From the NCBI RefSeq assembly GCF_029633865.1, contig NC_079213.1, forward strand, positions 85,552,803-85,616,802: a DNA stretch of 64,000 nt, written 5' to 3'. Every line of letters begins with the position of its first letter. Position 1 is the stretch's first letter. A model generated the notes under the pieces. The model saw nothing but the letters and a program-made list of their open reading frames with translations, did no database searches and had not been told where the DNA came from. This document shows positions 1 through 64,000 of this stretch, piece after piece. The DNA is from Lampris incognitus. Taxonomy: Eukaryota; Chordata; Actinopteri; Lampriformes; Lampridae. A program made the position numbers and the translations under genes.

Positions 1-1575
1 ACATCTGTGGTGCTCTTTCATGGCATGAAACCATACTGCTGCTCGCTAATCATCACCTCTCCTCTTAACCTTGCTTCTATTACTCGCTCCCATATCTTCA
101 TGCTGTGGCTGATCAACTTTATACCTCTGTAGTTGCTACAGTTCTGCACATCACCCTTATTCTTGAAAGTCAAAACCAGTATGCTTCTGCTTCTTCGCCA
201 CTCCTCAGGCATCCTCTCACTTTCCAAGATTGTGTTAAACAATCTAGTTAACACCTCCACTGCCATCTCTCCTAAACATCTCCGTGCCTCCACAGGTATG
301 TCATCAGGACCAACTGCCATTCCACTCTTCATCCTCTTCATAGCTGCCCTCACTTCTACCTTGCTAATCCACCGCACTTCCTGAGTCACTATCCCCACAT
401 CATCCAACCTCCTCTCTTTCTCATTTTCTTCATTCATCAGCCCCTCAAAGTACTCCTTCCACCATTTCAGCACACTCTTCTCGCTTGTCAGCACATTTCC
501 ATCCCTATCTTTGATCGCCCTAACCTGCTGCACATCCTTCCCAGCTCGGTCCCTTGGTCTAGCCAATCGATAGAAGTCCTTTTCTCCTTCCTTAGTGTCT
601 AACCTCTCATACAACTCACCATATGCCTTTTCCTTTTCCTTTGCCTTTGCCACGTCTTTCTTTGCTTTATGATGCATCTTGTACTCCTGTCTACTTTCTT
701 CATCTCTCTGAGTATCCCACTTCTTCTTTTCCAACCTCTTCCTCTGTATACTTTGCTGTACTTCCTCATTCCACCACCAAGTCTCCTTGTCTTCCTTCCT
801 CTGTCCTGATGACACACCAAGTACCTTCCTAGCTGTCTCCCTCACTATTTCTGCAGTAGTCTCCCAGCCATCCGGCAACACTTCACTACCACCCAGTGCC
901 TGTCTTAACTCCTCCCTGAACTCCACACAACAGTCTTCCTTCTTCAATTTCCACCATTTGAACTTTGGCTCTGTCTTCACTCGCTTCCTGTTTTTGGTCT
1001 CCAAAGTCATCCTACAGACCACTATCCGATGCTGCCTAGCTACATTCTCCCCTGTCACCACCTTGCAGTCTCCAATCCCTTTTAGATGGCGCCTTCTACA
1101 TAAGATATAGTCCACCTGTGTGCACTTTCCTCCACTCTTGTACATCACCTTGTGTTCCTCCCTCTTCTTGAAATATGTATTCACCACAGCCATTTCCATC
1201 CCTTTCGCAAAATTCCCCACCATCTGTCCTTCCACATTTCTCTCCTTGACACCATACCTACCCATCACCTCCTCATTACCTCTGTTCCCATCACCAACAT
1301 GCCCATTGAAGTCCGTTCCAATCACCATTCTCTCTTCTCTGGGTACACTCTCCACAACTTCAGAATTCTTCTTTCTCTTCCATCTCACACCCAACTTGCG
1401 GGGCACATGCGCTGATAATATTCGTCAATACACCTTCGATTTCCAACTTCATACTCGTCACTCTATCTGACACTCTTCACCTCCAGCACACTCTTGACAT
1501 ACTCTTCCTTCAGAAGTACACCCTACCCCATTTCTCCTCCCATTCACACTGTGGTAGAAGAGTTTGAACCCACCT
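1..1575 (-). mobile_element. RTE-type LINE, endonuclease and N-terminal reverse transcriptase, cut by the window edge
   Basis: A minus-strand frame (about 1406 down to 18) encodes the back half of an APE-type endonuclease (GTDFNGHVGDGN near its start, then QVDYILCRR and ARQHRIVVCRM), a Trp-rich linker with ETWWWNEEVQ, and the start of a reverse transcriptase (KRMKSGMAVGPDDIPVEARR, then CSNYRGIKLISHSMKIWERV and QQYGFMP). Upstream, to about 1575, the endonuclease start is readable but has several stops. At the left end an in-frame TGA stands where the family has Arg, and homology runs out of the window. This is a retrotransposon common in fish; it lies antisense in rnf11 intron 1. The frame is damaged and not expected to be active. 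Confidence 0.85.
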
Positions 1576-4500
1576 CCAATGCTGTTCTTATTATCCCTGA
1601 TAAAGTTCTTATGAATGTGAAATTATTTAGACCACATGAAATGGCATTTAGGGCATTGCAAGCTTCCGCAATGTGACACATTTCTGAAAGAAATGGGTCA
1701 ATGGGGTGGGCTCTCATAAATGGTTGATTTGACTGGCATTTTAACATTCTGCCATGTACGCTGATGGGAGTTCTGTTTTTTCAGGGGAAAGAAAAATCTT
1801 TGGAAGCCCATCATGACCGGTACATAGTTGATAAAACAGTCCACACACACAGGTGAAAAATCTCACAAAAGCCTCCCTCCTTGAACCGAATGAACTTCAA
1901 CCATTGTTTTCATAGTAGGAGTTTTTGGAAAAGTAAAAGGTGTTTTTGAACGTGAATAGCCAAAGACGCAACTGCGAAAGTGCAAACATGTGCACTTAGA
2001 TTTTTAAGAGGTAGAGGAGGCAGATAAAAAGGGTAAAATGAAGGAAAATACATTTTTAATTTTATGTGATCTTTAATAAATATTTCCTTTTTTATTTTAA
2101 CAATCTGTTTATTGGCTTTATGCACAAATACATCTGATATAATCACAATTAGCAGTGCATAATACGACTGTGTAATATATAAAATATCATAATATGACTT
2201 TACAAGGTAAAAACATCCTTAACATGATTCTCAAATACTTACTAGGAAAGCCCACAACACAGCCAACAGCAACTCCTGTGCAGGCAATGATATTAGCTTT
2301 TGGGAACTGGGTAACAACTGCTGCCAACTTGTGTCAGGCCTTGCCACCCACTAACTATGGAAGAAAAAAAAAACTTGACAGAAAAAATGTTGTCCTGTAA
2401 TAGATTCACTTGAGCCCCGATGATGCTGCTGTGTGTGTGTGACATCTGCTAACTTTTTGCTGCTTCCATTCAGGTGTTGTCTCTTTCCCGGCTCTGGCCA
2501 CTTGCCAGCTCTGGGTGGGAAGAGAGGGGACTTCCTTGTTTTGTTCAGCTAAAGAGAAACATATTGGATAAATGGGAGTTTGGACTAACCACTCTGTTCT
2601 TCCAAATAGGCATGAGTGACTCAAGGAGATCAGATATGGTCCTACTTTTAGCCATTTATGACAGCATTAAGCATTACACCACAATGGAAAGCCTTAATGA
2701 CAAAGTGCAAACTGGCGGATTTGGGGGTGGGGTGTGTGTGGGTGGTGGGGGATAAACGGGGCATTGTCCTACTGGTCAATGATCCAGTCTGCTGGCTTTG
2801 GTCAACACATCAGCTAGTCAGCACCACTGAGGTTGCTTTTCCTGAATGCTCAAATGACCTCATGTGAATACCCTTCTCCTTCACTCCTTTCCCTCAGACT
2901 GGGGTTTTTGCCTGCCACCTCTTGCTTTTGTGTCTCTGGCTCATAAAGTCCCAGGAGGAGGAGGTCAGCTAGGTCAGGATGTTTTGTTGGTCAGTGTATT
3001 GGGTGAGAGAACCTATGAAAATCTGCCGAGGTTTGTTTATCCCATGGCACTTATTTTCAGAGACAGAAGACAGCGAAGATTCAAGTCATACACAGTCTGA
3101 AGAGTCTATCCAACCCCGCCTTCTCCTCCTTTATACATTGCAGTATCATTAATCTGGTTCTCCTATATGGCACAATCTTTCCCTCAATATGCTCATTGTA
3201 AACAATGCAAACACAGTTTTCTAGATCACACACAGCCTTAAGGATTATTGGTCTCTCTACTCCCAATTTACTACATGTCATTGCAAAAGCTTTGACTTGG
3301 AAATTACTTCACCCTCACATAAAGCTTCTCCCTTGGGCTGCTGAGACAAGACCCTCAGATGCAAAAGCACCCGCTTTAGTACAAGTCATGTTCCCTCTTG
3401 CAATAGGGGAACTGAACAAACTCACCCTGTGACTGTTGTTGCCTGTGTGATGTTGCAGGGTCTATGTGCTACCTAGGTGTATCTATGTACATCAGTGTGT
3501 ATTTCTGTATTCCAAGTATTTTACTGCGTTTAAGTTTCTATGTAAGTTTCTGTCTATTCGATGGCTGACGCTACTCTGCCATGATTTCATAGTCTGTGAG
3601 ATGACACAGATGACTAGGCTGCTCCCCGACTGGGCCTCTCGTTGGTTGTGACTCAGCTTAGACCGCACTGAGTAAGATTAGTTTACTTCTTAGGAATACA
3701 GCTGGCACTAGCTGTTGTATTCATGTGTATTTAACTAGCTGTGTAGGGGTTTCTTTGTGTGTGTGTGTTGTGTGTGTGTGTGTGTGTGTGTTCATCTACA
3801 ATCCATGCACAAACTGTTCTTCATACTGAGCCGACACAGACACCTGACCCACTATGATTCCGATTTCCTGCTTTTATCCGACTGACCAAGTAATGTAATA
3901 AACACATACTGTTATCCCCACAGTGTCAGCCCTTCCTGTTATGACAAACCCTCAAACACATCCTTCGATGATGATAACGTCTCGTCCTCCTTTGTTCCCT
4001 TTCTTGCCTGTGTGTGTGGGTTTGTGACTGAGTGCATGCCTGCCAGTGTTGTGCACAGGTTTGTGCAGGTCATTATTCACAGGTTTTGTTACTCCACAGG
4101 CCCTAGGCAGAAGAGTGAGATTTCAGAGTGTGAGAGCTTTGGTCTCTGGTGTTGTTTCCTCACAAGTGCACCCTCATGCTTCTTCAGTTACAGTGCAGGG
4201 TCATATCCCCCTCCCCCCCTGCGCGCGCGCGTGTGTGTGCATGCGTGTGTGTGTGAGAGAAAGAGATCAGCCCCCTATTTGGCCAGGGTGTCATAAAATG
4301 CAAATAATTGTTTCTGTGCAAATAATTGTTTCTGGAAGATTTGCTTGGCAGATACTGCCAGACTGATTTGGCAGGCTATTTTTCAGACTTAATCGGCAAA
4401 TCTCAGGAAATTTAAAACATTGTGTCAGCTAAAGTTTTTCATGCATTTTCTTTCTTTTTTTAACATCTCATAGATTGTAGGTTATTGTTCACTCTCGTAG

Positions 4501-4677
4501 CCTTGATGAGGGACCATGTCCAGTTGTCATGAGTACTGTCGGTGCCTGGCCTGGTTACTCATTCTCCACAGAGCTCTGGCTCCTGCTACTGAAACCACAT
4601 GTATATATACACAAACACTCTTGTTCTCACGGCTGTTTTCCGTTCCTGCATTTCCCAAGGCAGGTCATGTCAGGCAA

Positions 4678-4715
<38 letters not shown>

Positions 4716-7700
4716 TCACACACACACACACAAAGATGAGGTGTGTGTGTATGTACCATCACCTTTTTGAGTAAGAGCCTATGTGGTGTTTGAGTGTTGA
4801 GACAAGAGCTGTTTGGCCTGGTATTGAACTTGTGGGTAGAGAGTGCCTCTTGCTAGCTACAGTATTTGCTATTTCCCTGCTCTTCTTTTTCCTGCATTTA
4901 GTGATGAGCAAGATAAATTGCAACCATCTGTGTTCACTAATCCTTCCTTCACTCGCCATCTCCTTTACGCTTCTCTCTTTCCATTAGCAGCCAAGAGGCT
5001 GGCAGTCTGACAGGATCTGCCACTGAGTGCCTGGCTCACAGGAGACCAGGGCCTGTACTTTGGCTCAGCTAGCTCCCTTGCTGTTACCTTCCCTCCCCCT
5101 TGCTGCTGTCCTTCTGGTCAGCCTAAGGTCATCTAATGACCAGTTGTCACAGCCCAGCTGACACACAGTGCAAGGATATGAGGAAGGGAGAGCCATATGA
5201 TGGCACAAACACTGCTGACTACTGCTGCTGCTGATGCCCCGCCCTTTCCAAAACACACACACACATACGCTACAGCTGCTGCCTCTGCTCCCTTGGGACC
5301 ATGCATGTCTGTCTACCGCCTGTCTGTCGGTCTCGGACACCGACGAGTGGCATGCCATTCTTTCAGAAGAATAGCAGAGCAGAGAAAAATGAGGGCTTGC
5401 CCAGGCGTCTGACAAAGCCCCAGCTGCTGAAATCATGCTGACTCATCATGGCTTAGGCTGCTGCACTGCCAAGAGACCAGCGGTATGCTAGTCAGCTCAC
5501 CACTGATGTACATGGGCAACGAGTAGACCAAGTTATATCAAGGCCTTTGCCTTGTTGAATGCTCTGGGTCTTCAAGTGTAGGGAAAATTAAACACACAAA
5601 CTGGAGAAAGAGGCTTATCGCTGTTAATAGTACAGAACTAAAATGTCCGCTGTCCAGGGATCAAAAACAGACTCATGTTCTGAGTGATTGCGGTACACAT
5701 GAAATATACCGTTGATTTGGAATAGGATTAATTGGTCTCTGGTTCATGAAACGTGCTACCCAGCAAAGGTCATGATTTATTATAAGTGAGAAAATATTCT
5801 GAAAGGCTAAAACTGCAGATAGGATGTTTTTGGATGATGTTATTGTCATGTTGCTCTCCTTATAAGTTTTGCCATCGTGCCCTTGAGCAGGGCATTTGTT
5901 TAACTGTTGAATTGAAGTTGCCACTAGCCAACGTGAGAGCCCTGTAGCCATTCTTGGGGGAGTTCTCAGATGCTCATCATTGCAAATGTGTGATTGCACA
6001 GCTGTTTTACTCTAACAAGCAAGTGCAGGGCAGTAGCTATGTTCTTAACTGTCCCCAAGTCAAGACAGAATTCAAAAGGTTTTTGAATTTGGGGCCCTAA
6101 ACTTTGTTAACATGTTACTGTGAAAGAAAAGATAGAGCTTAATACTGGTAAGTTGAAACTCAGTCTTTCAAACCTGCATTTACTCGGTGGTGGTGTTTCA
6201 GTGGGTTTGAAGTTCAGCTTTCTGTTTTATCATTGATGTCATCGTTTATATCATTCAGGCTTGATTACTGTTTTATTGTTATGGTTATGGTTATGGTTAT
6301 ATTTTTGCTGTCTGTGGCTTAAATTTGCCCCATTTTACCTTTTTATCCAATTTTGTTCATTGTGTAAAGCACTTTATAACTGTATCTGGGAAGTGCTCTA
6401 CCATTAAAATTTTCATTGTGAACATGGATCCAACAGGGTGTCAAATTTCAGCCTACTAGTATCTACCCATTCCTCCTATTATATCTCTACTCAGGTGTGT
6501 TTTGCTGCTGTCGAGAGGACAGACACAGGCTTTAACCAGCAGATTTCTCTAGACAGAGGACTAGTTAATAAAATCGGTTGGTGTAGCATTGGGTTGGAAT
6601 GAAAACCTGCACGTACATGACTGTCCTTAGCACATGATTGAATACCACTGGGATGGAGGATGGATTAGGTGACGGATGGACAGAGGAGGCCTGGGAGCGT
6701 AGGAAACAGGAAGAGGAGGAGGAAGTGCTTAGTGTTAGAGTAGAGAGGGGAGAACCACCAAGAGAAATTAAGTCCTCTATATTTTTCTAGGTTTTGACCC
6801 TCTAACAGTTGCGCATTGTTGTGTGTTGACCCTTGCACATTCATCAAATGTTTGTCTTTATGTGAGGGGTGTCGATAATCCTAATCAAGTTGAATGTTAG
6901 CTATAAAAATAATGAAGATGGAAAAGTATGGAGATGACCAGTCAAGATCAGTTCAGACTCATCACTACTGTACTGTACTCTTTCAAAAGCGAGTTTTTGA
7001 GATGGACTCACCCAAAGAATAGGGCAGCTGTGTCGGATATGTGTGTGCCACCAGCACTCTGCAGGGCTCAGACTGGCACTGAGAGGGGACTGGTACAGCT
7101 GGTCTGAGACCAGACTAAGAAACAGCTGTAATACAGGAAGAGAGGGGCAAAATGTGGCAATGGTCTTGGATTAGAAGTATTGTCAACTGGTTTAGTCTAG
7201 ACTAGTGGTGACTGTAGGATCTGTCCTGAAAAGTGCCATTGCGTCCAATTTGAGAAACTACACTATCAGTTTTTTCCCCCAAGAGCCAGGTACATTATTT
7301 TGTTTTGTTTCCCATTTGGTTTAGTTAGAATTGACATTTCTGGACTTCAATCCCTGTAAGAATATATTTACTGACACAGTTTGTTTGCCTTACTTCTTCT
7401 CTGTGAGGAAATAGTGCCCCAGATGTCTTTTGATAAAGAAGTTTGATGACTCAACTTTTTGGCCCCTAGTAGTTGACAGCAGGCAGGGGAGTTGAGCTGT
7501 GATCTTTCAAGCAACTATTCTCTCCCTGTCACCTTTAACTTGCTTAAATTGCTCAAAATATTTCAAGGCTGTTTAATCTTTTTCATGCTATGTTATACTG
7601 CGGTGTTTGATTCAATACTTTAACCCTTAAGCTGGTAACAATGCTGAAGCAGGTTTTCAGTGTCATGGTAAGCAAGTCTTAACTGCCAGGGTTCAGAGAA

Positions 7701-8043
7701 TCAGTTTTTTTTTTATTATTACATATCAGTCTCATTTCCAGGAAAGTGAAGGATAAAACGCCCATGTCACCCTGCAGCTGGCATGGGGAAATGCTGCCAT
7801 CTACTGATTGAGGTTATATCTCCAAAATGAGGCCCGATTTATTGCTTGTAGTTATGTGATGTTGATTATGATAATTGTTGTAAAATTATTAGTGTGAGCC
7901 TTTCGGTGTTACAAGCCTTCTGTTGACAGGATATAACTGTAGTATGGTTGAAAGGGAAATTGTAAAAGATGAGCTCTGAAACTGTCTCACAGTCAGTCGA
8001 GTACTTTCAGTTTGCAGAATCTGGTAGAAAGCTTCCTCTCCAG
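1576..8043. other. rnf11 intron 1, no gene seen
   Basis: Mostly unique-looking AT-rich intronic sequence. It contains TG runs at about 2714-2750 and 3751-3791, a CT/CA microsatellite at 4681-4732, a GTTATG hexamer run at about 6276-6300, and a LINE/SINE-like tail near 6360-6415 (AAAGCACTTTATAACTG, then AAGTGCTCTA). I searched by eye for rnf11 exon 1 (start of MGNCLK) and did not find it. Confidence 0.5.
4681..4732. repeat. (CT)n(CA)n microsatellite
   Basis: About 30 bases of CT dinucleotides followed by CA dinucleotides; both frames through it give artefactual Ser/Leu and His/Thr repeats. Confidence 0.9.
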
Positions 8044-8900
8044 TGACAGAATCAGAATCATGTTTATTGGCCATGTAGGTTTGCACACACATGGAATTTG
8101 ACTCCGGTTTTGTGGCTCTCTCAGTGTATATAGAATAACAACACTACAACACAACAATCTTCAGATATATACACAAGGATTGACTATATACAGACAAAAT
8201 AAGATGTAATAAAGTGCAATTGTGCAGAGAATATATCAGAGACGCTGAAATAGATGTTAACAGGTTACTTACATACATGCCTGAGGTAGATGGACACGAC
8301 AGAGCGTACCTGTATACGTACAATGTACAGTACAGTATGTACAAATTGGTTGGATTTATTTGACAGTGTTAACTGTTCATTTGAGTGACAGCCTGCGGAA
8401 AGAAGCGGTTTTTATATCTGGTTATTTTGGGTTACAGTGCTCTGTGGTCCATGCCAGAGGGGAGGAGTTGGAACAGGTTGTGACCACGGTGTGATGGGTC
8501 TGCAGTGATGTTGCCTGCTCGTTTCCTGAGTCTAGAGGTGTATAAGTCCTGAATGGAGGGCAGGTTGGAACCAATGATTTTCTCTGCAGTCCTGACTGTC
8601 CATTGTTGGCCAATCCAAACCAGACATCGATGGATGTGCAGAGGACAGACTGGATTATTGCAGTGTAGAACTGAATCAGCAGTTCCTGAGGCAGGTTGAA
8701 CTTCCTGAGCTGGCGGAGAGAGTACATCCTCTGCTGGGCCTTTTTGATGGTTGTGTCTGCGTTGGATGCCCAGCTTAGGTCCTGGGAGATTGTGGAACCC
8801 AGAAATCTGTAGGTTTTCACCGTAGACACCGTGCTGTTGAGTATGATGAGGGGGGCAGATTGAAACATTATTGCCACGTCCTACTGCATTATCCGTGTAG
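8044..8900 (-). mobile_element. LINE 3' end (Rex1/L2-like) with C-terminal reverse-transcriptase region
   Basis: Two overlapping minus-strand frames together encode the end of a reverse transcriptase: YRFLGSTISQDLSW, then KKAQQRMYSLRQLRKFNLPQ and LLIQFYTAIIQSVLCTSI, and in the other frame RTAEKIIGSNLPSIQDLYTS and LFQLLPSGMDHRAL. The match changes frame near 8600, so the copy is broken. The 3' untranslated tail follows on the left and ends near 8044 with ATGGCCAATAAACATGATTC and ATTCTG repeats, a usual fish LINE tail. A piece of the same tail recurs at 42165-42345. The exact clade name is uncertain. Confidence 0.8.
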
Positions 8901-8935
8901 GAAATTCTTCCTCTTATTCTGCTTTTCAGCATCAA

Positions 8936-10095
8936 AACAAGCTGTTTTCAGCTCAGCTCAACAAGAATGAGCCAGTTAGTAGTTGAAAGCACACTAAATG
9001 TTCATTCCAGGGTTGTGGTTTTCTTTTGCTGGTGCTGGCTGGTGAATTTTATATTTGTTTGTTTTATGTTTTAAAAAAAACACTGAATGAAGTAAGAGCA
9101 GGTGGTGTTCTCCATGTAAAGAAAAAGACAGCACCTCACTAAAACAAAGGGGTGGATGATGTGCATGTTGAGGAAGTCTGTTAACTCTGAAACAGAATTG
9201 TAAGTGTAAATGGAACACAACTTAATCCTGTCTGCAGTTGTTAGGCTACTAACCAGCTCTCTGTCTAACCTTGACTGTGAAATGCTAACTGGAAGTTTAC
9301 CTCTGCTCATGCCACATGTAAAGTGGCTACTGCTGGGTTTAATGCAAATTTGAGGATGAGCAAATTAGACTGCGATATCAGCATGTGGGGGGTTTGTTTC
9401 CCTTGTAGATAACCACATGTTCATAAGAGAGAAGAAAGCTTGCAAGTTCATGTCACCTGAATCTTTATCACAGAGCATTCTTAACAGGTGCAGCTCAGAG
9501 AGCAACCGCCTAACAGCAGCTAGCACTGAACACAAACAAAAGGGAACACAAGCAAAATGGGAAACCAAAGAACAAAACAATTTCTTATATTGACTACTGG
9601 CAACAGCAAACTAAAGAACACAAGAAATTGAAGTGTTATGATTACTGACAGAGTAATAGTTAAGTTGCAGATTTTCTTTTTATAGTGAAGAAGAGTGGAA
9701 AAAAGAGGAAATAAAATTTGGGTGCAGTGACCACAACCTTGTTGAAATTAGAAATGAAAGAAAAGCTTCCAAAGAAAAGACATACTGTCACTGCCAGCCA
9801 GGGGAGATAGAGGCTGTCATTTCCTGCTTTCCTGTGGAGTAGCTTGATTAGCAAATGTCATCAGAAATGTGAAAAGGAAATATTTGAGTCAGGCAGACAA
9901 AGACAGATGGAGAAAGAGAGCAAGAGAACCAGTGGCAAGGACTGTCATGAGTGTCTCTCTTGAATCTTTGTTCCATATTATCCTGCCAACCAAATCCTTG
10001 TCAGAAAAATGTTTTGATCTATTTTTACAAGGTAACCACAAGGGAACCGTCTCCTTGATCTGACTCTCAACCACATCCCCCACCCACTCTCTCTC

Positions 10096-10126
<31 letters not shown>

Positions 10127-10140
10127 GTGTCTGTGTGCAG
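8936..10140. other. end of rnf11 intron 1
   Basis: No coding sequence. A 50-base pyrimidine-rich tract of CT and CTGT units (about 10085-10138) forms the acceptor of rnf11 exon 2. Confidence 0.6.
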
Positions 10141-11317
10141 GAGCAGATTCACGTGCCTGTGTACCATCCAACGCCTAGCCAGGCCCGGCTCGCTACCCAG
10201 CTGACGGAAGAGGAGCAGGTCCGCATTGCTCAACGAATTGGCCTCATCCAGCACCTCCCCAAGGGCGTCTACGACCCGGGACGGGATGGTTCTGAGAAGA
10301 AGATCAGAGAGTGAGTAGAACCACTGAGCCCGCCATACTCAATTCTTGGGAATTATGTCATTCTTAGAATAGATGGATAATGGCGTGGGTGGTATCCCTG
10401 ATGACATACAGCACAAAAGTAACACTGGTGTGTGAAAGGCAGTCTCTTTGTCCAGCTACTTGGTGTTGCTGGCTGGTATCTAATGAGATTGTTACCTTGG
10501 ATCGATTACAGACGGCAGTGCACAATAGGGGGGGTGACCAACGACCCCCTCTGTAGTGGCCAAAGGCAGTAATACCAGCTGTGAACAGTGTTAAAGGTCA
10601 ACACCAGTGTCAAATTGTATTACCACATCCCGACTGAGTGTGGGTGAGGGGGTCTAGTAACCGATCCTTCCCTTTGACCCCTTTCTATGTAGGAAGAGTG
10701 GTGAAAAGAAAATTCCTCACAGGGTTCAGAAGAGTTCCATGTCTTTATTACAGATAGCTTTAAGACATGATTATGACAGGCACGCCCATTAATGTAACGT
10801 CTCTATATACTACACTTATTTGACATTTTCTGTCATATTTGTTACTTTTTCATTTCTGCTTAAGAAAGTGGTTGGAAACATAAAGAGGGATCTTTGAAGA
10901 GTAGAGTGTGTCACCAAAGATAAACATCTTTTTATACAGCGGGATGGGATTTTTGCATCCATTTTCCTGAGGGTTTTTTTTCCCTCTTTGTTTTGCTTCC
11001 TCCCTGTAATTTCCTGCATTTGAAGTTGTCCACATCCCATGTTAAAGTCTGCATGTTGTTTCAACATTCACTTTTTTCCAGTAGGATTGGACTAATTTTG
11101 TGTGTGCACGCGTGTGTGTGCGCGCGCATCTGTTCCCTTGTGCAGGTGTGTGATCTGTATGATGGACTTTGTTTATGGGGACCCCATCCGGTTCCTGCCC
11201 TGCATGCACATCTACCACATGGACTGTATAGATGACTGGCTCATGAGGTCTTTCACCTGCCCCTCCTGCATGGAGCCTGTGGATGCTGCGCTGCTTTCCT
11301 CTTACGAGACAAACTGA
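10141..11317 (+). CDS. rnf11: RING finger protein 11, exons 2 and 3 (partial gene)
   Basis: Exons are 10141-10310 and 11146-11317. RNF11 is a small RING-H2 protein on endosomal membranes that works with HECT-type ubiquitin ligases and the A20 complex. Exon 2 follows a long pyrimidine tract ending in CAG and carries the near-invariant segment with RLATQLTEEEQ and GLIQHLPKGVYDPG. It ends at a GTGAGT donor in phase 2. Exon 3 opens after TGCAG and encodes the RING-H2: CVIC, then CMHIYHMDC, then CPSC, ending SSYETN and TGA. The two exons give 113 residues; human RNF11 has 154, so the missing 41 residues (myristoylated MGNC start and PPPPY motif) belong to exon 1, which I did not find and which should lie left of the window. 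The few differences from human are conservative, for example Met for Leu in YHMDC. Frame and splice phase agree across the junction. Confidence 0.97.
10311..11145 (+). other. rnf11 intron 2
   Basis: An 835-base intron between a GTGAGT donor and a TGCAG acceptor. It holds a short alternating TG/CG run just before the acceptor and nothing else I recognise. Confidence 0.9.
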
Positions 11318-11375
11318 TGTGCACATGCACCCGCAGACACAGGGCAAGGACACACGAAGATGGCGAGGCCCACGT

Positions 11376-11406
<31 letters not shown>

Positions 11407-13520
11407 GAAACGCACACAACCTCCAGCCGGTCGACCTGCAAATCCATTAACCCTGGCCGAGAAGGGAGGCTGAAGTAGGTGTCATCGTCAAGCGAGAAAT
11501 CAAAAGGCCTGCTGGACAGGTTTCTCTGATGGTGGAAAAAAGGAATGGGCAAAGATGTTGAGGACAGGAGGAGAAAAGACAAATGGGATTGGGGGGGATG
11601 AAGATGGATGGGGGAGGGGGTGTTTCAAAATAGAAGCAAGCAGGGCAGAAGTTGTTATGGACCAAATGTTTATTTGTGTGACCAGGAAATATTTCCAGCA
11701 TCTTGCTTTTGAAAAACGCACCTACAAAGACACACCTCCCCCAAAACTAACTGTCGGTTGAGATTATCCTATTCAGTGTGTGAAAGTAAGGACACCTAAA
11801 TGCCATCATTGGTCTAAGGTATTGCACGTGTCGGATTCAGAAACCCGATTCTTGATCTTACAATAATAAAACACGAGGGAAATGGAGGGAGGAAATGCTC
11901 ATGGGACTTGCCAGATATGTAGATAACTATCCAAAAACAAAAAAGCCTGCTATAGTATCATATCTCAAGCAAAAACTGCTGGATATGCAGATACCTGATT
12001 TAAAAAAAAAAAAAGGAAGTTGGACTGTAGATGTCTGCCACAAAAAAAGCAAATGTTCTCTGTATAAATATGATGTGCTGCACACAGGCCTTGATTTGTG
12101 TACCTGTACAGATCTCTTACAGAGAAGGAAAAAAGGTTGGTTAAATGACTGTCCTGTGGTTTTGTGAAATCTGTCCTGTATTCTGTCAGTCAGCACAAGG
12201 GCTCTGTTGAACTCATATTTATTAACAAGGGGGAAAGAAGTACAATAGACCTGCTAAAATAGAATGTGTGCTTGAATCACTAATGTGATGCATAGCTACC
12301 ATAGAAATGGCTATAGAGCGATATACTCTTCATGACAATTGAGTCACAGTGAGGCTTCACATTACTGGCCAAAGCACAAAGCAGTTCTGTGGACAGGTTA
12401 TCAAATGTCTGAGAAATATTTGCACTTCTTCATACGAAATATTCAGCAAATGCATTCAATACAGTACTGAAAAGTGAAAGTATGTGGTATTTGAAGTTGA
12501 TGTTTTTCAATATTCGAGATGATATAAGCAAACTGTGTGTTCCAAGAATCCCCCACCCAAAGAATCTGTGAGTGATGACGAAAAACTAAACTACTGACTT
12601 GACTTCAGAAAGGGTGTCCTGGTCACATGTTATATTAACTCAGTCGTTTAATTGCAAGAACAAGTGTTTACCTTTTTTGGTTACTGAGAATATTGGATCA
12701 CACATGGAGCTTTGCAGTGGTAAAGGTGTTTGTTTACCATTTCCATAGCAGGAATCTTGCAGCCAGGTCACAGAGCCAGTTCTAAAACATGCAAAAGAGA
12801 CACAATACTCCAGCAGCTGCTTTCACCAGGACGTAGATGACTACAAGAGGGATCCGGTTCTTAGTCATGTGAGTCAACTGTGATATCTGAGAAATGTGAT
12901 CACTTTGATGAGACCATGAGTTGATCTGTGTCTTAGTGTTCATTATTTGAACTGGTGTCTTTCGATGAGGATTAAGTTCTTTTGATTGTTTTGCTGCCTA
13001 TTCCTGAGGGGCATGTATCATTTCTTCTCTTCTCATTTGAAAATAATTTTCAATGCTAGTTCATTTCCCACTTTCATAATGTTTAGGTCTGTGCCTCTTG
13101 ACATTCAGAAAATGTTGATAGCCTAAGTCACCCAGTTAACTGTAAAAGCACAAGAAGACATTAAAAAGCTCATTTGTATTTACCTGCTCCCATGTTATTT
13201 TGACATTGCAAGAGGGTCAAAAGTACTCTCGATTTTTGCAGGACCTAAAATGTTGCCCATCTCCCTTCTTTAGAGGTCATGGTGCACATCTCAAACGCGC
13301 GCGCACGCAAACACGCAGTGGGCTGAACTGCCCCGATTAGTGGGCGACTAGAGATAGACTGGCGATATAAGCACCTTGGTTTTGCACCGTTCTTCTGGCT
13401 ACTTCATTACTATGTTGAACGTATTTCTCCATCGTCAAGGTGGAGCTTCAATGCCTTAGGTTAAAATGTTAGTGGGGGCTGGTATTTGCTGCTAATGCAA
13501 GATTCCATCTAATTAAATAA
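11318..13520 (+). other. rnf11 3' UTR and downstream
   Basis: The stretch starts with a short CA repeat (about 11380-11404). An AATAAA at 11865-11870, about 550 bases after the stop, is the first plausible poly(A) signal; another AATAAA lies near 13515. I see no further coding sequence. How far the UTR really extends cannot be told from sequence alone. Confidence 0.5.
11865..11870 (+). promoter_or_regulatory. candidate poly(A) signal of rnf11
   Basis: AATAAA in the context CAATAATAAAACAC about 550 bases after the rnf11 stop codon. Other such hexamers occur downstream, so use of this one is an inference. Confidence 0.35.
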
Positions 13521-13894
13521 ACAAAAGAGGGGCATTGGGCAATTGGACATTCTTGGGCGGTCAGGTGGCACACAATCATTGTGCATATGAAGTTGGGGAT
13601 CCCCAGCGTTTGCTGAAAACTGTCCAATTACTTTTTCTAAAAGGAAAATTTTGTCATTGTAACACGGGACTTGGCCCGGATCGCCTTCCCCCCCCTGGAT
13701 AAGCAGTTGGTCTCCTCGAGTTCCTCATTCTGCCCATAACGGTCCTGGCGCACCACGAGGAGCGGCCTATTGGCCAGACGGGTGGAAGGAGGAGCCTAGA
13801 AACATGATCGTTCCAGTACATCCAATAGGCTGACAGCTGGGCTGGACCTGCAAAGTTAAGGGGCGGAGCGAGGGAAATGTTGAAGGTCACATGA

Positions 13895-13968
<74 letters not shown>
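13895..13968. repeat. (TG)n microsatellite
   Basis: More than 30 uninterrupted TG units ending in a short GC-alternating run; the sequence is capable of Z-DNA. Confidence 0.95.
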
Positions 13969-13970
<2 letters not shown>

Positions 13971-14680
13971 CCCGTAGTCCCACTAAACTCACTGGAGGGA
14001 GGTTTTGCTCACACTGGCATGCACACGTCTAACGGCTTATTAAAACGAGTAGTCTGCCAAGGCCAGACTCTTAATAGTCATACTGGACTAAACAGTCACT
14101 CAGACACTTGGTCAAACTCACATTTATGCAGTAAACGGGAAATCTGGTTGTCAACCCCTCGGGTCCGTATTCACTGATAATGAAACAGTTGCAGAAGACT
14201 GTTTTTAATTCCCACTGTGGGACAGACTCGTTTATATAATCACAAACTGTCCCAGATCACAAAAGTGACGAGGGAAACATGGTATAGGATTGTTTTTCTT
14301 CACAGGATCACTTTTGTGATACGTGTACGGTTCATGTGTGTGTCGGTACGGATGTGTATGAAAGTTTGTTAGAATTTCCCCTATTTGTAAGTATACACGT
14401 GCATATGATATATACTACAGGTAAAAAATAAACAGTGTAACGAAACATCTTTTTTTTAATGTCGGTGTGATTTCTTGTCTCCATACAAGAACATGAATGT
14501 TGAACTTTTCAGCTCGCCTCGTTATGTGGCCTATACAGGGCGTTAGGAGCGAATGCCACCATAGGTTTGTAAATCAATTTTAATGTTTGTTTTTCTTGCC
14601 CCTTGTAACGAAATGCTAACACTGAAAAGAAAATGAACACGAATACAACACAACCAGATGCCGTGATACGTTTGTATTTA

Positions 14681-14989
14681 TCAAGGAGTTGGATGCTGTT
14701 CAGAGATACTATGTCTGCAAATGGACAAGACGTGTAAATACACGGTGTGATCCGCGGAAGATCCTGTATCGGATATATTTACTTGCTTCGTCTTTGACAT
14801 GTCCTGTTTGATGTTCTCTTCATATTTTTTGACCAAAATTGGATACCTATAATATCCTAAAATTTCATCCGTGCAAGACCTGAAACTGAATCGTTTGACA
14901 CGCTCGTTTGTTCCTCCACGGATCCTATTCGGGACGTTGTCCGCGAGGCGCTGAGGGATCGCTGTCAGGTCGCGGATCCATTGGGCCAT
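14681..14989 (-). CDS. unassigned 102-codon ORF
   Basis: It starts at an ATG and encodes a basic, Arg/Ile-rich first third followed by a hydrophilic tail. No motif, signal peptide or membrane segment is visible, and no splice or expression evidence exists. It could be a chance frame. It is listed only because it is not made of repeats and its first 30 codons are GC-richer than the surroundings. Confidence 0.12.
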   Translation of the reverse strand: MAQWIRDLTAIPQRLADNVPNRIRGGTNERVKRFSFRSCTDEILGYYRYPILVKKYEENIKQDMSKTKQVNISDTGSSADHTVYLHVLSICRHSISEQHPTP

Positions 14990-15954
14990 CTGGTGATGAT
15001 TGACGGGTCGTGTTGGGTATTTGGACAGGCCTATTCTTGCCTCGCAGCCTGGATCATGCCAGTTTGTGCTTTCTGCCCTCTTCCTCTATGGTAGACTGCT
15101 TAACATCTAGCTATTTAGTACAACAACACAAAAAAGGTTTTATTCCCACCGCACAGTTTCTGCTTGAATATATTATAGCCCCCGGGTGGAAGTCAGTTTG
15201 GGTGAAAATAATTCAATTATACCCAATAGCCTTTGCCTACAGCCGGTTATTATTGATAGATCACTGATTTAAAAATATGATTTTAGCGAAGGAAAGGATG
15301 TTCAGCTACTCCGTTAGCAGCACTGAACATCGTCTCAGGCCACATGGAATCCCAGACATGAAACAAATGTACTTAAACGTGTGAAATGTGTACATAAGCA
15401 GTGCCAACATGAGTGCTGACACGCTTGAACTGGGAAATCAGACGTTAACCGTTCTTCAGCCAGGCAGCACAGACAGAGGTCAGGGAGCAGTCGGGGAGGA
15501 AGGGTTAAACTGAACTGTCCTTTGAATAATGCTCCTGTCGTGGACTTGGACTGGGACCCTTTTGGATTGTCTAATTTCTTTCTGTTGGAGTGAGTCTTAG
15601 AAAGACACGGCAAGGCCTGCGAACAGACACCGTGTATTCACCATCCGCGGTAGACCTCTATTATGACGTCACCGTCTATCACGTCTGTCTCCCACCTGCA
15701 ACCGCTTCCATTTATGTATCTCTGCAGTGTCCAGCCGGGACTGGCACACAGGGGTACAATGTTGATGAAAATGTCTTTCATCATAACTTTTTAAAGATAA
15801 CATTTACCTATTACCCAATATATAGACCAGCCTTATATCATTACCAATGACAAACACAAAAGAACAATAACACACCATTGATGACAAATATCCAAAAGTG
15901 TTTTTTTTCACAGAAATGAAATAAGTAGCCGTTTGTGAAAAACACGACCCAACA

Positions 15955-16033
15955 ATAATTGTCCATCCATCCAGCCATCCATCCATTACCTGAACTGCTT
16001 ATCCTGCTCTCAGGGTCGCGGGGAGGCTGGAGC
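15955..16033 (-). repeat. SINE/LINE 3' tail
   Basis: Read on the minus strand this is the widespread fish tail: GGGTCGCGG-like body, then GGATAAGCAGTTCAGGTAATG, ending in GGAT tetramers. Only the last 80 bases are present, which fits 5' truncation on insertion. Confidence 0.7.
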
Positions 16034-16102
16034 CTAACAACCTTATTCTTATAAACCTTTAATTCAAAATGAGTGTATACGTGTTGACACTTGTCAAGAC
16101 AT

Positions 16103-16105
<3 letters not shown>

Positions 16106-16167
<62 letters not shown>
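16106..16167. repeat. (TG)n microsatellite
   Basis: About 30 TG units followed by a G run. Confidence 0.95.
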
Positions 16168-17290
16168 AGGGGGGGGGGTGCGCATGCATGCATGTTGCTA
16201 CCAGGACTTTAAGAGCGTATGTTTAAAGAGTGTTGTGTATTCTCATGCCACACACCAAAGGGTGTGGCATAGGAAGGACGCCCTGTCACAGGGGAATTTA
16301 TTTAACTCGAAACCAAAAACATTTCCATAAACAAACCCTAAACAAAGTGTTTCTCTACAGGGAACTTCTAATATGATTTTGGTTGTGATGGAAGTAAATG
16401 GGGGTACCCTGTGTGGGGGTTCCCTCTCGCTGGGCTCCATCCCAGAAGAGGATTCCTGCTTCTATAAAAGCCTCACTCCACTTACAGGCCGGCTGACCTT
16501 TCATGTCTGCTCATCATCTTCATCGGCCTCCTCGTCACTCATCGTCACTCATGAGGCTGGTATAGTCATCTTTTAAAAATACACATCCATAGGGTATAAG
16601 ACACAAGTTTCGATTTGATGATAAGTGGTTGCTAAGTTGTTAGGCAGTTGCAAACAGTAGTAGTGGCGGTGTTGAGGGGCTTACACTGTAAGTAGTCTGG
16701 TCCATGTACTTCTGAGGGTAGTAGTGTGAGTGTGAGACGTTCCACAGAAAGAAAAGGGTGAATTGGTAAAAGAAGGAAGGAAAATAATGCTTCACAGAAG
16801 ACACTGTAAAAGTATGGCTGGTGGATTCCACAACGGGTTCTTTAAAGCACAAAACCAGAGAAGTGGCTGGTAATGTATGGCAACTTCCCAGCTATCGGTT
16901 GGCATCAGATTTCCTCATAACCCAGCCAATAGCGTGTATACAATCTCTAACCCACTTTAACACACACCACAGTGATGTTCATCAGCCAAACAGCATCATG
17001 TAGCCTCATGCTAGTGGAAATGCTATTAAAGTGAGATCATATCACAACCATGTCTGCATATGATTATGTATTCAATATAAACATTTGGCTGTGTATCAAA
17101 GACAGTTATAGTCACTCATAGATATTTTAAAGAGACTGTAATGATCCGTTTATAAAAATTTTCAGTACTGCCTCTGGTGTTAAAAGCTGGTACTGCGTCT
17201 TTTTATTCCGTCGCATTAGAACTGCAGTGTTTCAGATTTCTCCCTGTAAACTTGGGTTTGACTGCTGCTGCTATTTTTTATTTTTGGCAG
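16168..17290. other. intergenic, nothing recognised
   Basis: A few short chance frames only; no repeat family or gene recognised. Confidence 0.4.
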
Positions 17291-17296
17291 TGAAAG

Positions 17297-17510
17297 AAGA
17301 TTGAATTAGTTCATCTGGGCACAACGTTTATTGAGAGAGAAACATTTCATCACTCACTCATGACTTCTTCAGTCTCAACTGACTGCAGGTGTTTATAAGG
17401 GTGGGGATACCTGCCGTCAGTTGAGACTGAAGAGGTCACTTAGATGAACGATGAAACGTTTCTCTCTCAATAAACGTTGTGTCCAGGTGAACTGATTCAA
17501 CTTTCTGTGA
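17297..17510. repeat. fold-back (inverted-repeat) element
   Basis: Two arms of about 88 bases pair around a short loop that reads GTGTTTATAAGGGTGGGGAT. Both arms carry CAACGTTTATTGAGAGAGAA and TCTTCAGTCTCAACTGAC in opposite orientation with a few mismatches. It has no coding capacity and fits a fold-back or MITE-type repeat. Confidence 0.75.
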
Positions 17511-17521
17511 CTTTCTTAACT

Positions 17522-18300
17522 GGCTCATTGAGCATCAATAAAGAATTTTTTTTGGTAATGCTAACTTAGCAAGCTAGGGTGGCTTGTTAAGTAAATAAGT
17601 TATCAAAGTAAACCATGTTAACACTAATTTGTGAATATGAAATGAGTTAAATAATGTTTAATGCAAAATGCATCAAATAATGCACACAGCGAAACTGCTA
17701 ATAAGAATGCTAATAACTGCTAATAGATTTGCTGTCATTATTATTGTTATTATTATTATTGTTATTATTGTAATTATCATTTTTAGTTATACGATTAATA
17801 GTTACATTTATAGCGTTAACAGTTAAATATTAATGATAATAACATGTGTTAATGCTTATAATAATGCTAACAAATAATGTTAAATTCAAATACATTAGCA
17901 TTATTTAATTATTATTATTATTGCCATTTATAGATTCAATAATTAAATAATAAATAGTGTTTTTACAGCATTAATATTTATATAATATTAATGACAATAA
18001 AAAGTTAATGAATGGTAATAATTATGCTAGTAAATAATGCTAATAATAATAAATAAATAAAAATGAGTAATTGTTATTGTTTTCATTTATAACTGCAATT
18101 GTTAAATAATAAATATTTTTATATATTGCATTAAATAATATTAATGATAATAAAAAACGTGTTAATGCTAATAATAATGCTAATAAATGCAAATAAATTA
18201 GAATTATTTATTATTGTTTTTGTTGTTCTTGTATTTATATATAGAATGAATAGTTAAATGATGCTAATAATAACAATAAGAAAAACATTACATGATATGT
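17522..18300. repeat. AT-rich low-complexity block
   Basis: About 700 bases made largely of TAATAATGCTAATAA-like and TTATTATTATTG units with degenerate repetition of GCTAATAAT. Both strands are full of stops, and no gene is present. Confidence 0.8.
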
Positions 18301-18305
18301 TGCTA

Positions 18306-18890
18306 GCTAGGTAGCAGTAGCCCTCCTCTGGTAAGGGTTGCGGGCAGACTGGGCGGTGGTCTGCTGGTCAGAGGACGCCATTGAAAGTGATCTAGGTTGG
18401 AGTAGATCCGCTCTTCGGAGTCCTGTCATCTCACTGGTCTCCGAGTCTGACCCGACTATATATCTCCGTTTTGTTGCCTTAATCCTCCAACATCCCAGAA
18501 TAAAACAAGTGAAACCATGCTCTCTGCAGTATGAGGTCCGGCCGTGCGTCCTCTTCACTTGGATTGGCTGTATGAAAAACGACCGCTCCTCCAAGAGTGC
18601 GCCTGTTTTGGATTTTATTACATTTTGCAGGATGCAATTGACAGGCTGATGATGGTCATTCCAATCAAAACTGTTCCTGTTTATATATAGTGTGCAGCAG
18701 CGGGCTAGAAGGGCTAGAAACTAGCTCGTCTTTGGGTTGTTTTGACGTAGAATATGACGTAATGGCTATATGCGCCGTGATCGGAGAGAAGGCCAGGCGT
18801 GTCTGGTGCGCCGCTGCACCAAGACGGTGTACAAAACGATATACTACGACCATGTACGTAGATATGGAGTAAATAAGCATCACATCTGCT
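18306..18890 (-). promoter_or_regulatory. possible minus-strand promoter with first exon
   Basis: On the minus strand a TATATATAAAC box (18690-18680) is preceded by two TGACGTA-type CRE-like half sites in inverse orientation (18761-18755 and 18748-18742). Downstream lies a GC-richer stretch open for 95 codons (18594-18307) that ends in a Ser/Arg-rich segment, but its first codon is not ATG. The contrast with the AT-rich block to its left is sharp. I recognise no protein. This is an inference from motif layout; it may equally be part of an unrecognised repeat. Confidence 0.25.
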
Positions 18891-20370
18891 TCTTAAAAGA
18901 ATCATAAGCCGCTGTGTTTTTTACCAAGGCCAAGGTCGTTTTGTGGAGAAATCAGAGAAACTAAAGGTTGTGGCTCCAGTATCATCTATAAGGTGATTTA
19001 AGTACACCAGCGGGCTGTGTTGTACAATTATTTCTCATGCTTTCTCTCGTGATCATCAGATAATGTGGGATTATCATGATATTGCATGAAGATATTGGAA
19101 AGACTTCTGAAATACTAAAGAAATTCATATGCAGTATCTATGTAGATGACAGATTTTTATCAGAAAAATCAGAAAATCTGTATTTGGTTAAAGTGTGAGC
19201 ACTTATTTTGAAAATTTCAGATTATTACAGTGGTCATTGTTTAAAATGTTCAGGAATGAATTGTTAACCTCATGTGAATTCTTGAATTTAAAAATAAAAA
19301 TGAAAACACACATATATTTGCATGTGTTTGTCAGTCAAAGCTGATTGGAAGAAGAGCAAGGACAATGTTCCTTAGTCACATTATGGATTTCATGTCCTCT
19401 GACTCATTAGGTTTCTGCTGTTTGTTTACGAGAGCTAGACATATGCAACATTTTGCACTACACAATATCAGAAAACTGAATTATAATTATAGATGTAAAA
19501 AAAATTGGGTATGCTTTATTTATAACTGCTTCCACAAGTTTCCTTCATTGTGAAATAAAACAGTAAGAAAGCATGCTGTTGTAGTTAGACTGTTTCAGGG
19601 ATTCTCATGAAGATTATATTCGCGATATAACATGCACCTCATATTTTATCCAGGATTTATAATGACAGTCAGTATATTTCTCAACCTTATTTCCAGGCCT
19701 TTTTTTCCTCCTGTAAACTGCCTTCTGAATACAAGAATGCAAAAAGGCAAAGTTTGAAAAAAAATCAAGATGTGATGCAGATCTATGATTTCTAACAAAT
19801 AGGTCACATAGTTCAAATGACCAATATAGTTCATGTTAGTATCTGTGACAGACCTGAAGACCTACATGCTACTGGATCTATCACACTCAGCCTCACACAT
19901 CTGGGAAAATAATGTCATCATATTTTGTTGTATATTTAATGATTACATAGATGGACAAAGATGCAAAAATCCATTGATGCCAATTGTCTAGATAAGTAAT
20001 GTCTGCGATATATAAATATGGCATTCAACAGGAGCAAAACATATCCTACATGAAGATCTTTGACATCTTTTCTGTGTGGATCTTTGGTAGACCCGCAAAC
20101 CTGTAGGCCTTTAACACTGGGTCTTTCCACAGGTTTCATAAATGGCTCTGTAGCGCTTTATAAACCACAGTATTTTTGGATGCTTTGCCTTTTACTGTGT
20201 CTTCTATTCTCTGCAATAGAAACACAGGGTTCATAAAAAGTAAGAGTGCAATAATATAAAGTATTTAGCAGCCATAGTTTGAATTAGGCAACATGTTGGC
20301 ACCAGTTATAATGTGTTAAGTGTCACAGTTGCATGTAAAGCAAAATGGACATGGGAACATCACTTCTTCT
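18891..20370. other. intergenic, nothing recognised
   Basis: AT-rich sequence without recognisable genes or repeat families. Confidence 0.4.
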
Positions 20371-20860
20371 TCCTCTTTCAGCTTGTTCCGTTTCTCAGGG
20401 CTTGCCACACTGGATTTTTGTCCTCCATAGCTTTCTGTCTGACACATCCCTCTCCCGCAGTCCAACCCTCCTCACGCCCTCCTCTATCTGGTCTCTCCAT
20501 CTTTTCCTTGGTCTTCCTCTTTTTCTTTTGCCAGGTATTTCCGGGTCCAGTACCTTCTTTCCTATATAGTGTATGCCTCCTCTCTGTACATGTCCAAACC
20601 ATCGCAATCTTGTCTCTCTCAACTTCTCATCCATTCCTCTGATCTTGAACGTAGCTCTCACTTCTTCATTTCTCTTCCGGTCTTTTCTAGTCATTCCCAA
20701 GGACCAACGCAGCATGTTCATGTCTGCTACCTGTAATGTAGAGTCAAGCCTCTCTGTTGTTGTCACTGCTTCCATACCATAGAGCATGGCAGGCCTGACC
20801 ATTGATTTGTATACCTTGCCCTTTACCCTCAAAGGCAATATCACTGTGATGACTTTAACC
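20371..20860 (-). mobile_element. RTE-type LINE, 3' terminal fragment
   Basis: An open minus-strand frame encodes the C-terminal end of an RTE protein: KGKVYKSMVRPAMLYGMEAV, then RLRWFGHVQRGGIHYIGKKV and KRKRGRPRKRWRDQ. The sequence stops at the 3' end in GAAGAAG triplets, as is usual for this group. It differs enough from the copy at the window's left edge to be another subfamily. It is truncated at the 5' end inside the reverse-transcriptase thumb region. Confidence 0.85.
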
Positions 20861-20879
20861 AAAAGTAAACAGTACACAA

Positions 20880-21576
20880 TTTAATACCGTTGACAATTAT
20901 AATGCACTATGCACTGCCAATGTAAACATCAGTGATGCATATTATTCATTCGCTTACAACACACAGATGCATTACTTTCTGAAATGACTCAATATGTGAC
21001 CTCAACAGCATTGTAAATCACTGTTCTCTGAAACTAGACTTGTAAAATCATTTAGGAAGCAGGTCCTCCCACTTAGAGCTATGAATTACTGGTGAAAAAA
21101 AATGCAGAATTTAGTTTCTTACCCAAATAACTTCAACACCATTGTTCACCCTCTTGTCAGGCAGCATGCTCATCAAACGAGTCTTCCTACTTCCTACTAC
21201 TTAGATACAAATGACTGGCTGATGTAGGCGGTAATATAAGATGGTATAGCCTGCCTGTGGTGAAGCCAGAGACCTCACCCTGAATGAACCTTTCAGTCTA
21301 TTTGTATGTTGGAACAGGCGCAGACAAAAAAGTGTGGGAGCCTGATCTGATGTTGGACCTGATCCATACATGTTAAAATAGATGACAAAGTTCATTCATC
21401 AGTTGATTAAAAAGACCCCAAGGTGGTGATGATCATTAATACATTTCGGGTGCATGGTGGTCTACATTAGGATGCTCCTGTCACCTTGTGTTAATGAGTG
21501 TCTGTCTGAACAAGTTAGTGTCCCAATTAAAATACACACAAACTGAAAACTAGATGGCCTCAATCACAAGGCCCTT
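20880..21576. other. intergenic, nothing recognised
   Basis: No gene or clear repeat seen. Confidence 0.4.
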
Positions 21577-22061
21577 TGCTGCGTTCAGGGCAACCCAGAA
21601 CAAGTAAAAAAAAACCCAGATCTGACTTTTGAAAAACAAAAAACAAAAAACAAAACAACTTGAATGGTCGTTGAACTTGGGGAATCATTTCAGAGTTCCG
21701 GTTTATCCGGCTTGAGCACCGGTGACATCACAGCAGAAAAAGTGGACCAAAACAATGGCGGCATTGGTAGTTCATAGTAAGAAAAGGATGTGTTTATTTA
21801 CATTTTAATGTATGTTTGTATGTGTAATTATATAGTATGTGTTAGTATCATTTATGGTTTGCATTCATTATAGCAATATGTGAAGTATAATTTATGTCTA
21901 GCTTAGGTGGGTGGATAATGGTAGGTTTCTCAAAAAAGCTGCAAATGAGATGGAGACATCTGCCAACATCCATGTTTTTTTTTCTTTCTTTTTCCATATA
22001 AATGGCGCAAAAGCATGACATCGGTGAGCTAACCGAGTTCCAAGTTGCCTTGAATGCAACA
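21577..22061. mobile_element. possible MITE with imperfect terminal inverted repeats
   Basis: The left end (GCTGCGTTCAGGGCAACCCA) and the reverse complement of the right end (GTTGCATTCAAGGCAACTTG) match over about 24 bases. That terminus is typical of DNA transposons spread in fish (Harbinger/ISL2EU-like). There is no transposase frame inside. Target duplication was not established, so boundaries are approximate. Confidence 0.4.
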
Positions 22062-22239
22062 TTTCTCTCCCTATTTTGCATACACCGGTCTGGAATAACT
22101 GGAAAAGGTGAATGTAAATGAACGAAACAAATTACCTTAGCAGATCAGAAAACCAACAGTACTGGTGATACCTGAGGACCTTATTGAAAACCACGAGGAG
22201 AATCCATTACCGGGGTCACTACCGCAGAAACTGTATACC

Positions 22240-22300
22240 AGAGTCAAATTCCTCATGTGCATAGGCACACTTGGCCAATAAAGTTGATTTTGTTTCTGAT
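22240..22300 (+). repeat. LINE 3' tail
   Basis: A short plus-strand tail with AGTCAAATTCCTCATGTG and CTTGGCCAATAAAGTTGA, the same type of tail as at 8044 but in the other orientation. Confidence 0.6.
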
Positions 22301-22359
22301 ATTACCTTATTCAAAAAGTTAAGATTTACCTCATCTCACTGAGAGACCATGTTGAGTGA

Positions 22360-22365
22360 TTTATT
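22360..22365 (-). promoter_or_regulatory. candidate poly(A) signal of rsph4a
   Basis: AATAAA on the minus strand about 110 bases past the rsph4a stop codon, in AT-rich DNA; spacing fits a short 3' UTR. Confidence 0.5.
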
Positions 22366-22473
22366 TCATATCTTTGAAAATTCAGAGGTTTAATTTTAAA
22401 ACAAAAACTATTTTCAATATTTGAATCCACTGTTCCCATTAATGTACCACTGCTGTCTTATCAAAGTTCTTCC

Positions 22474-24786
22474 TCAGTCATCATCGTCCTCCTCCTTTTC
22501 TCCATCAGTATCCTCCATGTCATCTTCAGCAGCTTGCTGGTCCTCCAAGGCTGCTCTGAGTGCCTGTTCCTCTTCCAGAGTAGGGTCCAGGGCCTCACTA
22601 ATTTCTGGTCCACTGGGGTATTCTTTCTGTGGCACTGGGGGCAAATTTGGGGCAAATCCTTCCCCTGCATACTTCAACCCCCAGCCGATGTATATATTCT
22701 CAAACTTCCTAGGGTTAGATGGGAAAAGAAAAAGACAGTTAATTCTCTCAAGACTGTAGCCCTGCCTTCATCACATGGACCATTGAACAGATTTCCGTAA
22801 AAAAAAAAAAATTCAAATATTATCCTCACTTTCCACAAGTGTACGCATGTGCTCCTGGCCAGAGGTTTGAACGCAGCATAGCCACTGCATACTGGGAGGT
22901 GAGAGAGGAGGACATCATGGAGGTCCAGGGAGGGGTGTTGAACATCCCTGAAAGGCACACATATTAAACAGCATTGTCAGTGATACCAAACCAACACCCA
23001 CTGGCGCCTTGTAAAAATGTCCTGTGAAAACTGACCTGCATCCTCAGAGATGGGAGTGAGGACGGGAGGCCCTAGCTCTTGCTCAGGCTCATCAGGCTCC
23101 TCCTCTTTTTCCTCCTCTGGCTTCACTGCTAGGTTTACCCAAGTACAGCGGCCCTAAAGGAGTCCATGATTCCAGTTTTATGAAGATGGTGGGTATGTAC
23201 ACCCCCCACAAAATACAAACACACATGCACAATTAAAAGTATCCCTGCCCTTGCCCTTTCCAGAGGTGTACCTGCTGCAGGATGTGCTGAATATGGTGTA
23301 CCCAGGTCAAAGACTTGACCATTTCAGGAACTGTGATGCTTTCAAAGTCCAGATTCTCCTCATAACTGTGATATGGTGCCTCCTCCTCCTCTTCCTCCTC
23401 ACCTTCTTTCTCCACAAACCGAAAGAACCCCTGGGGACTGACCTGTGTGCCCGCAGAGATGCGGGAAATCTGTGCTCTCAGGTAGTTGGCCTCATTGCCA
23501 GGGAAAGGTGGGTTGCTGTTGACTGGAGCATCTAGTCGCCCAGTGAAAAATTTTCGGATCCGGCGGGCAGTGTTGATCTGTACAGGAGTGACTGAGGGCA
23601 GCTTGACCCAGGGAAGACCAGGCTCTTTGCACACATAGTAAACAAACTTGTTCGCGCCAGTGCGGCTGGGTTCTTTAGGCACCAAAGGTGGTGGCTTGTA
23701 AGTCGACAAAGGGAGTGGATCCATCTAGAAAACAATGAGGTTATCAAACATAAAATGACTAGAATGAGAATCTGTTGTTGTACTGTAAACATCCATCAAT
23801 AAGGGACTTTTACTATATACCGTAAATAAAGTAAGCTTATGGAATATGAATTTCTTAGCCTTAACTGGAAAAGCTCAATATTCTGGTAGATCAGAATGTA
23901 GATGCATACCACTTTTTCCACCTCGTTCTCCTCCTCATCACCAGCATGAGTTTCCACCTCTCTCTCTTCATCATCAGCCTCCTGTTCTTCCTCATCCCAA
24001 CCTTCTCTGTATTCGGCTTCTGCAATGACATAATTACACTCTATTCCTAGAATCTTGCCCCACAACCTGCAGCGCTGCAGGGGCTGGGATCCCACGAGTT
24101 GTTTTAATGCTAGGAAAATCCTCTGCATCTCCTCTCTGGCCAGGCCCACCCCAGCCTGCTCCAGGTAGAAGCCAATCTCACTCACATTAGGAAGAGGCGT
24201 GTAAACCTGATAGCAGACAGAAAGGCACACTCATCAGCACATTTGTTAGACGCATTGGTAAAAACTGAGAGTGTATAGGTGTGACTGGCTGATACCATTT
24301 CATCCTCTTGTTCCACGTCCTCCCCCCGAGAAAAAAGCAACCGCTGCTGTTCTGCCAAAAGCTGCGCAGCGGAAGTCGAAGGCACATCTCGCAAGGTGCT
24401 CTGTTTGTCTTCAAGCGATGTGCGCTTTACATCACGGCTCATAGCCTCAAACACATCAACCGCATTTTGTGGACGTTCGTCCATAATCTTCGTCAGCAAA
24501 CGCGTGAGGTGATCATAGCTGTAAGAATAAAAGTTGTTGAAACATTAGTGAGCAACATTCAAGCCACTCTCCCTCTGCGGTAATTGAAACTGGCTTATTG
24601 ACGCTGTGCTAACGCGGAATCGGCTAGCGTCAGGTTAACACCAGGCTGATAAGAAAATCATCGCGCACACGCCACTTACAGGTTAAGGTCGCTTGTCATG
24701 CTGTTTTTCAGCATAAAAGCCTTGAATGAGGCCGCTCTCTGCCCCATTTGGTGTTCAGTATCTTGTCTTCCTCTCTGGTTTTCCAT
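22474..24786 (-). CDS. rsph4a: Radial spoke head protein 4/6 homolog A, complete, seven exons
   Basis: Exons (minus strand): 24786-24680, 24518-24296, 24206-23910, 23724-23272, 23153-23036, 22947-22830 and 22708-22474. All junctions are GT-AG and the joined frame stays open for 516 residues. The protein is a core of the radial spoke head in motile cilia and flagella, contacting the central pair. Recognisable family blocks are [19 protein letters not shown] (exons 1-2), [11 protein letters not shown] and [19 protein letters not shown] (exon 3), [26 protein letters not shown] and [20 protein letters not shown] (exon 4), LTPISED (exon 5), PWTSMMSS and [10 protein letters not shown] (exon 6), and [11 protein letters not shown] with YPSGPEI (exon 7). 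Acidic runs follow exons 3 and 4 and form the C-terminus, as in the family. I chose the ATG at 24786 for its strong Kozak context (A at -3, G at +4). An in-frame ATG at 24834, directly after a stop, and one at 24747 are alternatives (532 or 503 residues). Human RSPH4A is about 716 residues with a longer, poorly conserved N-terminus. RSPH6A is the nearest alternative name. Confidence 0.95.
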
Positions 24787-24834
24787 CGTCTCCGGCCTCG
24801 GGACTGTCTCACCTAAGCAAGCCACCAAAACCAT

Positions 24835-27800
24835 TCAACTTTGTTCAAGCTAACGAGAGGCGGAATGACCCCAACACGGACACAATATCATTAAAGCGTT
24901 ACGATTGTAAGAACACACAATATTTTACCAACCATGAAACTATATCAACAGCCGGAGATGTTAACAAAACTGTTAGCTATCAATTTGAGTTCGAAAGGTT
25001 GCTATGATAAACATCACGGTTGCTATGCTCGTGGACGACCAAGGGACTTCACAGGAGAATAACAAAACATGAAATGGATTTTCAGACCTGGATCTGGGAC
25101 ATCCTGGTGATTATAATAACAACTATAACTATAACTACAATTACAACAACAACGAGAGTAATAACAATAGCAAAAATAAGAATTAAGATAGTTGATGTAA
25201 TATGCTAATAGTGTACATAGTAGTAGTAGGCCAATGACCTTACAAGAGTAGCAGTTGTCTTAAATGATTCCTCTGCACAGTGTGATGTGAATAGAGAAAA
25301 TTGAAGGTTCACATAACGGATTTAATACAAACTCCCACGTTAGAAAGACATCTACTGCCATAGTATGGAGGCCAACATACAGACACCCACATATACTCAC
25401 ATCAGCTGTGATTCAGACTTGTTTGTGAAATTGTATAATTTTTGTCCCAAAAAAAGGAGGAATTAGGGTCTTAAAATCTACCTAAATATATGTTAGTATA
25501 AAGACAATCCATTTTGTAACCCTGCATGGTCTCTTAACAATCATTATATAGTTTCATTAGTCTTAATTAAATTGAAGCAACAGTGAAATGATTGAGAGAC
25601 ATGCTTATCAGTGGGAGGGCTTCCACTTCTCCACATTGTGATTGACCAATTATTGTGGTATTTTTGAGTTAGGCTTATTTGACATAGAGCCTTTTAATTA
25701 TGTGTCATTGAAGAAGATTTGGCCTATAACCTTAGAACCTCAGAACAGTTGCTTCCTCAAAAGTCAAAACTAAACTATGAAAAATGACTCTGGAATGATA
25801 ATCAACAACAACAAAAACAACAAGGAACCCAAGGACGCTTTACACCAGATAAAAAGAAAGATTAAAAGAAAGATCAAAAGGCTACAGACTATAGGCCTTA
25901 GTAAAAAGGTAGGTTAAAGGCTTTTGTTCAGTGTTCTGTCCCCTTCTCTCCTCCACAGTCTTCAGCTGTTATTGACGAAGCTTTTGCTTGGTTTGATTAT
26001 TTTATGAAACTGCTCCTTTTCCTATAACTTCCTCACATGGAGATGAAAGGTACAAAAATATTGCCTTGCACACTTCAGAAGGCCCATAACATAATTTGGC
26101 ACTAAGTGGTCATATAAGTGTCCAAATGGAGTCAAAACAATGTAAAATACTGGTATTTTGGTACATGGCTGTATGGTGACATTTGAAGAAGGAACTGGGT
26201 CATGACAGTAGCTCCACCGAGTCACAGATTCAATAACGATTTCTGTTTTAGGTGGAGATTCAATGCAAACTGTGTTTTGTGCTTCTGCGAATCCGTTTTC
26301 TTTGCAATTGGATAAATTATGCAAAAGTCTTCAGGAGCTTCAGCCATTTTACTGTAGGTATCCCATGTCTTCTTGGGCTCATGCTCGGAAATCAGAGGGC
26401 ATCTGCATGGGTTAAAGTTACAAAACTTTTTATGGACTATCAGTTCAGTAATCTAGCCATTAATTGCAACAACAGACTTGTATGAATTTGTCGTCGTGAC
26501 GCCATGCTAGCCTAATTGTGTACGGCCTTTTTAACAACGTGACCTGTTCCGGCTTTGCTGTCGAGTCACGGACTTTTGGACCCCCTGATGTTGTGAAAAT
26601 CCCAGAGAAAACACCGCCGAACAAAACACGTTTTCAAAACGAAACCCTTATAACGGGACTAGAGCTATAGACAGGAACATACAGTCCGTAGGCCAGCCCG
26701 TGCTCTTTAAACCAGCGAGACAGTTTTGCGCCGAGGGTGAGAAAATAAAGCGGAGCACGTGCGCCACCCGGTTAACGCGTTATAGTGAAACAGCGGTGGG
26801 ACGCGCGGTGGCTAACACACCACCACCCTACCTACAACCGAGACTCAAATGAAATCTTGGCCCTGTATAAATAAGGTCAACCTCCATGTGTGAAATTATT
26901 TCCCAATTCAACATGTGGATTAGAAAGACACAATCACTAATTAGGCCCATTTGTATCAGGGTGCCATCCCAAACCTAACTTGGTTGTAATATTTAGACGC
27001 AGTGAAATGCATACACATAATAAACATATGGAATACCTCCCTTGTAGGCTAGTGATCAACTGAACAGGCACATTCAGTTGAGTGACATCGTTTTGCGTGC
27101 AGCGTGAGAACATATCGGCCCTTCTTACTGTCACATGGACCCACTGCGTTATTAAAAGATAAGAAAACACACTCCATGTCAGCTGCGTAAGTGTATCCAC
27201 GTTCATCCTGTAATGCGCCATTATGCAGACGGACGTGGCTTTCCACAAGCATGCTGGCTATGAGACAAAATATACGCAAGTAACCATCGTTTGATAAGTG
27301 AGCGAGATCAGCCATCCACCAAACAAACAAGTGAACTTAACGCAACATATTGAAAGTTTCATTCTTTTCGGAAAAAACGGCGGCTTTGTCACTTTAACGG
27401 GGGCGCGCACCTCCCGCACATGTGAAATGAGCTGGCTATGGTTATACTTTCACTTTCGATGCACTCCAAACTTTCTGTGTTTTCTATTTGTAAAAACACA
27501 CAGGTTCCTAGAAGAGGTCGTTTTTGTTACCTGTTATTTTTTCTGACTGTTAACGGAAATGGTATTGTGCTGAAGTGGAAGGCTTGTAGCGAAATCAACA
27601 GGCTATGAAAGCTGTGGGTGGTTTCCTCGATTCAAATTGAATCTGACACGTGTCTGTCTTATCAGCAGACGACAGACAGATCAGCAATTCATACGCTGCA
27701 TTTTGCTTATTAACATATTGGTTGAATCAGATATTTGATTAAGAGGCTACTTTATTTTACATTTTAGCTGACAATGCTGAATTCTGGTGTCCTCTGTCTG

Positions 27801-27930
27801 CAGAAGGCCTACTACTACTATTACTACTGCTACTACAACTACTACTACCACTACTACTAAAAGACATCATCCTTAATGAACGCATTCCTTGTCCAAATCA
27901 CACAGGCTTGGTATAGCTTGTTAAGAATTG
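24835..27930. other. intergenic region upstream of rsph4a
   Basis: The rsph4a promoter must lie just right of 24.8 kb, but no TATA box is evident. 25100-25200 is ACTATAACTACAAC-type low complexity. 26490-26830 is GC- and CpG-rich compared with its flanks and includes GAGCACGTGCGCC, with no open frame. A CTA-triplet run lies at about 27815-27860. No gene is recognised. Confidence 0.4.
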
Positions 27931-27936
27931 CGATAA

Positions 27937-28095
27937 CGGGGGCGCCTCGGTGGCACATCTGGTTGGACGGTGCCACACATAAGACACACCGCAGCGGCCT
28001 CGGTTCGAATCCGGCCCGCGCCCCTCAGTGCATGTCATCCCCCCCTGCCTCTCCCTTGACCATCACTATCAAATAAAGGCGGAAAACGACATTAA
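27937..28095 (+). repeat. tRNA-derived SINE
   Basis: The head reads GGGGGCGCCTCGGTGGCACA with a box-B-like GGTTCGAATCC about 70 bases on, followed by CAGTGCATGTCATCCCCCCC and CAAATAAAGGCGGAAAA, then an A-rich end. This head-plus-tail layout is that of a tRNA-derived fish SINE, about 150 bases long. Confidence 0.75.
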
Positions 28096-28680
28096 AAAAA
28101 TACCATTACGTGTTTTTTTTGTCGCTTGCAGCAACTCCGCAAAGTTGCGTTTTTTCCCTTCATCTGCTTGTTGCTGCTCGGTTTATTTTCCTTACAGAGA
28201 AGAATAAAAATGGTCTTACCTTGCCTTTTTTGTTTTTTAAATTTTAATATTGTCTCAATTTTCACATGTTACCGGTTAAAGTGGGCATCACTACAACCAG
28301 ATGTTAGGAACATAGCCTGCAACATGGAGCAGAATTAAAGTGCAAAAAGTAACTCTAAAAGTGCTCAAACGTGCAGGTCTATATCACATGACAGATACGG
28401 GACAGGGACAAAATAGTAGCCAGCAGCTTTATACATAAAGTATATGCATAAATTGAGCATATGAATTATCTATAGAACAACCAAATAAAGCTTGAAGTCC
28501 TAAGTTAGAAACATGGCAGGGTGGGTTTTTTTTCTTTACTAAAACGCACTTAGCGGTTAGACGGCTCGTTTTGAGCGTCTTACACGAGGAAACACTTCGC
28601 AAACTAAACAGGCTTCGTTAGTCCATGTTATGATCCTCTGAACGTGTTGGGGAACCAGGCCAGAAAGATTCAAGGGAATA

Positions 28681-28803
<123 letters not shown>

Positions 28804-29031
28804 AATTTCTCACACAGCCCTAAAACGACAGAAGACACGCCCGACTGATCAGCTTCTGTCTTATAAATAATTTTCCGATTTGACAGGATATAATTATTAT
28901 CATGTAAATGCGAATTTTGAAAAACGATTCTTTTTGAAAATAAAATGTTGATATCTTTCTATCCATCTACAAAGATTTTTTTTGGGTTTCATAACAAATT
29001 AATTACCAGGGCCTGCATATTATAGTAAGGA

Positions 29032-29082
29032 TAGATAGATAGATAGATAGATAGGTAGGTAGCTAGATAGATAGATATATGG
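29032..29082. repeat. (GATA)n microsatellite
   Basis: GATA tetramers with GGTA and GCTA interruptions. Confidence 0.9.
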
Positions 29083-29271
29083 GAATTATAGCTAGTTATT
29101 AGTAAATAAGTATTAACTAGTTCACCTGCGAAGTTATAAACGCCAACATTTGTAAAAACAAACACAGAAACCAAACAAGTAAAATGATGTTTCTTTTCTT
29201 TCCCCCCCTCAAACAGAGTCCACACATCAGGTGAATTCTCTTTGTCATCGCTCCCCGTTTGGCCGGTCGAC

Positions 29272-30013
29272 CTAAAAGTCCATATACTGAGCGATGCGCT
29301 GCGTCGCGGCCGTCCTGCCGTAGCTACGGGCCAGGTCGTAGGGGGTGTGTCCGTGGGCGTTGGGCCTGCCGGGGTTTGTAGTCCGTCCGATCAACATCCC
29401 GACTACATCGTCGTGCCCCTCTCGAGCGGCCACGTGCAGCGGCAGGTTCCCGCCGTCGTCCTCGAGATTCACGTCCGCCCCGTGGTCCAGCAGCACGCGC
29501 ACCATGTCCGCAAAGCCGTCTCGCGCGGCGTCGTGAGTGACGGTGAGGCTTAGGGCGGGGTCACGCACGTTCGGGTCGGCTCCCGCATGAAGCAAAGCCT
29601 CGGCGACAGCGGGGCTGCCCAGTTTCACCACCTGAGGACGGAGGAGAGACACGGAGGAGGGACGGAGGAGAGAGGGAGGAGAGCGAGAGAGGGATGGAGG
29701 AGAGAGAGAGGAGATCCTTCAGAGGACAGCTGGTTACTCTACGGCTTCATCTGTGTGGCACAGGGCTGGAGGGCAAGGCCCAATGGCCCTCAGCACTCAG
29801 GCCAGCCAAGGAAATCCAGAGTAAATCAAGTTGATTTGCATAGCTCCGAACCACAAGGTAGTCCCTAACGGCTTTACAGTCATTGTAATATACAACATTA
29901 GACAACATACCACAACCCCCATCATTAGACCCTCGACCTAAATGGGCAAAAACTTTATCAGGAAAAAATGGGAGAAACCTCAGCATGGACAGACATGCAA
30001 TAAGTGTTGAATG

Positions 30014-30044
<31 letters not shown>

Positions 30045-31303
30045 TGATGATGATGATGACGATGATGATAATAATGATGATGATGATGACGATGATGTTA
30101 GTGTTATAATAACAAGCAAATGGACTTGTTTAGTTAATAGGTATCCAATACTGTGAGATAGGTACACACTCTTCTGGGGACTTTTCTGATTTTCTTATTA
30201 ATTTCTACTTTAAAAAGTGGTGTTTTTGTCCTGGTGTCTTTACATCGACCAACCCACTGAAACAAAACTATTCTTTGTTCAGTTCAAAGTAACCCCGTTG
30301 TGAAGAACTTGAGCTGAGAGTCAAAGCTGAGTGCAGCAGAAGAGTGTATTATTTGACACAGTCCACCAGGACATTGAAGCATTTATGATCCGCCATTTTG
30401 TTTTTTCCTAAAGTCACAGCATGCTGCTCCAGCAGAGGCAAACGTTTCCCTTTTACACTCACCACCAAACCAGCTGCTTCTTCATCACAAATAACACACA
30501 ACTCGTCCTTGTTTGGTACCGAATTTACAATGAAATTAATCTTTACATACATATGATCTAACATACAATTTGCTAACTAAAAACAAGATCATGTGCTTAG
30601 TTAGCAAATTAGTTAGCAATTATGTTATATTTCAGTTTACAATTATGTATAATGTAATGTAATGTATAACATTTCATATGAAGTTTCCACCAGCAATAAA
30701 TCTCCACCCTGCAAATACTCTTTATATAGACTAAAGAAGGAAGTTATTTTCTGCATGAATCAATGCAATTTAATTATTGTATGATATGCTGGCCCTGATA
30801 ATAAATTTGTTATGAATTGCTGTTGTAGCAGTTGTTTTGTGATGCAGCGCCTGTTTCTGTCTCTGACCACCCATGCAAGTCTCTCAACAAATTTCTCTGA
30901 TTAATATAGTTTGTTTGATTACAAAGCATGATAAAAACTAGCATATTGGATATTTAAAGATAAAATATAAACAATACTATTGAGTAATCTGTCTTACATA
31001 CACACAAAAAGAAACTGTTTTTTCAATGTTTATTTTACTACACACATGCTTCGATTTTCACTACACACTGCATGCTCATAGTTTAACAGTGTCCACCGGT
31101 TAACTGTCAGCAAACTTATTTTCACTCCATTTTGACATACATTATTCTAAGAAAACATTGCTTACACTTACCTGCAGGGAAGTCCTGCCATACGTATTGC
31201 ATCCATTAACATTTGCTCCATTTTGCAGATAAAACAGTACTCGGGCTAGGTCTCCTCTCGCAGAGGCATTGCAGAGCTTGTCAGTTAGTGAAGACTCAGC
31301 CAT
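29272..31303 (-). CDS. cdkn2c: Cyclin-dependent kinase inhibitor 2C (p18-INK4c type), complete, two exons
   Basis: Exon 1 is 31303-31172 (44 codons, donor GTAAGT); exon 2 is 29631-29272. The product is 163 residues; human CDKN2C has 168. INK4 proteins bind CDK4/CDK6 and block their activation by D cyclins, restraining G1 exit. The protein is built of ankyrin repeats: repeat 1 at about 5-36 (LCNASARGDLARVLFYLQNG), repeat 2 at 37-68 (GRTSLQVVKLGSPAVAEALL), the INK4-typical HDAARDGFADMVRVLLDHG at about 77-95, then NLPLHVAAREGHDDVV at 106-121 and TPYDLARSYGR at about 140-150. The NLPLH and DLARxYGR blocks fit p18 better than p16, p15 or p19, and faf1 next door supports CDKN2C. The intron sits directly after TSLQ, as in mammalian CDKN2C. 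I chose the ATG at 31303 (A at -3, G at +4); an ATG six bases upstream would add two residues. Exon 2 is strikingly GC-rich beside AT-rich flanks. Confidence 0.93.
29632..31171 (-). other. cdkn2c intron 1
   Basis: A 1.54-kb intron with GT-AG ends. It contains a GGAGA-rich purine stretch (about 29640-29715) next to the acceptor and an AAT/ATG triplet repeat (30016-30098). No other element is recognised. Confidence 0.9.
30016..30098. repeat. (AAT)n(ATG)n triplet repeat
   Basis: Runs of AAT followed by ATG triplets with ACG variants. Confidence 0.9.
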
Positions 31304-34300
31304 TCTCATGGGCGAGAGCAAGACAAAGAGGAGGACGAGTTGGAAGCTAGGTTACAAAGTTGTAGAAGTCTTGTGCCTACATGAGCCTATGTACATTTCA
31401 CTGAGGGGCCGATAGCCACTAAGAAGTGAAATGAAGAACAGGCCCCACCTACTCTGTTAAGAAACACCAACAGAAGTTCATATGTCTGTAGAGGGCTGAG
31501 CTATAGTGGTCGAGGGTAGCCCACTGTACCCAAACCTCATTCAAACACATTTCTAAAATGTTACACTAAGTGCATGCTCTTTTTTCTTTTCTTCTCTGGA
31601 TAGGCTATAAAGGTGAGTCTCATAAGTCTTACGAGTTTGTGCAAAGGCCTTAACATAGTTTTTAGTTTTGGACATTTTGCATATAAACCCAAAGTTATAT
31701 GAAATGCATATAATTACAAAAATTACATTAAATACATATAAATGTATATGCATATAAATCCAAAGTTATATCAAATGCATTAAAAATGTATGCACATAAA
31801 TCCAAAATTAAATTAAAGGACTGGTATTATGCCATAAGGTGCACAGGCAACAAGTCTTACAAGCCATTTCAAAATGTAGCCAGTGAGATATATATATCTC
31901 ACATTGGGAAGTGACTGATCAAATGCAGCCAAATGACCTGTGTAGCAAAATACCAGGCCTTTAACTTTCATGACAGCATAAACATTTACAGTAACCCATA
32001 TCTGAGGTACTTGAGGTCTGTAATTCAGCAATTTATCATTTAAGTGTTAGAATGTGTCATCTGTTAGGATACAAATGAGTGATCAGTGTAAGGCAGCTGT
32101 AACAGTGCAAAGGACGCTGTCCAGCCGTGTAACACTAACATAATTATAATACACATAATTACACTCGTGTTGACTACAAACAAACTGCTGCTTGTTGTTA
32201 CTGAATTACAGTAAGCAGATCCAGTGAAATTTGGCTTTGCCCACATTTATTTTAGAAAAGCCAAAAATTTTATTTGGAATGCAAAGTGTACCTATAAAAC
32301 AATTACAGCTAAATATTTCTGTTTCCTCCGTCGTCTCCCCCCCCCAACCCAGTTATTCTCAAACACGTCTAATACGATGAACATGGGAATCCTTTCGACA
32401 GATGTAATTCAAGGATCTGACCCTTGAACTCCATGTTCACTTTAATGAAAGTGATCCATGAATGTGTGTGTTTATTTCGTTGTGTCACTAATTTCAGCCT
32501 GCTGATATCAAGCAAGTTCAGGTTCATTTCTTCCTCGTCAACTGTTCATAAGTCAACCTGCACCAACTGTGTGTCGTTTGAATACGTGTGGACAAATCTA
32601 ACCAGTATACTACATTACAAACCATCTGTTATTCACATTTACTAGTCCTGTTCATATTCTAGGTGAATATTAGGCCTGCCAGGGTACTCGGCTAATATCA
32701 TCAATACTGTAGCTACAACATAGCATTTGAATATTTTTTTTCTCGGTTTCTCTAATTTTCTCTTTGCAGCCTTTCTCATCCATAGGAAACATCTTATCTC
32801 CTAACAGCATCTACCTCTCATGCCTGCTCAGTGTGTGTCGTATTGTGTATTTTCCATGTATTTACTGTATGTAGAAACTCACTTGGCCGATAAAAACCGA
32901 TGCTGCTTCTTGAAACGGGCGTCGACTTCATGCCTGATCTGAAATGTAATGAATTTACGGCAGCTTTAGCATTCGTCATCCCGTTACCAAACATTGTATG
33001 GGTTATGTGTTCCATAGTAAAGGTTGGGGATTTTGCAAAACTCACGTTAAATGAAGCTAGAAGACACAATCCCCCCCATAACACCAGCCGTCTTCTTCCA
33101 TGTGCGTCTTGATCATCCACATAAAGGTGAACATCCTTTCAACGATTTGTAGCTGATCTGTGATCTGGAAAGAAAATTGCATTAGTTCCTATTCTTGACC
33201 AAAAAAAAAAATGTGTACACGACACGTTATAAAAAAGATGCGATTATATTTACGCCCCATTTCCCGCTCAATTCAAAAAAAAAATGGTGTGCAAAATGTA
33301 GCGCTTTATGTCGCTACACCGTTGTCTCACCGAAATGCGTCAAAATGACAGCCGGTTGAGAAGCATCTCGATGAACCATTCAAACCAAATGATGTGACTG
33401 CCAAGTCATCTTCTGTTTAATGATGTCGCAGCGGTCGAGTCACAGTGATCCTCCATATTTAATACATCATGTTTGTTTTTTTTAGTCAAGGAAATAGTCC
33501 CACCGAGTTGATGATATTCCGCGACCATTAGACAAGTGTTATAAAGATGTCCATGCCTTTTCTTTCAGACTCTGCCCTATGTGCACAGAGACGACTTATG
33601 TGCGCCCAAAATATCCTCTCTAACATGGCAGGAGGTCGTTCTTTTGAAGAGTAGGTACTGGACTGCAGGATATGGGCTATTTGGCGTTGACATTGCAGTT
33701 TAGGGCTGATATTGAATAAATTTGAAAGAGTCACCAGGAACACAGAGTTCCGGTGATTGGACAAGAATTAGAAAAATGGGCGGGACGAGGGAGTCAGTAT
33801 GATTTCAATGCAACATTGCCAGTGAACTCCATGTAACACCCGCGAATTGATATTTTAATATGAGCTCACTCTCAATAATCCACAATGACTGTGACACTTA
33901 AAGCTATTCAAATTTCGATTACCAAGGGTTTTATTTCACCCCGAGGTTTATTATCGCTAACCTCTACCGTTAGGTTCGTTATCATAATACTGCCCTCTGG
34001 CGTCCGAAATGAGTTTAGAGATGCCTCTCACAACTGAAGCTGTTTTCATTAAGAATCTTCCCTGACTGCCTCCCAGCAACCGGGATTAGATCACATTTTA
34101 TACAGATCCTTGCTGACGACATCGACCAACATGTGTAAATGCCGAGACCAAATTCTTGCCTCTAGACAGTTCCATAATAGTCAATATCTTGTGATAGAAT
34201 ACTTTTGTCACAATGACCCGTGAGATTTGAATATCTATCGGTTTTTAATATGTGATAACAAGAACAACTTCGATACAGAAAAGGCAACCGCACAGTCCTA

Positions 34301-34578
34301 ATCAATTTAACGCTTAAGTTTAACAACAGTCACCCTTTCAGTCACTTTACGTCAAGTCGTAAAGCGATGGGATACCTGAGAATAATGATAGGCGATAAGT
34401 GGATCCTCTACTTCAAACTACTGTAATTTTCTCAAGATTGCTGAGCCCGATAGAGTTTACATTTTCAATTTGTTAAATTCTCACACGTCTTCACGTCCGA
34501 GCAAAGTATTTTCTTAATATTAAGTCACCCTCTGAGGCAAAAAGCCAGGCGAAGAGTTGCATTTGGCCAGTCATTGCC
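31304..34578. other. divergent intergenic region between cdkn2c and faf1
   Basis: The two genes are transcribed away from each other from this 3.3-kb stretch. No TATA box or other element could be assigned with confidence. A hairpin-capable GTAGCG/CGCTAC pair lies near 33300. Short frames at 32818-33120 have no recognisable product. Confidence 0.5.
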
Positions 34579-37500
34579 ATGGCCTCCGATAGCGGCGATA
34601 GCAGCATGGATAGAGAAATGATTTTGGCTGATTTTCAGGTGTGTCTCTCTCTCTGTCCCTCATTTTCAGTAGCTAGTGCACAAATTGAGCTATTTAATAT
34701 GTTACTGTTGAATTGGTAAGCGTGTCAACAGTGTCCATTAGATCATTCGAACTGTAAACAGCGGACCTTAGACTGAGTTTCGCTTTCTTTAGCTAGCGAG
34801 TTAGCTAATGGACAGCTCGCTAACACTGAAAGAGCATGTTGTTGTTAGCTGTTGGGTCACGAACTAGATGACATATCATGAAGCTGTCAGTTTAGAAAGC
34901 GTTACGTATTTAAATTTCTAATATTTTGTTTGCTATGCTGAGTTCACCTTCGATAGTTTAATATTGTAGTTAAATGTCATTTTGTTCAAGTAACCTTATT
35001 TCATGTTTCGAGTTCACACACCGTCCAGTCACTTAGCACGCTAATTAACCTAGCTGTCGTGCTAGCAGCACTGAAAGGCACAACACACACTCACATAGTA
35101 TAACCTTACTATACAATGTGTACTTGGAAAATAATATTTATACCTCCTCACTGGCTTGTTATTTGAGCTGTTAATTTAGCTAGGACTGTGAATCGGTCCG
35201 AAGTTTGAAAGCTAACCTCTCAAGGCTACCCGGCTTTTGACAAGCTAACCTGATTGCCGGTGAATAATCTAGCAAGCATTAGCCGGTTTGCTGTTGTTTA
35301 CAAGTCATGGCAAAAGCCAGACATGGGCAGAGTTTTGGTTAACTGCAAGTTTAAGGTGTCAGGGGCTGTAATTTTAAAGCAAACACATTTTAGTTGTGTA
35401 GTGAGGGAGGCCCAACAGTACAAAATTGATTAGGCCTGGTGAAAGAAATATGTTCGATAGCGAAAAGCATATAGTTCGTTATTTTTCGATGGCGACCAAT
35501 TCGGCGTCAGCGCTCTACGGAGCTATACAAAGGTCTTAAGGGCAAGGTGGCACACGATAAACAACGGCTACATGTTTGCTGGGAAAGCTTTTAAGCCCAT
35601 ATTGGTCACTGCTTTAATCATTTACAAGCCATCGTGTAAATGTTTCTTGCGCCATTAGTGAGTGTCTCTGTAGAAACCCAAACTGGGTGTTAGAAAAAGA
35701 GTGGATGACAATGGAGTGGACACTGGGGGTTAACACCTCCTGTCACAGATGCCTTATGACATTAGATTCCTGTACTTTGAGTCCCAACTGTCATTTTAAC
35801 CTTTCAGCCAGAACCACTGGCTGCTCATTTGAGGTTATTCGAAAGCTGACTTTGTTGCCTGCTGTCATCCCTCAAAACAAATCTCTGCTTGTTAGGAAAC
35901 ATGCAGTGGGAGTTGCTACAAACCCATTGCATGTAGCTTCCACAGGACATACCCCGCATTGCTGTTAATTCTTGGCTACTCCTATGAGTTGAACACTCAT
36001 GCTGTTGGTCTATATGTCTCATCCACATAATTTCAATGGCAAAGTGAATTCTACTTAATAGCCTAAATCATTTGCTGAGTATGGGGCCATAAGCACAGGG
36101 TGCTGACTCTCTTCTATTTGCTGGCCTATGTCTGCTCACACTTGTCAGTCCCTTGCTTCAGTACATTTTAGTACTTCGTACATCTTTCCTGAGCTGCTCA
36201 CCTTTATGGTTGAAACCAATTTGATGAACAGGAAGGGAAAGAAATTATACCAGTCGTAAAATAATTTATTATATTTGATAGTTCTCAGTTGTGGCTACCA
36301 GGTATTTAAACCCTTTGCTATGCTGCCAAGTGTAGCATCCTTGAACAAAACCTATATTGCTCACAGGGTATTCATGAACACTGAACAGAGGATAGTCCTA
36401 AGCAATGATATGCATGGTCTAAATCTAACCATTGGTTGAGGTTATTCCAAAGTCATTCCCAACTAAGAATTTTTTGTCTTTAGGCTACATATTTCCCAAT
36501 TTAGCAAACCTTGCAGCTGCCTCCTGGTGATATATTTGCTCCAGTATCAGCTCTTTTTCTAAAGGGCATTGCAAGATTTTTTGCAACGAGAACAAATAGA
36601 CTTGCCTTAAAATGTCCCTTCACACACTCATCTGTGCTTGCCAAACTTCTTCTTTAGGGGTTTCTGCTCAGTTAATAAAGTTGGCACAACACTTCTTATT
36701 GCTGACTTTATGCTCTGTTTGAAATGATCTGAGTCTTACTTTTGCACATTTGAATTCATCTGTTTGCCAAGATTTAAGCTTTTCCATACACTCAGATGTT
36801 AAGGTTCTCCTAACAAACTCTTATAGGACAAGCTATTAGTCTTTGTAAATTCTACCTTTTGAATGTGTTGTGAGTCAGTGTGAGTACGCTTTAGACACAT
36901 GAGATCAGATACAATGAGAAACCTGGAATCAAGCAAATTATTAAAACTGATGTTGACATTCACCAAAAGTACCTCCTAATATTTGCGAAATGGCATTGAT
37001 TTTGATTGAAATAAAGTAATTGTCTTATGCAGTAACAGGAGAGTCTACTCATTTAGCAGAAGTCTAATAGTTAAGAAAATGGAATTAAAATACATTTGAA
37101 ACAGTAATTTCTCATACTGTTTTTTTATAACACTAAGCTGATCTGGGATTGTATGAGCTAGGAACAGACAAGTTAGCCATGTGGTGGGTAAAGTTATTTT
37201 TAGAGGGACAAATGCAAACTATCAGGGTTTCAGCAGTTTGTTGATATATGGTATCTGAGCTGTGCCAGTTGTTTGGACTTTCTTTATTACTTGATTTAAA
37301 CATTTTTTTTCATGTAATACTCTCTGCCATGTTTAGTTTTTTAATAAATATGATGAATGACCAACAAATCTTCAATTTACCAAGGTTTAAATGCTGAAAT
37401 CCTTGTGATACCATGAAAATATTAAGGACCTAAATTGCCCTGCTTTGCAAGGGTCAAAAGTACCAGTTTTGTGCAGTGGACAAGGTCTATTACTACTTTT

Positions 37501-37663
37501 GCATGACTATTTTAGAAGGAGGATAAGTGTATTTGACCTCTTTTTCATTTTTTATAACTCTTTCATTTTCCCCTTTTTGTTGCTTTCCTCACAGGCTTGC
37601 ACTGGAATTGACAACATTGCGGAGGCAATCACTCTGTTAGAGCTCAACAACTGGGATTTAGTG
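34579..37663 (+). CDS. faf1: FAS-associated factor 1, exons 1 and 2 (partial gene)
   Basis: Exon 1 is 34579-34638 and exon 2 is 37595-37663; both are in phase 0. FAF1 is a UBA-UBX protein that binds ubiquitinated substrates and p97/VCP in protein degradation and also modulates Fas and NF-kB signalling. Exon 1 encodes 20 residues with MDREMILADFQ, starting at an ATG in a strong context (GCC before, G after) and ending at GTGTGT. Exon 2, after TCACAG, encodes ACTGIDNIAEAITLLELNNW followed by DLV and ends at GTAAGT. This is the N-terminal UBA domain, which in human FAF1 is nearly identical. The start has a few extra Ser/Asp/Gly residues relative to human. Exon 3 and later exons (expected to begin AAINGV) were not found, so intron 2 probably runs past the right edge. 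In mammals this gene also has very long introns. Confidence 0.94.
34639..37594 (+). other. faf1 intron 1
   Basis: A 2.96-kb intron with GTGTGT donor and TCACAG acceptor. It is free of recognisable transposons, unlike intron 2. Confidence 0.9.
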
Positions 37664-38059
37664 GTAAGTTCAAGCTGCTGTTAGCTGCTGGCATGAAGCT
37701 AGTATCACAAATTGACAGACAGGCTCAGTTCATTTTAAGTACATGTTCATGAATGCCGTTAACTCCTCACAAATTTAGACTTCTTTTGTAGTGATGTGTG
37801 ACATCCAGGTTTTCTTTTTTTTTTCTTCTTCTTTGTGTTGCCTTCCCGGTCTACAGTTGGTAGTCAGATACTATCTTTGGAATGACAGGGCTGACACTTC
37901 TGCATGGTTGTCCCAGAGAGAACTTTGCGAAGGAAGAGAATGTGTCATGAAACTTATTGTAATTTATTTAAGAAGGTATGTGTCCGTGGGATTTGCGTTA
38001 ACATCTGACGTTGATCCATAATGTGTTTACATAAGAAAGAGCCTTTTAGCTTTGTGCAT

Positions 38060-38330
38060 ATTAGAAGTCCTTCTTCTTCTTCTTCTTCTTCTGCTTTTGG
38101 CTGCTCACATTAGGGGTTGCCACAGAGGAACATCCATTTCCATCTCTTCCTGTCCTCTGCATCTTCCTCTGTCACACCAGCCCCCTGCATTTCCTCCACA
38201 TCCATACATCTCCTCTTTGGCCTTCCCCTTTTCCTGTTGCCTCGCAGCTCCATCCTCAGCAGCCTTCTCCCAATATACCTATCATCTCTCTCCCATGTCC
38301 AAACCATCTCAATCTCACCTCTCTTTTGGC
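38060..38330 (-). mobile_element. RTE-type LINE, 3' terminal fragment
   Basis: The minus strand encodes YIGRRLLRMELRGNRKRGRP, then a basic tail and GVTEEDAEDRKRWKWM. The 3' end runs into (GAA)n, seen as CTT repeats at about 38070-38092. It is strongly 5'-truncated. Confidence 0.85.
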
Positions 38331-38625
38331 ATATTGGAAGAGTAGTGGTCTATATTAATGTTGATGTTGTTCAGGGTGTTGGCACATCTTTAAAAAAAAA
38401 AGAGCAGTGAACAGTGGCCAGTCAAACACAAGGGGCAGGGCCCCCTGTACCTGTAAGCTAGATAACTTGCAGTTTCACAGTGCTAGTTGGTGTGTTGCAT
38501 GAACCCTAACAAAGGAACCTGATATCTGTGGGTGTGGGTGTATATGTTGGGTGTGGGCAGCATTGATGTCCATACAAACAAAAGATTGGCCAAAAAAGCA
38601 AATATTTTAACACTTTTCACATATA

Positions 38626-39316
38626 CACTGATCAGCCAAAACATTAAAACCACTTGCCTAATATTTAGGTGCCCCTCGTGCCACCAAAACAGCTCTGACC
38701 CGTCGAGGCATGGACTGGCACACTGTAAAAATGGGCGCATTATCCTGCTGAAAGAGGCTACTGCCATCAAGGAATCCGTTGCCATGAAATGGTCATCACG
38801 GGCACTCTGACCGGTCTGTGGCTACGCAGCCCCATACGCAGTAGGGTGCGATACACTGTGTCCTGACACCTGTCTATCATAGCCGGCATTAACTTTTTCA
38901 GCAATTCGAGCTGCAGTAGCTCTTCTGAGGGATCGGACCAGATGGGTTAGCCTTCACTCCCCACATGCTTCAAAGAGCCTTGGGTGCCCATGATGCTGTC
39001 ACCCGTTCACCAGTTGTCCTTCCTTGGACCACTTTTGGTAGGTACTGACCACTGCATATTGGGAACACCTCATAAGACCTGCCGTTTTGGAGATGCTCCG
39101 ACCTAGTCATCTAGCCATCATAATTTGGCGCTTGTCAAAGTCGCTCAGATCCTTACGCTTGCTAATTTTTCCTGCTTCTAACACATCATCTTCGAGAACT
39201 GACTGTTCACTTGCTGCCTAATATATCCCACCCCTTGACAGGTGCCATTGCAATGAAAAAGAAAATAAAGCCATTCACTTACCTGTCAGTGGTTTCAATG
39301 TTTTGGCTGATTGGTG
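38626..39316. mobile_element. non-autonomous Tc1/mariner-type element with TA flanks
   Basis: The left terminus CACTGATCAGCCAAAACATT and the inverted right terminus CACCAATCAGCCAAAACATT are flanked by TA on both sides. The inner ends continue with AAAACCACTTG against GAAACCACTGA. The 691-base element has no transposase frame, but its length and termini match a repeat common in fish. Confidence 0.8.
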
Positions 39317-40161
39317 TATGTTTATGTGGCCTTTAACCATCTAACCTGTGCTTAATTGTATGACTATGTACAATGGCTATAAAAAGCGATCATGAAAAAG
39401 TAAATTCTCTCCTTTTGATGTCAGTTTGTTTTACATGGTAATGAAACCACAAGATAAACTACTGTAATAAAATTACACAAGAAAAACAATTTGTTAATTT
39501 GGGAAGGTGACTTAAAAGAAGTGGTCTATAAAAATACTTAATCGCAAATCCAAAAGGAAAAGAAATAGAATATTTGCAAATACAGATGAAGTAACTTCTG
39601 GATTGAATTATGGAATCGAACTGAAAAAAAAAGCTGTGGTGGAAAGTAGTCAATCAATGAGAAAATAAGGTAAATTATGTAAAAAAGAAAGATGTACAAT
39701 ATTAAATCATGAGATAAGCTTAAGAGTAGATGTGTGTGTGTGTGACAAAAATCAGAGATACAGGAAAGGAAAACAGTTGATTTTGAAAATGTTTTTTGGC
39801 ACCAAAATTGTAAAGAGGGCAAATATGTTTTCATAGCCACTGTGTGATCTGGGTAGCACAAAAACTCATTTCAGTATGGCTTTGCCTTTTCTACACATTG
39901 TGTTCTTGTGTGTTCTAGAGGAATCCATTCATTTGTTCATTGAAACAAAAGCTCAGTTCAAACTGACAGCAGGCACTGTCAGTACAGGGGTGGAATTTCC
40001 AAGGGTGCAGGTGGTGCTGTTGCGCCTGAGCCCGCAGCTTGTAGGGGGCCCGGGAAAACAGCAAGTTAAGTGAACTTTAAGCAAAGGCTCCATGCACCCG
40101 TTTTTACAAGGCACTGTTTCAAACCATAATTATTATTACTTAATATGGTAGTCTGGACCTA

Positions 40162-41060
40162 CAGTGGCTCCAGAAAGTATTCAGACTCCTTCACTTTTTG
40201 CACACTTTATCGTGTTGTGGATTTCAGTTTAAATGGAGAAAGCTTAACATTTTTGCCCATCAATCTACACTCAGTAACCTATAATGACAAAGTGAAAACA
40301 TGTTTTTAGAAATTTTAGCAAATTTATTAAAAATCAAAAACTGAAATCTGTCATTCATGTAAGTATTCAGACCCTTAATTCAGTACTTTGTATAGGCCTC
40401 TTTAGCAGCAATTACAGCTTTGAATCGTCTTGGGTAAGTCTCTACAAGTGTTGCACACCTGTATTTTTGCAGTTTATTCCATTCTACCTGGCAGATTCTC
40501 AAGCTCCGTCAGAGTGGTTGGGAAGCATCTCAACTGCCATCTTGAGGTCTCTCCACAGATGTTCTATAGGGTTTAAATCTGGGCTTTGGTTGTGCCACTC
40601 AAGGAAAGTCAGAGACTTGTCCAGAAGCCAGTCCAGCGTTGCCTTGGCTGTATGCTTCAGGTCATTGTTGTGCTGAAAGGCGAACCGTCGGCTCAGTCTG
40701 TCAGGTGCACTCTGGAGCAGGTTGTCATCAAGGACATCTCTGTAATTGGCTGCATTCATCCTTCCCTCACTTCTGACCAGTCTCCCTGTCCCTGCTGCTG
40801 AGAAGCACCCCCATAGTATGACGTTGCCACCACCATGTTTCACCGTAGGGATGGTATTAGCCAGGTGATAAGCAGTGCCTGGTGTTCGTCAGACGAAGTG
40901 CTTGGAGCATTGCCCAAAGAGTTAAATTTTTGTCTCATCAGACCAGATAATCTTTTTCCTTGTGCTCTCAGAGTCTTTTGAATGCTATTTGGTAATTCCC
41001 AAGTGGGTTGTCATATGCCTTTGATTCAAGAGTGGCTTTCGACACTTCTAGCTCAGAGAT
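40162..41060 (-). mobile_element. Tc1-like DNA transposon, right end lost
   Basis: It begins after TA with CAGTGGCTCCAGAAAGTATT and has an internal repeat of AAGTATTCAGACCCTTAATT, the IR/DR layout of Tc1-like elements. A minus-strand frame (40843-40499) encodes the C-terminal half of the transposase: [20 protein letters not shown], then [15 protein letters not shown]. In the middle block the usual DND-P-KH motif reads NND-L-KH, so a probably important Asp is Asn. The frame has lost its start and end. The right terminus was not found near 41060. Confidence 0.8.
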
Positions 41061-41289
41061 ACATGGCATAAGTCGCACATTAGGGAGCTCCTGCAGTCTA
41101 TTTTTCTTAACACCATTATGCACTTATAAGTTTTATATAACACTCATTTAACATAGTTACTTTGATTTTGATCACTAAAATGCTACCTAAGGTTAATAAA
41201 GGAGGAACCATCCTTCAGTCACACCTGTGGCCTGCAGTGCACGGTGCCTCCCCACCCCATAGTTGCGCTGTTCCACTGCCAGAGGCTAA

Positions 41290-42066
41290 GCGGCATGCTG
41301 CCTTTCACGACAGATATTACTGTACTCAAAACTGAACTTATCTCTACTCTTCACGATGATGTTGCAGCAATATTTAAAGCTGAGCTTCAAGCAGCTTTGG
41401 GCGATAATCTCATTTATTAAGACTGAACTGCTTGTTCTGAAAACGGAATTGTCTGGCAGCATATCCACTATGCAGTCAGATTTCATGGGACAAGAGGGCA
41501 CTGTAACAGAAATGGAGCAGTCTCTGTCTGCCTGCACTGATTACATTGTTACTCTTCAAACCAAAGCGGAACATTTGTCTAAAGAATCAAGTTGGAAAAC
41601 AAATGTGAGGATTTGGAGTCCAGAGCTCACCATCAGAACATCCAGACCTGCCTCATCCACTGCCAGCGTGTCTAACCTTCTGGAAGCTTTCACAGTCAAG
41701 AAAGAGCTGCTTTTGGACAGAGCTCACCATGCTCTGATGCCTAAACCGAAACCTGGTGGCTACCCCCACGCTATAGTGGTGAAGCTGCACTGTTAAATGT
41801 ATTGCGCCGATATCCTCAGGAAGGCGAGAGAACTACAATGGATAAAGTTACGAAACATGACCATCTCTGACTTTCTGAACCACACTGCCAAGACGGCATT
41901 GACCTGTGCTGCCTTCAAAGATTTCTGTTGTCAGTTACATGATATCGAGGGAGTCGGGCTCGGTCTTCTTCACCCAGCCCAGTTGCGCATCACCTATGGA
42001 GATGTGCAACGGGACTTCATGTTGCAAGAGGAGGCTAAGACATTCATCAGGATTATAACCAAGTAA
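41290..42066 (+). pseudogene. L1-like retrotransposon ORF1, broken
   Basis: Plus-strand frames resemble fish L1 ORF1, an RNA-binding coiled-coil protein. There is a heptad-rich start (TEMEQSLSACTDYIVTLQTK), frame changes near 41590-41680, then LLDRAHHALMPKPKPGGYPH and AIVVKLHC. An in-frame TAA (41794-41796) interrupts it, and the same frame continues with YCADILRKARELQW and the C-terminal domain to 42066. No ORF2 follows, so this is an isolated fragment. Confidence 0.75.
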
Positions 42067-42164
42067 AGACACTGCATGTTTACTTTTTGTGATGCTAGTT
42101 TCAGCACCATATCTTTCAAGTTTGATCCACATCTCCTGGTGAGTTAATCAACATAGCATACCAT

Positions 42165-42345
42165 AAGATCAGAATTATGTGTATTTGGCCATGTAGGTTT
42201 GTACATACATGGAATTTGACTCCGGTTTCATGGCTCTCTGTGTACTTAACATAGAATATTAACACAACAATCTTCAGATATATACACAAGGATTGACTTA
42301 TACAGGTGAAATAAGAGGTGATAAGGTGCAATGGTTTTAGAGAAT
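42165..42345 (-). repeat. LINE 3' tail fragment
   Basis: It shares TTTGACTCCGGTTTCATGGC and CAATCTTCAGATATATACAC with the tail at 8044-8235, same orientation. Confidence 0.7.
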
Positions 42346-42438
42346 GCTTTGTTTTTTCCATTCTCACCAGGGCATTGGCTGTTTATGAGAACAGAACAGA
42401 TACAGTTGGCATTGTATTTTTCTCTTATTACTTATTTC

Positions 42439-44984
42439 ACTTAAACCAGGGGTGTACACAATTTTTTGACTCGTGAGCTACTTTTAAAATGACCAGGTCA
42501 AAATGATCTACTCATATTAAAAATAATAATAATATAAATACTCAATACATGTTTTACATATATGTGAACATTTATATGCAGTGTGTGTATTTATATACAT
42601 GTTGTGTTACATATACAGTATTGCAATGGATTTGCATTTATATTGAACCTTACACAGGCAATAATCACACCAAGCATTTGCTACTACACTATGTTGAAAT
42701 TGCATCACTGCATGAACCTTTACAGCTGTGTTAAATTGTTAAATAGATTTGTGATCTCTACCTCTCTACTCTGAGGATGACCTGCACTGGAGGGAGTCAG
42801 ACAGGGTTGCATAGTTCGGACAGTAGCTGCTGGTAGCCAGCCTCAAGCAGTCCTCCAAATGATCATCTGTCATGGTGGAACGGTATTTGGACTTGATAAT
42901 CTTCATGTGAGAAAAGGCTGACACACACACATAAGTAGAGCCGAATAATGCCGTCAAGGAGGTTGCGCATTTCCTCATGTTTGGGTACTTGTCCTCTGTA
43001 AGTAAGTTCCAAAACTCTCCATGCGCCCTGGACTTAAGCTGAATGTCAGCCTGTACTGTCAGCATCTCATCCTCCACTGCAGACGAGTTCAGCTGAAACA
43101 GTGTTGCCATTTTTGAGGCGAGAGAATCCACCTCTGTATCTTCCCCAAATGGGCAGCACATAAATGTAGCGATTGGCTCGAGCAAAGCAAAGTCTTGAAG
43201 CCGTTTGTCAAAGTCTGACCGGACATTTTCAATCTGCTCTGTGTAGCATGCACTGTCAAGTTGTGCACACGCCCTCCCTTGCTTCTCCAGCTCTGCTGCG
43301 AGGTTTCGCAAGTTTCCCAAATCACAGCGCTGCAACTTTGAGGACAGAAGTTGCATTTTCCGTTTGAAAGCGTTAACTGAGCTGATCATGTTTACCACGC
43401 TTTTGTCTTCCTTGCAGCTCTAAATTAAGCTCGTTCAACATGTTGGTTAAATCGGTTAAAAACGCCAAGTCTAGCAGCCACTGATTGTCATTAAGTTGCT
43501 TGTGTTCCGCATGTTTAGTGATAAGGAGAAACTCCTTAATCTCCGGACAGAGCTCTCGAAATCTCTGCAAGAATCTCCCTCTACTAAGCCATCTCACGTC
43601 AGTGTGTAGCAAGAGGTCAGAGTAGTTACAGTCAGCCTCTTCCAAATGTGTACCAAACAACCGTCTTTGAAGAGACCTCGCTCGAGTAGAACAGGCGGGT
43701 TTGGTTGCCACATCCATGACCTCTTTCATGTTTAGCATTTTTGTGCATAATGCTTGTTGGTGTATTATGCAATGGTAATTAAGGAAGTCCAGGAAAGCAT
43801 CGTCCTCCCTGCACTTGGCAATAAATCCATTCGAGCGGCCCACCATAGCAGGCGCACCGTCCGTGGTGATTGACACCAGTTTACACACTGGGAGCTGGAT
43901 TTTATCCACAAAGTTTTTGAAGATCTGAAAAATGTCCTCTCCCCGCGTGTGTTCCTTCATGGGTAGTATTGTTAACAGCTCCTCTTTTGCGGTCATATCT
44001 TGAAACACCATCCGAATGAAAATGCACAATTGGGCCGTATCACTTATGTCCATAGACTCGTCCAATTGTAGCGAGAAACACTCGCAGTCCACGATGTCCC
44101 TCCAAAGCTGCTGTGTCAAATCATCGCCCATCACTTCACAGCGCCTTGTGACGGAATTTCTTGATAACTGGAGAGCTTTGATTGAAGATATTATTTCTGA
44201 TTTGTTTTTAAAGTCCCGAAACAACGAATCTGCTGCCTCAAGGAAGGCCTCTTTCATCATCTCTCCATCTTGGAAGGCCTTCTTATGCTTAATGATGGAG
44301 TGACTCACCCGTAAAGATGCTTCGGTGGCTGCCTTTGCCTTTGAATGCAGCTGCGGGAAAAGTGACTGCTGGGCGATTAACTGCGATTTTAGTTCCCTCA
44401 CCTTTCTCTTTCTCAGCTCGCTTTTCAGTCATTGTCATAGTTTTTATGAACAGTTCGAAAGTGCCTCTCCACATTTCCTTTTTTTGGGATAGCAATGCTA
44501 GACTGACAGATGAGACAAACGCATTTGGAATAAGACATGGTAAAAAAAAAAGAGTCCTCCTCCCATTCCACATGGAAATGGTGTTTTTTGTTTCTTGCTA
44601 GGTCCGGCTCCCCCACTCATTTTTGTTTTGTTTCACTTTTTAGTAGAGTTTTTTTTAGAGAGTTGAACTAGCTAGCTCGATGCAGTTCTGCATTAGCTCA
44701 CGTTGTGGGCATGTGAACTGCAAGGCACATTAGAGAAGGGCTCTGGTTGTTATGGTAACCTAATGTAACAAAGTTTTAGGTTCCGCTCTAGAATCTTTGG
44801 TTTTAGGCAACAGCAGACTGGCCGTCCTTTACGTCAATCAAAAGGCAAATGCCAAATGGAGGACAGATGATAGGCTAATGTCTTAAAAAAAAGGGTTTTT
44901 GGAATGTCATGGAGATCTACCAGCACTGCCTTCGCGATCTACTGGTCGATCGCGATCGACGTAGTGGGCAGCCCTGGCTTAAAC
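42439..44984 (-). mobile_element. hAT (Charlie-type) DNA transposon, complete ends
   Basis: The element proper is 42447-44976 (2530 bases). Its ends are CAGGGGTGTACAC and, inverted, CAGGGCTGCCCAC. They are flanked by ACTTAAAC (42439-42446) and GCTTAAAC (44977-44984), an 8-base target duplication with one mismatch, the hAT hallmark. Inside is one minus-strand transposase gene with two frameshifts. The single-copy TSD and few lesions point to a relatively young insertion in faf1 intron 2. Confidence 0.92.
42766..44616 (-). pseudogene. hAT transposase, two frameshifts
   Basis: About 610 codons cover a complete transposase. The N-terminus has a zinc finger (CVCLICQSSIAIPKKGNVER, then HFRTVH). 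The catalytic part includes FSLQLDESMDISDTAQLCIF, VSITTDGAPAMVG, NYHCIIHQQALCTK and DVRWLSRGRFLQRF. The C-terminal dimerisation region includes STYVCVSAFSHMKIIKSKYR. It resembles the transposase type from which GTF2IRD2-tail and ZBED/FAM200-like host proteins derive. Frame changes occur near 44430 (after HKNYDND) and near 43390 (after LELQGRQK), the latter consistent with one lost base. Otherwise no stop interrupts it. Confidence 0.9.
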
Positions 44985-45369
44985 CAACTTGTTTACTGTA
45001 TTGATATAGTTTATTACCTGTCCCTTGGAACAAATGGGCCAGGGCTTTACATCCTTTACGTCAATGTTCCTGTTACACCTGATGTTTTGCTTATGTTAAT
45101 AATGCTGTTTTGCTATAAAACAGGTTAAGATACCTCAGTCAGTATTTTTCCTGGTTTTCAATATTATTTGTACTATTTATCTTTTTTTTTAATCATATTT
45201 GGTATTATGGGGAGTTATTTTCATATTGTATTAACTACATCAATTTTAGGCTACTTGTGCCTAAATGTTTCACGCTTTTTACACAGCATCAGTTCCATTA
45301 AGCTAATGTTTTATTTAGGATCACAACAACTTGATTATTTTATTGTGAAATAGACCTTTCTTTGGTAGG

Positions 45370-45610
45370 TTTAACTACTACTAGTACTTTCGGCTGCTCC
45401 CATTAGGGGTCACCACAACGGATCATCCGTTTCCATTTCTTCCTGTCCTCTGCGTCTTCCTCTGTCACACCAGCCACCTGCATGTCCTCCCTCACCACAT
45501 CCATAAACCTCCTCTTTGGCCTTCCTCTTTTCCTCTTCCCTGGCAGCTCCATATTCAGCATCCTTCTCCCAATATACCCAGCATCTCCTCCACACATGTC
45601 CATGCTATCT
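45370..45610 (-). mobile_element. RTE-type LINE, 3' terminal fragment
   Basis: The minus strand encodes YIGRRMLNMELPGKRKRGRP and VAGVTEEDAEDRKKWKRMIR, followed by CGDP and the tail GGGAGCAGCCGAAAG. It is the same family as the copy near 38.1 kb. Confidence 0.88.
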
Positions 45611-46247
45611 CAATCTTGCCTTTGGTAGGTTGAACACCCTTGTTTTTTTTTTTTTTAAATTTTATTTTCTTGCCTTATTACCGATTTATAGGTCATGGTG
45701 CCTTTAGGTTACTATATTATATCGCTTGTCTTTTCAGTAGTTGCTGTACTGATTCACACTGTTAGTTTCTTGTGCCTTACACTTAACATTTAAAGTTCAC
45801 TGCTCTGCAGGGATTTACCTTTCAGATTTAGCTACTTAGTCGAAAGCACCACTCAGAAGGATTGCTCCTGTCGGAGTCTGTACTGCTGTTCCTATCGTTT
45901 GGGTATGGAGACACTTGATGTGCAGGTGTGGGGAGGGTTTGGGTGGGCTCTTGGTGTTGGGTTATGTTTCTGTATTCATTTTTTTATTTGTACTATTCCA
46001 CATTTTCCCTTACCTTCTTTCCCTTTTTTAAGGGGACTCAGTCGCTTGCTTTTCCCTTCTTTCATTTCCTATTCAAGTGACAGCTTTAATGACCAACACT
46101 AATTCACAAAATCTGGACAGTGGATCTTGTATCGAGTTCTTGAGCAGGAATGTATGAACGGTCTGGTTAAACGGCCAAAGATATGCTCTCGTCTCAAACG
46201 TTTAAATACTGACATAGTATCTTATAGGAAACACATTTATGTGATGG

Positions 46248-46575
46248 GGGGGGGCATGATGGCCCAGTGGCTAGCACTGTTGCCTCACAGCAAGAAGTGC
46301 CTGGGTTCGAACCCCAGGCCATCCGAGATCCTTTCTGTGTGGAGTTTGCATGTTCTCCCTGTGTCCCGTGTCTGCGTGGGTTTCCTCTGGGGATACGGTT
46401 TCCTCCCACCCTCAAAAAAAAAAAGAAGAGAAAAAAGACATGTATGTTGGGGTTGATACTGCTGTCTGTGCCCATGACCAAGGCAATATGAAGAAATAAC
46501 TGGAGTTGGTCCCTGGGTGCTGCACGGCGGCTGCCCACTGCTCCTAGCTACACAGTTAGGATGGGTTAAATGCAG
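46248..46575 (+). repeat. tRNA-derived SINE, interrupted by the BEL/Pao element
   Basis: The head has ATGGCCCAGTGGCTAGCACT (box-A-like) and GGGTTCGAACCCC (box B), then the conserved body with GTGGAGTTTGCATGTTCTCC and GTGTCTGCGTGGGTTTCCTC. The lower part ends GGCTGCCCACTGCTCC and GGATGGGTTAAATGCAG. There the BEL LTR starts. The expected remaining tail (GAGTGAATTTCATTGTATAG) is found on the far side of the LTR nest at 56862-56935, which shows the LTR element landed in this SINE. Confidence 0.75.
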
Positions 46576-47909
46576 TATAAAAATGGCTATGCCTGTGTGT
46601 GTGTGTTTTTCCCCGTATCGCCTTGCCTGATGATGCTCTTTGCATGTGAACTGTGCCCACTAACACAACAGTGAGTGAGACATCCAGATGATGGCAAGAC
46701 CTCACTTACCTTGGATCATGGTGTTGTCCAATGGACATTTCGTTTAACGTGTATCCATGTAATGTGAGATTAATATTCTTTCATGTTTCTGTTAAACACT
46801 GTTAGTGTTTGTATTTAGCCACGATCGTAGTCTTTTTTTTTTTGGGACCCCCCCCCCTTTTTTTTTTTTTCTTCTCCCTGGTTGTACATGGCCAAGGACC
46901 CCACTCTTTCGAGCCGTCCTGGTCGCTGTACCACCCCTTTTGCCGAGCCGGGGAGGGTGGCAGACTACCACATGCCTCCTCCCATAAATGTGGAGTCGCC
47001 AGTCCCTTCTTTTCACCTGACAGTGAGGAGTTTCGCCAGGGAGACATAGCATGTGGGAGGATCATGCTATCCCCCCTCCCCCCCAAACAGGCGCCCCGAT
47101 CGACCAGAGGAGGTGCTAATGCAGCGACCACGACACATACCCACATCTGGCTTCCCACCCGCAGACACGGCCAATTGTGTCTATAGGGACGCCCGACCAA
47201 GTTGGAGGTAACGCAGGGATTCAAACCGTTGATCCCTGTGTTGGTAGACAACAGAATAGACCGCCATGCCACCCGGACGCCCTTCCACGATCGTATTCCG
47301 CAGAGTTAGTTGTAATTTCCATCCGTTTACGTGACATGATTCGGAGCTAGCCACTAGCTTGCAATATACTGCATTCTGCTAGCTACTGTTTCTGTGAATT
47401 GCGGTTGCTAATTTTCTGTTGTTTATACCCTTGTACACTGAATGCTCATTGTTTAGTGACTGTTACAGTGACTGTCATTCATATATTGTAGTTTGAATGT
47501 TTATTCAGTGTTTGCTAATTGCTAGCCTGTTACTCTTGTCATTATTAGCCTTTAGCTCTGCATGCTAACTGTTAACGGTGTATTAGCCCTTCGCGCTGCA
47601 TGCTAGCTGCTATCTGTGTAGATGCCCATGTCTAGCATATGTTTGCCGTTGCTGTCTATGCTGTTGCTGTCTATGCTAGAATTTCCATTACTAATCAGTC
47701 TGTATTGTTGTCTTATTGTTACAGAACCACACACATACACCCTTTTATGTATCGACCCCCTTTGAGATAGATAAAGAGCCTAAACTCTGGACCTGGACTC
47801 TGCATCTCCTTTTTCCACACTCTCACCCGAACACAAAAGTAGTGTCCTAACCCAACACCCTGAAGTGATTGCTGCCACACCTGTGGATCCATATACATTC
47901 TCACACACA
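46576..47909 (+). repeat. 5' LTR of the BEL/Pao element, split by a SINE
   Basis: It is a direct repeat of 51984-52707 plus 56707-56861. Shared landmarks are TATAAAAATGGCT at the start, CACTAACACAACAGTGAGTG, CATGATTCGGAGCTAGCC, CTCTGCATGCTAACTGTTAA and, at the end, CCATATACATTCTCACACAC. Without the SINE it is about 870 bases, close to the 3' copy (about 880). Divergence between copies is modest but clear, with small indels. Confidence 0.85.
46830..47284 (-). repeat. tRNA-derived SINE inserted in the 5' LTR
   Basis: It is flanked by an 11-base target duplication CCACGATCGTA (46819-46829 and 47285-47295). Read on the minus strand it starts GGGCGTCCGGGTGGCATGGC, has a box-B-like GGTTTGAATCCC, and ends in an A-run. 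It is the same family as the copies at 57932 and 61747. Confidence 0.88.
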
Positions 47910-47914
47910 ATTTT

Positions 47915-47929
47915 TGGTCCTTCGAGCCG
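47915..47929 (+). promoter_or_regulatory. primer binding site, tRNA-Tyr type
   Basis: TGGTCCTTCGAGCCG is complementary to the 3' end of vertebrate tRNA-Tyr including CCA, and starts five bases after the 5' LTR. It would prime minus-strand DNA synthesis. The next bases diverge by one missing G. Confidence 0.7.
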
Positions 47930-48599
47930 AATCCAAGAAACCACATCAGCCCAAGATGTTCGGGCCAGATGAGAGAGTCCTGGAACAAGATGTGGACTGC
48001 CCATGCAGATGTTGCTACCTGCCATTATATCTTCAGGACTATGAGGTCAGTTATGCTATTAGGCACTGCATTCTTGTTGATGAACAGGACAGACAGACTA
48101 CTTCCTCTGATATTCTCAGATGTACATAGAATCAGAGAAGGGAGTGACCAACTGCGATGAGATGTGCAACACCTTACAGACTTGATCTCTAGCTCTCCTG
48201 TACTAGCCTTCCCAGTATGCCAGATCACGGCCCAGACACCATGAGGAGATGTTATTCACACCTGCGCCCAGTAAGCTGACACCATATAGTGGTCATCAGG
48301 ACCTATGTCAGTGTGAAAGTACTCCACAGGTGTCATTCAGTGATGAGTCTCTACACCCACAAGGCAGCCAGCGTGATCCAATTACGGAGCTCAGTGACAG
48401 TCTAAAGGGAGCAGGGCTGTCAGGTCAGCGTGCAGCACATTCACCAGCAACTTCAGCTGAGTCATCCCCCTTTTACAAAGACTTCCCTCCACAAACACCA
48501 GAGAGTAGATAGTCCCCTCCGCCTCAAGGCTCAAGTACATTGGAGCGGTTGCAGCTGCATCACCCAGAAGGCAAGAGACTGCCCTCCACCTGGAGCTGT

Positions 48600-49060
48600 T
48601 CACCATCATTCTGTCAATAGCTACCGCCCCTTTCATGATGCTACATTAAGTCAGCTAGACGGCAGGTATCGTTCTCATCCTGATGATGCCTATCGTTGCC
48701 ATGACAGTCTCCACCTGCGTGATGACAGATACCACTCTCAGCATGGGGCTGCCTACTGCCAGCCTGACAATGGCTACCCGCCTCCACATGGTGCTTCATA
48801 CCATCATCCTTATGACACGGTTTGCCCTCTGCCTCGATGATGCCTATTCTCCCCATGGTGACAGCCACAGTCACCATGCTGCGTTTTATCGACGGCCTAG
48901 TTTGAGAGCCCATCATGATGATTGCTACTATTGGAAAGATGGCAGAAATCATCCTGTTGTTCGTAGAAGCCGCCCTGAGGATCACTATCATCATGCTTAT
49001 GTGGCTGCTATTATGGGCATGATGATCAGTACTGTTACCCACATGATCACCTGCATCCAG
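48600..49060 (+). repeat. degenerate His/Asp/Tyr-rich repeat in gag
   Basis: Both frames used here (48430-48840, then 48683-49192) consist of repeated units such as DDRYHSQHGAAYCQP and DNGYPPPHGASYHHP. The frame must change near 48840, so the segment is broken. Function unknown; it precedes the conserved gag core. Confidence 0.55.
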
Positions 49061-49164
49061 TTTGACGGCCTCAGGCTCCAGCCCTATTCAGCAGACACCC
49101 ACAGTGAGACACCCATTGTGGACCTAAGCCAACGACCCCCAACTTTGTACATGAGGATCCACGT

Positions 49165-50079
49165 GAGTTTGCAAAATTTAAGCTTGCATTAGACAACATA
49201 CTCCCACCTGATGCCCCAGAGTGCTTCAAGTTTCAGATATTGACAGATCACCTGAAATGTGAAGAAGCACTGCTTATTGTTGATTCGTACAGCAACGGGC
49301 TATTCCCATTCAGTGACACCATGAGAGCAGTCAATGAAATGTACGGTCAACCTCAACATCTGGCCTTAAAGCGGATCTCCAATCTGATGGATGGACCCAA
49401 CATCAAGAGTGGTGACATCAGAGCCTTCAAGTCATTTGCCCTCCAAGTCTGTGCACCAGTGGGCATGCTGCACCAGTTGGGAGACCAGGGCTGGACAGAG
49501 TTGAAGTGTGGCTCACATGTATCTCACCTCTTAGCTAAGTTGCCACACGACCGAAGAACCAATTTCCAGAGATTTGTGAATCCCATCCACACTCCTATTT
49601 CAACGCTGCTTGACCTGGCTGATTGGCTGCAGTATGAGGTACGTGTACAGGTGAATGGAGACCGGTACTGTAGTAACTCAGATAAAGAGAAGCAAGCTCC
49701 ACACAGAGACTGGCGAACTGGGTACAAGTCTACGAAGACTACTACTGTTCTCCATGGTAGTGAGCAGAAGGAAAAGTCAGAGAAAGTCATGACTGTATCT
49801 GCAGTGGATGCAACACAGGAAAAGCCAAAGAAGTACTGTCCCTTCTGTGAATCTGTGCGGCCCTTCTGTGAATCTGTGCAGCACTACATGAATAGTGTAG
49901 CAACTTCAAACTCTTGTCAAAGGCGCAGAAGACAGAGTGGATCAAGAGGAACAAGAGGTGCTGGAGATGCGGCCTTGAACACCAAGCGGCAAAGTGTACC
50001 CTCAAGACCAAGTGCAAACGGTGTGAACGAAAGCACCTTGAGGTTCTTCATAAGGTCAATACCAGCCAAAATGCCATAG
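49165..50079 (+). pseudogene. BEL/Pao gag core
   Basis: An open frame covers the conserved structural gag region of BEL/Pao elements: CFKFQILTDHLKCEEALLIV, YSNGLFPFSDTM, YGQPQHLALKRISNLMD, LKCGSHVSHLLAKLPHDRR and DLADWLQYEVRVQ. Near 49845-49890 a 21-base unit (FCESV) is duplicated in tandem. The frame leaves the knuckle/protease frame near 49905 and ends at 50079, so gag and protease are now in different frames. Confidence 0.85.
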
Positions 50080-50375
50080 CATCTGGTAAGCCCAAAGCGG
50101 CTGAAGAAAGCACTTGCTCGGTAAGTTCTATCTTGGAGGCGCTGTACCAAGATCGGCCGACAAGCAACAGTCAGGTGCCAATCAAGCTGAGTTCTATTAA
50201 CCTTCAGAGCAGCAACAAGGTACTTGAAACCTATGCTATATTGGATGATGGTTCAGAGTGCACCATAGTCCTATGCGAAGCTGCTGATCGCTTGAGCCTT
50301 CATGGGGAAGCTGAAGACCTGGCACTCCACACTGTCCGGCAAGAGGTTCATATCATCCATGGAGCCACAGTATAA
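49905..50375 (+). pseudogene. BEL/Pao CCHC knuckles and aspartic protease
   Basis: In the third frame, KRCWRCGLEHQAAKC and KCKRCERKHLEVLH form the zinc knuckles. They are followed by a protease-like segment with YAILDDGSECTIVL, where Asp-Asp-Gly-Ser takes the place of the usual Asp-Thr/Ser-Gly of retropepsins, as is common in this group. The frame ends at 50375, far short of a full protease-reverse transcriptase polyprotein. Confidence 0.8.
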
Positions 50376-50388
50376 TTTTCTGTAGCTC

Positions 50389-51930
50389 TTGCATCACAGC
50401 CTGGCAATTCTTTCCAGAGCCACAGAGCTTTCACTACAAAGGAACTCAGCCTTACCTGCCATACGTACCCAGTCAAAGCGCTGCAGGAGAGGCACCGTCA
50501 TCTTAAGGATCTGCCACTGCCGAGCATCAAGGAGGCACGGCAATTACTGCTCATCGGGTCGGATCACCCACATCTTATCACTCCAGTGGTGCCAGTACAC
50601 CTAGCCCCCCCTGGTGGACCTGCAGCTGTGCACACCAGACTTAGGTGGACTCTACAAGGCCTGTCAAGATTCCTGCACCACCGGCTAACTCCGCAGCAGG
50701 GCCTTTTCACCTTTTGTACCACTCCAGAAGCTGAGCTCTTTAGCCATGTGGAGAGACTGTGGCAGTTGGATACCCTGCCTTATCGGAGTGAGCAGCTCAT
50801 CACCAGGTTGAAGCAAGATGCATAGGCAGTCTGAAGGCTTGAGGAGAAGACAACCAGAGTTGCAGAGATACAAGAGCTATTGGACCCTGCAGCCGGGCGC
50901 TATATCGACTCTACAACTAATCCTGCTGACGATATCACAAGAGGGAAGACACTGACTCATCTCGCTGGGAATAATCACTGGAGTGAAGGGCCACACTTTC
51001 TTCAGCTGCCAACCACTGGCCAAAGGCACCAGCCGGAAAACCTACATTTGTGCTAATCAAATCAGGAAAGGCCATGCCAGCCAATAGCAGATTGCTCCCC
51101 CTTGCTCCTGAGTATGATGAGTCTTCTGACCTGATCCAAGTAGGAGGAAGACTCCGCAGGTGTAACAGTTTGAGCAAGGAAGTTATGCACCCAGTACTTC
51201 TAGCCCCCTCTCACCCAGTCACAAAGCTCCTAATCCAGGCCACCGGAGGCAGCAGACCAGGTTCCCCCAGCCAATCCAACGCCAGCTCTCCCAGCCAGAC
51301 ACCCTCGACACACCTCCTTGCACTCCACAGAACGACACCAAAAACATAGTCAACGCCAGTCGAGGCCGCTGCCAGACCGCCCTCAGTTTTATTGAAACTG
51401 CTGGTCTGCATGGGCTAACGGTTAGCTTAGCCTGCCCCATTTCCGCATCCTGTCAGACCGGCCTTGGTGTTGTAGGTGGATAGTATCCTCAACTCCAGGC
51501 TTTTGGGTTATATGCCTTTACTGACATTGCAGACCCAGATCCTGTCACACCCAACTCCTTGCCAATGGGGCAGCCGGACTGCTCCCTACCACAAGTGGTC
51601 TACCCCAAATCAGAACTGCTCAGCTGCAAGTGGTGGAGACATACTCAAGTCCTGGCCGATCATTTTTGGAGGCACTTCATATGGCACTTCCTGCCCACCT
51701 TGCAATCACGGCAGAAATTAAATACAGAGAAAACCGACATCAATGTTGGCTAGTCCTCATCGTGGATCAGCAGACTCCAAGGGCTCTCTGGCAAGTGTGA
51801 ACAGCGAAGACTGTCATACCTGGGGCAGATGGCCGAATGAGGACTGCGGTCGTCCCAAGTGAAGGACCGGACCTACACTCGCTCAGTAGCACGGCTCATC
51901 AGACTGCCCGCTCTACCCCAGGATGCTACC
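50389..51930 (+). pseudogene. BEL/Pao pol remnants
   Basis: Short pieces in different frames: ELFSHVERLWQLDTLPYRSE (reverse transcriptase start, 50586-50825), RYIDSTTNPADDITRGKTL (before the integrase, about 50900), DLIQVGGRLRRCNSLSKEV and HPVLLAPSHPVTKLLI (integrase zinc region, 51110-51235), and KVYPKSELLS-type C-terminal integrase text with ADHFWRHFIW (51480-51755). The catalytic parts between them are deleted. Confidence 0.75.
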
Positions 51931-51983
51931 AGGACATAAAGGTTTCCATGATGTCAAATTTGCACACCAAATTTGGGGGTGGC

Positions 51984-52707
51984 TATAAAAATGGCTGTGC
52001 CTCTGTGTGTGTGTTTTCCCTGTATCTCCTTGCCTGATGATGCTCTGTGAATCTGAGCTGTGCCCACTAACACAACAGTGAGTGAGACATGCAGATGACA
52101 GCAAGACCTCGCTTACTTCGGATCATGGTGACGTCCAATGCACATTTCATTTAACGTATGCGTCCATGTAATGTGAGTTTAATAATCTTTCATGTTTCTG
52201 TTACACACTGTTAGAATTTATATTTAGCCATGATCGTATTCTGCAGGGTTAGTTATTTCTGTGTGTTTACGAGACATGATTCGGAGCTAGCCGCTAGTTT
52301 GTAATAGTCTATGAGAGTTGTTTTACTGCATTCTCCTAGCTACTGTTTCTGTGCATTGCGGTCGCTAATTTTCTATTGTTTATAACCTTATACACTGAAT
52401 GTCCATTGTTTAGTGACTGTTACAGTGACTGTCGTTCATATATTGTACAGTTTGAATTCAGTGTTTGCTAATCGCTAATTGCTAGCCTATTACACTGTCA
52501 TTATTAGCCTTTAGCTCTGCATGCTAACTGTTAACTGTGTATTAGCCCTTCGCTCTGCATGCTAGCTGCTATCTGTGTAGATGCCTGTCTAGTTTGCTGT
52601 TGCTTTCTATGCTAGAATTTCCATTACTAATCAGCCTGTATTGTTGTGTCTATTGTTACAGAACTGCGCACACACACCGTTTTATGTATTGACTCCCCTT
52701 GAGATAG
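51984..52707 (+). repeat. 3' LTR of the BEL/Pao element, first part
   Basis: Direct repeat of the 5' LTR up to GAGATAG, where L1 sequences interrupt it. A polypurine-like AATTTGGGGGTGG lies just in front. Confidence 0.85.
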
Positions 52708-52708
52708 A

Positions 52709-54221
52709 TTTTTTTTTTATTGAAACACACCTTTTTATGTATCGACCCCCCCTTTGAGATAGTTTTTTTTATTGAAACGTTTAAAATCTACACATATCAA
52801 ACATAAAACAAAAGAAAGAGGGGGGAAATGGAGGTAAAGAAAATGAAGAAAATAAAATTAACTAAATGGAAAAGAGGGGAGTGCTAGGGGTTTTCTGCAA
52901 GTTCATGTTCTTCTGTCAGGACAGAGAGTTCCATAGCATTCTTCTTCTCCATTAACCTCAGTGATGAGAAATAATGACAGTTCCCTGTGCAATATGTAGA
53001 AGTTTGGCTGCGTTTTCAGGAATCTGTTCTTATGTAAAAAGAACTTTCCAAGAATAATAAGTGTGTTAATTGCCAAATCATGTGTTCCATCTTTCACAAG
53101 CATACCAAAAATCACATCCTCTTTTTTTTAGTTCAGAGAAATTGTCAAATTTAGGAAACAACCAGTAATGCAGATCTTCCCAAAAGACACCCGCAAACTG
53201 ACATTCATAAAACACATGTTCTGTTGTTTCAATGTGTTCATTGCAAAGTGAGCAGTTGTTACAGACTAAACCGGGGTGGGCAATCTTATCCAGAAAGGGC
53301 CAGTGTGTGTGAAGGTTTTTGTTCCAACCAAGCATTTACATACCTGATCCCACAAATCAACCAGTAGAGTCTTTGCTGAGGAACTTGATTAGGGGACACA
53401 GATGGGTAACTTTCGCCCACACTGGCCCTTTCTGGATAAGATTACCCACCCCTGGTCTAAACCAAATCAATGTCTTAAAAATTCTCCTGAAGGATATATT
53501 CCACTGAGATTTTAAAATGCACTTCCTTTACTTTTGGTGCAATTGGAAACTTAAACAATTTTCTCAATTTTTCAGCTTCATCTTTGGAGAAATATTGTAA
53601 AATTGAGTTTCTGTTTGATGAAAATGGATATAATTCTTTTGACAAAGACTCTTTGGAGTGTGGTGTTAGGCAATTTTAGACCGATGAGATCATGTCCATT
53701 CACCAAAAGTTTAGGAAGGTGCGGATCTACATTACTTTGATACACGTTATAAGACATCACTATTATAGAGTGTGGGATTGTTTTGATAACAGTATCATAT
53801 TGTTTTCGGTCATTTAAATAAAAATTTTAACAAAAATTCTCATAAGATATAACGTTTCCTGTATTTTCCATTAAGTGCATTACAGACCATATTTCTTTCT
53901 CCAGCCAGTTTTTATAAAATAAAAATTTATTTCTAAATACTACATACCTGCAATTCCACAAGGGGGTGGGTGGTATGGGGACTACAGTAATATCTGTTGA
54001 TGAAACATGGATAATTTGATAGGGCGTTTTTTTTGGTTTTTTTTTTTAAGGTCAATCACATCTAAGAACAAGGTTGATACCTCCAAGCTTCATAAAAATT
54101 TGGCTTGGGATATGGAACCATAAGCTGTTTTCATTTTTCACAAAGGATCTTACCAATTTATTGTGATAGTACCATTAATACATTCAATGTCAATGGCTTT
54201 TAGCCCTCCTTCCTCATAATC
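52709..54221 (-). mobile_element. L1-like LINE, 3' part (first copy)
   Basis: The minus strand reads, with breaks, as the C-terminal half of a fish L1 ORF2: YEEGGLKAIDIECINGT at the upper end, CSLCNEHIETTEHVFYECQF near 53220, then FFLHKNRFLKTQPNFYILHR near 53000. The T-run after 52708 is its poly(A) side. Flanking CTCCCCTTGAGATAG (52693-52707) and CTCCCCTCTGAGATAG (56707-56722) are a target duplication around the whole L1 nest. The target segment is partly repeated at 52738-52775, suggesting more than one event at this site. Confidence 0.75.
53272..53454. mobile_element. hAT-type MITE in the L1 copy
   Basis: It has terminal inverted repeats, GGGGTGGGCAATCTTATCCA at the left and GGGGTGGGTAATCTTATCCA inverted at the right, continuing into CAGTGTG. 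Flanks are GACTAAAC (53264-53271) and GTCTAAAC (53455-53462), an 8-base target duplication with one mismatch. Length 183 bases, no coding capacity. It splits the L1 frame just before the CSLCN motif. Confidence 0.88.
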
Positions 54222-54252
54222 TTTTTTTTTTTGGAAGATATATTTATTGGCA

Positions 54253-54680
54253 GATGAGAAAAAGAGAACAAATCTCTCTGACCAAGGCACTCCGTGTAAT
54301 TAAAAATGTCGTTATTGAAACTTAGACATATCCAAAAAGGACCTAAAAATGCCCACACGTAGCGGCTTGGGCCTTCTTCAGGGCAAACAAACTCAGATCC
54401 AACCAAACTGAAAGAAACAAGAACACTAATAGGTTTCACCCTCCTTTTCAAGGAGTATAGACACAAGAGCTTGCTCTCTGGTTGACAACAATGGCCCACT
54501 GGCCGTCTCTCTCACTCTAGCTGCCAACAATGGCCCATTGGCACTGTTGGGTGTCTCTCTCCAAGTTATATACCCAGTTGATGAACAATTGGGGTCACCT
54601 GGGCTCAATCAACAGTTCCACTGGAGGCGGGGCATTACCTGGAGAGGGAAAATTAGACACACGGCACTAGGGCCGTAACA
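54253..54680 (-). repeat. 3' LTR of the gag/RNF20-like element
   Basis: It starts TGTTACGGCCC directly after a polypurine tract (ATGGGAGGGGG). It carries a TATA-like GTATATAA (near 54570) and a CAATAA near 54310. The tract plus LTR start is duplicated about 75 bases upstream (TGTTACGACCC at 54755-54745). The final part (54385-54253) is repeated inverted at 55735-55872 with about 98% identity. Confidence 0.65.
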
Positions 54681-54805
54681 CCCCCTCCCATAAAAACAAA
54701 CCCTAGGTTTGTCTACAAGAGGGTAGCTGCAATACACGACACTGGGGTCGTAACACACCCTCCCATAAATACCAACCCTAGGTTGGCATTCAAAAGGGTA
54801 ATCCT

Positions 54806-55727
54806 CTTCACTCCGTTTCAAGTTGGCTTCGTTCTTCTCCCCGAGCTGCTGCATCAGGCGGATGTTTTGCTCCTGCATGTCCTCAAAATCCTGGCCTGTC
54901 ACATCCCTCTGCCTGGGCAAAGCATCTTCCTGTTGTTCCGCTATTGAAAGCTTCTTGTTGAGGATGTCGACCTGCTCCTCTACTGAACGAATCTTCCTCA
55001 GGGCTTCTTAGTCAGACATCTTCTCGCCTTCTCTTCGCTCCCCCTCGTCCAGGTCCTTCAGCCTCTGCCTCAGCTCCTCTGCCTCGGTCTTCTCAGCCGC
55101 CATGAGCTGGACATTTTCCCTCTGCTCCTTGGGTGCTGAGCGGTACATGTCAAGCAGCAGCTTCATCTCCCGCTGAGACTTCTGGGCTTCTTTAAGTTCT
55201 ACACGGACAAACCTCAGCTGCTCCATATCTTTCCTCCTTTGATTCACCAGCTCCAAACGAAGCTCCTCCGCCTCAACCCGCATTGCATGGCACTGGCATG
55301 TGAGGTCAGCGACGGCAGACTCGAGGTGTGCAATTCTCACCTCCTGCTTCTGGGGCTGGTTTAGGTCCTCCCTATTCCCTCTCACCTGGGACATGGCCGC
55401 CCGCCGACTGCGGTTCTGCCGCTCACATTTTAAGGCTTCACAATGGGCAACCAAATGTCCAGGCATATGGCAGAAAAAACACCGTTTCTCCACTTTAGGT
55501 TTTGGAGGGGTACCAACACGTGAAGCTTCAGCAACTTGCAAGTTAGCATTTCGTGAGTTGCTGCCACAGGGGAAGGAAATATTATGCGGCACAAAGATGT
55601 TTTTATGTGGGAGAGTGAATTCGTCTGCCAACACCGCAGCCTGATGCCTGGACACTTTATGCTCGTACTGCACCTCTAGCTGTCGCATTTTAATAGCCGT
55701 CTCTGCCTCCAATTTCTTCAATTCCAA
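54806..55727 (-). pseudogene. gag-like/RNF20-RNF40 (Bre1) fusion frame with one stop codon
   Basis: One frame runs from 55727 to about 54806, broken only by TAA at 55010-55008. Residues 1-96 are retroelement gag-like: a charged helix, [16 protein letters not shown], then a CCHC knuckle [14 protein letters not shown] at 83-96. Residues 130-170 are coiled coil of unclear origin. From about residue 171 the text follows RNF20/RNF40, the E3 ligases for histone H2B monoubiquitination: [44 protein letters not shown] and, after the stop, EALRKIRSVEEQV and FEDMQEQNIRLMQQL. The RING domain is not included. No intron interrupts the roughly 400 bases of host-like sequence. The frame could have made a gag-coiled-coil protein before the stop arose. 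Confidence 0.75.
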
Positions 55728-55734
55728 CCCCTAT

Positions 55735-55894
55735 GCCGTGAAGAAGGCCCAAGCCGCTACGCGTGGGCATTTTTAGGTCCTTTTTGGATATGTCTAAGTT
55801 TCAATAAAGACATTTTTAATTACACGGAGTGCCTTGGTCAGAGAGATTTGTTCTCTTTTTCTTATCTGAAACTACTAACCTTGGACCAAAGAGC
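55735..55894 (+). repeat. inverted LTR-end fragment
   Basis: It carries GAAGAAGGCCCAAGCCGCTA, a TCAATAAAGACA poly(A)-type signal and GGAGTGCCTTGGTCAGAGAG, then continues past the left copy to GAGCACCCAACA, a plausible LTR end. It is opposite in orientation to the 3' LTR at 54253-54680. Confidence 0.7.
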
Positions 55895-56706
55895 ACCCAA
55901 CAAATATATTACTTAACTACAGAGAGGACTGAGCACACCACTGACTCCAAACATATATATTTATTGGCATTTACAATTTTAATATATACAAGTCACATAT
56001 TGATTAATTTAACACAATAATCCCCCCCCGACATTCCCAGATCCTCAAGGAGAAATACAGATTAACAAAATAATGAAATTACACACAACTAAATCGAAGA
56101 CAAAAAAAATCCCAGTCTTTTATACTGGTTATAGTGTCAAAGCAAGTCAGAAATTACATCCAGACTTTCTTGAACTTGTCCCTGTTACCCCTTAAGGTAA
56201 ATTTTATCTTTTCCAACTTAAGATAAAACATAATATTCCTGATCCATCTGACATGGGATGGGGGTCTTGAGCTCTTCCAGTTTAAGAGTATTAGGCGCCG
56301 AGCTAGTAATGTAGTAAAGGCCACCAATTTATATTTGTTAGATGGCCAGTCACAGTCGTCCGGTCTCACACCAAGTATGGCAATTAAAGGATGCGGATCA
56401 ATGGTTGTACTGAAAATTTCACTTAAAGATTTAAATATTGCTGACCAAAATGTGTGTCGATCAGGGCATGTCCAGAACATATGCAACAAGGTTGCTGGTA
56501 ATCTTTAACCATAATCCCTTTTCTAATATAATGTGTTTTTCTTTTCCAAATATAATTAAAGTTGACCTGGTTTATTGCGGTCATTGCATTTTTGGGGAGT
56601 GGCGTCGAGTAAGCTTGGTAAATGAATCTTGAAATGCACTCCATTTTTGTGAGAAAAAGTCGGCCAATAACAGAGATGTCTCTTTGGGACCACAAATTTA
56701 GATAAG

Positions 56707-56861
56707 CTCCCCTCTGAGATAGACAAAGAGCCTAAATGCTGGACCTGGACTCTGCATCTCCTTTTTCCACACTCTCACCTGAACACAAAAATAGTGTCCT
56801 AACCTGACACCCTGAAGTGATTGCTGCCACACCTGTGGATCCATATACATTCTCACACACA
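56707..56861 (+). repeat. 3' LTR of the BEL/Pao element, second part
   Basis: It resumes at CTGAGATAGACAAAGAGCCT and matches 47755-47909 to the end (CATTCTCACACACA). The short SINE tail GAGAGTGAATTTCATTGTAT follows directly. Confidence 0.85.
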
Positions 56862-57931
56862 GAGAGAGTGAATTTCATTGTATAGTATATGTGCAAATGA
56901 CCGTGTATTCTAATCTATTCTATTCTAGAGATCAAATCAGACTCGGGTGTCCATGGGTGGGTGATGTTTTTCACTTGAATTTCAATTCTAAACCTAGAGG
57001 CGTAGCAATTTTGGTTAATAGAACTGTCCAATTTACTGCCTCTAAGATTATAGCCAATAAGAATGGCAGCTATTTGATTGTTGCAGGCATTGTATGCCAC
57101 AAACCTGTATTCTTGGTGAATATATACGCTTCGAATTTTGACAACCCAGATTTCACAGATAATTGTTTGGTACCCTCCCTTTCTTAAACACTCACCTTTT
57201 GATATTGGGTGGTGATCTGAACTGTGTCACTGATCCCGCTTTAGACCGCTTGAATCCCCGAACTCTGACCCAGTCCTCCATGTCCAAATCAATTTCAGAA
57301 CTTATGCTCTAGAATGGTTTTGTTGATCCCAGGAGATTTTATAACCCACAAGCTAAGGAATCTCCTTTTTGTCCACATGTACACCAGTCATATTCCCGCG
57401 TTAACTTTTTTTTGTTGATAGTTCTCTTATCCCTAAAGTGACCGCCTCTGAATATCATTCGGTTGTCATTTTGAATCATACTCCCCTAAGTCTAAACATA
57501 AAATATTTGGACCAGCTCTGTTTTTCATCACCCTGGAGGTTTAATTCCCTACTGTTGTCTGATGATGCATCCTTTATCTCGTCCACAATTGATTACTTTA
57601 TTGCTATCAATTAAAATGATTCTGCCTCTTCAAAACATATCTGCATGGGCAAATAAGTTCCTATTCAGCATATTCCAATAAAAGCTGTAAGGCCAAGTTG
57701 CAAGAGCTACCAACTAAAATCTTGATGACAGACTGACAAAATGCAATCAATCCAACCCTGAGATTGCTGAAGCGGTGACTCAGTTTGCAGGCAGATTTAA
57801 CCGTTATAACAACAATGGACACAATGTTTTCTATTATACTACCACCGTAATGATTATGAATATGGTGACAAGTCGAGCAGACTATTAGCCCATCAACTGA
57901 AACAACAGGCTACCTCTTGATTCCTCAAATT

Positions 57932-58361
57932 GATTCCTGGGCCATCCAGGTAGCGTAGCAGTCTATTCGGTTGCCTACCAACATGGGGATCGCCAGTTCG
58001 AATCCCTGTGTTACCTCCGGTTTGGTTCGGCGTCCCTACAGACACAATTTGGCGTGTCTGCGGGTGGGAAGCTGGATGTGGGTATGTGTCCTGGTCGCTG
58101 CACTCGCGCCTTCCCTGGTTAGTCTGGGTGCCTGTTCAGGGAGGAGGGGGAACTGGGGGGAATAGCATGAGCCTCCATGCACTACGTCCCCTCTGGCGAA
58201 ACTCCTCCTTATCAGTTGAAAAGAAGCGGGTGGCGGGAGGAAGCATGTTGTAGTCTGCAGTCATACCCAGATTGGCAGAGGGGGTGGAGCAGTGACTGGG
58301 ACGGCTTGGAAAATAGGGTAATTGACCAAGTGCAATTGGGGAGAAAATGGTGGTGGTGGGG
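57932..58361 (+). repeat. tRNA-derived SINE
   Basis: Perfect 15-base flanking duplication TTGATTCCTCAAATT (57917-57931 and 58362-58376). Head GGGCCATCCAGGTAGCGTAG, box-B-like AGTTCGAATCCC, body with GTGTCTGCGGGTGGGAAGCT and GGTATGTGTCCTGGTCGCTG, and end CAATTGGGGAGAAAATGG. About 430 bases. Confidence 0.9.
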
Positions 58362-58419
58362 TTGATTCCTCAAATTAAGGATTCCACCACCATGCTCTGT
58401 GTAAGTACATTGAGAACCA

Positions 58420-58490
58420 CTGAATCGGAGAAAAATTCCTTGTATGTGTAAGCATACTTGGCCAAATAAAGATGATTCTCATTCTGATGC
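58420..58490 (+). repeat. LINE 3' tail
   Basis: AAAAATTCCTTGTATGTGTA and TACTTGGCCAAATAAAGATG followed by ATTCTG-like units; no coding part remains. Confidence 0.6.
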
Positions 58491-59062
58491 TTATTTCTAA
58501 CCCAACAGCCATCAATGTATTTTTAAGACTTTATTGTTCTCTCTGTTAATCCAAGTCTTCGTCAGACATGGCAGAAATGACTTCCTTCAGAATCTTGAGG
58601 CCCCTAATGTTGAAATTACACTTTCTATTAAAGCCATACAAAGTAATCAAGCACCTGGATTCCTTGTCAGGTCTTTTTAAGAAATTCATGAATAAACTAG
58701 CTCCACTAGTGAACTGTGACTCTTAAAGGGAGACTTTGCTGGTTTTTATGTGGATGTCCAGTCAGTGTTGAGCACAATATATATAGCCAATTGAAGCAAA
58801 AATTCCACAGCACATGCTATACTGACAGAGAAATTCACGTTTTCCTGGTCGCAGACCCATGCCGACAGTGTCTCCATGTACAAGATGCATTGCGCGCAAA
58901 CATCTATGACGCCCAAACCCCAAATCCTCCCAAAGACCGCCCAGATTATGGAGGTGAGCGTTTTTTGTGGCTCTGTGTACAAAGAAAGGCATCTTAAAAT
59001 CTTAACTCTTAGATCGGAAAACTGAAAAACGACGAATTGGATTAGATTTATTGACAACAAAT

Positions 59063-59399
59063 ATGTCTTCTTGTTGTATCATGTTTGGATGCAACAACTA
59101 CAGAACGAAGAAAGAGGAGGAAGTAAGCGTAAACTACCACCAATTACCAAGAGATGTTGAATGGTGCAAAGAATGGCTTCAAGTGATTAAAAAGCCCCAA
59201 ATATGATGAGAACGCACCAACATCAGTACTCGGAAATCTTCGGGTATGCTCTTTGCATTTTGCAGCAGATGACTACAACAGGGACATAGAGTCAGAGTTG
59301 ATGGGAGGAAGTATCAAGAAATTGCTGAAGACATCTGCTGTGCCCAGTCTTTTTGGAAACGATATTGGCCATGGCAATGGAGAACACCCAGAGAAGTGA
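59063..59399 (+). pseudogene. THAP-domain reading frame, one frameshift
   Basis: The frame starts at an ATG and encodes a THAP zinc finger (a C2CH DNA-binding fold): CCIMFGC at the start, YHQLPRDVEWCKEWLQ in the middle, then after a one-base shift near 59203, LRVCSLHFAADDY (the C-x2-H pair) and AVPSLF, matching the THAP AVPxxF box. It ends at TGA 59397-59399 with a GTAAGC donor just after (59412). THAP domains occur in host THAP proteins and in P-element- and Kolobok-type transposases. No transposase core is visible, so which of these it is remains open. Confidence 0.7.
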
Positions 59400-60560
59400 G
59401 ATCAAATAGAGGTAAGCTGTTTTTAGCTAATGTTAGTTATATTGAATGTAAAATAAATAAATGTACACCACATTGAATGCATAGCATGCAAAATTCCACT
59501 TTGTGTCTGCTCTATTAAGTACTGAGATGGTTTACAGGTACAACTGCTAGTCATAGTTATTTTCACTCTCACCGTAGATTGAAGAACAAACTGCCTCTGC
59601 TTCTACTGCCACAGGCATGTGCCCAGTTGTGGGACAGAAACACAACCTGTTGCTGCTTCAGCCCACAGTCAGGGTGGGCTCGTTTTAGAGATAAGACTTG
59701 GCTATAACTTTAGAAACTAATGCTAATTGAAACTTTGTCTTGTCACTTTGACTGTAATTTACTGGAAGTAAATTGACTAAGTAATTCCTTTGCTTACAAA
59801 TTGCAGACATCATCACTCCTGATCCCTCACTTAGCCTGCTCTTCCCTCAAACATTGCAGCAGTCCCAAAACCAACCAAACAAGAAGCACCTGTGAAGCAC
59901 CAGTCCCGTTTTCCAAAGTGACGTAATGAGAAGTATAAAAATGGCTGAGGAAAGATAAAAATACTGGGCAATTCAGTTATTGGCCTTTTGGACTTATTTC
60001 ACCTGTTAGTGGATTCATATCCCCTTAATTTATCATTTACATTTTCAATTATGCAATAGTGACTTAACAGTACTATAATTTAACTATAACTGTACAATAG
60101 TTCAACTCTGCAATACTGTAGCGTATATTTATACTGTATTAGAACTGCATTCATACTGTACATCCTGCAATATTTTTTATATATTTCTTTTTCTATATAT
60201 ATTGTATAATGCACATATTTTTAACATGTCATTTTTCTTATGCTTATATGTATTTTCTCTTTTACAATGTGAGCAACTGTACCATGACCCAATCTCCCCA
60301 CGGGGATCAATAAAGTGTTTCTGATTATGTTGATAATTTTTCTTAGCCATTCAAAAGCTTGAATAGTAATTGAGTTTGAAATGGGTGTTCTTCAAAATGT
60401 CTTTTCAGGCAGTCATGCCAGGCTGCAGATAGATCTAGTTACCTTTGAAATAACACATTTTGGTCATGGAGAGAACACTGGCATTTACTGCTGTGTACAT
60501 CTACTGATGCCCTTGGAATCATCTTCAGTGATGTTCCTGCAATAATTGGGTGTTTCTGGT
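59400..60560. other. no gene; exon-like scrap and LINE tail
   Basis: A segment after TCACCGTAG (from 59578) is open for 36 codons and might have been a second exon of the THAP frame. A LINE-type tail with CTCCCCACGGGGATCAATAA ends near 60315. The rest is AT-rich. Confidence 0.4.
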
Positions 60561-60569
60561 CTTTCAACA

Positions 60570-63535
60570 TCATACACCCTCCTCCTGGTGACCCAGCTAG
60601 GGCTGACCAGACTGCAGCTTGTGTCCAGATTGCAAGCTACTTATAACTCCATGGCTCTCCTCTTTTGAGTCACAGCCATCTTGAGGCCCTTTCTGCCCAT
60701 CGGTGGTACTGCGGATCATTCTCTTCCTCTTTCCCAAATCTCTGAAGGCTCTGGCTAAAGAATGGGCTGCAAATCCCCTGCATCCAATCTCCACTGGGAG
60801 GCACCTCGCTCTCCACCCAGCCTGCTGGAAGTTGCTTACCAATCCTGCCTGCTTGGGGAGCTTCCTTTCAAAGGCCTCTTCCAAGCGATTTTCCCATGGG
60901 GACTGTCAGCTTCAGCAGCACAGCTTGCTTGGTGGACTCGGACACAAGGACAATGTCTGGTCACAGGGTGGTGTCCGCAATTTGGTTGGGGAACCTCAGC
61001 TGCCATTCAAGGTCCACCAACAGCTGCCAGTCCTTGGCTGAGGTCAGGATGCCTGCAGATGTTCTTTTAGCTGGTTTGGCTGCTCTCCAGCCCTCACAAA
61101 GGCAATAGCTGCTTGGAGGGTCGGGACCGCTTCACCCACTCAAGTGCTGCGCTGATGGTCTTCAGGATCTGATTGTGCCTCCATTGGTACTGTCCTCAAA
61201 GTGCCTTTGTGCAGTAACTAAGGATATGTTCCAGGGTTCCTTGCTTGGAGCACAGTGGGCACACTGGTGACTCTGCTTTACCCCATATGTGCAGATTTGA
61301 TGGGCTTAGAAGCACATCATACACTGCCTGGATGAGAAATTGGATGCGGTGTGGCTTGGCTTTCCAAAGTTAAGCCCAGGTCACTTTCCTCTCGACCGCA
61401 TTCTCTCATCTTGTCCAAGCTCCGTGTTGCTTCATTCACACCTACTTGCAGGTTCTCGTTCTTTGCACTGCTGCTCTCACCTTATCCTGAACTAGGCGGT
61501 TCCTTCCCTTCCCTCTGATGGTGTTCATTTCGGGAGCAGGAAAGTATCCTAGCCCGGCTCAGCCTTGTGTGAACACTCCCACCAGCCTCTTGTGATACAG
61601 CCTTGCCTCTGCTTCCTGAACAGCTTCTTCTGCCCTTCATTTCCTGCCAGTCCTCACTTGGATCTCTGCTTTATTCACCTTTGGATCACTTGAGTCCCTG
61701 TACTGCACCACTTCTCTGGCTATTGTTACCTTGAATTCCTCCTCCAGGATGTCTGGGTAGCGTAGTGGTCCATTCCGTTACCTACCAATACGGGGATTGC
61801 TGGTTCAAATCCCCATGTTACCTTTGGTTTGGTTGGGCGTTCCTACAGACACTATTGGCCATGTCTGTGGGTGGGACGTCGGATGTGGGTATGTGTCCTG
61901 GTTGCTGCACTAGCGCCTCCTCTGGTCAGTCGGGGCGCCTGTTCGGGGGAGCAGGGGAACTGGGGGCAAATAGTGTGATCCTCCCACATGCTACATCCCC
62001 CTGACGAAACTCATTACTGTCAGGTGAAAAGAACTGGCTGGTGACTCCACATGTATTGGAGGAGGCATGTAGTAGTCTGCAGTCCTCCCCGGATCGGCAG
62101 AGGGTGTGGAGCAGCGAACGGGACAGCTCGAAAACAGTGGGGTAATTGGTCGATTACAATTGGGGAGAAAAAAGGGGGGGAAATCCCCCCCCAAAAAAAG
62201 GTTTTTTTCCTCTAAGGATTTGAAGGGCAGTTGTGGTTTTGTTGTGGTGACTGTAGAGTGCGGTGCTACTCAGGCTCTTTTGCAGCCCCAGCCATCTCCT
62301 GAGGTGGTTTCTAATCCTCCTCTCTAAGGTCTTGACTATTGAGATTGGAACTGCATAGACGAGGAGGGGCCACAAGAATTCTAGGAAGAATGCTGTCCCA
62401 GGTAGGCCAGACTTGTCCACGGATTTCAGCCAACCAGCCAACTTCGTGCAGGTCGACTGGATGGATGTTTTGTCCCTCAGAGAGCTGTCAAAAACCTTGC
62501 CTAAGTTCTTTACTGGCTTCTCTGTGACGGTTGGGATGGCTAAACCTCTGACGTTGAACTGGAACTTGTCCTCGACTTTCCCTTTCCTCAACACCATAGA
62601 TCTTGATTTGGCTGGATTGAAACGCATCTGGGCCCACTCCACCAGCTTTTCAAGCCCCTGCAGAATCCATCGGTAGCTTGGGATTGATTCTGTTGTGAGA
62701 TCATCCATCAATGCCCTGATGGGTGGTTGCTGTTCAGCGGCATTCATTCTGGGCCCTCTGCCCTCCGGTTCAGCACACTTCTTGAGCATATTCATGGCTA
62801 AGGAGAACAGTGTCACAGAGATAGTGCACCCTGTGATCATGCCGATCTCTACCTTGTGCCAGCTCTATGAAATTGCTCCTGAAGAAACCCTCATCCTGAA
62901 GTTGCTGTAGTAATCACCGATGAGGTCTGATTCTCTTGGGAACATGATGTTTGGTCAGCGTGTGCTGCACCAGCTTGTGTGGAATGGAGACATGTGCACT
63001 TGCTAGGTCGAACCACAATATGGTCTATATCTTTCTGTGAGCAGGCCAGTTTCCCACTGCTCTTCTGCACCAGCAACTCCTTGGTGAACTTGAAAGGGTT
63101 GGTGATGAAGGCAGGGCCCTTTCCTGACGCTGCCTCCGATGCCACTCTGCCTGGCAGAGGACCCTGATCTTCTTTCATAGAATACACATCAGCATAGCCA
63201 AGCCAATGTGTTACTCTTCTCCTGCTTCCTTGTACTGGGACTAAAGCGCTTTCATCTCCTCCCTGATGTTGTGGATGCTCACCATTCTTTGGATCTTCAC
63301 GTAAGGTGTTTTGGAGCCTTTCTCCTCCTTTTCTTCAAAGCATTCAGCTGCAATGCTGATGATGATTGTTGTCGTGGGTTGTAGCTTTCTACTGGCCTCT
63401 CCCTTCACTGTTGCCTCCAGAATTTGGTTAACATCTTTGTCAAACTGCCTGCACAGTGAAGTCATGTTAGTTGCTGGCCATTCTGTCCACCTCCTCGTAG
63501 ACTTGATGTTAGAGGGATCGGTTAACAACACTTAG
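60570..63535 (-). mobile_element. decayed LINE of the R2/NeSL-like group
   Basis: Minus-strand pieces in order: coiled coil and basic linker (63531-63241), AFITNPFKFTKELLVQKSSG and KLACSQKDIDHIV (about 63120-63020), then a deletion. Next come SIPHKLVQHTLTKHHVPKRI, GMITGCTISVTLFSLAMNML, IRALMDDLTTESIPS (the catalytic box reads MDD in place of the usual ADD), FNPAKSRSMVLRKGKVEDKF and LLVYAVPISIVKTLERRIRN. After the SINE come REVVQYRDSSDPKVNKAE-like text and a C-terminal zinc motif CPLCSKQGTLEHILSYC (near 61260). Many stops occur. Clade assignment to R2/NeSL (possibly Utopia) is from motif memory. Confidence 0.7.
61747..62185 (+). repeat. tRNA-derived SINE inside the decayed LINE
   Basis: Third copy of the family at 46830 and 57932: GTCTGGGTAGCGTAGTGGTC, box-B-like GGTTCAAATCCCC, TGTCTGTGGGTGGGACGTCG and CAATTGGGGAGAAAA at the end. 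It interrupts the LINE frame between the LRRWLGL block and EEEFKVTIAREVVQ. Confidence 0.85.
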
Positions 63536-63539
63536 AGGT

Positions 63540-64000
63540 TCCAAACTCTATGGGGTGACTCTGGGCCTGGCACCTACTGTGTCTCACCAGGTTGGACACC
63601 TGTGCGTTGTGCTGCCCCTGCTCTCACTGAAACTGTCTTGCAAAAATATAATTTTGTATTATGCATTGATATTTCATCCTTTTTTGGTCTTCATAATTTT
63701 TTTACTAAATGCCAACATTTAAAAAATTGAATAACAGGTTCTGTTTAATTGTCCTGTTTCAATAACGGGGTGAAATAGGTTTTTAAAGCTATTATACCTT
63801 CTCTCATAGAAAACACACCCCAAAGCCAACAGCTTTCCTATTCAGCCACAGATGAATTATTTTTAATCCCCCTGCCACCAAAAAAACAAAACAAAACTAT
63901 TTGCCCTGTGTTGGAAGGAAATGCAATACATCTTGCCTCTAAAGTAAAATGTCAATGACTTCAGCATAAGCCAGCAGGTATAATTTTGCATACAACTGAC
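63540..64000. other. faf1 intron 2 continues; nothing recognised
   Basis: AT-rich intronic sequence to the window edge with no further exon or repeat family recognised. Confidence 0.4.

Follow-up and report, generated by a model that had tools for sequence, protein, structure and literature searches.

A non-autonomous LTR retrotransposon family of the fish Lampris incognitus, very probably formed by stepwise uptake of two spliced host mRNAs

Results

Organization of the element in the window

We have analyzed a stretch of 64,000 nucleotides of the Lampris incognitus genome (NC_079213.1, positions 85,552,803 to 85,616,802; hereafter the window), in which a first-pass annotation made from the sequence alone had placed an LTR element with part of RNF20/RNF40 at positions 54253-55954. 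The whole element reads on the minus strand, and nothing was gained by reading it on the plus strand. Its central feature is an ORF of 240 residues (55730-55008) that ends at a TAA (Table 1) and that, as had been proposed, runs without a break from a gag-like part with a CCHC knuckle into an RNF20-like coiled coil, here of 76 residues. Residues 1-103 correspond to gag (coiled coil, capsid tail and knuckle), residues 104-164 to a host gene that we take to be ccdc57, and residues 165-240, together with the next 64 codons, to RNF20. Gag and RNF20 do share one frame, as had been claimed, but they are not directly adjacent, the 61 residues between them belonging to this second host gene. Similarly, the single stop and the resumption of RNF20 homology past it, in the frame that follows, were found as described, although the continuation comprises 64 RNF20 residues and not about 50.

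The polypurine tract and the LTR reported beyond the RNF20 part are both present, but only the first ~295 of the ~480 nt of the LTR remain, and the 5′ LTR and the start of gag are absent from the window copy. The region around the polypurine tract and the LTR start is tandemly repeated here and also in three other copies (L018, L019 and L022), an arrangement suggestive of slippage or of multiple initiation at the 3′ end. Other copies in the genome match the window copy from 54385-54389 to about 55731. Thus the core of the proposed interval is indeed an LTR element while its ends are not, as they consist of a 135-nt inverted repeat (54251-54385 and 55734-55868, arms 97% identical) belonging to a separate dispersed repeat, a 221-nt copy of which (97%) was found in L027, ~1 kb from the LTR of that locus. 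Because both ends of the element meet this foreign repeat and a 15-nt direct repeat (ATATATTTATTGGCA, at 54238-54252 and 55955-55969) encloses the entire structure, we consider the window copy to be a fragment within a nested insertion.

Table 1. Features of the element and of its immediate flanks in the window (the gene name ccdc57 is presumptive)
Feature	Position	Strand	Remarks
Gag remnant	55593..55730	-	Coiled coil joined directly to the last capsid piece; the capsid itself is missing
CCHC zinc knuckle of gag	55440..55481	-	Similar knuckle in the gag relatives L030 and L031
ccdc57 exon b remnant, 24 residues	55350..55421	-	Host exon C22:15771147-15771359
ccdc57 exons d and e, spliced, 37 residues	55239..55349	-	Host exons C22:15775803-15776194; intervening intron absent
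rnf20 exons A, B and part of C	55011..55238	-	76 residues, in frame with gag
TAA within the rnf20 part of the window copy	55008..55010	-	Read from the letters
Remaining rnf20 piece (end of exon C, part of exon D)	54816..55007	-	Sequence match
Two 75-nt tandem units, 77%	54643..54792	-	Each repeats the polypurine tract/LTR start region
Polypurine tract GGGAGGGGG	54681..54689	-	Same motif precedes the 3′ LTR in other copies
Truncated 3′ LTR	54386..54680	-	First ~295 of ~480 nt
Inverted repeat, left arm, 135 nt	54251..54385	+	Foreign to the element
221-nt dispersed repeat, right flank	55734..55954	-	Right arm of the inverted repeat formed by its first 135 nt

Other mobile element remains lie nearby. 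Frames recognized by eye as BEL/Pao-type gag and pol remains occupy 49108-51800 on the plus strand, and frames resembling, also by eye, the terminal part of the reverse transcriptase ORF of a LINE are found at 52903-53826 and 56154-56774 on the minus strand. As these LINE-like frames stand on both sides, the nested insertion may have split one LINE copy. Neither Rfam, applied to positions 50000-60000, nor a scan of the whole window for tRNA genes gave any match.

Two host genes as sources of the inserted pieces

The identification of the coiled coil as RNF20/RNF40 was borne out by comparison with PDB chains, in which the first piece matched BRE1B (E = 2.7e-18) and BRE1A (E = 2.9e-18) and the second BRE1A (E = 3.7e-20), both being collinear with residues 618-764 of human RNF20. 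The parent gene, which the first-pass annotation had suggested looking for in the same species, was found by searching the L. incognitus genome (1.48 Gb, 537 contigs) with the part of a fish RNF20 that lies downstream of the captured piece. There is one rnf20 gene, at C1:28.47-28.48 Mb (98% over the RING end), whose exon junctions could be mapped. A weaker match of this query at C22:12.12 Mb was taken for rnf40, which is excluded as the parent as the copies follow rnf20 in a diagnostic stretch. The rnf20 piece of the window spans four host exons (mapped in L041) and is devoid of their three introns, every join being exact, and both of its ends are internal to the rnf20 mRNA. The introns are seamlessly gone at mapped splice sites, which shows that capture went via spliced RNA, as had been supposed. 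Moreover, it is RNF20/40 and the exons of the host's own rnf20 (87.1-94.9% identical in 24 copies, 88.7% in the window copy), instead of a retroelement protein family, that this segment matches.

The 61 residues between the knuckle and RNF20 likewise come from an intron-bearing host gene and not from gag. Three exons at C22:15772148-15776194 match this stretch, a further exon lies just upstream (C22:15771147-15771359), and ~7 kb before that one, in the same orientation, are two more (C22:15764606-15765092), these last matching a piece that follows RNF20 in two older copies. Within its match the first exon of this upstream pair has one TGA, which probably lies past the splice site. Since all six exons are on one strand and in order, they most likely constitute one gene. 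Searches with Pfam, PDB and protein databases returned no name for it; we presume, from the human protein CCDC57, that it is ccdc57, and we use this name below.

Copies of the element in the genome

The union of gag and RNF20 is not a local rearrangement of the window. Among the best 40 of 928 candidate matches, the window's own included, 38 cover both the knuckle and rnf20, and there are complete copies with LTR pairs and target duplications. The genome contains, besides the rnf20 and rnf40 genes, at least 84 rnf20-like loci, a lower bound because it derives from two lists of which 96 of 96 and 150 of 186 candidates were scored. Among the matches listed, the ccdc57 piece abuts rnf20 (at a distance of 60 nt or less) in 67 of the 84 loci, is within 1.5 kb of it without abutting in two, and is not found nearby in 15, which include one clustering artefact and L043, whose ccdc57 piece is damaged; another 19 loci listed bear ccdc57 with no rnf20 within 1.5 kb.

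Direct repeats of at least 283 nt, 88.4-98.75% identical, flank 14 of the 20 copies fetched. Five copies are cleanly bounded by TGTTAC..GTAACA (one end being ATAACA), with LTRs of 462-487 nt that are 97.1-98.75% identical, so that the paired LTRs with TG..CA ends missing from the truncated window copy are present in these five. Three of them show a perfect 5-bp target duplication (GGGTA, CCCCC and GTCGC), one a 4-bp duplication and one a duplication matching at 4/5 positions. After the 5′ LTR there is a primer site, TGGGGGCTCGTCCGGGAT, presumably of the tRNA-Pro type, which is exact in three and has one change in six of the nine copies displayed, and the 3′ LTR is preceded by the polypurine tract TGGGAGGGGG, exact in four of the five cleanly bounded copies and with one change in the fifth. 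The LTR ends and target duplications that mark these copies indicate real retrotransposition, and the family has all the hallmarks of LTR retrotransposons (LTR pairs, target duplication, primer site and polypurine tract); it may belong to the Ty3/gypsy (metavirus) clade. However, it does not have the pol of an autonomous element. The internal part of the five cleanly bounded copies, 1.68-1.86 kb long, is filled by gag, ccdc57 and rnf20, and among the frames listed for them no reverse transcriptase or integrase-like frame was recognized by eye, the Pfam run having been confined to the window ORFs, which agrees with the earlier statement that pol is absent. A frame of 1907 residues in one copy was discarded as an artefact of a run of N.

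Older copies and gag relatives

Several loci preserve arrangements that differ from that of the short form to which the window copy belongs. Gag relatives with a capsid were found in L030, L031, L033 and L035; the capsid of L031 matches SCAN (PF02023) at 2.1e-8, and L030 has a weak protease match, below the cut-off. The LTR that they share with the short form was detected in five of the six gag relatives tested (L030-L033, L035 and L036, within reach), full-length and 94.7-96.1% identical in three and in pieces of 87.6-98.1% in two, the exception being L033, with no family LTR within ~1.5 kb on either side of the gag match. In the same ~1.5 kb on either side of the gag matches of the relatives, no autonomous helper with a reverse transcriptase was seen. 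In L030 and L031 (1.4-3.4 kb), a protease-like part is followed by a part that we take to be like the integrase C-terminus; as nothing stands between these two parts, these relatives may be internally deleted too.

In L048, gag with capsid and knuckle is followed by ccdc57 exons b, c, d and e and then by the 3′ end, without rnf20. L051 and L052 also lack rnf20 and contain ccdc57 exons c, d and e followed by the upstream exons a, that is, in permuted order; at the L052 locus, the only one of the two looked at in this respect, a gag match lies ~0.7 kb upstream. In L042 and L043 the capsid is lost, and ccdc57 exons d and e are followed by a longer rnf20 piece, from which a fourth intron is gone, and then by ccdc57 exons a. 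The short form keeps rnf20 in part, the remainder up to the 3′ end being deleted, and it has neither capsid nor pol. L044 has rnf20 and then a second knuckle, and one copy among L044 and L049 has a second ccdc57 piece as well, as if two elements had recombined.

A tree of the rnf20 piece forms a ladder from the host gene through L042/L043 to the short forms, with uneven branch support (0.12-0.98), and at only seven sites of the piece do at least 90% of the copies share a non-host base. Common descent therefore rests on the join more than on these shared changes. The ccdc57/rnf20 join was identical in the eight copies (8/8) read base by base, and this, together with the 67 abutting loci among the matches listed, makes independent captures unlikely.

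Coding capacity of the fusion

The first-pass annotation had called for further copies with an intact frame. Of 21 copies examined, three have a frame open from the gag coil to the end of rnf20 (two by a cruder keyword test), and in ten the open part starts ahead of the knuckle and reaches the rnf20 end; the window copy falls in neither class. It is possible, if doubtful, that the chimeric Gag works as a protein, in which the gag coil, the knuckle and the host coiled coils would replace the capsid in assembly or packaging, or would attach to the host's own RNF20/RNF40 or to the product of ccdc57, thereby tethering the particle or opposing H2B ubiquitination. The open copies would be in line with this, as would the gain of coiled coils while the capsid was lost. 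The frame is kept by seven of the ten indels common to two or more copies, compared with 10 of 29 private ones (p = 0.07), and five of the six kinds of recurrent gap in the rnf20 piece are multiples of three. Furthermore, the ratio of non-silent to silent changes relative to the host, in 22 copies, was 0.36 for changes found in at least 70% of the copies, 0.62 and 0.64 in the intermediate classes and 1.25 for private ones. On the other hand, 18 of the 21 copies are broken, three of the ten shared indels disrupt the frame, and so does the sixth recurrent rnf20 gap, a 2-nt one that four copies share at one position. The value of 0.36 also includes silent changes on the host branch, and over the whole frame the ratio by allele class was 0.92 for changes in a single copy, 0.88 for those in two or three and 0.58 for those in four or more, the difference between single and shared changes not being significant (p = 0.41; rnf20 part, p = 0.18). 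Nor was a fixed domain kept, as rnf20 was shortened by a later deletion that also took away the ccdc57 piece downstream of it. When the window ORF was searched against proteins, 12 were returned, with alignments covering 13-32% of the query, and no gag fusion was recognized among them. All these data amount to weak evidence of a past coding constraint of some kind, and a specific function finds no support in them. For the most part, the host pieces are most likely passengers at the former site of pol.

Joins between gag and host sequences

The three joins lie within short stretches shared by both partners: gag/ccdc57 within AGCAGCAG (8 nt of microhomology, with L031 used in place of the ancestral gag), ccdc57/rnf20 within AAGAGGA (7 nt) and rnf20/ccdc57 within AGCTGGAG (8 nt, one host exon being represented by an element copy). 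In a control on the real sequences, which assumes uniform breakpoints and covers the two rnf20 joins and not the gag join, random breakpoints reached runs of 7 and 8 nt in 0.28% and 0.08% of the draws for ccdc57/rnf20 and rnf20/ccdc57, respectively. The GAG/CAG-rich codons of coiled coils raise the frequency of such short matches. This microhomology, and the location of both rnf20 ends inside the mRNA, fit a reverse transcriptase that switched onto a packaged spliced mRNA and back.

The permuted order of the ccdc57 exons in L051 and L052 (e and then a) is what back-splicing would yield, so that a circular ccdc57 RNA could be invoked as their source. This is very improbable, because the join lies inside exon e and not at a splice site, and a backward jump of the reverse transcriptase on the ccdc57 mRNA fits better. 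Finally, that LINE-made processed pseudogenes of rnf20 and ccdc57 landed in an LTR element as DNA and were then carried along is hardly credible, for although there are LINE-like frames (by eye) near the window fragment and the 15-nt direct repeat around it is typical of LINE-type insertion, that repeat stems from the outer insertion in which the window copy lies, whereas the cleanly bounded copies have LTR-type duplications of 4-5 bp, no poly(A) is present at the ccdc57/rnf20 join (eight copies displayed) or at the rnf20/ccdc57 join (two displayed), the rnf20 piece has both ends internal to the mRNA and 7-8 nt of microhomology at both joins, and neither a poly(A) end nor a duplication of its own was found around the host piece.

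Discussion

In this work we have followed up an apparent capture of RNF20/RNF40 sequence by a fish LTR element. The capture itself stood, but the first-pass annotation had missed the second captured gene, the loss of the capsid, the older intermediates and the nested, fragmentary state of the window copy. The host segments stand directly after the gag knuckle with their introns exactly removed, the copies read base by base have the same ccdc57/rnf20 join, and intermediates exist in the same genome. Very probably, what the window contains is a fragment from a family of non-autonomous LTR retrotransposons, a family that acquired two spliced host mRNAs in steps, by template switching, and then spread. 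According to this model, virus-like particles of an autonomous relative would have packaged element RNA along with the mRNA of ccdc57 and, at a later stage, with that of rnf20. At the 7-8 nt of shared sequence described above, the reverse transcriptase would have jumped and then jumped back, and these jumps would have replaced pol while leaving the LTR, the primer site and the polypurine tract in place. The capsid would have been lost after the gag-ccdc57 stage but before the stage with rnf20, and the short form would have moved in trans, with the capsid, reverse transcriptase and integrase of a relative.

Fusions of gag to host coding sequence without pol are known from the maize LTR retroelement Bs1 and from transforming gag-onc retroviruses, in which gag is in frame with a piece of host coding sequence, pol is lost and a helper is needed. 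The gag-onc viruses are infectious and exogenous, whereas the family described here is endogenous and multicopy. Bs1 is reported to have transduced pieces of three host genes (PMC13317346; PMC7264820), and its later chimeric gene to be transcribed and translated (PMC13317346). Bs1 is the closest precedent; in both cases an LTR element has gag fused to pieces of more than one host gene. Unlike Bs1, a plant element with three genes, the Lampris family lies in an animal genome, has two genes, exists in dozens of copies and still has its older intermediates.

In LTR-mediated retroposition, described in metazoans including zebrafish (Tan et al., as reported in PMC5408686), the template is switched where the RNA of the LTR element and a packaged host mRNA share microsimilarity. 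The likeness to our case is the template switching at microsimilarity with host mRNA. LTR-mediated retroposition is presented there, however, as a source of host-gene retrocopies, while here the fusion became a replicating family that later took a further mRNA. Crocodilian endogenous retroviruses are likewise vertebrate LTR elements with captured host mRNA, KIT-ligand or nectin3, the latter in six insertions (PMC4299795). These are retroviruses with one captured gene each, whereas here capture was serial, in the gag frame and in an element without pol or capsid. Since Bs1, metazoan LTR-mediated retroposition and the crocodilian viruses precede our work, the mechanism of capture was already known. 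In the literature listings that we searched, we found no animal element, present in dozens of copies and with its intermediates preserved, in which host genes had been captured serially in fusion with gag, and none of the titles or starts of abstracts listed concerned the capture of RNF20 or CCDC57 by a retrotransposon. As far as these listings go, the family would be the first equivalent of maize Bs1 in an animal.

As a rule, the capture of genes by LTR elements has to be inferred from a single final product. In the L. incognitus genome a series has been preserved that leads from an element with a capsid, through one captured gene, a permuted piece and a second captured gene, to a short amplified form, and because of this the two-switch model of retroviral gene transduction can be tested from the junctions. 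It is conceivable, although unlikely, that retrotransposons of this animal lineage accumulate coding pieces for coiled coils by repeated switches guided by GAG/CAG-rich codons, and that the host coils would take the place of the capsid or link the element to chromatin with RNF20/RNF40 or to the ccdc57 product, in a form that outgrew its ancestors. In any case, the series raises the question of whether coiled-coil messages are favoured for capture.
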